NCBI GenBank assembly: GCA_018303325.1 | Contig: JAGVYH010000048.1 | Location: 1 to 37,768, forward strand | DNA from: Candidatus Woesearchaeota archaeon | Lineage (GTDB): Archaea; Nanobdellota; Nanobdellia; Woesearchaeales; DSVV01 | Direction of reading: 5' to 3' | DNA length: 37,768 nucleotides | Shown here: positions 1 through 37,768 of the stretch, one piece after another | Layout of the letters: every line of letters starts with the position of its first letter | Numbering within the stretch: the stretch's first letter is position 1 | Notes under the pieces: generated by a model | Told to the model about the DNA's origin: nothing | The model's database searches: none | Seen by the model: the letters and a program-made list of their open reading frames with translations, nothing else | Program-made: the position numbers and the translations under genes

Positions 1-9
1 TTCTTTCGA

Positions 10-942
10 TTAAACCAATAATTCTAAAACCCTTTTTATCTCTTCAAGGGTATGATTGAGTTGTGTTGCAGCATTTTTATAATCTTCTTCTTTTATGCTT
101 TCAATGGAAGTTCTGATATCTTCTCTCGATATAAATAGGATTATTTTCTCCTTATATAAATGGGGTTTTTCATCTGAATACCAAAGCAATGCGAATATAT
201 CACATAAATCTTTTACACGTTTATGCCCTTTATCCCTTTCTTTCAATGCAGTTATCTTTGTAGCGAGTAATAACTCTACTTTTGGCAGCCACAATTTTTT
301 ATTAAAGTTTTCAAGTTCATTTCTATACTTTTTTTGTTCAAACACAAATCTTAATAATGGCAAACTAATTGGTTGAAAATGGAAAACTTTCTTAAATGTT
401 GAAGGAACAAAATCTACCAGTAAATCCACATATAACGGAAAAATAAACGGTGACGAAACATTTCTGCTTTGTTCTATCTCTTCTTCACTTTCAGTATGAA
501 TCTCTTTAAGCAGCCTGAAAGAGATTGATTACAAACTGGGTCTTATACCCCGCAGCTTGCTGCGATAGCGCGCCCAGTTTGTAATCTTAAAAATGCCGGT
601 CACGAAGTGACAAATTCGCCGTATACCCCACAGCTTGCTGTGGTTGGGTAGGCGAATTTGAGGCATTTTTTTTGATTTAAATCTTAATTCTTTCTCTAAT
701 ATCTCTATAGATTTAGCTAAAGAAGAATTTTTCATTTGCTCTATTGTTGCATTCTTGTCAAGATGAAAACCTAAATCAATATCCCTGCTTCCTAAGTAAG
801 GTCTTCCTTGGGCTTTTTGAAAACTCTTGTTTACATGGAAAAATACTGCCCAACCACCAATAATACAAATTGGTTCTTCAAGTGCTGAAATTACTTTTTG
901 CAAGTATTTATACGAAGTTCTCGTTTCAAATTCAGGATACAT
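10..942 (-). pseudogene. AbiEii-like nucleotidyltransferase (type IV TA toxin-like), split by a hairpin insertion at about 523-672
   Basis: N-terminal ORF 529..942 has an NTase signature (IIGGWAVFFH...GSRDIDLGFHLD). The C-terminal part continues in the same frame (SFRLLKEIHTESEEEIEQSRNVSSPFIFPLYVDLLVDFVPSTFKKVFHF..., ORF 10..429). They are separated by a hairpin-rich segment with an in-frame TAA at 529-531. Confidence 0.6.
523..672. repeat. Two nested hairpins inserted in the NTase gene
   Basis: GATTACAAACTGGG/CCCAGTTTGTAATC (14 bp) and AAATGCC...AAATTCGCC/GGCGAATTT...GGCATTT. Apical regions share TATACCCC(G/A)CAGCTTGCTG(C/T)G. Confidence 0.8.
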
Positions 943-943
943 T

Positions 944-1516
944 TTACTTCACCTTTTTAATAAGCATTTCAGCAGCTTCTTCAGCTGGTCCTCCTTCTGT
1001 AAACAGATCAATAATCAACTGTGGTATCCCAACAATAAACAAACCATTTACTTTCCTTTTTCCAAACCCAACATGTTTATCTGTAATAATAATCCTGAAG
1101 TTTCCTCTGCCATAAAGCCCGTCCTTAGTTAGAAGTTTATGCCAAGTTTCCAAATCATTCTCTTCAATATAAATATCTGTTCGTGTTGGAAACAAATATC
1201 TTTGCACAAGATTTTCAGCTTGGTACGTGGTTAAAGCATATTCTAATTTTACTTTTTTAAGAAAAATTATTGGCTCTTTAACCATATATTCCCTAATCTT
1301 TTTTGGTTTTTTATGGAGATTTAGCCAATATTTAATAAGATTCTTAGCATTGATTACTTTAGTGCCCTTTACAAGCTTTTTTCTTTCTAATTCCCTTAAA
1401 AATAAAATCACCCATTGACGTGTGCAATTGGCTAGCTTAGAAATCTTATTCTTGCTCAATTGCTTTCTTTCAGTAAGCATTACTCTAAGTATACATTCCT
1501 TTTTTTGGCCGCGCAT
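944..1516 (-). CDS. AbiEi-like winged-helix antitoxin / transcriptional regulator
   Basis: 190 aa ORF ending 1 nt before the NTase start; N-terminal HTH-like region (LSKNKISKLANCTRQWVILFLRELERKKLVKG); operon arrangement typical of AbiE pairs. Confidence 0.5.
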   Translation of the reverse strand: MRGQKKECILRVMLTERKQLSKNKISKLANCTRQWVILFLRELERKKLVKGTKVINAKNLIKYWLNLHKKPKKIREYMVKEPIIFLKKVKLEYALTTYQAENLVQRYLFPTRTDIYIEENDLETWHKLLTKDGLYGRGNFRIIITDKHVGFGKRKVNGLFIVGIPQLIIDLFTEGGPAEEAAEMLIKKVK

Positions 1517-1727
1517 ATAGTGTAAGTATCTAAACTTATATATAAATGTTACTTACATGTTGTTTTATTATCATTATCTTGGTTTTCATTTATGCTTTTT
1601 ATCTCAAGAGGCCTTTCTATAATCATAAATTGTATAATGCGGGTTATACTTTGTAAATTTTCTTAATTTTATCCCGTCCCTTTTGGCGATTGGCTAATTC
1701 ATTTCATTATAAGTATATACTTATGAT

Positions 1728-2063
1728 TCAACTGCATACATAACTTATTTTCTGGTCAGTTCCTTCAATATCACTATAATGAAATATGCCTTTTATCTTC
1801 TGCCCTTCAATAATATCATTTATTTTCATAGTCGAAGAATTAAGTATTTTTAGGTTTGCCTTGTTTATTGTATCCAGTGTAACAATGCAGTCTGTAAACG
1901 TGTCGTTATTTGCTATCGTGAACCAAATTTCATCATTAGAATATTCTGATTTAAAGAACTCAATGTTTTTTGGGAGATAGACTGCTTTGCCAGTTATTAA
2001 ATTGCCACAGCTAACAAACGAAATTAGTAAGATTATCAAAATAATAATTGGAATTAATCTCAT
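1728..2063 (-). CDS. Small secreted/lipoprotein-like protein
   Basis: N-terminal hydrophobic segment then Cys and LITGKAVYLP (MRLIPIIILIILLISFVSCGNLITGKA). Confidence 0.55.
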   Translation of the reverse strand: MRLIPIIILIILLISFVSCGNLITGKAVYLPKNIEFFKSEYSNDEIWFTIANNDTFTDCIVTLDTINKANLKILNSSTMKINDIIEGQKIKGIFHYSDIEGTDQKISYVCS

Positions 2064-2162
2064 ATTTAATTGAATAAGTAAGGAAATATATATATATAAT
2101 CAGTAATAATAAAATAATCATAATAACTAATCAATAATAATCGAGTTATGGTGTGATTTACC

Positions 2163-2765
2163 TTGAGTTTAAATGAGCTTTTAAAAACCAATAAAGATGC
2201 AAGAAAAATATTCGGCAGGAAAGAGATAGAAATCATACTAAAACAAATAAATGGGATTTCTTTAACACAATCTGAAAAGAACAGATTGTCTAGGGATATA
2301 AGGCCAAAATTTAGATTTATAAAAGAAGTTTCTCTGTTTCAGGATGAGTTTGAGCTAAAAAAAGATTCTGCTGCCACTAAGATTATTAAAAGAATAGTTA
2401 ATCTGATATTACAGGACGAATTAGCAAATAATGTTAAAGCAATATTGTTGTTTGGCTCTCATGTTCTGGGTAATGTAACGCCCAGATCTGATATAGATAT
2501 CACAGTTATCTTTACAAAAATATCCTTAAAAAAAGCTACAAAATTTAGAATAAGGATTTCCAGAGAGTTCTCTAAAAAAGTAGATATACAGGTATTTAAT
2601 GTTCTGCCGCAAAAAATCAAAAGAGAAATTGCAAAAAAATATAATATTCTTTACAAAACACCTGATTTTGATAATGCCAACTTTTTTATATCTTATCTGA
2701 AAGAAGATGATTATTTTATAAGAAAACATAAATTTTTTGGTGATAATTATGGCAAAAATAAATGA
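2163..2765 (+). CDS. MNT-type minimal nucleotidyltransferase (HEPN/MNT TA antitoxin-like)
   Basis: LLFGSHVLGNVTPRSDIDITVIF = GS-x-G-x(n)-SDID signature; overlaps the start of a HEPN-like ORF. Confidence 0.75.
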   Translation: MSLNELLKTNKDARKIFGRKEIEIILKQINGISLTQSEKNRLSRDIRPKFRFIKEVSLFQDEFELKKDSAATKIIKRIVNLILQDELANNVKAILLFGSHVLGNVTPRSDIDITVIFTKISLKKATKFRIRISREFSKKVDIQVFNVLPQKIKREIAKKYNILYKTPDFDNANFFISYLKEDDYFIRKHKFFGDNYGKNK

Positions 2766-3369
2766 CAAGATTACACAAATTATTCAATATTTAAAAGAGC
2801 TTAGCGAAATTGCGCCTTCTGATATTGAAGAATACAAATCTATAGGAAATAACATTAATAATCAGATAAAATAAAACAATAGTAATGTTATTTCCTAATA
2901 AGCAAATCACTTTTTGTAAGTAAGCAAACTTACGAAGATTAAAGTGATTTGCTATAGAGGGTTTTGAATAACCTATACAAATAGTCAAAACCCTTAATAG
3001 AACCGCTTTGAAAAATATCATAAAAAAGAGTTTTTCAAAGCTCTCTATAATCTAGAAAAAAAAGCAGCATGTGAACGGTATATTGAGAAGATTGTAGAAG
3101 CAATAACTGATTTGGCTTTTTTAATAATAAAATTAAAAAGACTGAAAATACCAGAAGATGATATTGATGCATTTAACATTCTTAGTGAGAATAAAATTAT
3201 TAGCTCAAGTTTAGCCTCAAAACTTAAAAATGCAAAAGGAATGAGAAATATCATCTCACATCAGTATGGCTCTATTGATGATAACATTATTTTTGAGTCA
3301 ATTACTGAAGAATTGGATAAGAATGTAAATGAGTTTATTAAAGTCATTAAGAAAATTAAAGGAGTATAA
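2749..3369 (+). pseudogene. HEPN (DUF86-like) partner, split by a ~201-bp four-hairpin insertion (about 2842-3042)
   Basis: 5' part MAKINDKITQIIQYLKELSEIAPSDIEEYKS and 3' part LYNLEKKAACERYIEKIVEAITDLAFLIIKLKRLKIPEDDIDAFNILSENKIISSSLASKLKNAKGMRNIISHQYG (with HEPN R-N-x3-H: RNIISH) are in the same frame, separated by stops. Confidence 0.7.
2842..3042. repeat. Tandem array of four hairpins
   Basis: GGAAATAACATTA/TAATGTTATTTCC (2845-2857/2883-2895); AGCAAATCACTTT/AAAGTGATTTGCT (2901-2913/2941-2953); AGGGTTTTGA/TCAAAACCCT (2958-2967/2985-2994); GCTTTGAAAAA/TTTTTCAAAGC (3005-3015/3031-3041). Confidence 0.9.
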
Positions 3370-3416
3370 TATGTTAAATTTTAGAGCAATTCATAACAAA
3401 ATTCAGAAACTTTTAT

Positions 3417-3504
3417 ATATAGTAAGTGACCTAAATCTCATCAATATCGCGTCACTTACTATATTTGTCGGGCATAACTATTTTGATAAGTATTTATGTC
3501 CGAC
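3417..3504. repeat. Two tandem hairpins upstream of the 94-bp repeat
   Basis: ATATAGTAAGTGAC/GTCACTTACTATAT (3417-3430/3451-3464) and GTCGGGCATAA/TTATGTCCGAC with one G-U (3467-3477/3494-3504). Confidence 0.9.
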
Positions 3505-3532
3505 ATTATACCCATTAAAACGAGAATAAGTT

Positions 3533-3626
3533 ATATACTAAAAGTGCAAAATAATCGAACATTATTTTGCACTTTTGTATATACAAAAGTGATTAATTTG
3601 TTCGAAAATTAATCACTTTTAGTATA
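3533..3626 (+). repeat. 94-bp double-hairpin repeat, copy 1
   Basis: ATATACTAAAAGTGCAAAATAATcgaacATTATTTTGCACTTTTGTATATACAAAAGTGATTAATTTgttcgAAAATTAATCACTTTTAGTATA; exact reverse complement of 10902-10995. Confidence 0.95.
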
Positions 3627-3680
3627 GATAGATATGATACTAATCTATTACCTAATAACAATCAAAAAAAGAGGAATATC

Positions 3681-6600
3681 ATGATAAAAAAGAGAAGATT
3701 AATATTTTTATTTTTAATAGCCCTATTATTAATAATCTCGGTAATACTTAGCTCATCTGTTTTAGGGCTTCTTATTCCTCAAACAGGCAAACAAGTAGGA
3801 GATTTAAGCGAAATCGAATCTTATAAAGGCACATCACGATTGTTCTTAGAAATGTTTGTAGGTTGTTTGAGAAAGCAAGATGGAAATTATATTGGTGCAA
3901 TACCACATTACAATTCAAGTTTATTGTTAGACCAAAAAATAGATATACCTTCAGATGATGAGAAGATTTATCCAACACCGAAATTTTCTAATCCATGGGG
4001 AAATCAGGTAGATGATTTTATGGAAAAAATTATGGACAATGGTATAGAAGAAATTCCTCAACTCGAGATTTCATGGAAACAAGCTCCCAAATCTTATCTT
4101 TATGAAGGCGATTGTTACTTGTTTGCTAATTATTGGCATCAGTTCTGGAACAATAATGAAGAAATAACACAAGATGATGAAGCGTTTAGTGTGTTAAAGG
4201 AAGATGAACTTTATAGTGATAATGGTGGTACTAAAACAGAATTAGATGATGTCGCTCAAATTGACGAAGGTTTAGAAGCCCCATTTAAAGGCGCGTATTA
4301 TGTTAATAATAATGATTACAAATATTCAGTTTATTGGGAAGGTTCCCCACAAGGTAGTCAAGAGAATTGCGAAAATTATGGTGGTTTTTATAAAGATGTC
4401 GAAGACAATAAAGTCAAGAATTGTTGCGGCGACGATTACCTATGGATAATGAACGGCGTCTATAATTTTGATGGCAATCAAGATAAATCAGTAGATGAAT
4501 TATGTCTTTATGGTTATGTTTCTCCAGACACAGGCGAGCCATTAGTAGAATCTTCAGAATCGCAAATATATCATTCAACTGCAAAAGTAGGCAATCATCC
4601 ATACAGAAAAGGTGTTTATTGCACGCCTTTGGCAGCGGTTGGTGAAGTTTCTGATATACATTATTCTTACGATATCAACAATTATGATCCGCAAAGCACA
4701 ACAGAACAGAGAAGATTGTTTGTCTACAAAAAGGATTTACCAACAACTACTGCAACAGATGTTGGATTGTGGAAAACAGATACTTCTGCTAATTATTGTA
4801 CACATTATTTTTCAGATAAAGATGCTGGTTCTATAAAGAAAGGTGATAACTTCGAATGGTTAACTCCAGAACAAGCAGGCGAGATAAATTATTTTGGTGT
4901 TGGTAATGATGGTAAAACAGCTTTTGATAAAGACAACAAACCATATATTGCAGACAAAAAATTCATATTAAACCCAAAAGCACCAGACTACATCTACGAC
5001 GTCATGACTAAACAATTGTCTGGAGATGCTTACAAAGATTCAGATGACTTTACTATCTGCAACTTATTCCTAAACGGAACATGGACAGGACATCATTGTT
5101 GTGGTGGAAAATATGATTATACAGCTAAAAAACCAATCCTTGAAAACTTTAACGACGAAGGTGAAGACGGAACACATTACGTATTAACCAAGAACAGATT
5201 AAAGGCATACAGTCTAAGCGCAGAAATAGAAAGCGGAGAAGTATTGAAAGAGCCAAACAAAGCATGTTATCAAGGAGAAGCGATTGAAAGTGGGGAGATA
5301 AGGAATGTTGTTCCTAATCCACCATTTCTTGTCGGCGATAATATTCGTTCATTCATTAACAAAAAGGGAATATTATCTTTATGTAGTAATTTAAATACTG
5401 TTTATCTTGGCAATGAGGAAAAACAATTCTTTGGAGATTCACTAGGGTTTATTTATGATTTTGATTTATTTGCCGCTTCAACCAATTATCTTTTTTATGA
5501 CAACACAAAAAAAGAACTTAAAAATGTTAAACCACATTGTGGCTCTTTCTATCTCAAAGCAGGCGAGGATTTGGTTGGCTCAGGTGACTCAAATGACAGG
5601 TTCGCCTACTGCTTCACCAACAATACTTGGCTAAGTTTTGATATAGAAGATTTGCCAGATGAACAAGGTACAAACAACGAGTTAGATATATTAGGGAGAT
5701 ATCCTGCAGAAGGCGATGTATTGCATGAATCAAGCATTAATGTTGATTTTAAAACTATTAAAAATAAGGTTGTGAAATCTGACAAAGGTTGCTGTTTTGA
5801 AGGTGATTGCTGGAATGGCCAAGAATGCGTTGCTAATGGTGATACAGAGATGGATAAATATGTTGATCCAAAAAAAGTTTATCTTTGCGCTAACGGCGAA
5901 TGGACGTCTGGCGAAGCTTCATTTAACTGGTACGACGAGAAATTTGCAGGCGAAGTTGAGCCATCCCAAACAGGATTAGCATATTGTGTAGACAAATGGT
6001 CTTGCGCCTGTCCTGAAAAAGATGTTTATGATTTAGGCGATGAAGACCAGCATGAGATAGATGTTTGCGAAACTTATACACAACCAAATTCCCTGTGCAC
6101 AAGAGAGCCTGCGATGTTTATCGACGACAGATTCTGCGAGCCAGAATTTACGAAAAAAGATGACAATGGTTATGATTTTAAAGATGCCTCAACAATAACA
6201 TCATCACAATGGACTTCTCGAACAAAATATCTCGCAACTGCATTGTTAACCCTTGCTCAGCAAAAGAAGTCAAATGAGTTTACTTTACATTGCGACACCC
6301 CAAAAAATGTTCTTAACTTTTATGATTTAAGTTTTACAAAGGATTTGTTTGTTACAGAACTGGATTATAATAATTTCTGTGCCTTAAAACTTAAAACAAA
6401 TGCTGGTGATGAAGAAATTTATTTAGGCACAACATTAAACCCAAAACTAAACTATGATGAAATACCTGAAGAATTATACCAAACAAAAGAAATATCTGAA
6501 TTTGAGCAGTGCACAGACGACACTAGTTGTATCGAAGGATATGGCTGCTACAAAAAGCCTGCTGCCAATGTTGGACAATGTGTCAAACAATGTTATGATA

Positions 6601-7421
6601 ATAGTGATTGCGAAGAAAACGAAGGATGTTATTCTGAAGATGGGGAAGAAGTGAGTGAAAATGAGGTTAATCAAGGATTATGCGCAAAAAAAGCGCCAAA
6701 ATCATTCGATATGTTTAATATTGAAAATTTAGGTGAATTGTTTTATGGAACATCTGACACAACAGGCATATTAGATAATGAATTCTTGTTTAAATTAACT
6801 AGCAAGACATTTGCTGAAGAGGAATGCAAAACTATTCTTGAAGGAACTAACCCCCAAAACGGAAATGGTGATAATTTCTTGCTCTTTAAAACTTGTGATA
6901 ATAATAATGTTGCTTTTAATAATTTTACAAAAGCAATGATATTTAGTAACAACCCACAAGAAAAAGAATTTTTAACATTGACATATGACGAGACCACAAA
7001 TAATGAGTTAATTAGTAATGTTAATGATATAAAAAAGTATTATCAGAGTAACAAAGACAAAATCGCAGAGAAGAAAGAAATGGATATTATTAATACTCTT
7101 TCTGATTTTGACAAAGTATACTATGCTAAAAAAGATACTAAAGTAATCTTCGGCGTCTTAGAACGAAAATCAGACCCAGATGCTTCTGGAGATCCTTCTT
7201 CAAAGCTAAGATATTTTGGTGTTATTATGTACAAAAATATATTTACAGACAACAAAGTATGTACAGAACTTGAAAACTCCTCGCCTTTGCTTTATTGTAG
7301 TCATGACGATACTACAAAAGTTACAGTAATTATCATCCCATCAACACCAAACTACGACGGCACAGAAGATGCAATCATGAATTATTGGTCAGATTTGACT
7401 GCGAAGATTAGAATGAAATAA
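3681..7421 (+). CDS. Giant secreted Cys-rich surface protein
   Basis: 1246 aa; N-terminal signal/TM (MIKKRRLIFLFLIALLLIISVILSSSVLG); many paired cysteines (CTDDTSCIEGYGCYKKPAANVGQCVKQCYDNSDCEENEGCY). Confidence 0.8.
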   Translation: MIKKRRLIFLFLIALLLIISVILSSSVLGLLIPQTGKQVGDLSEIESYKGTSRLFLEMFVGCLRKQDGNYIGAIPHYNSSLLLDQKIDIPSDDEKIYPTPKFSNPWGNQVDDFMEKIMDNGIEEIPQLEISWKQAPKSYLYEGDCYLFANYWHQFWNNNEEITQDDEAFSVLKEDELYSDNGGTKTELDDVAQIDEGLEAPFKGAYYVNNNDYKYSVYWEGSPQGSQENCENYGGFYKDVEDNKVKNCCGDDYLWIMNGVYNFDGNQDKSVDELCLYGYVSPDTGEPLVESSESQIYHSTAKVGNHPYRKGVYCTPLAAVGEVSDIHYSYDINNYDPQSTTEQRRLFVYKKDLPTTTATDVGLWKTDTSANYCTHYFSDKDAGSIKKGDNFEWLTPEQAGEINYFGVGNDGKTAFDKDNKPYIADKKFILNPKAPDYIYDVMTKQLSGDAYKDSDDFTICNLFLNGTWTGHHCCGGKYDYTAKKPILENFNDEGEDGTHYVLTKNRLKAYSLSAEIESGEVLKEPNKACYQGEAIESGEIRNVVPNPPFLVGDNIRSFINKKGILSLCSNLNTVYLGNEEKQFFGDSLGFIYDFDLFAASTNYLFYDNTKKELKNVKPHCGSFYLKAGEDLVGSGDSNDRFAYCFTNNTWLSFDIEDLPDEQGTNNELDILGRYPAEGDVLHESSINVDFKTIKNKVVKSDKGCCFEGDCWNGQECVANGDTEMDKYVDPKKVYLCANGEWTSGEASFNWYDEKFAGEVEPSQTGLAYCVDKWSCACPEKDVYDLGDEDQHEIDVCETYTQPNSLCTREPAMFIDDRFCEPEFTKKDDNGYDFKDASTITSSQWTSRTKYLATALLTLAQQKKSNEFTLHCDTPKNVLNFYDLSFTKDLFVTELDYNNFCALKLKTNAGDEEIYLGTTLNPKLNYDEIPEELYQTKEISEFEQCTDDTSCIEGYGCYKKPAANVGQCVKQCYDNSDCEENEGCYSEDGEEVSENEVNQGLCAKKAPKSFDMFNIENLGELFYGTSDTTGILDNEFLFKLTSKTFAEEECKTILEGTNPQNGNGDNFLLFKTCDNNNVAFNNFTKAMIFSNNPQEKEFLTLTYDETTNNELISNVNDIKKYYQSNKDKIAEKKEMDIINTLSDFDKVYYAKKDTKVIFGVLERKSDPDASGDPSSKLRYFGVIMYKNIFTDNKVCTELENSSPLLYCSHDDTTKVTVIIIPSTPNYDGTEDAIMNYWSDLTAKIRMK

Positions 7422-7462
7422 TATACACAATAATATTAATAGAATAAATTAGGTATTTTTTT

Positions 7463-7565
7463 AGTTCCTGGGCGAAGCCACCCGTCTCATGAATTTTTGA
7501 GTTTTTTATGTTGTATAAAAAAATAAAAAAATTAATCATAGTGAACTGTGGCTTCGCCTTGGAAT
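7463..7565 (+). repeat. Dispersed palindromic element, copy R1
   Basis: AGTTCCTGGGCGAAGCCACCCGTCTCATGAA...ATCATAGTGAACTGTGGCTTCGCCTTGGAAT; arms GGCGAAGCCAC/GTGGCTTCGCC. Confidence 0.85.
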
Positions 7566-7654
7566 TATAGCAAAGGCACTAAATTTTCGTAATTAACGAT
7601 GCCTTTGCTATATACGTGGACTTTAACAAAAAAGATACGAATATTAAAGTCCAC
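7566..7654. repeat. Two tandem hairpins
   Basis: TATAGCAAAGGCA/TGCCTTTGCTATA (7566-7578/7600-7612) and GTGGACTTT/AAAGTCCAC (7616-7624/7646-7654). Confidence 0.9.
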
Positions 7655-7708
7655 CACTATAAAAGAACTAAACAAATACAATTAAACCATAATAATCCAA
7701 AATGCACC

Positions 7709-10000
7709 ATGAAACCAAATTTATCAAAGAAATCTCAACTAGCAATCTTTATGATTCTTGGAATAGTATCAGTTATACTTATCGGTTTGGCATTATTCGG
7801 CATTTCTAGCTCCACAGAAAAAGGTTTTGCAACAAAACAATCACAGTTAGGAGAGCTGTTTATCGGCAAAGGTAAATACACTACTTACATTAAAAGCTGT
7901 CTTGACCAGGCAACAAAACAAGGTTTAATATTAGCAGGCAAACAAGGCGGCGCAATTTATGACAACCAGACAATTGGAGGTAAACTAAGCCAGACCTCGA
8001 AATATTATGAAGTAGAGGATATAAGAATACATTATTCTTTACTTTCTCCGACAACAATTAAACTTCCTGAATATCCTTATCCTACAATAGAAAACATAAA
8101 TATGCCTTTCTTATCCTCAGACTCTTCTGTTTACGGTATCTCCTCGCCATTTATCAGTGCCATTAATAATCCTTTCATTCCTTTATGCGACAGGTTTGGC
8201 CCAAATAATGATCCAAAATCTAACATTCCTTACTGCGGCAATTTTCCGAACATTTTCGACACTGTAAATATTAATGACCACAATTCTGTCCAGGAATACC
8301 TCCAAAAATACATCACGCAAAAAACAAACGATTGCATTAAACTTGAAACACTGCCAGAGCTTCAAGGATATAATATTATTAAACAAAATTTTAATGTAGA
8401 TATTGTCTTGACAGAATCTTCTGTTGTTGCTAATCTTAACATGACTTTGGCATTATCAACACCGCAGTCAACATTAAAAGAAACCCTGCCTGTAATAGAT
8501 ATCAGCGGCATTTCAGTCGAGAAACACATCAGAATAAAACAGATTTTCGAATTGCTTGCAAGGTTGAGACAGGAAGATTCAAAGAACATATTTTTTGAAG
8601 TAACAAATGCACAGACATTAACTCATTGCGGTCCAAACGAAAATTTGCCTTGCTTAAAGCCAGGAATGATTGTCTCAACCCAAAAATTGTTTAACAATGA
8701 TTATGTCGTCAAGATTACAGACACAGAATCATTGATTGATGGAAAAAATTATGTTTACCAGACAGTTTTTCAGAACAGAAACCCAGCATTAGATTATTTA
8801 ACAGACAATAACCTGAATACACAAAACACAGAATTTTCTAATTACAATGCTGTTCTCGTCGAGGGAATGACTTTAATAATAGATCCTTATGGATATGATC
8901 CTGACGAGGATAATCATGAGAATGGTTTTATGAAAGAGTATTATTTCTACGAAGCAGTTAATAGTAATGGAAACCCAGATAGTAATGGCTATACTAAATT
9001 TGAGGCTGACAAGGATAATGACGGTGTGATTGATTGTATCCTTATAACAAACGGCGGTTTAGATGGAATTCAGAATTCGTTGAAAAACTGCCTTGTTCCA
9101 GACAAATTGCCGCCTGCATTTAAAGACAGGAAAGTAACATATACATTAACTCAGTATGACGCAGGCGAACACATTATCAGAGTAAAAGTGTGCGATAATA
9201 CAAACAGTCCAAAATGTGATTGGCAAGATGTAAAAATATTTGTTATTCCTTTGATAGCTTTTGACACAGACGAGAATGATAATCCTTATCCTTTTAACCC
9301 GTCAACAGATTATCAAGTTAAAGGGCAGTTTATTTATACTATTAATCCAAATGGAATTGTTACTTTGGGTGTAAAACAAACAATTCCTTCAGAATCTCCA
9401 TTAACATCTGACACAGAATCACAACAAGAAAATGATGCTCAACCATCTCAATCTTCAACACCAGCATCTTCATCACCTTCTTCAGCAGATCAATCATCAT
9501 CTCAACCTTCAACACCTTCATCTTCTCAACAAACCACACCAGTAATCACGCCAACCATACCTTATGATAATACCGACGTGGATATTCTTATATCTAGAGC
9601 ATTAAGCGGTACAAAACTGCCTTATGAAATGTATTACTTTGAAAACAAATATCTTATAGTGAAAACTACTGTTAATAATCAAGGTCCAGAAATTGTGCCA
9701 GAAACAGACGCATTTAGGCAATTTGCTGAAAAAGGCGACAATGGAAAACCTAACTTATACATTCAAAAAAAGATTTACGGCACTAACCAGCAAAGCGCAC
9801 TTAACCAAAAGCTAGTTCCAGGAAAAAACCTGTTTTTTATTTACATACCTGAACCATGCACACAAGGAGCATTCTTTCAAGGATACTGCCATTATGGTAA
9901 CAAATGTTATTATAATATGAATATAGTTAATCATAATTTTCAAACAGCATGGGACAATTGTCCTTCTGCAAACCTCTGCGCGGAAACTGGATGTGTATAA
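7709..10000 (+). CDS. Pilin-like/surface protein with class III prepilin-like N-terminus and Ser/Pro/Gln-rich linker
   Basis: MKPNLSKKSQLAIFMILGIVSVILIGLALFGI start at ATG 7709, preferred over the GTG at 7616 that lies in a hairpin stem. Linker PSQSSTPASSSPSSADQSSSQPSTPSSSQQTTP. Confidence 0.75.
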   Translation: MKPNLSKKSQLAIFMILGIVSVILIGLALFGISSSTEKGFATKQSQLGELFIGKGKYTTYIKSCLDQATKQGLILAGKQGGAIYDNQTIGGKLSQTSKYYEVEDIRIHYSLLSPTTIKLPEYPYPTIENINMPFLSSDSSVYGISSPFISAINNPFIPLCDRFGPNNDPKSNIPYCGNFPNIFDTVNINDHNSVQEYLQKYITQKTNDCIKLETLPELQGYNIIKQNFNVDIVLTESSVVANLNMTLALSTPQSTLKETLPVIDISGISVEKHIRIKQIFELLARLRQEDSKNIFFEVTNAQTLTHCGPNENLPCLKPGMIVSTQKLFNNDYVVKITDTESLIDGKNYVYQTVFQNRNPALDYLTDNNLNTQNTEFSNYNAVLVEGMTLIIDPYGYDPDEDNHENGFMKEYYFYEAVNSNGNPDSNGYTKFEADKDNDGVIDCILITNGGLDGIQNSLKNCLVPDKLPPAFKDRKVTYTLTQYDAGEHIIRVKVCDNTNSPKCDWQDVKIFVIPLIAFDTDENDNPYPFNPSTDYQVKGQFIYTINPNGIVTLGVKQTIPSESPLTSDTESQQENDAQPSQSSTPASSSPSSADQSSSQPSTPSSSQQTTPVITPTIPYDNTDVDILISRALSGTKLPYEMYYFENKYLIVKTTVNNQGPEIVPETDAFRQFAEKGDNGKPNLYIQKKIYGTNQQSALNQKLVPGKNLFFIYIPEPCTQGAFFQGYCHYGNKCYYNMNIVNHNFQTAWDNCPSANLCAETGCV

Positions 10001-10035
10001 CGCTTTAATATTAAGGTATTATTATCCCAATAACA

Positions 10036-10869
10036 TTATTTATGTTCAAGCTGTTTCTTTTTCTTCCCTTCAGTCAAATGCAAATAATTTTCTTTTGATA
10101 CAATAGATTTACCTGTTTTTTGTTCAAGTTCTTTTCGTGTGTTTTTAGCAATGTCACCGCCTTCTTTAGCAGTATGTTTTAATTGTGGAAATCCCTTTGC
10201 ATCCTTAGCAATAGTAATATCTGTTGTTGCTTTTTCTCCAACCATAGTCAAGATTAGTTCCCAATCAGTCATATGATCCCTTAAATTTTGATTCGATTTC
10301 TTTAATTTTTTGAATTCTTTGTATTCTCTTATTGTTTTACCAAATGTTGCCTTTGAAATTTCATTAGTCAGAATTCCAAAATCTTTCTCTTCCTGAACAC
10401 CTCTGGATTTCCATTCATCAGTCAGGTCTTGTCTGATAGCAATGCCTCTTAATCTTTTATCAATCCACTCTTTTGGATATCCTTTCAATTCATAATATTC
10501 CTTTACTCTGTCTTGAGCAAGTTCTGGGTTTTCTATTTCCTGAATTCGTTCATAACCCACTTTTGCAAGCCAAAGCTTGAAAGGTTCTGCTTTTGGTGAT
10601 GGAATTGATTGAATTATTCTGAACATAGATTTTGTGTTGGCGCAGTCTGTTAAGTAATATTTACCATCAGCAGATATTAATTTCAGTTGTAAACAAAATG
10701 TTAACAACTGAGATTCTCTTCCTTTTAAAACACCCCAATACTGCCTAGGAGCAAGGCTATCAGTTAATGCTTCAACTACATCAACAACAGAGTAATACCA
10801 TTCATCATTATGCCAAATCCTTCTTATCTTTTTATCTTGAAATACAACCAATGCTTTGTCTTTATCCAT
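10036..10869 (-). CDS. BRO-N domain protein (phage-antirepressor / DinD-like)
   Basis: N-terminal VVFQDKKIRRIWHNDEWYYSVVDVVEALTDSLAPRQYWGVLKGRE...LTDCANTKSMFRIIQSIPSPKAEPFKLWLAKVGYERIQEIENPELAQDR matches the Bro-N/DinD pattern. Confidence 0.8.
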   Translation of the reverse strand: MDKDKALVVFQDKKIRRIWHNDEWYYSVVDVVEALTDSLAPRQYWGVLKGRESQLLTFCLQLKLISADGKYYLTDCANTKSMFRIIQSIPSPKAEPFKLWLAKVGYERIQEIENPELAQDRVKEYYELKGYPKEWIDKRLRGIAIRQDLTDEWKSRGVQEEKDFGILTNEISKATFGKTIREYKEFKKLKKSNQNLRDHMTDWELILTMVGEKATTDITIAKDAKGFPQLKHTAKEGGDIAKNTRKELEQKTGKSIVSKENYLHLTEGKKKKQLEHK

Positions 10870-10901
10870 TTTGTATGCCTGTTTTATAGTCTTGCTCTTT
10901 A

Positions 10902-10995
10902 TATACTAAAAGTGATTAATTTTCGAACAAATTAATCACTTTTGTATATACAAAAGTGCAAAATAATGTTCGATTATTTTGCACTTTTAGTATAT
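10902..10995 (-). repeat. 94-bp double-hairpin repeat, copy 2 (inverted)
   Basis: Exact reverse complement of 3533-3626. Confidence 0.95.
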
Positions 10996-11190
10996 GATGT
11001 CACACAATTTTATCAATGCTTACTGCATTTAATCAAATCTGCGACTGCAAATGGATGGGGTTTTTTGTACTTATAAATGTTTTTGTGCACGGTGCTGTCA
11101 ACTTAAGTGTGCTAAATTTAGTTTAGTTGGTGTTTAGTTCTTTATTTGGTTTTAGTTAATATTCTGTTTTTTAATCCTGTTTCTCGCTCT

Positions 11191-11422
11191 CAGTCCGTTT
11201 GTGGGACGCAGTCCCCCGTCTCATGAAAAGTTTTTTACGTTTTTTTAATAGTTATATAAATAGTTCAGTTTAAAATAATAAAACCTAAACTAAATTTCAT
11301 CATGAGATAGCGGTGGACTTTAATATATATATCTGTTTAGTTAAAGTCCACAAATATAGTTACGGAAATATATATATAATTATTAATGTCCGTAACTATA
11401 CGTGTGGCTGCGCCCAGGAACT
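11191..11422. repeat. Dispersed palindromic element, copy R2, with two internal hairpins
   Basis: CAGTCCGTTTGTGGGACGCAGTCCCCCGTCTCATGAAAAG ... CGTGTGGCTGCGCCCAGGAACT; contains GTGGACTTTAA/TTAAAGTCCAC (11313-11323/11341-11351) and TATAGTTACGGA/TCCGTAACTATA (11355-11366/11389-11400). Confidence 0.75.
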
Positions 11423-11488
11423 AAATAAAAACCAGATAAAAACAACATATTTAAATAGTATTAATTAATAGATTAATAGTTATATACT

Positions 11489-13090
11489 ATGAAACATAAA
11501 AAAGAGCTGATGTTGCTGATAGTTTTAACTATTTTTCTCTCTTCAGAAGCTGACTGCAAAGCGCATAGTGGCGAAATATCTTATGAAGGTGAATGTACAA
11601 CTGGCTGTTGCTGTATATGGAAACCTGTTGACAAAAAGTATGAACAGCAAACAGGAACTACTAAAGGATATTGTAATAGTCTTCCTAGCTCTGTATTTAA
11701 TCCTTCTGTTTCAAGCCCTGCGTTATGTACAAATTATTGCAATTCATTAACCGCTCTTTCAGGCGACGAAGGAAAACTGCCAGCTTGTATGAATGGTATT
11801 GATGACGATAATAATGGTTTGATAGATTATCCTGATGAAGTAGGTTGTTCTGCTCCCGAAGATGATTCTGAAGAGGCAACTGCTTCAGAAAAAGAATGCA
11901 GTGACCAGATAGATAATGATGGAGATGGAAAGATAGATTACTATGGATTTTACGAATCTTCTTATCAAGCACAGGATAATACAAAATATGCAGACTATAA
12001 AACTTTTTTAACTAATGGTAAAACACCAGATCCATGCTGCACTAAATCTTTTGGCATGTCAGAATCATGCAGTTTTGACGAGTGCAGTGTCGGAGAAAAC
12101 ACAAAAGACCAAGGCACTTACAAAGGTCTTTGCCAGTGCGGAAAAGATGTTTGTGGTTTTCCAGAATTCATTAATCCTCTTTTTGAACAAAAAACGTATG
12201 CAACAGGCAAATATTGTTGCGCTGGCAAATGCAGTAAAGTGCCATGTGGGCCATGTACAGAAGGAGAAACAATTTACGTGATAGATAATAGCGGCAAAAC
12301 TACTTACAATTGCACAAATGGTGTGTTTGTAAAAGGATTAACTGAACCAATTGGCGCTCCTGAACAATGTTTCGGCGCTGAGAATGACGATGATAATAAT
12401 GGTGCTACCAATTGTGAGGATACTAAATGTTATACTTTAAAATGTTCAATGGATAAGGGTGCAACTAAAGATGGAGCAACAGGCAAAGTAATTATTCCAT
12501 ATGGTTGTGGTAAAACATCTAGTCTAACCGTTTCTTATTTCGACGAGTCAGACGATTATTGGAAATGCTGTTTCCCTATTAATGGACAGAGCAGAGTTAA
12601 TGACTGCAAATATAACGACGGTGTTCCAGATACTTGCGGAGCCTGCGAATGTTTAAATCTTCATAAACCAGCACAAAACCTTAAAGTGCAGCATGTTTAT
12701 GGCCAAGCAAAATTAAACCTAAGCTTTTATTTTGAATGTCAAGAGCCAGAAGTTAAGTTAAAAGTGTTAAGATGTGACGGAACAGCTGGAAGCTGTGATG
12801 TGAATAACGATGGTACAATTACTTTAGAAACAAGCACAAAATTTGTTGATGTTTCTGATAATATGGATTGTTTATTAGAACAATTAGATAATAATGAAAA
12901 TCCAACGAAAACCGATTGTTTCGGCGATAATGGTATCTTACAGCCAGGCGCTAAACCTGAAAAGATTTATGCAATATTCGACACAAAAATCATGTCAGAA
13001 AAAGATTATACTTATTGCCTTTACCATGAAATCTGGTTCAAAGATGTGTTTAAGTCATTCTGGTCATTTTTGTATAAGAAACAATCCTGA
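11489..13090 (+). CDS. N-terminal part of a giant Cys-rich surface protein (frame changes near 13050)
   Basis: Signal-like N-terminus; Ca-binding-like NGIDDDNNGLIDYPDEVGC and DQIDNDGDGKIDY motifs. Overlaps the next ORF in another frame, and its end (WFKDVFKSFWSFLYKKQS) is replaced by Cys-rich continuation in the +1 frame. Confidence 0.7.
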   Translation: MKHKKELMLLIVLTIFLSSEADCKAHSGEISYEGECTTGCCCIWKPVDKKYEQQTGTTKGYCNSLPSSVFNPSVSSPALCTNYCNSLTALSGDEGKLPACMNGIDDDNNGLIDYPDEVGCSAPEDDSEEATASEKECSDQIDNDGDGKIDYYGFYESSYQAQDNTKYADYKTFLTNGKTPDPCCTKSFGMSESCSFDECSVGENTKDQGTYKGLCQCGKDVCGFPEFINPLFEQKTYATGKYCCAGKCSKVPCGPCTEGETIYVIDNSGKTTYNCTNGVFVKGLTEPIGAPEQCFGAENDDDNNGATNCEDTKCYTLKCSMDKGATKDGATGKVIIPYGCGKTSSLTVSYFDESDDYWKCCFPINGQSRVNDCKYNDGVPDTCGACECLNLHKPAQNLKVQHVYGQAKLNLSFYFECQEPEVKLKVLRCDGTAGSCDVNNDGTITLETSTKFVDVSDNMDCLLEQLDNNENPTKTDCFGDNGILQPGAKPEKIYAIFDTKIMSEKDYTYCLYHEIWFKDVFKSFWSFLYKKQS

Positions 13091-16000
13091 TTTTCTCGGC
13101 TCTGAAACAAAAAAATATTCTTGCGACGAGAATAATAAACTGCAAGTGGAATCTTGTGAAGGCAGTTCAGGAGAATGGCCTGAAGAAGTTTGCATGGAAA
13201 CAAAAGATACCAATGGTGTGATTGCAACAACCTGCGCCCTTAACACACCGTGCATATTCTGCGGTAACCCTTTTAATATGTATGGCAGTTTAGGCAGTAA
13301 TAATATATTATCAGTTCCAGAAGAATATTACGGATATAAATCATCAACTGTTGAAGAAGAGTGTTATCTTAATTCTGTTTGTTATTATGATGCAACCAAC
13401 ACAATTAAAGATGCGTATGATTCATGCAAAAATATTGGTAGTTGCTCTAATTATAAATCACAATTAGCGTGTAATGTACTAAATGCAGACACAGGTAGCA
13501 ATAACAAATGTTTGCCTTACGATTGTCAGTGGGTTGCTTTTGATACGTTTACTTCTGAACTGGAACTAGGCATTTGCACTGACGATACAACAAATTATAA
13601 AACCTGCGACATGTGCAATAAACTGACGTCGAAATTATTTGGCGGTTGTAATGCTGATAGTTGTAAAACTAATTTTAACTCAGAAACAACATTGTGTTAT
13701 TTTGACAAAGTCAAAAAATCGTGCGTAGAATCTTCTAAAATAACATGTTCTAATTATGATACTGAAAAAGATTGTCATGCCAGCTATAGTACCCCAAATT
13801 ATGATAGTGCACATTCTGTTGATGTAAATGTCACTTATGATAAATCAGGAAAACGAATCTGGGGCGATAATTCTATTATTGAACCTAGCCATGACCTTCT
13901 TGATTTTAAAATATGTAAATGGAAAGATGACACTGATGCTTGTATAAGAGATGCTAATGGTGATGGCAAGTATGATGTTGCTGGCGAGAAAGCTATCGAC
14001 ATCACACCGCCGCAGACAGAAGTTATTGCGCCGTCAAATGTCGGGCAGATAGAATTAAAGTTTGCCATCAATGACCCGACACCAGAAGGAAGGCCAAGCT
14101 CAGGCGAGTTAAAAACATATTATTGTTTCCCTGACAATACACCATTGCCTAAAGAAATCATAACGCAATATAAAGAAGATCCAGCATTCAAAGAGGGTGT
14201 AACTGAAGAAGAAGTTAATTATTGTTATCCTGACACTTTGTTTGTTCCAGACGCAGGTGCAGCATCAAAAATATTGTCTATGGAAAGCGGTCAGCAAACA
14301 ATGTTTTTCTATTCAGAAGATGGCGCACATAATATTGAACCTATCAAATATTTCACGTTTAATATTGATAATAAACCGCCTGTAATAACCATTACACCAT
14401 ATTTAACGCTTGACCAGTCTTATCCGTTTGAGCAAAGCAGTGTATTATTATCAGTAGAACTCGACGAGAAAGCAATATGTTATGATATTTTTGAAGATTA
14501 TGAAGGCATTAAAAAGATTAATTACGAGTCAGGCAGCTCTTTCCAGGCAGTTTATGACAATTTAGGCGACGGAACATATTTCTATACAGTTGTCTGCGAA
14601 GATAAGTTAGGCAACAAGATTAATAAAACCACTTCTGTAAAGATTGATGCTGATCAGGAAATTCAAGGCTCATTGCCAGAAGGAGTAATAGATTACAGCC
14701 CAGTAAATCTTGAGATAAAGACCACACACAAAAGCCCGAACGACGATTGCAGGATAGGCACAGGCGATACTTTTGATGTGTTAAGTGGTTTTGCTTCAAA
14801 AACACAGGCAGACATATTTACTAAATATTCGACGCCATTCTCTTTGATAGACAACAAAGTTTACGAGTTCAAAGTAATGTGCAAATTTTCAGGAAAATTA
14901 CATAAAGACGAGATTCAGTTTGTCTACGACACAACCCCGCCAAAAACCTCATTGACAGATTCTGCTGGAAACACATTTGATATATCAAAATGGTATAATA
15001 AACAGGAAGCTTCACAATCAGTTTACTTAAAATGCAATGATGAACCAGAATATGGTTTTGGATGCGAAGAAACAAAGTATTGTATAGAAACAGGCTCAGC
15101 CAAATGCGATATTAATTTTGATACAAGTTCCGGTACTTCAGTAGGCGCGTCATATGAATCATATTCAGCAGTTAAAATCTCGCCCGCACCTCAGCCGCAA
15201 TGGTTATGCTTCCAGTCAAAAGAAGATACATATCCACCTGATTTAAGTTCATACGGCGGCAGTATTGAAGAAAAACAGTGCGTAAAGCTGTTAATAGATT
15301 CTAATTCTGGCCCGACAATAGATGTTCCATTATTAAAGCCACATACAGAAATGATTAATGCTTATGAATATTTCACACCACTATTCACAATAAACGGTGA
15401 GGTTGTTGACAGCGATGCTGAAGCAAACCCCCCACCACAAAACAAGCTCACAATAGATGTTTATCCTATCACAGAAGATTATTTGAAATCATTGGCAAAG
15501 CAGATTGATTCTCAGCAAACAGGGCAGGCCCAAACACCCCCAGAACTAAAATCAACCCAAACATTTACTATCGATGCAAACAATCAATTCTCACAAGAAT
15601 TAACTCTTTCATCTGGCCTTAACAAGATTGTGCTGGGTGCAACTGACCGTTCAGGAAAAACATCTGAAACTTATGAATATTATATCATGGTTTCAAATTT
15701 TGACGGCAATTTGTTTGAAGTCATCTCACCTCCAAAAGGTGTTTCTGAGACAAAAGAGTTTGATTTAATCATAGAAACAACTAAAGACCTTCCTGCAGCA
15801 GAAAGCTGTGCTTTATCAACAAATCCAAAGGTAGGCTTCACGTCACAAATGCAGAAGATTGAAGGTAAGAAATTCAAGAATCACATTAATTTCCCAGGTA
15901 TGAAAGAAGAAACATATTATACTGTTTATGTCAAGTGCACATTTCCAGGTGGTGTGTTTGATATCAAAGAAATTGATTTAATATGGGACACAACACCTCC

Positions 16001-18212
16001 GTCGATAGAAAACAGTTTTATCCAGCCCAGCGACGGAAAAAGTCCGCCGTCTATAATTGAGCCTCCGTTGGAAACAAACCTTACAATAATAACTAATGAT
16101 AAATCAAGATGCAAGTTCTCAGAGAAAGAAAACTCAACTTATTTCACAATGTCGCTTTTCAAAGATTATGAAACACAAAACTTAAGTTATGTGAACGAAC
16201 ATCCTTTAACCAATCTCCAAGACAAGAAAAATTATACTTATTATGTCAAGTGCGACAATGGTCCAACAGAGCCAGCTTCAATGCATATTTCCAACGAAGC
16301 AAAAATAACATTCTCAGTTGACACATCGCAATTTACTGGTATGGAAATGGTTAAACCCACACAATTCATTGGTTATACATCTGTTAATTTTGAGCTTCAT
16401 ACAACAAAAAAATCAACAGAATGCACTTTTGGTCCGACACAAGAATTAATTGATCAATACTATATGAAAACAGTTACAGAAGGAGTAGATGCATACAAAG
16501 TCCATACTGGCGGTCCATTAACATTAATCGAAGGGGAGCATGACTTTTATTTTGAGTGCCTTACTGCAGCAGAAGGGCCAATATCAGACGATTTTGTGTT
16601 CACTGTTGACTTATCACCCCCTATTGTTCAGGTAAAAACACAGCCATACACTAGTTCATTAAACACATTGACAGCAAACTGGGAAGCTTATGATAATAAC
16701 ACACAGATTAAAGGATATAATTATTCAATCGGCACTAAACAAGGTATTGCAGATATATTTGATTGGTCAGTAACTGATAATGAAAAGAAAACCATACATA
16801 ATCTTAATTTAAATAACGAAACAACATACTGGTGGAATGTTAAAGCAATAAACTCTGTTGGTTTAGTCAGCACAATAGCAAGCAATAGTACTTATGTTGA
16901 TACAACTTATGATCCAGGTTTTGAAGTTAATATCAGTAACATTGATGTTTGCAAAGATGATGTTCTCGACAGTGATGAGACTGATATAGATTGCGGTGGG
17001 AGCTGTCAAAAATGCAGTAATGGCAAAAATTGTGACACAGGCGCTGATTGTATCGGCGGTAAATGTGAAAGCGGCATTTGCATTAGTGCAAGCTGTGAAG
17101 ACAATATACTTAACCAGTTAGAAACAGACATAGATTGCGGTGGCAGTTGCGCTTCTTGCCCTGAAGGAATGAACTGCAACATAAACAGCGACTGCAGCAC
17201 AGGATTTTGTAAATCAGGATTTTGTACATTGCCAAGCTGCGATGATAATGTTCAAAACGGACAGGAGCAGGGTATAGATTGTGGCGGTAGTTGCCTAAAT
17301 GTTTGTGAAATTATTCCTTCACCAGATGAAGAAGAAACATGTGATGATGAAATTAAAAACCAAGATGAAACAGGAATAGATTGTGGTGGATCATGCAAAG
17401 CATGTGAAATCCCACCAGAAAAAACAGAGCCAACCGACGAGCCTTCAACATGGTGGATATGGTTAATTATGCTTCTTATTATCGCAGGTATTGGCGGCGG
17501 AGGATATTACTATTATACTGCTTATTTTTTCAAAGAAAAATATCCTAAAACGCAACAAAGAATGCAGTCAAGACCATTATCACCATTCTCACAACCCCAA
17601 CAGCAATCGTCAGTACAAACCAAGATGCAGCAATCAAAACCAATCAGTATAAGACAGACATTTAACAGATTCTTTAAACCTTTGCCTAAAGAGTTTAGAG
17701 AAAAACGTTCACAGGAAAAACTTAAACAGAGAAATAAAATATTCGGCGCATTTGAAAGTGCTGATGAACAAAAAGAAAAATTAGAAACAAAACAAAATTT
17801 AGCAGATGCAAGAACTAATCAAGTAAAAGAAGAACCAAAAATCTTACAACGGTCATCAATACAAACCCAAACACCAACACAACCAAAAATACAGATTTCA
17901 GAAGTATTCAAGCCCGAAACTGGTGTAGCTAAAGAAGAAATAAAACTTAAACAAACAGAGTTAAAAGAAATAAAAGAGACAAAGATACAACAAAAACAAG
18001 AAACTAAAAAACAGCCTGAACAAAAAGAACAAACACCCAAACTTAAAGCAAAAGAATTCCTTAAACCTAAAAAGAAAGCTGTTAAACAGCTAACTGCCTC
18101 TTCTTCAGCAATTGATAAACTTTCAAAGCTGAAAAAAGAATCTGCAATGTCAAAATTAGGCAAAGGCAAGGATGCATTTAAACAATTATCAACTATTTCA
18201 AAGAAGAGATAA
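13050..18212 (+). CDS. C-terminal part of the giant Cys-rich surface protein, with TM anchor and charged Gln/Lys-rich tail
   Basis: Long ORF (12894..18212) with four DIDCGGSC-type repeats, TM helix TWWIWLIMLLIIAGIGGGGYYYY, then a K/Q/E-rich tail. Confidence 0.75.
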   Translation, partial: LSHSGHFCIRNNPDFLGSETKKYSCDENNKLQVESCEGSSGEWPEEVCMETKDTNGVIATTCALNTPCIFCGNPFNMYGSLGSNNILSVPEEYYGYKSSTVEEECYLNSVCYYDATNTIKDAYDSCKNIGSCSNYKSQLACNVLNADTGSNNKCLPYDCQWVAFDTFTSELELGICTDDTTNYKTCDMCNKLTSKLFGGCNADSCKTNFNSETTLCYFDKVKKSCVESSKITCSNYDTEKDCHASYSTPNYDSAHSVDVNVTYDKSGKRIWGDNSIIEPSHDLLDFKICKWKDDTDACIRDANGDGKYDVAGEKAIDITPPQTEVIAPSNVGQIELKFAINDPTPEGRPSSGELKTYYCFPDNTPLPKEIITQYKEDPAFKEGVTEEEVNYCYPDTLFVPDAGAASKILSMESGQQTMFFYSEDGAHNIEPIKYFTFNIDNKPPVITITPYLTLDQSYPFEQSSVLLSVELDEKAICYDIFEDYEGIKKINYESGSSFQAVYDNLGDGTYFYTVVCEDKLGNKINKTTSVKIDADQEIQGSLPEGVIDYSPVNLEIKTTHKSPNDDCRIGTGDTFDVLSGFASKTQADIFTKYSTPFSLIDNKVYEFKVMCKFSGKLHKDEIQFVYDTTPPKTSLTDSAGNTFDISKWYNKQEASQSVYLKCNDEPEYGFGCEETKYCIETGSAKCDINFDTSSGTSVGASYESYSAVKISPAPQPQWLCFQSKEDTYPPDLSSYGGSIEEKQCVKLLIDSNSGPTIDVPLLKPHTEMINAYEYFTPLFTINGEVVDSDAEANPPPQNKLTIDVYPITEDYLKSLAKQIDSQQTGQAQTPPELKSTQTFTIDANNQFSQELTLSSGLNKIVLGATDRSGKTSETYEYYIMVSNFDGNLFEVISPPKGVSETKEFDLIIETTKDLPAAESCALSTNPKVGFTSQMQKIEGKKFKNHINFPGMKEETYYTVYVKCTFPGGVFDIKEIDLIWDTTPPSIENSFIQPSDGKSPPSIIEPPLETNLTIITNDKSRCKFSEKENSTYFTMSLFKDYETQNLSYVNEHPLTNLQDKKNYTYYVKCDNGPTEPASMHISNEAKITFSVDTSQFTGMEMVKPTQFIGYTSVNFELHTTKKSTECTFGPTQELIDQYYMKTVTEGVDAYKVHTGGPLTLIEGEHDFYFECLTAAEGPISDDFVFTVDLSPPIVQVKTQPYTSSLNTLTANWEAYDNNTQIKGYNYSIGTKQGIADIFDWSVTDNEKKTIHNLNLNNETTYWWNVKAINSVGLVSTIASNSTYVDTTYDPGFEVNISNIDVCKDDVLDSDETDIDCGGSCQKCSNGKNCDTGADCIGGKCESGICISASCEDNILNQLETDIDCGGSCASCPEGMNCNINSDCSTGFCKSGFCTLPSCDDNVQNGQEQGIDCGGSCLNVCEIIPSPDEEETCDDEIKNQDETGIDCGGSCKACEIPPEKTEPTDEPSTWWIWLIMLLIIAGIGGGGYYYYTAYFFKEKYPKTQQRMQSRPLSPFSQPQQQSSVQTKMQQSKPISIRQTFNRFFKPLPKEFREKRSQEKLKQRNKIFGAFESADEQKEKLETKQNLADARTNQVKEEPKILQRSSIQTQTPTQPKIQISEVFKPETGVAKEEIKLKQTELKEIKETKIQQKQETKKQPEQKEQTPKLKAKEFLKPKKKAVKQLTASSSAIDKLSKLKKESAMSKLGKGKDAFKQLSTISKKR

Positions 18213-18345
18213 AAATAAGAGATAAAAATAAGAGATAACTTACATAAGATAATCTGTAGAAAATAATAATCAAATAACAATATCACAAAAAATTATTGAA
18301 ACAAAAAATGAATTAGAATTATATAAAGTTAAAACAGGTGAGGTT

Positions 18346-18876
18346 ATGAAACTATTTACTAATTTACTAACATCAAAAACAAACTGCATTAAAACAAAGA
18401 AATCGCAGGTTGAACAAATGTTCTTTTACATTTTAGCCTTGTTTGTTATAGGCACAATGCTGTTGTTAGGCATTAAATATATCGGTAAGATTGTCAAGCA
18501 GGTTGAATCAGTTGATCTTGTAGAGTTCAAGACAAGCCTGCAGAATGATGTCGATGTTTTAGTCACAAAATACGGCAGCTGGAAAAAAGCAGCATATACT
18601 GTGCCTAAAGAAGTAAAGAAGGTATGTTTTTTCACAATAGATGCTTATAAAAATGGATGCCCTTCGCTTCCAGACCTTGACGTTGTAATGTGCGATGCAT
18701 GGCAGTCTGGCACACAAAACGTGATGACTGTTCCGTTTGTTTTGGAATCACCAATTAATCTGACAAAAATGGTTGTTGACGATAGTAATGGCTACAAATG
18801 TTTTGAAGTTACAGACAGAAAAATTACTTTAAAAATTATTGGCATAGGCAATGGTGTGAAAATTTCAGAGGCATAA
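18346..18876 (+). CDS. Prepilin-like small membrane protein
   Basis: KTKKSQVEQMFFYILALFVIGTMLLLGIKYIGK: charged N-terminus followed by one hydrophobic helix. Confidence 0.65.
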   Translation: MKLFTNLLTSKTNCIKTKKSQVEQMFFYILALFVIGTMLLLGIKYIGKIVKQVESVDLVEFKTSLQNDVDVLVTKYGSWKKAAYTVPKEVKKVCFFTIDAYKNGCPSLPDLDVVMCDAWQSGTQNVMTVPFVLESPINLTKMVVDDSNGYKCFEVTDRKITLKIIGIGNGVKISEA

Positions 18877-18942
18877 TCATTTAGCTTGTTATTAATTTAT
18901 ATTAATCTTTTAAATTAATATTTTAATTAAATTTACAATAAA

Positions 18943-20040
18943 ATGAACAAAAAAGGTGTAATAGAAGTACAGTTCAACTGGATATTTATCTTTGTTGTAG
19001 GTACAGTTATCCTGCTTTTCTTTGTGTTTATCGGCAAATCTTATTTAGAGAATTCTAATCTTAAATTAGCTGGCAAGGTTTTGTATGATATAGATTCAAT
19101 TATGAAAGGTGCAACATCATCAACAAAATCAGCGTCAAAATTAGAAATACCTAATCTTAAGCTCAGGTTTACCTGTTTTCCGGATTGCACTGAAGAAGGA
19201 TGCAGCTCAGATTTTTCTATGGGTGATACCGGCGTTAACAAGCCAACACCTTACCAAGTCATATTTGCCAATGATGAAATTAACAGCGACTTTTTAATCA
19301 CATGGACACTTGATTGGGGCGTTCCTTTTAAGGTTTCAAATTTTCTTTATCTGACATCGCCAAATATAAGATATATTCTCGTCTACAAAAATTCAATCTC
19401 AGAATCAAAAACTTTTGCAGAAAAAATATTTGCATTAATGTCAGACAATGAATTCTTAACCTCAGAATTGATTGAAGAAGAGCAATTACCTTCAATTGAA
19501 GATCAGGGTCATGAAAAAATCAGGTTTGTCTTTTTTTACCCTTTTGATGATACTTCTGCTGTGATTAACGAAGATATACTGTCAGATATGATTTTTGACG
19601 TTGTTGTTTTGACACCAAGTTTTGAAGGAACAGCAATATTTTTATCAAATGAACAGGTTCTGGAAGGATTTAGCTATGACAAGCAGAAGAAGATAGGATA
19701 TTACGGCAAAGAAGCATTAGTGGGTGCAATATTTTCAGAAGACGCTGATTTTTTCGAATGCAATATGCGAAAATCGTTTAATCATCTTAACAGGGTTTAT
19801 GATATTTACAGATACAGGGCACTTTATCTTGCAAAATATATCGCTGACAATGATCAGTTCTCACATTGCACTCAAGTTTATCAGGAATTTGCATTACTTC
19901 CAGACGAGACAATAGAATATCCCAAAGAGTTTACAGAAGACGCTTATAAGACACCATTTTATTCAATCACAAAGATATTTCAGACAGCTGAAGATACAAA
20001 TAATAAGGCAATAATTAACTCATGTCCACGATTGTATTAA
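18943..20040 (+). CDS. Prepilin-like membrane protein
   Basis: MNKKGVIEVQFNWIFIFVVGTVILLFFVFIGKSYLE; 365 aa. Confidence 0.65.
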   Translation: MNKKGVIEVQFNWIFIFVVGTVILLFFVFIGKSYLENSNLKLAGKVLYDIDSIMKGATSSTKSASKLEIPNLKLRFTCFPDCTEEGCSSDFSMGDTGVNKPTPYQVIFANDEINSDFLITWTLDWGVPFKVSNFLYLTSPNIRYILVYKNSISESKTFAEKIFALMSDNEFLTSELIEEEQLPSIEDQGHEKIRFVFFYPFDDTSAVINEDILSDMIFDVVVLTPSFEGTAIFLSNEQVLEGFSYDKQKKIGYYGKEALVGAIFSEDADFFECNMRKSFNHLNRVYDIYRYRALYLAKYIADNDQFSHCTQVYQEFALLPDETIEYPKEFTEDAYKTPFYSITKIFQTAEDTNNKAIINSCPRLY

Positions 20041-20122
20041 TAGCATTATTCAAAATCGAAATAATGTCTTTTAAAACCAAAATAACATATACACATTTAA
20101 AATAAAAATTCAAAATTAAAAC

Positions 20123-20653
20123 ATGAAACATACAAAACACATTAAACAAAAACATGCGCAGCTAAAAATCGGCGAATCTATCTTAGTTTTGATAATCTTC
20201 TTTATTCTGTTGACAATGGGTTTAGTATTTTATGCAAAGGTTCAAACACATTTAACTAAACAAGATAATGACGAGTTCAATGCAAAACGTTCCATAGACA
20301 TGGCTTTGGCCATCAAATTTCTGCCAGAATTGCAGTGCACAGTGCAGGCAACAGAAGAGTTTGATTGTATAGATATTGCTAAACTATTAATCTTTAGCGA
20401 AGTCCTGAAAAACAAACCAGTTTATCAGAGATATTATGCGCAGCTGTTTCCTAATGCAAAGATTACCATAAAACAGGCATTTGCATCTGAAGGACCTCTA
20501 ATTTCAAAAGAAGGTATTCTTATGTTTGATAATAAATATGTAAATGAAGAACAAGCAGGCTCACTAAACATATTATTTTTTCCAGTCACACTTTATGATT
20601 CTTTAACCGATTCAAACTGTTTTGGATTTATTGAGTTAGAGGTTTACGGCTAA
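20123..20653 (+). CDS. Prepilin-like membrane protein
   Basis: KQKHAQLKIGESILVLIIFFILLTMGLVFYAKVQ. Confidence 0.65.
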   Translation: MKHTKHIKQKHAQLKIGESILVLIIFFILLTMGLVFYAKVQTHLTKQDNDEFNAKRSIDMALAIKFLPELQCTVQATEEFDCIDIAKLLIFSEVLKNKPVYQRYYAQLFPNAKITIKQAFASEGPLISKEGILMFDNKYVNEEQAGSLNILFFPVTLYDSLTDSNCFGFIELEVYG

Positions 20654-20674
20654 GGCAGGAACCAGATAAGAAAA

Positions 20675-21250
20675 ATGAAACACAAAAACTCAAAAAGAGC
20701 GCAGACAGAAATCATGGGATTAATGATTATTGTAGTTATTATTACTTTAATAGTTTTATTTGTTGTTTCTGTTGTTTATTTCAAGCCAAAAGATGATCCA
20801 TTACAGAGTTTTATCCAGAAAGATTTATCTACAAGCATAATCAGTGCAATGCTGAAGACAGGCTCTGGATGCACTAAAGATACAACAATGGAAGACTTGC
20901 TTATTGATATGGTTAAAGCAGGCGGTGGAAGCACAATTATTTGCAAAAATAGCGAGAAACTGTCTATTATATACAAAGACAATCCAGATTGTCAAAGTAT
21001 AATTAATGGAAAAAATGCTCTTGATTGTGGCATTTCACAAATACTTAAACCATTAGAAGAAAGAGGTCAGCCTTATCATTTTGTTGTTAAAGTGCAGAAC
21101 AATGCGCCGTATATCAATCAATCATACCTTTCAGAGGAGTTTGCAAGGGCAAAAAGCATGGAAGTAACGCCTTACACCCTGCCAATTTATCCAACTGACC
21201 AAGTATTGGAAATCTGGTTATGTATGGGTGGCGAATGTCCAGAGATATAA
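20675..21250 (+). CDS. Prepilin-like membrane protein
   Basis: MKHKNSKRAQTEIMGLMIIVVIITLIVLFVVSVVYFK. Confidence 0.65.
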   Translation: MKHKNSKRAQTEIMGLMIIVVIITLIVLFVVSVVYFKPKDDPLQSFIQKDLSTSIISAMLKTGSGCTKDTTMEDLLIDMVKAGGGSTIICKNSEKLSIIYKDNPDCQSIINGKNALDCGISQILKPLEERGQPYHFVVKVQNNAPYINQSYLSEEFARAKSMEVTPYTLPIYPTDQVLEIWLCMGGECPEI

Positions 21251-21358
21251 GCTAAATCATTAATATTATTGTTAAATATACATAATCTTTATATATTAGA
21301 CTTAACAGATAATTATAAAATATATAACAATAAAAATAAAATAAACGAGGTGGAGCAA

Positions 21359-21634
21359 ATGTTTAAAAAAGGTGATTTGTCGCTTAATATGATAATTGTA
21401 GCTATAATTGCATTGCTGGTTTTAGTTATTATCGCTGCAATATTTACAGGAAGATTAGCTTTGTTCAATATAGGTATTTCTGACTGCCTGAAAGTAAAAG
21501 GCGCACAATGCATGTTTGAATGCGGGAATGGTTATGTGCAGGACAAGACAAGCAAATGTTTGACTGAAGAGAAAAAGGTTGATCCTAACCAAGTCTGCTG
21601 CATACCGCAAGATTTTTCTGAAATTCAGGAATAA
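21359..21634 (+). CDS. Prepilin-like small Cys-containing membrane protein
   Basis: Start chosen at ATG 21359 after gaggtgg (MFKKGDLSLNMIIVAIIALLVLVIIAAIFTG) rather than the longer ORF from 21269. Confidence 0.6.
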   Translation: MFKKGDLSLNMIIVAIIALLVLVIIAAIFTGRLALFNIGISDCLKVKGAQCMFECGNGYVQDKTSKCLTEEKKVDPNQVCCIPQDFSEIQE

Positions 21635-21659
21635 TTTTTTATTTTTATTTTTTTGTTTT

Positions 21660-21690
21660 AGTTCCAAGGCGAAGCCACACGTCTCACTAT
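21660..21690 (+). repeat. Dispersed palindromic element, half copy R3
   Basis: AGTTCCAAGGCGAAGCCACACGTCTCACTAT; no matching right arm seen. Confidence 0.65.
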
Positions 21691-21810
21691 TTTAATTAAT
21701 TTATTTTTTCAAGTTTACTTTTCTAATAAACCTATTAAAAAAGACATTAATCAGCTAAACAAACACTTTTTCTATTAACTTTTAAATACTAGTTTAACTT
21801 TCTTATCTAT

Positions 21811-22728
21811 ATGAAACGAAAAGTTATCCAAATAGCAGACAAAACCTTTGTGATTTCACTGCCGTCTGAATGGGTCAAACGTTTTAACATCAGCAAAGGT
21901 GACGAAGTAGATTTAAAAGAATTTAATGATGGCTTAATTATTTCTTCTCAAAATCAGCTTGGAGCAACAGCTTCTATAAGAATTAATATCGCGAATCTTA
22001 ATGAGCGTGTTATTAGATGGTATCTTTCTGCACTGCACAAATCAGGGTATGATGAACTTGAAATAAATTATATTGACAAAGACCAGCTTAAATTAATCTA
22101 CGAGTTAATGAAAAACCTTTTCACAGGATTTAACATAATCTCTGAAACAAAAAATGTTGTAATATTGAAATCTATTTCTAAAGAGAACAAAGAGGAATTT
22201 GACGCTGCCTTAAGACGCTCATTTCGCGTTACCATCTCAATGGGCAGTGAGCTGATTGAATGTTTAAAAACCAAGAATTATGATAAATTACAGTTAATAA
22301 AAGAAAAAGAGCTTCTTAACAATCAGCTGACTAATTTCTGTGAAAGATTGGTTAACAAGCACAGGTTTGAAAAATCAGTATTTCAGTATATAATCATCTG
22401 GAATTTAGAGAAGATATGTGACAATTACAAATATATAATTAACGAACTGGAAAAAAAGAATACTGATATTAAAATCCAGCCGCAGATATCAAAGGAACTT
22501 ATTGACATTTTTGAGCTTGCCAACAATTATCTTGAACAATATTATGATATTTTATTTAATTTTAATATCACTAAATTAAACGCTATTGATGAACTCAAAA
22601 AACAAATCATGTCAAAAACATCTTCATTGAAATTAAGCGGTCTTGATAAAGAAATTCTTAGCCATTTAATTGTCTTGATAACACAGGCAACTGATTTTTC
22701 AGCTTCAATTATTGCGATGAATGTTTAA
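21811..22728 (+). CDS. AbrB-domain / PhoU-like regulator
   Basis: MKRKVIQIADKTFVISLPSEWVKRFNISKGDEVDLKEFNDGLIISSQ (SpoVT-AbrB fold), followed by helical PhoU-like region. Confidence 0.75.
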   Translation: MKRKVIQIADKTFVISLPSEWVKRFNISKGDEVDLKEFNDGLIISSQNQLGATASIRINIANLNERVIRWYLSALHKSGYDELEINYIDKDQLKLIYELMKNLFTGFNIISETKNVVILKSISKENKEEFDAALRRSFRVTISMGSELIECLKTKNYDKLQLIKEKELLNNQLTNFCERLVNKHRFEKSVFQYIIIWNLEKICDNYKYIINELEKKNTDIKIQPQISKELIDIFELANNYLEQYYDILFNFNITKLNAIDELKKQIMSKTSSLKLSGLDKEILSHLIVLITQATDFSASIIAMNV

Positions 22729-22774
22729 ATGAAAACAAAAAAAACAAATAATCCTGATAATCAACAACTAATAG

Positions 22775-25066
22775 CTAATTATGCATAAAATAATCCCTCA
22801 ACAATTTTAACCCAGTATCCCTTCTAACAAATTCTGTGCAGTGATATATATAAAATTCTCTGTACTCTCTTTTAATTATATCAATTGATTCCATTGCGCT
22901 ACCAAGAATCTGTGCTCTCAATGGTTGTATTCTAGGTCTAGACGGAGAGCTCCAGGCAAAGCATAATGCAATGGCTCTTTCGTAGACAGAATTAAGATAT
23001 TTCAGGGTAAATAATTCCTGTTCTTGTTCATCTGCTTTTTCAGATTTTATGCTTCTATCTGGCACATTTAGTGCTTCTGTATCTTGTATTCTAAGCGTTC
23101 TAAAATATGAATATTCCCTAAAATAATGTTTTGCTGCATTTATCCTGAATTCCCAGCTCATTTTTCCTGAATAATTTAACAAATTAACCAATTCCTGCGC
23201 CTGTTCAATCGTGCCTTTCTCATCCCAGTCAATTGCAATAATCCTTTCTCCTCTTAATTTCGGAATTAAGCCAGTTTCTATTATCCAATTTTCAGGATGC
23301 GCATCTTTGTTGAATACATATTCTGAATTAATCCTTGCATCAACTATATACCCTGCCAGAAGCTTATCTATAATCTTTGCATCAATATCATACTCTTGTT
23401 TTAATCTTCCAACTCTGTCGTCAAAATATTCTCTGCTTTTTCTTGTTGCTTTTCCTTCAACAGGCATTTTAGCATGAATAAATGCAAGCATAGTAAGAAT
23501 TTCTATAGTAACCTTTTCCGCTTCTGGCTCAGAACAACTATTTATTTTCTCAAGCAGCGTTAAACCAATGCTTCTTCTCATAACCTGCACAAGTTTATTG
23601 TCATACTCAATATAGGTTATATTTTCACTGAATCCTAATCTTTTTAATATCTGTAGTCTTCTGTTCTCGTCGTCACATAACCTATTTTGGTCTTTTTCAT
23701 ACTCATGCATTAATTCTTTTAACATCTTTGCATGTATTTCTTGTGCTTGACTTAGATTAGTGCTGGCTTTCTCTGTTTCATCACGAGAATCTTGTTTGTA
23801 AATATAAGTTGCATTTAGGAATTTGCTTGCTTCGCCGCTTATCTGCCTTACTTGTTTGGTTGTTTCTCCGCAGCTTTCAAGCGCATACTTTTCGTCAGTT
23901 TCAATCTTTTGGTAAATCGCTTTATGAATATTAATTGCTTTTCTTTTCTCGTCGTCATTTCCATTCTCAAGTTCTTCAGCATACAATACTTTCAGCTCAA
24001 GGCTATCTGAAAATACATTTAATGCTTCTTCAAATGTCTTGAGGCATTTAAGATGTTCTCCACGTACTTTATAACTGTATGCTCTGTTGCAGTACAATAC
24101 TAAAATATCTTTACTTAACTTTCCTTCTTTTCTTGCTTCTTTCAGCCTTTTTTTTAGTTGCAATGTTTCTAAAAATCCAGTTAGGTACATATTCAATCTT
24201 TCTATAAATAAATTAGATCTCATAAATCTAACCTTTTTTTTATAAGGCAATTTTTCATTGGCTTTTCTTAGTTCAAACAAAGCATTATTATCATCACTCA
24301 TCATTGAATAAGCGTATGCCTTTGAAAGGTTTGCAGCATAATCTTCAAGAGAAAGATGTTCTATTTCTTCACTAATCTCTAAATATTTTTTATGATTTCT
24401 TCTGAACAAATTATACACTAATCTTAAACCCAGCCATGTAACTTTTCTCTGCTCAGGATTAGATAATGGTTTTAACGAGTCAAATATTGCTTGTGTTACC
24501 CCAAAAAAAGGAGCAGAAGATATGGCTAAATAAGCAAAACTTCTGGAAACATATCCATTAATGAAATTAATAAACCCCATTCTTTCATACTCAAGCTTAG
24601 GCATTAACCAACTAGGCTCAAGAATGACATATTCGCCATATCTTGGTTCAATTCTGTGTTCATTAAATAAACCAGTTAACAAATATAAATCAAATCTGAT
24701 CATTTCATTATGCACTAGAAACCATAATGCCAATCCGGCAGAAATAGGATAGTTTAATATTTTCCAGACTCCTTTCGGTTCAACTTTTACTCTTTCCTCT
24801 GTCCTGTGCTTGTGTGCATAAAGGCTTGCATATAAAAAAATAGAACCAATTCCAGCATCTGTTATAGTTGGATTAATTGTCTCAGTCACACCACCAAAAC
24901 TATTTAAATTATGCATTAGCAGTGTTTCCAGTCCAAAATAAACCGGCGCAACTATTTCAGGATAATATCTTTTAACAAATTCTTTTGCTTTCTTGAGTTT
25001 AGAGTCTTTTAACTGCTCATTTAGATGCTTATTTATTAGTTTATCAAGATTCATAGAGTTTCTCAT
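22775..25066 (-). CDS. Large membrane-associated, TPR-like protein with C-terminal APH/kinase-like motifs
   Basis: 763 aa; N-terminal hydrophobic segments; central helical repeats; NKDAHPENWIIE...RIIAIDWDEKG resembles APH catalytic and metal-binding loops. Confidence 0.5.
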   Translation of the reverse strand: MRNSMNLDKLINKHLNEQLKDSKLKKAKEFVKRYYPEIVAPVYFGLETLLMHNLNSFGGVTETINPTITDAGIGSIFLYASLYAHKHRTEERVKVEPKGVWKILNYPISAGLALWFLVHNEMIRFDLYLLTGLFNEHRIEPRYGEYVILEPSWLMPKLEYERMGFINFINGYVSRSFAYLAISSAPFFGVTQAIFDSLKPLSNPEQRKVTWLGLRLVYNLFRRNHKKYLEISEEIEHLSLEDYAANLSKAYAYSMMSDDNNALFELRKANEKLPYKKKVRFMRSNLFIERLNMYLTGFLETLQLKKRLKEARKEGKLSKDILVLYCNRAYSYKVRGEHLKCLKTFEEALNVFSDSLELKVLYAEELENGNDDEKRKAINIHKAIYQKIETDEKYALESCGETTKQVRQISGEASKFLNATYIYKQDSRDETEKASTNLSQAQEIHAKMLKELMHEYEKDQNRLCDDENRRLQILKRLGFSENITYIEYDNKLVQVMRRSIGLTLLEKINSCSEPEAEKVTIEILTMLAFIHAKMPVEGKATRKSREYFDDRVGRLKQEYDIDAKIIDKLLAGYIVDARINSEYVFNKDAHPENWIIETGLIPKLRGERIIAIDWDEKGTIEQAQELVNLLNYSGKMSWEFRINAAKHYFREYSYFRTLRIQDTEALNVPDRSIKSEKADEQEQELFTLKYLNSVYERAIALCFAWSSPSRPRIQPLRAQILGSAMESIDIIKREYREFYIYHCTEFVRRDTGLKLLRDYFMHN

Positions 25067-25231
25067 CTCTGCTATAACTTCTCTGTCTCTTTCTTTATAT
25101 CTCTAAAACACCTTAAAACCCACTAAAACGCCCTTATTTTAGCAGGTATATTTAACAAACATTTAAATATATCCAAAAAAGATAACTCTATACAAGCATA
25201 ATGCAGTGCGGAGCATCATTTTATTATCACC

Positions 25232-25357
25232 ATGCTAACTAAACTTAAACTAAGCAAAAAAGGCGATTGGGAATCATTAGTGAAAACAATAATCATACTT
25301 TTAGTATTTGCAGCGCTGGTATTATCTGTAATAGGGATTTTTAAAATTTTGAAATAA
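25232..25357 (+). CDS. Prepilin-like 41-aa peptide
   Basis: MLTKLKLSKKGDWESLVKTIIILLVFAALVLSVIGIFKILK; below the ORF-track cutoff. Confidence 0.55.
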   Translation: MLTKLKLSKKGDWESLVKTIIILLVFAALVLSVIGIFKILK

Positions 25358-25432
25358 GAACATTAATACAAATAATAAATAAATAAATCAAACACAAAAC
25401 AGATTAAACACAATGAATGCCGGTTAATCATC

Positions 25433-26308
25433 ATGCTTAATAATAAAAAAAGAGGAATAGCCTTGCCAAGGCTTACACAAATTATATTAGTTTTACTGTT
25501 TTTTATAGTTGCATTAGTTATTGCTCCTAGCTTTCTTAATTGGTCTGGTCTTAAATCAAAGGAAGAGGTTTGCAAGTTTACTATAGGAGCTGGACAGTTT
25601 ACAAAGGTAGGTTCTTTTAGTGTTATAAGAGAAAAATGTCCGCAGAGTATGATTAGGATTTACAATGACAAAATTACTAAAGATGACAAACCTTTACCTT
25701 TCAAGTTTAAAGAGGGCGAAAAGACCAAGGTTCAGATAACATTCAAAGATAATTTGCCAGAAGAGTTTGTTTATAAAACTCTTTCTGATGAGATGGTAAA
25801 CTGTTGGGATAAGTTTGGCCACGGCAAAGATATATTTGAAGCTAATTTATTAACCACAAACAAAAATTGTGCAAGATGCGCGTTGGTAACTTTTGATGGA
25901 AGCGCTGTAAATTCTGGTTCTTTGGGTTCTTTAAACAGGCTGGCTGAGTTTATGTCAACAAACACAATTAAGGGAACAGAAGAAACATATTATGATCATC
26001 TTTATATGAATGCAATATCTAATAAACACAATGTTAATCTGCTTGTGATGGGCGAGGAGATGTCAGATTCAGATGAAAAAGACCTGCCTTATTATAACCC
26101 GCAGTCTTTGGTTATTGACCAGTCAACTTCAATAATACCTTCTGTCACTAATACTTATCAAATTATTTACTTTGTCTGGAGCAGCCAGAATATTGTTCAG
26201 ATATTAGACCAATTAGGATTAAGCGCTAAATTTGATGTTCCTTCACATGTGTTTTTAGTTCCAAGCGATCAAATCACCACTTATCTTTGCGAGAATTTTA
26301 TGAATTAG
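25433..26308 (+). CDS. Prepilin-like membrane protein
   Basis: MLNNKKRGIALPRLTQIILVLLFFIVALVIAPSFLNW. Confidence 0.6.
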   Translation: MLNNKKRGIALPRLTQIILVLLFFIVALVIAPSFLNWSGLKSKEEVCKFTIGAGQFTKVGSFSVIREKCPQSMIRIYNDKITKDDKPLPFKFKEGEKTKVQITFKDNLPEEFVYKTLSDEMVNCWDKFGHGKDIFEANLLTTNKNCARCALVTFDGSAVNSGSLGSLNRLAEFMSTNTIKGTEETYYDHLYMNAISNKHNVNLLVMGEEMSDSDEKDLPYYNPQSLVIDQSTSIIPSVTNTYQIIYFVWSSQNIVQILDQLGLSAKFDVPSHVFLVPSDQITTYLCENFMN

Positions 26309-26332
26309 TTTATTTTTTGCAATAAAAACCAA

Positions 26333-27265
26333 ATGAACACTAAAACAAAAAAATCACAAATGATGACGTTTACCCTCGTCGGTGTACTCATTATGCTGTT
26401 TTTATTGTTTATTTTATTGTTTGAATCAAATCTTTTTATCAAATACAAAGAAACAACTTCTCTTAATAATTGCAGGCAATCAACAATGCTGGCATCATTC
26501 AAACAGCCAACAGTTTTGGCAACCTTAACCGGGGCACAGGAGTCGATAGAAAAATCAGGCAAAGACATAAATTGTCCAATTATTTACAAAAAAATCAAAG
26601 AATACAATGGCAAGGAAACTGACAATTATTACATAAACAAAGTTATAGCAGACCAAATGGCAGGGTGCTGGTATAAATTTAATGAAGGCAATGTAAATTT
26701 ATTCTCTAAAGTTCACGGCGAAACAACAGAATATTGTGTTGTCTGCAGTGTCATCTCATTCGAGGAAGATGCGAAAAACAATGAAGTGAATGGGCTGTTA
26801 AATTTTATAGCCTCAAAAAACACACCCGCATTATTTGGAACAAAGACATACATAGAATATTTATCAGGCGTAGCAACAGACGTGGAAATGCAAAAAAAGA
26901 TTAAAGAGCAGGATACTTCTTCGATAAACACTGCAAGTGATTATATTGTTTTATTTTATTATCCAAAAAAAGGATATTATTCTGAGGCAGAAGCAGTTGT
27001 TTTAGGTTCAAAGGTTGGCGGCGGTGTTGGCGGAGTTCTTACTTTAGTGCTCAAATATCTGCCGCAGGCAAAAGCAGTTAGCTGGGTTGGCGGTAAATGG
27101 TTTATTATGGGATCATCTGCAGTAGGCGGTTGGATTGGCAGTTTCTTTGGCCACGGCAAAGGGTATGAGTATGGCGCCCAGGTTTTATTATTGCCTTACC
27201 ATCAGGAAATGCTTAAAGAAATGAAATGCGAGATGCCAGTGCCGTTGGGTTATAGGCCAGATTGA
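26333..27265 (+). CDS. Prepilin-like membrane protein, related in layout to the preceding gene
   Basis: MNTKTKKSQMMTFTLVGVLIMLFLLFILLFES. Shared order with 25433..26308: 'MxGCWYKF/MVNCWDKFG', 'CxxC', 'ETYYDHL/KTYIEYL'. Confidence 0.6.
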   Translation: MNTKTKKSQMMTFTLVGVLIMLFLLFILLFESNLFIKYKETTSLNNCRQSTMLASFKQPTVLATLTGAQESIEKSGKDINCPIIYKKIKEYNGKETDNYYINKVIADQMAGCWYKFNEGNVNLFSKVHGETTEYCVVCSVISFEEDAKNNEVNGLLNFIASKNTPALFGTKTYIEYLSGVATDVEMQKKIKEQDTSSINTASDYIVLFYYPKKGYYSEAEAVVLGSKVGGGVGGVLTLVLKYLPQAKAVSWVGGKWFIMGSSAVGGWIGSFFGHGKGYEYGAQVLLLPYHQEMLKEMKCEMPVPLGYRPD

Positions 27266-27355
27266 TATTTACTTTTTGTTTATAGTTAGTAAATATTTTT
27301 TTGATAAACTTTTTTCTGATTAACTTTATAAATAAATCATATTTCTTTATATCTT

Positions 27356-27535
27356 GAGGGGATGCCGGAGTGGCCAAACGGGATAGACTCAAGGTATTTG
27401 GGTGCTGAGAGCTCTTTCAAGAGTGCGATGAAGAAACCAAATATAAGTCATCTATTGGCTTAGTGCCTACTAGGGTTCAAATGGTTAACGATGAAGTTCA
27501 ACTAAAGCGTTAGCTTGAATGTCCCTATCCCCTCA
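27356..27535 (+). tRNA. tRNA-Leu(CAA) with two introns: 27394-27449 (37/38) and 27482-27521 (59/60)
   Basis: Acceptor GAGGGGA/TCCCCTC; anticodon stem ATAGA/TCTAT with spliced loop CTCAAGA (anticodon 27390-27392); T-stem TAGGG/CCCTA with spliced loop TTCAAAT. BHB at both sites. Spliced length 84 nt. Confidence 0.88.
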
Positions 27536-27641
27536 GTTTATATTTCTCAAGATTAATTGCAAGGACATGTGTATAATATGAAAGTGGTATTGAACGAAGT
27601 GAAATACCACAGATGACATTTTCCGAGGTTTTGGCTTGCCC

Positions 27642-27731
27642 AAAAGCTCGCTTATTGCCTACTAGGGTTCGAATACTTAGCAACGAAGTCGATAAGGATT
27701 TCGTCGTAAGACGAATTTCCCTATCCCCTCA
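27642..27731 (+). tRNA. Orphan tRNA-Leu-like 3' half with a 59/60 intron (27674-27717)
   Basis: GCTTATTGCCTACTAGGGTTCGAA|intron|TCCCTATCCCCTCA matches the 3' half of the upstream tRNA-Leu. BHB TAGGG-TTCG-AAT.../...CGAA-TTT-CCCTA. No 5' half seen nearby. Confidence 0.6.
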
Positions 27732-27748
27732 GTTTTTATATGTTTCAT

Positions 27749-27880
27749 TCCTGGCATGTCCAACACGTTCACTATGATAAAACAGTTATTCGTTCTTCGC
27801 TATTTGTAATGAAAAACTAAAAACGAAGAACAAATAACTACTAATTATTCATGAGACGGTGGACTGCGTCCCAAGAACTG
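27749..27880 (-). repeat. Dispersed palindromic element, copy R4
   Basis: Minus strand: CAGTTCTTGGGACGCAGTCCACCGTCTCATGAATAA...ATCATAGTGAACGTGTTGGACATGCCAGG. Interior hairpin AGTTATTcGTTCTTCG/CGAAGAACaAATAACT. Confidence 0.75.
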
Positions 27881-27932
27881 ACTTAAAACAAAATAAAAGT
27901 ATTCTAAGAATAAAAATCTCAGCAAAACAGAA

Positions 27933-28277
27933 CTAATTCCCCAATCCTTTCAGCCTGTTTTCTATATCAACTATGCTTTTTTCAAGTTCCTGCAACTGCT
28001 TAGAATAATCATAAAGTGACTTAGGTTTTTCTTTTCTGGGAATTTCTTTCTCTTCAATCTTAATCTTTAATTTTGGCATTTGCTCTTTAAATGTATTAAA
28101 CAGGACAATGACTTCTTTTAATTTAGCTTTTAAGTTAGCTGTTTCTTTTACTTTTTCTTCTCTTACTCTTTTAAATATCTCGCATCTTTTCATACAATCA
28201 ACTAATCCTTTCTGTGCAGTAAGCAGTTCTATCCTTAATTTATCCTGCGGATAAACTTCGATAAAATATTGTGTCAT
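27933..28277 (-). CDS. Coiled-coil protein, unknown function
   Basis: 114 aa, Lys/Glu-rich helical sequence; in a tandem set with the next two genes. Confidence 0.5.
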   Translation of the reverse strand: MTQYFIEVYPQDKLRIELLTAQKGLVDCMKRCEIFKRVREEKVKETANLKAKLKEVIVLFNTFKEQMPKLKIKIEEKEIPRKEKPKSLYDYSKQLQELEKSIVDIENRLKGLGN

Positions 28278-28342
28278 TTTTCCTCTAGTTTCTCTTATTT
28301 TTTTAATTTGTATGAAAATTAATTGCTCTATATGTATATCTC

Positions 28343-28588
28343 TTACTTATGTCCGGCATTAACCAATGTTTGGTCAACTCTCTGCAGTTTTACTTCGACG
28401 TCATTAACCATCTTTCTCCAAATCTCCATTTCAACCTCTTCTTCTTTTTTCAGGTCATTTATTCTAATCAAACTTTTTTTTGCGTCGTCAATCTTGCCTT
28501 TGATAAGATCTATTGCTGCCAATGCTTCCTTATAAGTCTCCATTTTAATAAACATTGAATTATCACTTACAATACCCATTTTAACCAA
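28343..28588 (-). CDS. Small helical protein, unknown function
   Basis: 81 aa; overlaps the end of the upstream gene 28581..29285. Confidence 0.5.
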   Translation of the reverse strand: MVKMGIVSDNSMFIKMETYKEALAAIDLIKGKIDDAKKSLIRINDLKKEEEVEMEIWRKMVNDVEVKLQRVDQTLVNAGHK

Positions 28589-29285
28589 CCTCGTTTTTTC
28601 CGAAAATAAGCTCGTCTAATTTTGTAAACTGATTGTAAACACCTTCTAAATCACTTTGGAATTTATTATATCTTCCGTTTTTCTCTTCCTGAATATTTCC
28701 CAGTCTAGTTACAGTATCAATCTGTGTTTCAACCAAATCATTCATCTGCATAACCTGCAGCATTATCATCTTATATTGAGTAAGTGTAATAAATGAAGAA
28801 ATTCTTTTCGGTTTTTGTTTAGTGTCTTGTTTAAGTAGCCTGTCAAAATCCGGAATGTTAGGCTTTAATATTTCTTTGATTTCATCTTCGCTTGGAAAAT
28901 CTTTTTGAGAATAATGCTCAAAAGGCAGTCTTGAAACTATTTCAGGCGGTGTTTCTTCCTCCTGTACAAACTGCATTTCTTTATACTTTTTTTCCTGTTT
29001 AATATTTTCAGGGAATTCTTTAGGCAGGTCTGGAAAACTAGGAAATTCAGGAAACGCATCCTTTTCTTCTTTTAATTCTGAAGGTGGCAATGGCACTTCC
29101 TCATCAGAGCCAATTTTAAATTCTTTCATTCTGAACTCTTTTTGTTTCATGTCAGACATAGAATGAATTGGTGGAATATCTGGCTCGCTTAACCCAAAGC
29201 TTTGTTTATCCTCAGAACTGATAGGTGGCGGTGCATCTAATGATGGTGGTGTATCTAATCCTTTTTTCTTTGAAAACCAACCCAT
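28581..29285 (-). CDS. Conserved-looking protein with Pro-rich N-terminus and helical C-terminus
   Basis: MGWFSKKKGLDTPPSLDAPPPISSEDKQ..., 234 aa. Confidence 0.55.
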   Translation of the reverse strand: MGWFSKKKGLDTPPSLDAPPPISSEDKQSFGLSEPDIPPIHSMSDMKQKEFRMKEFKIGSDEEVPLPPSELKEEKDAFPEFPSFPDLPKEFPENIKQEKKYKEMQFVQEEETPPEIVSRLPFEHYSQKDFPSEDEIKEILKPNIPDFDRLLKQDTKQKPKRISSFITLTQYKMIMLQVMQMNDLVETQIDTVTRLGNIQEEKNGRYNKFQSDLEGVYNQFTKLDELIFGKNEVG

Positions 29286-29550
29286 TAGCTCACCTTTTTT
29301 AATCCTGAATTAACGTTTTATATACTCTTATCTATTAATATTTAATCTATTTTGTTATATGTTATTAAAAGTTTTTGTACAACTCAGCAATAACAACAAG
29401 GTATTTTGATTTTTTAACCACTTTTTACATTTTTCAATAATTATTTACTTCCTCCATTAATCTTGTTTTTACAATAATTGTACTTGTTTAGCTGAGTTCT
29501 GTTTCTTAGCCACTTTTTTCCATTTATAACAAGTTATTAAGCTCCCAATC

Positions 29551-29706
29551 AGTTTGTGGGCGCAGCCACCGTCTCATGAAAAAGAATAACTGTTTATCAA
29601 TTAAACTGTTTGTCGTTAGTCGTAAACGGAAAAACATAAAAAACAGCTGACTACAAACGACCTACCCGCTTTAGTTTTATCATAATGAACATGGCTGCGC
29701 CACATT
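29551..29706 (+). repeat. Dispersed palindromic element, copy R5
   Basis: AGTTTGTGGGCGCAGCCACCGTCTCATGAA...ATCATAATGAACATGGCTGCGCCACATT; arms GCGCAGCCA/TGGCTGCGC. Confidence 0.8.
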
Positions 29707-29909
29707 ACTAAACAAATACTAATAATTTAATTATATCTTTTCCATAATAATAAAACATATAAATCATTTCATTCTGACTTTAGTTTTTAAGATGCTACCA
29801 ATAAAAGAACCCATTGCTTGTTCTCTGCTGTACTTATCTGCTTTTTTAAGTCATTTCTTTATATATTGTTCAACAGACGAAAACAAACACAAATCCAATG
29901 GTGATTTAA

Positions 29910-30824
29910 ATGCTTAAAAAAAAAGATATTATATCTATCAGTGATTTTACAAAAGAGGAAATACTTTACATCCTGAAGACAGCTGAAGAAATGAATAAAA
30001 AAGACTGCTCAGAGCTTTGTAAAGGAAAGATTTTGGCAACCTTATTCTTTGAGCCAAGCACAAGGACACGATTGAGTTTTGAAACCTCGATGAAAAGAAT
30101 GGGTGGTTCAGTGATAGGTTTCTCTGGAGAAGAATCAACTTCAAGATCCAAAGGCGAATCTTTATATGACACAATAAAAATTGTCGAAGGATATGCAGAT
30201 ATAGTGGTTATGCGCCATAAGGTTGACGGTTCAGCAAGATTAGCCGCAGAGGCTTCTAAAATTCCTATAATCAATGGTGGCGATGGCTCGAACCAGCATC
30301 CTACTCAAATGCTGCTTGACCTTTATACAATTAAACAATCACAGGGCAAACTTGAAAACTTAAAAATAGCAATGGTGGGAGATTTAAAATACGGCAGAAC
30401 AGTTCATAGCTTGGCTGCTGCAATGGCAATGTTCAATGCTGAAATGTATTTTGTCGCGCCTGAGCAGCTTCAAATGCCGAATTATATCATTGAAGATTTG
30501 CAAAAGAGTAATATTAATTATCATATTGTTGACAATATGCAGGATGTTATTGGTAAAGTAGATATTCTTTACATGACTCGAATACAAAAAGAAAGGTTTC
30601 CTGATTTGCAGGAATATGAAAAAGTCAAAAATGTGTTTATCTTAAACAAAAAACTTTTAGAAACAGCTAAACCAAATATGAAAATCATGCATCCTCTGCC
30701 GAGGGTCAATGAAATCTCCGAAGAAGTTGATATTGAACCGCATGCATATTATTTTAATCAGGCGCATTATGGGATTCCAGTCAGAATGGCAATAATTGCC
30801 TTGCTTTTGGGGTGTGTCAAATGA
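29910..30824 (+). CDS. pyrB: Aspartate carbamoyltransferase catalytic subunit
   Basis: FFEPSTRTRLSFETSMKRMGG...GDGSNQHPTQMLLDLYTI...HPLPRVNEIS. Confidence 0.95.
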   Translation: MLKKKDIISISDFTKEEILYILKTAEEMNKKDCSELCKGKILATLFFEPSTRTRLSFETSMKRMGGSVIGFSGEESTSRSKGESLYDTIKIVEGYADIVVMRHKVDGSARLAAEASKIPIINGGDGSNQHPTQMLLDLYTIKQSQGKLENLKIAMVGDLKYGRTVHSLAAAMAMFNAEMYFVAPEQLQMPNYIIEDLQKSNINYHIVDNMQDVIGKVDILYMTRIQKERFPDLQEYEKVKNVFILNKKLLETAKPNMKIMHPLPRVNEISEEVDIEPHAYYFNQAHYGIPVRMAIIALLLGCVK

Positions 30825-31393
30825 GCAGTGAAAATATCTTCAAAGAAAATTTATTTAATCACAAATCCAATAAAAACCTAGCCCAAGAATTAAATGATGC
30901 AAATTTGGCACAAGAATCAAAACAAGAAATAAATGATGAATATCAACAGATGAAGTTAGGCAAGATTAAAGAGGGCACTGTTTTAGATCATATACCGCCG
31001 GATCTTTGCTTTAAAATAATTAATCTCCTTAATCTTGAGCAGCATGGTAGGGTTATTTCAGCAGCAACAAACCTTACCAGCACAAAAATGGGCAAGAAAG
31101 GCATGATAAAAATCAGCGGTAAGATTTTGAGTGAAAAAGAAGTCAATAGAATCGTTGTTGTTGCGCCGAATGTTACTTATTCCACTATCACAGATTATCA
31201 AGCTGTTAAAAAAGTAAAACTTAAAGTGCCTCAGGAAATAGTAGGTATTGTCAAATGCAATAATCCTAATTGTATAACTAATGTTGAATCAGTTCAGACA
31301 AAATTTAAGATTGTTAGTGAAGAGCCTTTAAAAATTAAATGTAATTATTGTGAGAGAACAACTGTTAAAGAAGAAATTAAATTGCTAATGTAA
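30821..31393 (+). CDS. pyrI: Aspartate carbamoyltransferase regulatory subunit
   Basis: GTVLDHIPPDLCFKIINLL...CNNPNCITNVES...IKCNYCERT zinc site; ATGA overlap with pyrB. Confidence 0.93.
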   Translation: MSSENIFKENLFNHKSNKNLAQELNDANLAQESKQEINDEYQQMKLGKIKEGTVLDHIPPDLCFKIINLLNLEQHGRVISAATNLTSTKMGKKGMIKISGKILSEKEVNRIVVVAPNVTYSTITDYQAVKKVKLKVPQEIVGIVKCNNPNCITNVESVQTKFKIVSEEPLKIKCNYCERTTVKEEIKLLM

Positions 31394-31410
31394 CTGTTAA
31401 AAATAATCCC

Positions 31411-32316
31411 ATGTTAAACACAACATTTTTAGGTACAAATTTCCGAAATCCGTTAATTTTAGCCTCAGGAATTCTCGGCATTAATGCAGAATATTTTCAG
31501 ACACTTGAAACAAAAGGTGTTGGCGGCATAACAACAAAATCTTTTTCTTTGAAAGAGCGGAAAGGCCACAAGAATCCTGTCATGTTTAACGACGACCATG
31601 GATTTCTTAATGCAGTCGGATTAAGCAATGGCGGCATAGGCGAGGCAATAAAATTAGTAAAAGATGCGAAAAAGCTCAATGTGCCGATTATTGCTAGCAT
31701 TTTTGCAGGAACAATAGAAGAATTCGGCGAGATGGCAAAACAGATTTCAGAGGCCAAGCCAGATTTTATAGAAGCAAACATATCATGCCCAAATGTCAAA
31801 GAAGAGTTTGGCGTATCTTTCAGTTCTAACCCAGAATCAGCATCAAAGGTTACAAGCGCTGTAAAAAACAACACTAATATTTCAGTAATTATTAAACTAA
31901 GCCCAAATGTTACTGACATAAAAATTATAGCAAAAGCAGTCGAGGAAGCAGGCGCAGATGCAATAACTGCAATAAATACTTTAGCAGGAATGAGAATTAA
32001 TATTGACGTGAAAACCCCAATACTTAGCAACAGGTTTGGCGGTGTAAGCGGTAAAGGAATTTTTCCAGTCGCGCTAAAAAATGTGTATGATATTTATGAA
32101 ACCGTTGATATCCCTATTATTGGTACAGGCGGCATAACTTCTGGAAAAGATGCAATTGAAATGTTAATGGCAGGTGCGTCTCTTGTCGGCGTTGGCACTG
32201 GCGTTTATTACCGCGGTCCAGAAATATTTAATAAAATTGCCAAAGAAATGGAAGAATGGATGATACTTAATGGTTATACTAATATTAAACAAGTGATTGG
32301 AGCTGCGCATAAATGA
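31411..32316 (+). CDS. pyrD: Dihydroorotate dehydrogenase, class 1B catalytic subunit
   Basis: NPLILASGILGINAEYF...EANISCPNVK...IIGTGGITSGKDAIEMLMAGASLVGVGTGVY. Confidence 0.94.
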   Translation: MLNTTFLGTNFRNPLILASGILGINAEYFQTLETKGVGGITTKSFSLKERKGHKNPVMFNDDHGFLNAVGLSNGGIGEAIKLVKDAKKLNVPIIASIFAGTIEEFGEMAKQISEAKPDFIEANISCPNVKEEFGVSFSSNPESASKVTSAVKNNTNISVIIKLSPNVTDIKIIAKAVEEAGADAITAINTLAGMRINIDVKTPILSNRFGGVSGKGIFPVALKNVYDIYETVDIPIIGTGGITSGKDAIEMLMAGASLVGVGTGVYYRGPEIFNKIAKEMEEWMILNGYTNIKQVIGAAHK

Positions 32317-32346
32317 GTCAGTTAAAAGTTAGAAGTTACAAATAAA

Positions 32347-33117
32347 ATGACAATTATTCAAAGAACCGATATACCTAAAACAGTCCAGATAGTAGATATT
32401 ATAAAACATAACAACGACGTCATTACAATCTCACTTGGGGGCAGTTTAAATATTCTTCCAGGGCAGTTTATCTTTGTGTGGCTGCCCAACATAGAAGAAA
32501 AACCTTTCGCAGTTGTTAATGTTGAAAAACATTTATTTTCATTTACTGCAGTTAAGCGCGGTGTTTTCACGTCTGCATTATTCAATCTAAAAAAAGGGAT
32601 GTGGTTAGGTTACAGAGGACCTTACGGCAAAGGATTTACTCCTGTCAAAAATAAGAATGTTTGCATAATTGCCGGCGGCATAGGCATGGCAGCTTTGTGT
32701 TTATTATATAACCAATTAATAAAAGATAATAATGTAAAGCTTATTTATGGCGCAAAAAACAAGGAGGGTTTAGTATTCAAGCAGAATATATGCAATGATC
32801 ATCTTTGTTTGTGCACTGACGACGGTAGTGAAGGCAGAAAAGCATTTACAACACAGTTATTTGAGGAGATCCTTTTAAAAGAAAAATTTGATTTCGTTTA
32901 TACCTGTGGACCTGAAATAATGATGAAACAAGTAGCAGACTTGTGCGCCAAACATAATATCCCTTGCGAAGCAAGCTTGGAAAGAATGATGTCATGTGGT
33001 TTTGGTGTTTGCGGAAAATGCGCAATAAATAATCAGCTTGTTTGTTTAGATGGTCCCGTGTTTAATGCTCAACAATTAACCCAATTAAAAGAATTTGGAA
33101 CATGTAAATGCGATTAA
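32347..33117 (+). CDS. pyrK: Dihydroorotate dehydrogenase electron transfer subunit
   Basis: FAD/NAD-binding reductase fold and C-terminal [2Fe-2S] motif MMSCGFGVCGKCAINNQLVCLDGPVF. Confidence 0.9.
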   Translation: MTIIQRTDIPKTVQIVDIIKHNNDVITISLGGSLNILPGQFIFVWLPNIEEKPFAVVNVEKHLFSFTAVKRGVFTSALFNLKKGMWLGYRGPYGKGFTPVKNKNVCIIAGGIGMAALCLLYNQLIKDNNVKLIYGAKNKEGLVFKQNICNDHLCLCTDDGSEGRKAFTTQLFEEILLKEKFDFVYTCGPEIMMKQVADLCAKHNIPCEASLERMMSCGFGVCGKCAINNQLVCLDGPVFNAQQLTQLKEFGTCKCD

Positions 33118-33143
33118 TAATTATTAATAGTGGTGGTTAATTC

Positions 33144-34436
33144 ATGAAATCCATTTTATTAAAAAATTGTAAAATTCTAGACGAGGAAGGAAATCTGATT
33201 TCAACAAACATTCTAATCAAAAATGGAAAAATTCACCAAATAAATGCAAAAATCAAGCCAGAAGCACAGATTAATGAAAACATTCTTAATAAAAAAGAAA
33301 AGACAATAATAATTGACTGCAAGGATAAGATTGTATTTCCTGGGTTAATAGATTCGCATGTTCATTTTCGCGAGCCCGGTTTAACCCATAAAGAAGATTT
33401 TTTTACAGGAAGCATGGCAGCAGCAGCAGGGGGCATTACAACTGTTCTCGACATGCCGAACACAAAACCGCCGACATTAACTCTAAAATATTTAAAGGAG
33501 AAAAGAAGATTGGCAGAAGAAACGTGTTTGGTTAATTTTGGATTTCATTTCGGAAGCGCAATTAACAACATTGAAGAAATAAAAAAAGCCACCCAATTAA
33601 ACAATGTCGCCTCCACAAAAATCTTTATGAATCTTTCTACAGGCAATATGAAGATTGACGACGAGAAACTATTGAAAGATATTTTCATGAGTTCTAAACT
33701 GATTTCTGTCCATGCCGAAGGCGAGAAGGTAAAATTAGCGATAAAACTTGCGAAAAACTCAGATAGACCAGTTTATCTTTGCCATATCAGCACAAAAGAA
33801 GAGATAGATTACATTAAAAAAGAAAAAACCCTGCTTAAAATTAATAAAATTTCATCAAACAATGGTTTCAATATTTTTGTCGAGGTCACACCGCATCATT
33901 TATTCCTGACAAAATATGATGATAAAGACAGCTTTACTAAAATGAAGCCTGAATTAACCTCATCTTATGACCAAAAGGCATTGCTCGATGCAGTTAACGA
34001 TGGTATTGTCGATACTATTGGCTCTGACCATGCGCCGCATACAATCGAAGAGAAATTAAAATTTGAATTTCCTTATGGTGTGCCTGGTGTTGAAACTATG
34101 CTGCCATTATTATTAGATGCAGCCAATAAAAAATTAATCACATTAAAAAAAGTTCAGGAATTATGCTGTGAAAATCCTGCCAGAATATTTGGCATAACAA
34201 ACAAAGGCAAAATTAAAGAAGGCTATGACGCAGATCTTGTTATTGTAGACTTGAACATAGAAAAAGTTATAAAAAATGAGGAGTTATTTACAAAATGCAA
34301 ATGGTCGCCTTTTAATGGCAGAAAATTAAAAGGATGTCCAGTGATGACGATTGTTAACGGCAATGTTATATTTGACGACAACAGAATACCTAAAATAATT
34401 ACAGAACATAAAGGAAAAGAAGTGATATATGAGTGA
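33144..34436 (+). CDS. pyrC: Dihydroorotase
   Basis: FPGLIDSHVHFREPGLTHKEDF...GGITTVLDMPNTKP...DTIGSDHAPHTIEEK. Confidence 0.94.
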   Translation: MKSILLKNCKILDEEGNLISTNILIKNGKIHQINAKIKPEAQINENILNKKEKTIIIDCKDKIVFPGLIDSHVHFREPGLTHKEDFFTGSMAAAAGGITTVLDMPNTKPPTLTLKYLKEKRRLAEETCLVNFGFHFGSAINNIEEIKKATQLNNVASTKIFMNLSTGNMKIDDEKLLKDIFMSSKLISVHAEGEKVKLAIKLAKNSDRPVYLCHISTKEEIDYIKKEKTLLKINKISSNNGFNIFVEVTPHHLFLTKYDDKDSFTKMKPELTSSYDQKALLDAVNDGIVDTIGSDHAPHTIEEKLKFEFPYGVPGVETMLPLLLDAANKKLITLKKVQELCCENPARIFGITNKGKIKEGYDADLVIVDLNIEKVIKNEELFTKCKWSPFNGRKLKGCPVMTIVNGNVIFDDNRIPKIITEHKGKEVIYE

Positions 34437-35121
34437 ACAGGAGGATGAGAACATGTTTGATGAAGAAGCGTTTAACAAATTTTTGATTGATAATAATGTT
34501 GTTGGTTTTTTTGAAACCCCAATAATTTTAAAATCAGGAAGACAAAGTTATTGGTATGCAAACTGCAGAACGCTTTCTAATACTTTTGAGAACTTGGACA
34601 AGCTTGCTGATTATGTGATAAGTTTTGCAAAGCAGGAAGACTTAGAGTTTGATTATGTGTATGGTGTCCCTGAAGGCGCTTCTAAACTCGCAGTTGTTGT
34701 GAATTATAAATTAGGTTTGTCTAATCCTGCTCAAAAAATAATTATCGGCAGAGGCAAGCCAAAAGAACATGGTGTAGCTAAAGATAAATATTTCATTGGC
34801 AATGTAAAGGAAGGCGACAAAGTTTTAGTGCTGGAAGATGTGACTACAACTGGTGGTTCTTTATTATCTGCTGTAAAACAATTAAGAGAAGCAAAGGTTA
34901 ATATTGTCGGCGCAGTTGGTTTGGTAAACCGAATGGAAAAAGATGAGCATGGCAGGTCTGTAGAAGATGTGATGCATCAAAATCAAGTACCTTACTATGC
35001 AATCGGTAATGCGCTTCGTTTATTGCCTTTTGCCAGAGAAAAATATCAGCCAGCTGCAGGAATAGTTCAGCAGGTTGAGCAGGAGTTCCAGAAATATGGT
35101 GTTAAATTATTAAATTGGTAA
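34429..35121 (+). CDS. pyrE: Orotate phosphoribosyltransferase
   Basis: PRPP motif VLVLEDVTTTGGSLLSAV; LKSGRQSYWYANCR. Confidence 0.9.
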   Translation: MSEQEDENMFDEEAFNKFLIDNNVVGFFETPIILKSGRQSYWYANCRTLSNTFENLDKLADYVISFAKQEDLEFDYVYGVPEGASKLAVVVNYKLGLSNPAQKIIIGRGKPKEHGVAKDKYFIGNVKEGDKVLVLEDVTTTGGSLLSAVKQLREAKVNIVGAVGLVNRMEKDEHGRSVEDVMHQNQVPYYAIGNALRLLPFAREKYQPAAGIVQQVEQEFQKYGVKLLNW

Positions 35122-35181
35122 GGATTTAGGCGTTGATTAAGTGTTTTTACCACCAATAATATATTATTTAGCTCACAACTC

Positions 35182-35297
35182 GTTCCAAGGACGAAGTCCA
35201 CCGTCTCATGAATAAGTTTTTACGTTTTTTTAAACATTACATAAACATTTCAAATTTAAACTAAAAAAACATCTTAGTGAACGTGTTGGACATGCCA
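35182..35297 (+). repeat. Dispersed palindromic element, copy R6, between pyrE and pyrF
   Basis: GTTCCAAGGACGAAGTCCACCGTCTCATGAATAAG...CTTAGTGAACGTGTTGGACATGCC; interior GTTTTTTTA/TAAAAAAAC. Confidence 0.8.
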
Positions 35298-35342
35298 ATA
35301 ACGAACAAAAACAAATAATAAAAAACAATCAGGGGTGAAATC

Positions 35343-36236
35343 ATGAATTACAGTGAATCTTTAACATCAAGAGCAGAAAAAGTAGGAAATATTATCTGTG
35401 TTGGTTTAGACCCAGAGTTAGATAAATTACCAAGCACAGGCTGCAAAGAATTTGAAAACAAACAAAACGAACCTGGCAAGGCAATTGCTAAATTTTATAT
35501 TAACATGCTTAATGCGTTTGTAGATTCTCAGGTTGTTCCTGCCATAGTTAAGCCAAACATTGCATTCTATGAACAATATGGCTTTGAAGGATTAAAAGCA
35601 TTAGAACAAATAATTAAAGAATGTAAAATACTTAACATTCCATTTATCTTAGACGCAAAAAGAGGCGATATTGGAAAAACAAGCAAAGCTTACGCTAAAG
35701 CAATGTTTGATGTTTGGAAAGCTGATGCAGTAACTATCGCGCCGTATATGGGTAATGATTCAGTTTTGCCATTTATAGAATATTGTGAGAAAGGCAAAGG
35801 TGTTTATGTTCTTGTAAGAACTTCTAATAAAGGCGCTAGGGATTTTCAAAATCTATTTGTCAATTCTTCTGTAAATATTGATGGCATTGATAACCAGCCA
35901 TTATATATGAAAGTTGCACAAAAATTAATTGAATGGTATAAGCCAGGTGTCTGCGCAGTTGTCGGCGCAACATCTTTGCAGGAGTTAGAGCAGATAAGCA
36001 GATATTTTGTTGAGTCTGGCAAAGAGATACCATTGCTTATACCTGGTGTTGGTGCACAAGGCGGCAGTGCCAAAGAAGTGATTCAAACATTAAAAAGAGC
36101 TGGATGTGATTTAAGTATTCATCGGATCAATTCAAGCTCGGGAATAAACTACGCATATCTTGACCAGAAAACAGATGATTATTGTGGCGCAGCTGTGAAA
36201 GCGTTGAAGATGTTGATGGAAGAAGCGAGGTTTTAA
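35343..36236 (+). CDS. pyrF: Orotidine 5'-phosphate decarboxylase (type 2-like)
   Basis: ICVGLDPELDKLP...FILDAKRGDIGKTSKAYAKAMF...IPGVGAQGGSAKE; GGGGTGA upstream of ATG. Confidence 0.93.
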   Translation: MNYSESLTSRAEKVGNIICVGLDPELDKLPSTGCKEFENKQNEPGKAIAKFYINMLNAFVDSQVVPAIVKPNIAFYEQYGFEGLKALEQIIKECKILNIPFILDAKRGDIGKTSKAYAKAMFDVWKADAVTIAPYMGNDSVLPFIEYCEKGKGVYVLVRTSNKGARDFQNLFVNSSVNIDGIDNQPLYMKVAQKLIEWYKPGVCAVVGATSLQELEQISRYFVESGKEIPLLIPGVGAQGGSAKEVIQTLKRAGCDLSIHRINSSSGINYAYLDQKTDDYCGAAVKALKMLMEEARF

Positions 36237-36360
36237 TAATAATCTCTTTCTGTTTTTGGGTGAAAAATTTTGGCTAATCTGTGTTAGCCGAGGCGAAGCC
36301 CGAGCCAGAGCGCAGCGTCCCGAAGGGCTGGCGAGAGTTGCCACCACAAAAACCGCTATT

Positions 36361-37038
36361 TTAATGGGCAGTTTTTATCTCTTTCGTTATTACTGGATTT
36401 TCAAAATCACTGTTTTCGATAATGATATCCGCTGTTTCTTGTGGATGAGCTTCATGAAAGTAAAGTTGTTGTCCGGGAACATAACGCTGATTGTATTTAT
36501 CAAGAATCTCTTGTTCAGAACCAAGATAATAACCGTCCCTCTTTGTGGCTCTTGAAACAGTGATTTTGAAATCTGCCTCAATGAATATTTTTAGATCCCA
36601 ATAATCTGCCAATTCTGGACGAAACAAAAAGACACCATCCATTATCAAGATTGAATCTTTGTTTGCTGTTTCGACTGGCAAAACAACTTCACTATCAGTT
36701 TTGAAATCAAAAATTGCTTTTTTATACTGCAAATTTTCGTTTTCTCCGAGAGGAGCGAGCAGATTATCTATGATAGCTTGATTATTAAATGAATCTTTGT
36801 AATAGCCTTCGGGTGAATTACGACCTTTTTTATAACGAATTGATTTTGGATTATGAAAACCGTCGATTGAAGCTCGAATAATATCTACGTTTTGAGATTT
36901 GAGATAATCTGCGAGCAAATTTGCTAAAGTTGTTTTGCCTGAGGCATCAACACCGTCAATTCCTACACGTATAGGATGGTGTCTTTTTGTGTTTAGAATT
37001 ATTTCTGCCAAGTATTTTATGAGTTCTGCTTGTTTCAT
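36361..37038 (-). CDS. Uridine kinase-like P-loop kinase
   Basis: RVGIDGVDASGKTTLANLLADYL Walker A; DGFHNPKSIRYKKGRNSPEGYYKDSF; uridine kinase/phosphoribulokinase pattern. Confidence 0.85.
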   Translation of the reverse strand: MKQAELIKYLAEIILNTKRHHPIRVGIDGVDASGKTTLANLLADYLKSQNVDIIRASIDGFHNPKSIRYKKGRNSPEGYYKDSFNNQAIIDNLLAPLGENENLQYKKAIFDFKTDSEVVLPVETANKDSILIMDGVFLFRPELADYWDLKIFIEADFKITVSRATKRDGYYLGSEQEILDKYNQRYVPGQQLYFHEAHPQETADIIIENSDFENPVITKEIKTAH

Positions 37039-37327
37039 ATTGAGAGATAAAAACTGCCCAAATATTTAAAGGTTTTGTGGTGGTAATTTCGGCTAACATT
37101 GGAATTCCTGTTAGCCGACCCGAGCGTAGCGAGAGTGCAACGGGGTCGAGCATTTTTTTCCGCAGAAAAAAAGCGGAGAAGTTTTCTTACTGCCTAAGAA
37201 TCAGATAGGTGCCGTAGTTTTTGCCGACGTGATAATTATTAGATTTCTGCGAAGCAGATTAAAGAGGAGGGTTTCCATTTTTTGAGCGTTAGCGTTACAT
37301 TTTGAACAAGTATCAGGGGGACAATTT

Positions 37328-37609
37328 CTATAGTTTAAGTTTTTTCTTAATCAATTTACCAATCTTTGTTAATTCGTAAAGCCTGCCTACTTTTGTTTTT
37401 TCTTTAACCATTAATCTTATTAGTTTTTTGTCTCTAAGTTCTCTTAAAACTCTAGAAATAATAATGTAGTCAGGTATTGCCTTTCTTCCACTTCTTTCAA
37501 ACATTTTTCCAACTATTTCTGAAGGGATAGTATGTTCATTCAAGTTGACAAATATTTTCATCCTGTTTTTTCCACTTTTCAACCAAGAGATAATCTCTAT
37601 TTGTTTCAT
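37328..37609 (-). CDS. Winged-helix DNA-binding protein
   Basis: 93 aa; PDYIIISRVLRELRDKKLIRLMVKEKTKVGRLYELTKIGKLIKKKL. Confidence 0.55.
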   Translation of the reverse strand: MKQIEIISWLKSGKNRMKIFVNLNEHTIPSEIVGKMFERSGRKAIPDYIIISRVLRELRDKKLIRLMVKEKTKVGRLYELTKIGKLIKKKLKL

Positions 37610-37676
37610 ATAACGATGTATTAACGGGACATTAAAGAAAGATTATTGGCAAGGTATTAACCTAGTATTAACTGTG

Positions 37677-37768
37677 CTAAGACGCATTAATGGCACACTT
37701 GTATCTATCTATAGGTTTTTGATAATTTATTCCTTGATGTATTCTTTCTTCATTATAAAACTTTACAA
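37677..37768 (-). mobile_element. C-terminal fragment of a DDE integrase/transposase (runs off the window)
   Basis: Minus-strand translation VKFYNEERIHQGINYQKPIDRYKCAINAS*: the YN-x-R-x-H-x-x-I-x-x-x-x-P tail common to rve integrases (IS3/IS481-like). Confidence 0.65.

Follow-up and report, generated by a model that had tools for sequence, protein, structure and literature searches.

Hairpin pairs of about 90 bp behave like a small non-autonomous transposon in Woesearchaeota

Bacterial MITEs that target TA, such as RUP, Correia/NEMIS and Nezha, duplicate TA on insertion. They are about 100 bp long, have inverted ends, lie mostly between genes and occur in about 100 copies, and the woesearchaeal element described here is like them in these respects. 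RUP measures 107 bp and is present in 110 copies (PMC3049150). The REP/BIME sequences of the GTAG and CGTC superfamilies are, like our element, short dispersed intergenic hairpins forming inverted dimers; their variable stems carry complementary changes and their dimers combine units that differ in stems or loops (PMC3733652). Further likenesses exist to BOX of Streptococcus pneumoniae, a modular composite with a variable inner part (PMC3049150), and, compared by description only, to the double-hairpin elements of fungi, which are small, mobile and made of two hairpins (PMC7218506, PMC4478555).

The mobile DNA of Woesearchaeota is little known, and in the literature searched we found no description of the hairpin-pair family reported here. 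The element works like REP dimers and MITEs of about 100 bp (PMC3733652, PMC3049150, PMC10969869), but it lacks one tested defining feature of each, namely the tag and RAYT of REPs and the IS630 partner of MITEs. Unlike RUP, Correia/NEMIS and Nezha, it has a hairpin at each end, its stems diverge in a compensated manner and an IS630-type partner was found in 0 of 11 carriers. Unlike REP/BIME, it bears its tag TATAC(TAAA) at both ends (TATACTAAA/TTTAGTATA) instead of a one-sided GTAG or CGTC, shows TA duplication, has stems of up to 15-16 bp and resides in an archaeal host. In contrast to BOX, its modules are interchangeable hairpin units with GTATATAC between them, and the fungal elements differ in being mitochondrial.

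We came upon the element in a stretch of 37,768 nucleotides, called the window, which is the entire contig C32 of a Candidatus Woesearchaeota genome of 1.97 Mb in 78 contigs (G000, the source genome). A preliminary description had reported a perfect 94-bp inverted repeat around a 7.3-kb pilus/antirepressor segment, each copy consisting of two hairpins. Both statements were borne out. Read directly, the sequence at 3533-3626 is the exact reverse complement of that at 10902-10995, and a repeat search gave arms at 3533-3632 and 10896-10995 with 98% identity over 100 nt and 100% over 94. The features of the window are as follows.

3534..3626, plus strand: copy 1, double-hairpin element, TATAC...GTATA, 93 bp (from sequence and repeat search)
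3536-3624, plus strand: copy 1, element proper according to the TA-duplication model, flanked by TA
3540..3576, plus strand: hairpin A of copy 1, stem of 16 bp AAAAGTGCAAAATAAT, loop CGAAC
3585..3620, plus strand: hairpin B of copy 1, stem of 15 bp AAAAGTGATTAATTT, loop GTTCGA
10902..10994, minus strand: copy 2, double-hairpin element identical to copy 1 on the opposite strand
10952..10988, minus strand: hairpin A of copy 2
10908..10943, minus strand: hairpin B of copy 2
10036..10869, minus strand: Bro-N/DinD-like gene adjoining copy 2, not part of the element and missing at the orthologous place in the related genome G001
18213..18345, no strand: intergenic gap, empty here; the G001 copy located there is G001:C67:25826-25919
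3415..3466, no strand: hairpin close by, from a different family (ATATATAGTAAGTGAC/GTCACTTACTATATTT)
2843..3041, no strand: cluster of further hairpins at 2843-2897, 2901-2953, 2958-2994 and 3005-3041

The double-hairpin fold of the window copies far exceeds chance: DNA folding of the 94-bp copy gave -28.9 kcal/mol (z = -10.8), a value equalled by 0 of 200 shuffles. As described before, the copies lie just upstream of start codons in the same relative orientation; the measured distances are 54 and 32 nt, and the identical hairpin faces the gene at both.

The two window repeats belong to a family that is spread over the genome and numbers at least 50-70 copies. Searching the source genome with the 94-mer returned at least 40 scored copies with 89-100% identity on many contigs (166 candidates). 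The exact double pattern matched 55 times. The single-hairpin pattern matched 19 times, with a few of these matches forming one half of a double. Both patterns had a control count of 0; the end motif TATACTAAAMG occurred 199 times versus 8 in the reversed control. In nine sampled copies, both window copies included, the TATAC...GTATA stretch is identical throughout, and the recent copying proposed earlier is supported. All sampled copies (63/63) lie outside ORFs, and their flanks are TA-rich. Plasmid and phage collections yielded weak partial matches only, and IMG/VR viral contigs no match.

Each unit has the form TATAC(T)AAA-stem-loop-stem-TTT(A)GTATA. A double, about 90-95 bp long, reads TATACTAAA-hairpin(CGAAC)-linker-hairpin(GTTCG)-TTTAGTATA, with CGAAC usually in the left loop, GTTCG in the right one and GTATATAC as the joining linker. 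YCGAAC usually lies 12 nt from TATACTAAA, and hairpin length is almost constant. Stem types A to F coexist in the source genome, where units are arranged as singles, doubles and one quadruple (L062); the doubles L016, L069 and L105 carry additional internal hairpins. Kissing of the two loops was considered, their motifs being complementary, and was rejected: the loops do not co-vary, because copies in which GTACGA faces CGAAC are common (5/30).

Beyond the source genome, the double pattern is present in 11 of 335 genomes of the order. Doubles with true hairpins include those of the source genome (55), G254 (29), G001 (19), G308 (5), G302 (4) and G316 (3), and their stems differ. Two genomes, G008 and G216, gave matches that do not resemble hairpins and are probably due to chance. 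The same architecture, with different but compensated stems, recurs in the Woesearchaeota families f1, f62 and f70, and G022 and G006 contain related or analogous units. In a single scan across 84,980 named species genomes, all matches were in Woesearchaeota/Nanoarchaeota MAGs.

Comparison with G001, which belongs to the same genus, bears on mobility. Window 1733-27335 and G001 are colinear, in a single orientation. At the orthologous places, G001 lacks both window copies and the Bro-N gene, and window 2011-3638 is without counterpart there. G001 has its own copy in a different intergenic gap of the pilus cluster, and this gap is empty in the window. The sites at window 3533 and G001 25826 are too unclean for junction reading. 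Insertion was read at three other junctions, one with a clean orthologous empty site and two with restored reading frames. In the clean filled/empty pair (L105 versus L109) the net gain is the TATAC...GTATA stretch minus two bases, which implies TA duplication: the empty site reads GATTAAAG-TA-ACACC and the filled site GATTAAAG-TA[TACTAAAAG...CTTTTGGTA]TA-ATACC. At L145, a unit pair sits inside the remnant of an IS200-type transposase whose frame stays open on either side of the junction only when exactly TA remains, and the result closely tracks the paralogue L139. The frame of a G001 gene (L075) likewise runs on across the junction only with exactly TA retained. Because the ends are palindromic, TA duplication at these junctions is indistinguishable from insertion of a unit ending in TA.

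We consider it very probable that the 94-bp stretches are single copies of a mobile, non-autonomous hairpin pair of about 90 bp that inserts at TA with duplication and is moved in trans. The element behaves like a small non-autonomous transposon, both MITE-like and REP-dimer-like. Its two hairpins lie head to head within the inverted ends TATACTAAA...TTTAGTATA, and insertion would duplicate the TA and take place almost always in intergenic DNA. We infer a trans-acting transposase that would read the ends together with the hairpin, that is, the TATAC foot and the CGAAC/GTTCG loop, and the DNA would probably be extruded or single-stranded when read. Between the copies, the pilus/BRO-N segment would then be bystander DNA. 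The earlier idea that the repeats are the ends of a mobile unit thus holds at the scale of about 90 bp, where each copy is the unit, and fails for the 7.3-kb segment. Perfect inverted repeats around an interesting locus can be incidental.

It is possible, though doubtful, that the element is a MITE of the Tc1/mariner/IS630 type on which a DDE transposase acts in trans. This would account for the TA duplication and the symmetric inverted ends, and the ends of RUP (~107 bp) resemble those of an IS630-type element (PMC3049150). As in MITEs generally, the element is short and non-coding, is present in many copies and has terminal inverted repeats, and we found TA duplication at three junctions, subject to the ambiguity of palindromic ends. 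However, no IS630/Tc1 transposase sharing the ends was found, and DDE_3 (IS630-type, PF13358) was detected in 0 of 11 carriers tested, G006 and G022 counted, while control genomes matched, an absence that weighs less if the partner was lost or is divergent. Moreover, an IS630-type origin leaves unexplained why pairing is kept despite stem divergence. Among the genomes searched, DDE_Tnp_1 was present in 5 of 10 that carry these or related elements, G006 included, and in 1 of 11 others; it was rejected as the partner, the genes belonging to differing, mutually unlike IS families at loci without element ends. Following solitary ends revealed no autonomous copy.

Somewhat less likely is a REP/BIME-like process, in which a Y1 (HUH) tyrosine transposase reads the foot and loop of single-stranded hairpins and moves them without true target duplication. 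The conserved foot and loop, the free but paired stems and the inverted dimers, which resemble REP dimers (PMC3733652), would agree with it. Intergenic inverted hairpin dimers are indeed what we observed, and Y1_Tnp was found in G000, G001, G006 and G022. Yet the Y1 genes found resemble ordinary IS200, and no units flank them in G000, G001 and G006; unlike in REP/BIME, no repeat-flanked Y1 (RAYT) was found, the one-sided GTAG/CGTC tag is missing, and several carriers are without a Y1 gene. No Y1 transposase was found in G254, the second-richest carrier in doubles and 97% complete, nor in G308, G195 and G270; all four are among the better-assembled carriers and have good completeness. The completeness of the carrier MAGs (66-98%) weakens single absences, but does not easily weaken all of them together.

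The stems diverge while their pairing is kept. Among 28 unit types from several genera, which are related within lineages and do not represent 28 independent events, 191 of 196 variable stem cells were Watson-Crick paired, compared with a mean of 50% and a maximum of 63% in 5000 stem shuffles, and all four pair types were present at several stem positions. We counted pairing using our own script anchored at the element ends, because MAFFT left the stems unaligned by structure. Arm mismatches (2 G.T versus 4 A.C) displayed no G-T excess, another difference from REP/BIME, so they give no sign of RNA and are better explained by a DNA hairpin or by palindrome repair. Covariation without G-T bias suggests that a DNA hairpin is what is recognized. 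We put forward, tentatively and as an unlikely reading for now, that the woesearchaeal pairs are recognized by shape (the TATAC foot, the paired stem and the CGAAC loop near-fixed in position) and that the enzyme inserting them at TA belongs to neither the IS630-type DDE nor the Y1 transposases, hence to an undescribed system. The family spreads without a detectable sign of either usual partner enzyme, and a transposase that may be new could be sought through it by experiment; its points of interest are the missing enzyme and a DNA hairpin pair conserved at the level of structure.

Pairing could also persist through palindrome repair by template switching, with no selection on structure. Such repair is expected to yield perfect arms and loop flips (L030), but the near-constant hairpin length and CGAAC loop position, as well as the ends common to several families, are left unexplained, and we regard this origin as rather improbable.

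It is still less probable that the copies are kept for gene control as regulatory RNA or operator, be it a terminator, a leader hairpin or a TATA-box donor. The window copy is also very stable when folded as RNA, 20 copies face a start codon within 150 nt, and the element ends resemble archaeal TATA boxes. However, the intergenic contexts among the 63 sampled copies are tandem (35), convergent (15) and divergent (10), neither hairpin is preferred next to gene starts (12 versus 8 of 33 copies), the mismatches lack the G-T bias, and an Rfam 15 search with the element gave nothing above the gathering threshold. Local regulatory effects of copies are possible. The proposed shared operator for the BRO-N protein is not supported, given the same lack of hairpin preference and the nine Bro-N/DinD-like genes of the source genome, only two of which have a complete element just upstream, at window 10036-10869 and on G000 C46 (L033/L176). 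Bro-N was the only recurrent protein of interest beside elements, and its two occurrences are about what we estimate from element density.

That recombination between the two copies inverts the 7.3-kb pilus region, as also proposed initially, is highly improbable despite the perfect inverted repeats at its borders. A phase-variable segment would have repeats specific to it, but this repeat occurs in dozens of copies across the genome; the G001 cluster is colinear without either repeat, and no recombinase was seen among the window proteins tested.

Some copies deviate from the usual form. The single units G000:C69:29874-29921 and C73:48223-48270 have arms from different unit types (B and D-like), as if a double had lost the stretch between its loops. 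In L030 (2057-2149) and G316:C45:30577-30671 the loops are reversed, with GTTCG in place of the usual CGAAC, which suggests inversion of the loop between perfect arms.

Other repeats accompany the family. In G006, a member of another genus, hairpin arrays (L077, L081, L084, L086) have TATAG...CTATA ends and TTCGAA-like loops, with up to three different hairpins in succession. The intergenic DNA of the window contains many other hairpins of different sequence (3415-3466, 7566-7612, 11355-11400, 2843-3041), several of them bounded by TATA, for example TATAGCAAAGGCA...TGCCTTTGCTATA and TATAGTTACGGA...TCCGTAACTATA; their style suggests additional families akin to this one. Further dispersed repeats recur at window 11186-11283 and 35171-35268, 11400-11433 and 21652-21709, for example around TTCCAAGGCGAAGCCAC, and flanking repeats of this kind gave many matches in G001.

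What the first reader, a model, noticed from the sequence alone, without database searches (positions are those of the whole stretch)
27642..27731. Orphan tRNA 3' half with its own T-loop intron and compensatory BHB changes
About 110 bp after the tRNA-Leu there is a second GCCTACTAGGGTTCGAA|intron|TCCCTATCCCCTCA. Its 44-nt intron body differs, yet the BHB is kept: central helix TTCA/TGAA in copy 1 becomes TTCG/CGAA in copy 2, a compensated base pair, and the spliced loop becomes TTCGAAT. That suggests selection rather than a dead duplicate. No GAGGGGA 5' half was seen upstream; instead there is a hairpin TTTTGG-cttgc-CCAAAA. Options: (a) 3' half of a trans-spliced split tRNA-Leu with its 5' half elsewhere; (b) integration-scar duplicate; (c) decaying tRNA.
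Basis: partly seen in the sequence, partly recalled or inferred. Interest (0 to 1): 0.82.

Follow-up and report, generated by a model that had tools for sequence, protein, structure and literature searches.

The report
Hairpin insertions that swap gene ends
The "orphan" tRNA half is not half of a split tRNA: it is a second 3' end of the neighbouring tRNA-Leu, left beside a roughly 75-base two-hairpin DNA insertion that recurs at the ends of many tRNA genes and some protein genes in one archaeal order, and that in one clear case brought in a foreign copy of the gene end.

Summary
A second tRNA-Leu 3' half with its own T-loop bulge-helix-bulge intron lies at 27651-27731. The split-tRNA reading fails: the three tRNA-Leu 5' halves found in the genome all carry their own 3' halves. 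Twenty matches to it exist in this genome, 19 of them at gene ends (15 after tRNA 3' ends, 3 outside tRNA 5' ends, 1 after SRP54), mostly followed by a copy of that same gene's end. A covariance model finds it in 48 of 353 genomes of the order (a few hits look spurious); 37 of 90 matches have a direct repeat, against 0.6% of controls. At protein genes the copies differ from the gene mainly by synonymous changes (23 of 28 codons), so both ends were once functional. In one locus with a same-genus outgroup, native and foreign sites partition as PPPPDDDD, the pattern left when a small DNA carrying the element plus a foreign gene end joins by a single crossover. Some copies lie inside tRNA introns. 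Which enzyme moves the element is unknown; no cargo-bearing form was found.

The parts
27356..27535 (+). complete tRNA-Leu, anticodon CAA by reading, with an anticodon-loop intron and a T-loop intron; the gene whose end is duplicated
   Evidence: Sequence; folds to a tRNA with extensions, spliced T-loop TTCAAAT
27482..27521 (+). 40-nt T-loop intron of the tRNA-Leu (type A)
   Evidence: BHB read from sequence; intron length; related intron in the G001 tRNA-Leu
27536..27578 (+). spacer between the tRNA end and the element
27579..27650 (+). two-hairpin element, one copy of the repeat family
   Evidence: Model R1 hit, 91.5 bits, E 2.8e-15 (this copy is in the model's alignment); DNA fold z-score -5.1; covariation
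27584..27610 (+). hairpin 1, GTGGTATT / AATACCAC, apex with tandem GA/GA and a three-base loop
27624..27650 (+). hairpin 2, CGAG-G-TTTTGG / CCAAAA-G-CTCG
27651..27731 (+). distal copy of the tRNA-Leu 3' end from the variable arm on: the 'orphan 3' half'
   Evidence: 24-nt direct repeat score 18 to 27460-27483; identical last 14 nt
27674..27717 (+). 44-nt T-loop intron of the distal copy (type B)
   Evidence: 93% match to the T-loop intron of a complete tRNA in another family, G024

Best explanation
The locus is a tRNA-Leu gene beside which a very short structured DNA element has integrated. The unit is two hairpins (about 75 nt) plus the 3' end of the gene it targets. Joining by a single crossover in that shared end leaves the gene with a foreign 3' end, then the hairpins, then the displaced native 3' end: the 'orphan half'. 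SHOWN: the half is one arm of a direct repeat flanking a covarying two-hairpin element; the arrangement recurs at many tRNA ends and at protein-gene ends; copies at protein genes look like coding alleles, not decayed duplicates; one locus shows the native/foreign mosaic of a single crossover, and two more have a distal flank that continues as in the sister genome. INFERRED: that the same polarity holds at the window locus; that a small circular or single-stranded DNA is the moving form; that a recombinase acts in trans; that the orphan half has no present function.
For: Repeat family next to tRNAs. Covarying hairpins. Direct repeat to the neighbouring gene end in 37 of 90 copies versus 12 of 1853 cross-genome pairings; in 36 of the 37 the copy starts within 10 nt of hairpin 2. 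Same arrangement at SRP54 and other protein genes. 23 synonymous versus 5 non-synonymous codon changes at protein-gene 3' ends, stop codon kept. G007 against G002: PPPPDDDD, 1 of 70 orders given the counts. Distal flank native at G286 and G332. Distal Leu intron of G001 is a mosaic of types A and B. Unit number varies between sister species.
Against: The mosaic rests on one locus. At tRNA-Ser the proximal flank resembles the sister that lacks the unit, which fits target duplication better. Many copies are identical to the gene end and so uninformative. No recombinase, free form or larger parent element was found. A circle of 100-200 bp would be unusually small. 53 of 90 model hits have no detected repeat: some lie in introns, some at contig ends, some are probably unrelated.
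Confidence: 0.6

Rival explanations
1. A miniature transposon inserts just outside gene ends and duplicates its target (staggered cuts some 15-45 nt apart, as a Cas1-like integrase would make). The distal copy is then a duplicate of the native gene end, and later gene conversion mixes the two arms.
For: Direct repeats flank the element; several are identical (G177 35 nt, G332 45 nt); at tRNA-Ser the proximal flank looks native.
Against: Repeat length varies from 16 to 75 nt; the mostly synonymous differences and the ordered mosaic need extra steps; insertion only at gene ends is unexplained.
Confidence: 0.22
2. Replication or repair stalls at the hairpins and switches template back into the gene end, making a tandem copy; recombination between the repeats then changes copy number.
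For: Hairpins sit exactly at the junction with the copy; tandem doubling at C25 and C65.
Against: Does not explain how one hairpin family reached the ends of many unrelated genes, nor foreign gene ends.
Confidence: 0.1
3. The hairpins plus gene-end copy form a functional RNA, for example a 3' trailer that acts in tRNA processing or as a decoy for integrases.
For: Conserved paired structure; retained between sister species at several loci.
Against: The unit also lies outside tRNA 5' ends pointing away from the gene, and at protein genes, so no common transcript orientation exists; lost or absent at one orthologous tRNA.
Confidence: 0.05
4. The half is the 3' part of a trans-spliced split tRNA-Leu.
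For: Intact T-arm and BHB intron; Leu isoacceptors UAA and CAG were not seen in this 91.7%-complete assembly.
Against: No spare 5' half in the genome; the sequence before the half is a shared repeat, not a Leu-specific pairing partner; comparable halves follow many other tRNAs and protein genes.
Confidence: 0.02

Closest known systems
tRNA-targeted integrative elements of archaea (SSV-, pNOB8-, pTN3- and pT26-2-type tyrosine recombinases; review PMC8371274)
   Same: Direct repeats of a tRNA end at the borders; the element supplies a replacement gene end; 3' ends with various inner limits, and 5' halves in the pTN3 group
   Different: Here the unit is about 100-300 nt with no integrase gene, carries a conserved hairpin pair, and occurs at many tRNAs and protein genes of one genome
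tRNA-Thr disruption in a Caldiarchaeum population (Sugahara et al. 2012, PMC3293823)
   Same: tRNA fragment as a direct repeat next to an intact tRNA, with intron change, attributed to a mobile element
   Different: One locus, a 1.9-kb insertion with a putative recombinase gene, 5' fragment; here a gene-free hairpin element at many loci
Integron attC sites and cassettes, also reported from archaea (PMC9668308; found by search, not read in full)
   Same: Recombination sites conserved in hairpin structure rather than sequence, tandem arrays (analogy from general knowledge)
   Different: No integron-integrase test was made, no gene cassettes, gene-end repeats instead of attI insertion
Miniature palindromic elements (Rickettsia palindromic elements, E. 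coli tyrT repeats; from memory)
   Same: Small hairpin repeats in or next to genes; the tyrT repeats contain the tRNA 3' end
   Different: Neither is known to bring a gene-specific foreign gene end at many unrelated genes
BHB tRNA introns of archaea
   Same: T-loop and anticodon-loop introns here have the standard motif; the element lies inside some of them
   Different: An intron and a gene-end insertion sharing one element is not a described combination that I know of

Membership tests
Split (trans-spliced) tRNA | A separate 5' half gene that pairs with the 3' half | tested here: not met
   Leu D-arm pattern, one mismatch allowed: three hits, all in complete tRNAs; genome 91.7% complete
Split (trans-spliced) tRNA | Leader of the 3' half complementary to the trailer of the 5' half, with BHB | tested here: not met
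   The leader is a genome-wide repeat shared with other genes
Split (trans-spliced) tRNA | Chimeric mature tRNA | not testable with these tools
   Needs RNA sequencing
Tyrosine-integrase element at a tRNA (attL/attR) | Direct repeat of the gene end at both borders | tested here: met
Tyrosine-integrase element at a tRNA (attL/attR) | Integrase gene or cargo between the repeats | tested here: not met
   Units span about 100-320 nt; no larger form in 20 loci with up to about 10 kb upstream; no significant element within 1.5 kb of 30 integrase genes
Tyrosine-integrase element at a tRNA (attL/attR) | Element-borne gene end replaces the native one | tested here: inconclusive
   One clear mosaic, supporting flanks at G286 and G332, contrary hint at tRNA-Ser
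Miniature transposon with target-site duplication | Constant-length target duplication | tested here: not met
   16-75 nt
Miniature transposon with target-site duplication | Terminal inverted repeats | not tested
   None evident on reading; no systematic test
Integron cassette array | Integron-integrase gene and attI | not tested
   Only the general integrase family PF00589 was searched
Known RNA family (Rfam) | Match above gathering score | tested here: not met
   No match in the window

The most novel reading that the evidence does not exclude
A new class of mobile unit: gene-free cassettes of about 100-200 nt, probably moving as single-stranded hairpin DNA, each carrying the end of one conserved gene (tRNA, SRP54 and others), which integrate by swapping gene ends and, when they land in a tRNA loop, become spliced tRNA introns, giving a route for tRNA intron gain.
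Probability: 0.3. Interest if true: 0.9.

Novelty: new variant of a known kind. Interest (0 to 1): 0.72.

Why it matters
If right, a tiny non-coding element family has been exchanging the ends of essential genes between archaeal species, and it explains tRNA half-copies that could be mistaken for split tRNAs. The presence of the same element inside bulge-helix-bulge tRNA introns makes the old question of how archaeal tRNA introns arise directly testable, because sister genomes with and without the element exist.

Tried and rejected
Split tRNA: rejected. Retrocopy of a modified tRNA (position 57 A read as T in the copies, as at a methylated base): fitted this genome but fails in G351, G295 and G002, where A57 becomes G. 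Larger cargo-bearing form: none found. Association with tyrosine recombinases: not informative, since 303 of 353 genomes have one. BHB splicing from the upstream T-loop into the distal copy: no central helix could be drawn by hand at the GTGG-type junctions. Some model hits are probably spurious or different: inside RNase P RNA (G285:C95, G286:C1), inside 16S rRNA (G121), and before start codons in G066/G122/G153 (read by eye). The frames of G206 and G239 were 5' ends misread as 3' ends; they are left out of the 23:5 count (the call itself prints 24:9). Naming the organism by a protein search failed: the aspartate carbamoyltransferase matched only bacteria. Pfam found nothing for the two ORFs that flank the locus. 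Literature searches found no description of such elements; most subscription papers are not in that library.

Full report
What is there. The window carries a complete tRNA-Leu (27356-27535) with an anticodon-loop intron and a 40-nt T-loop intron. After a 43-nt spacer comes a 72-nt stretch that folds into two hairpins (27579-27650), and then a second tRNA-Leu 3' end (27651-27731) with a different, 44-nt T-loop intron. ARAGORN and Rfam find neither part in the window.

It is not a split tRNA. The Leu D-arm pattern occurs three times in the 1.97-Mb genome (91.7% complete), and each 5' half is followed by its own 3' half. The hairpin before the orphan half is not specific to Leu. The stretch is a repeat family of the genome, and copies lie just after many other tRNA genes, mostly followed by a copy of the 3' end of that particular tRNA. 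The tRNA-Leu on contig C65 has the same arrangement twice in a row, although that tRNA itself has no T-loop intron.

The element. Eleven copies aligned show two hairpins; 11 of 20 predicted pairs are changed on both sides, and kept, in at least one copy. A covariance model (R1) finds 20 places in this genome at E up to 0.34. Reading their contexts, 15 follow tRNA 3' ends (two of these run into a contig end), 3 lie outside tRNA 5' ends pointing away from the gene, 1 follows the SRP54 gene, and 1 is a remnant. Two of the 5' matches appear to be one copy split by a contig break. One more tRNA (C12, L016) has a comparable 5'-end copy without a model hit. In 353 genomes of the order, 48 have a match at E up to 1e-3; some of these are probably spurious. 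In a phylum-wide sample all 22 positive genomes lie in the same order. Hairpin 1 ends in a tandem GA/GA step and a two-base stem around a three-base loop: 41 of 90 copies fit that apex model, 40 of them with GA/GA and 27 with a GNA loop. This recalls the very stable DNA mini-hairpins of the GCGNAGC type (general knowledge) and is a hint, no more, of a role as single-stranded DNA.

The copies are gene ends. A direct repeat scoring 15 or more links the sequence after hairpin 2 to the gene upstream in 37 of 90 copies, against 12 of 1853 cross-genome pairings, some of which probably pair orthologous genes. In 36 of the 37 the copy begins within 10 nt of hairpin 2. Repeat lengths run from 16 to 75 nt (the search stopped at 75). 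The genes are mostly tRNAs, but also SRP54 (three lineages), a membrane-protein-like gene (G292, G305, G219), a gene next to RNase P RNA (G332) and others; in two cases (G206, and G239, read as a NusG/Spt5 start) it is the 5' end of a protein gene. Gene names here rest on reading terminal sequence, not on profile searches.

Both gene ends were functional. At protein-gene 3' ends, changed codons between gene and copy are 23 synonymous to 5 non-synonymous, and a stop codon is kept where the copy reaches it (without G206 and G239). A dead duplicate would show mostly non-synonymous changes. In the same way a tRNA copy in G336 has a different but still paired T-stem, and the window's two Leu arms have different but intact introns.

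Which arm is native. G007 carries the element after a gene whose same-genus relative G002 has no element there. At the eight sites where the two arms of G007 differ, the proximal arm agrees with G002 at the first four and the distal arm at the last four. Given four of each, that order is 1 of 70, and it is the order a single crossover would leave: native 5' part, foreign 3' end, element, foreign start, native 3' end. At G286 and G332 the distal flank continues as in the sister genome while the proximal flank does not. At a Leu locus of the sister species G001 the distal intron is a mosaic of the two types. One case points the other way: the proximal flank of tRNA-Ser resembles that of the sister without the unit, which fits either a duplicated target or later loss from the sister.

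Dynamics. Between the two species of the genus, several units are shared, one is single in G001 and double in G000, one is absent from G001, and hairpin 1 is of another type at one shared locus. Recombination between the repeats would explain the doubling.

Introns. In G262 (twice), G252, G291, G019, G250 and G305 the element lies, in reverse orientation to the tRNA, inside what reads as a tRNA intron in the T-loop or anticodon loop, without a direct repeat (borders read by hand). In G262 the T-loop bulge-helix-bulge can be drawn completely. So the same element occurs beside gene ends and within spliced introns. Whether one form gives rise to the other is not shown.

What moves it is unknown. 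No form with genes was found in 20 loci with up to about 10 kb upstream, and no significant element lies near 30 integrase genes of ten positive genomes. Tyrosine recombinases are common in the order (303 of 353 genomes), so action in trans is possible but untested. Archaeal integrases are known to use tRNA 3' ends with various inner limits and, in the pTN3 group, 5' halves, and one performs recombination of low specificity (PMC8371274). Sugahara et al. (PMC3293823) proposed that a mobile element produced a tRNA fragment and an intron at one tRNA-Thr. The present family resembles these in outcome but differs in its size, its lack of genes, its hairpins and its many targets. I therefore call it a new variant of a known kind, with a fair chance of being a new class. 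The host is archaeal by its BHB introns and SRP54; its order was not named by the tools.

Noticed in passing
L016 (G000:C12), tRNA 14930-15023 minus strand: A copy of the first 28 nt of this tRNA lies outside its 5' end behind two hairpins: the mirror image of the 3'-end arrangement.
   Followed up: partly
L018, L021 (G000:C62 and C46 tRNA-Ser), L208 (G001), L063 (G139), L055 (G159): 5'-end copies of the tRNA upstream of the gene; in the Ser genes and L063 the copy is followed by a hairpin and a stretch complementary to the acceptor 5' strand.
   Followed up: partly
L206, L210 (G001) against L006, L007 (G000): Two tRNAs have an extra stretch in the anticodon region, probably an intron, in one species of the genus and not in the other: recent intron gain or loss.
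   Followed up: no
L054 (G024), L055 (G159), L065 (G025): T-loop introns related to that of the orphan half sit in tRNAs of other isotypes in other families, suggesting intron transfer between tRNA genes.
   Followed up: partly
L091 (G000:C3) and L130 (G001:C143): The distal SRP54 copy is itself interrupted by a roughly 80-nt AT-rich stretch with two hairpins, at the same place in both species.
   Followed up: no
window 27745-27882: A second repeat family (TTCCTGGCATGTCCAAC ... CATGAGACGGTGGACTGCGTCCCA) that recurs behind several other tRNA loci of this genome; a related stretch hits some 25 places in G001.
   Followed up: no
window 29910-30824: Aspartate carbamoyltransferase whose relatives found in the genome collection are all bacterial (Patescibacteria, Prevotellaceae, 50-56% identity): possible horizontal transfer, though the search may leave out near relatives of the window.
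   Followed up: no
G153, G122, G066 hits (L123, L124, L142, L152, L154, L164): In one genus the model matches repeated hairpins placed just before start codons of several genes (ribosomal protein S12 among them, read from sequence), possibly a distinct 5'-leader element.
   Followed up: no
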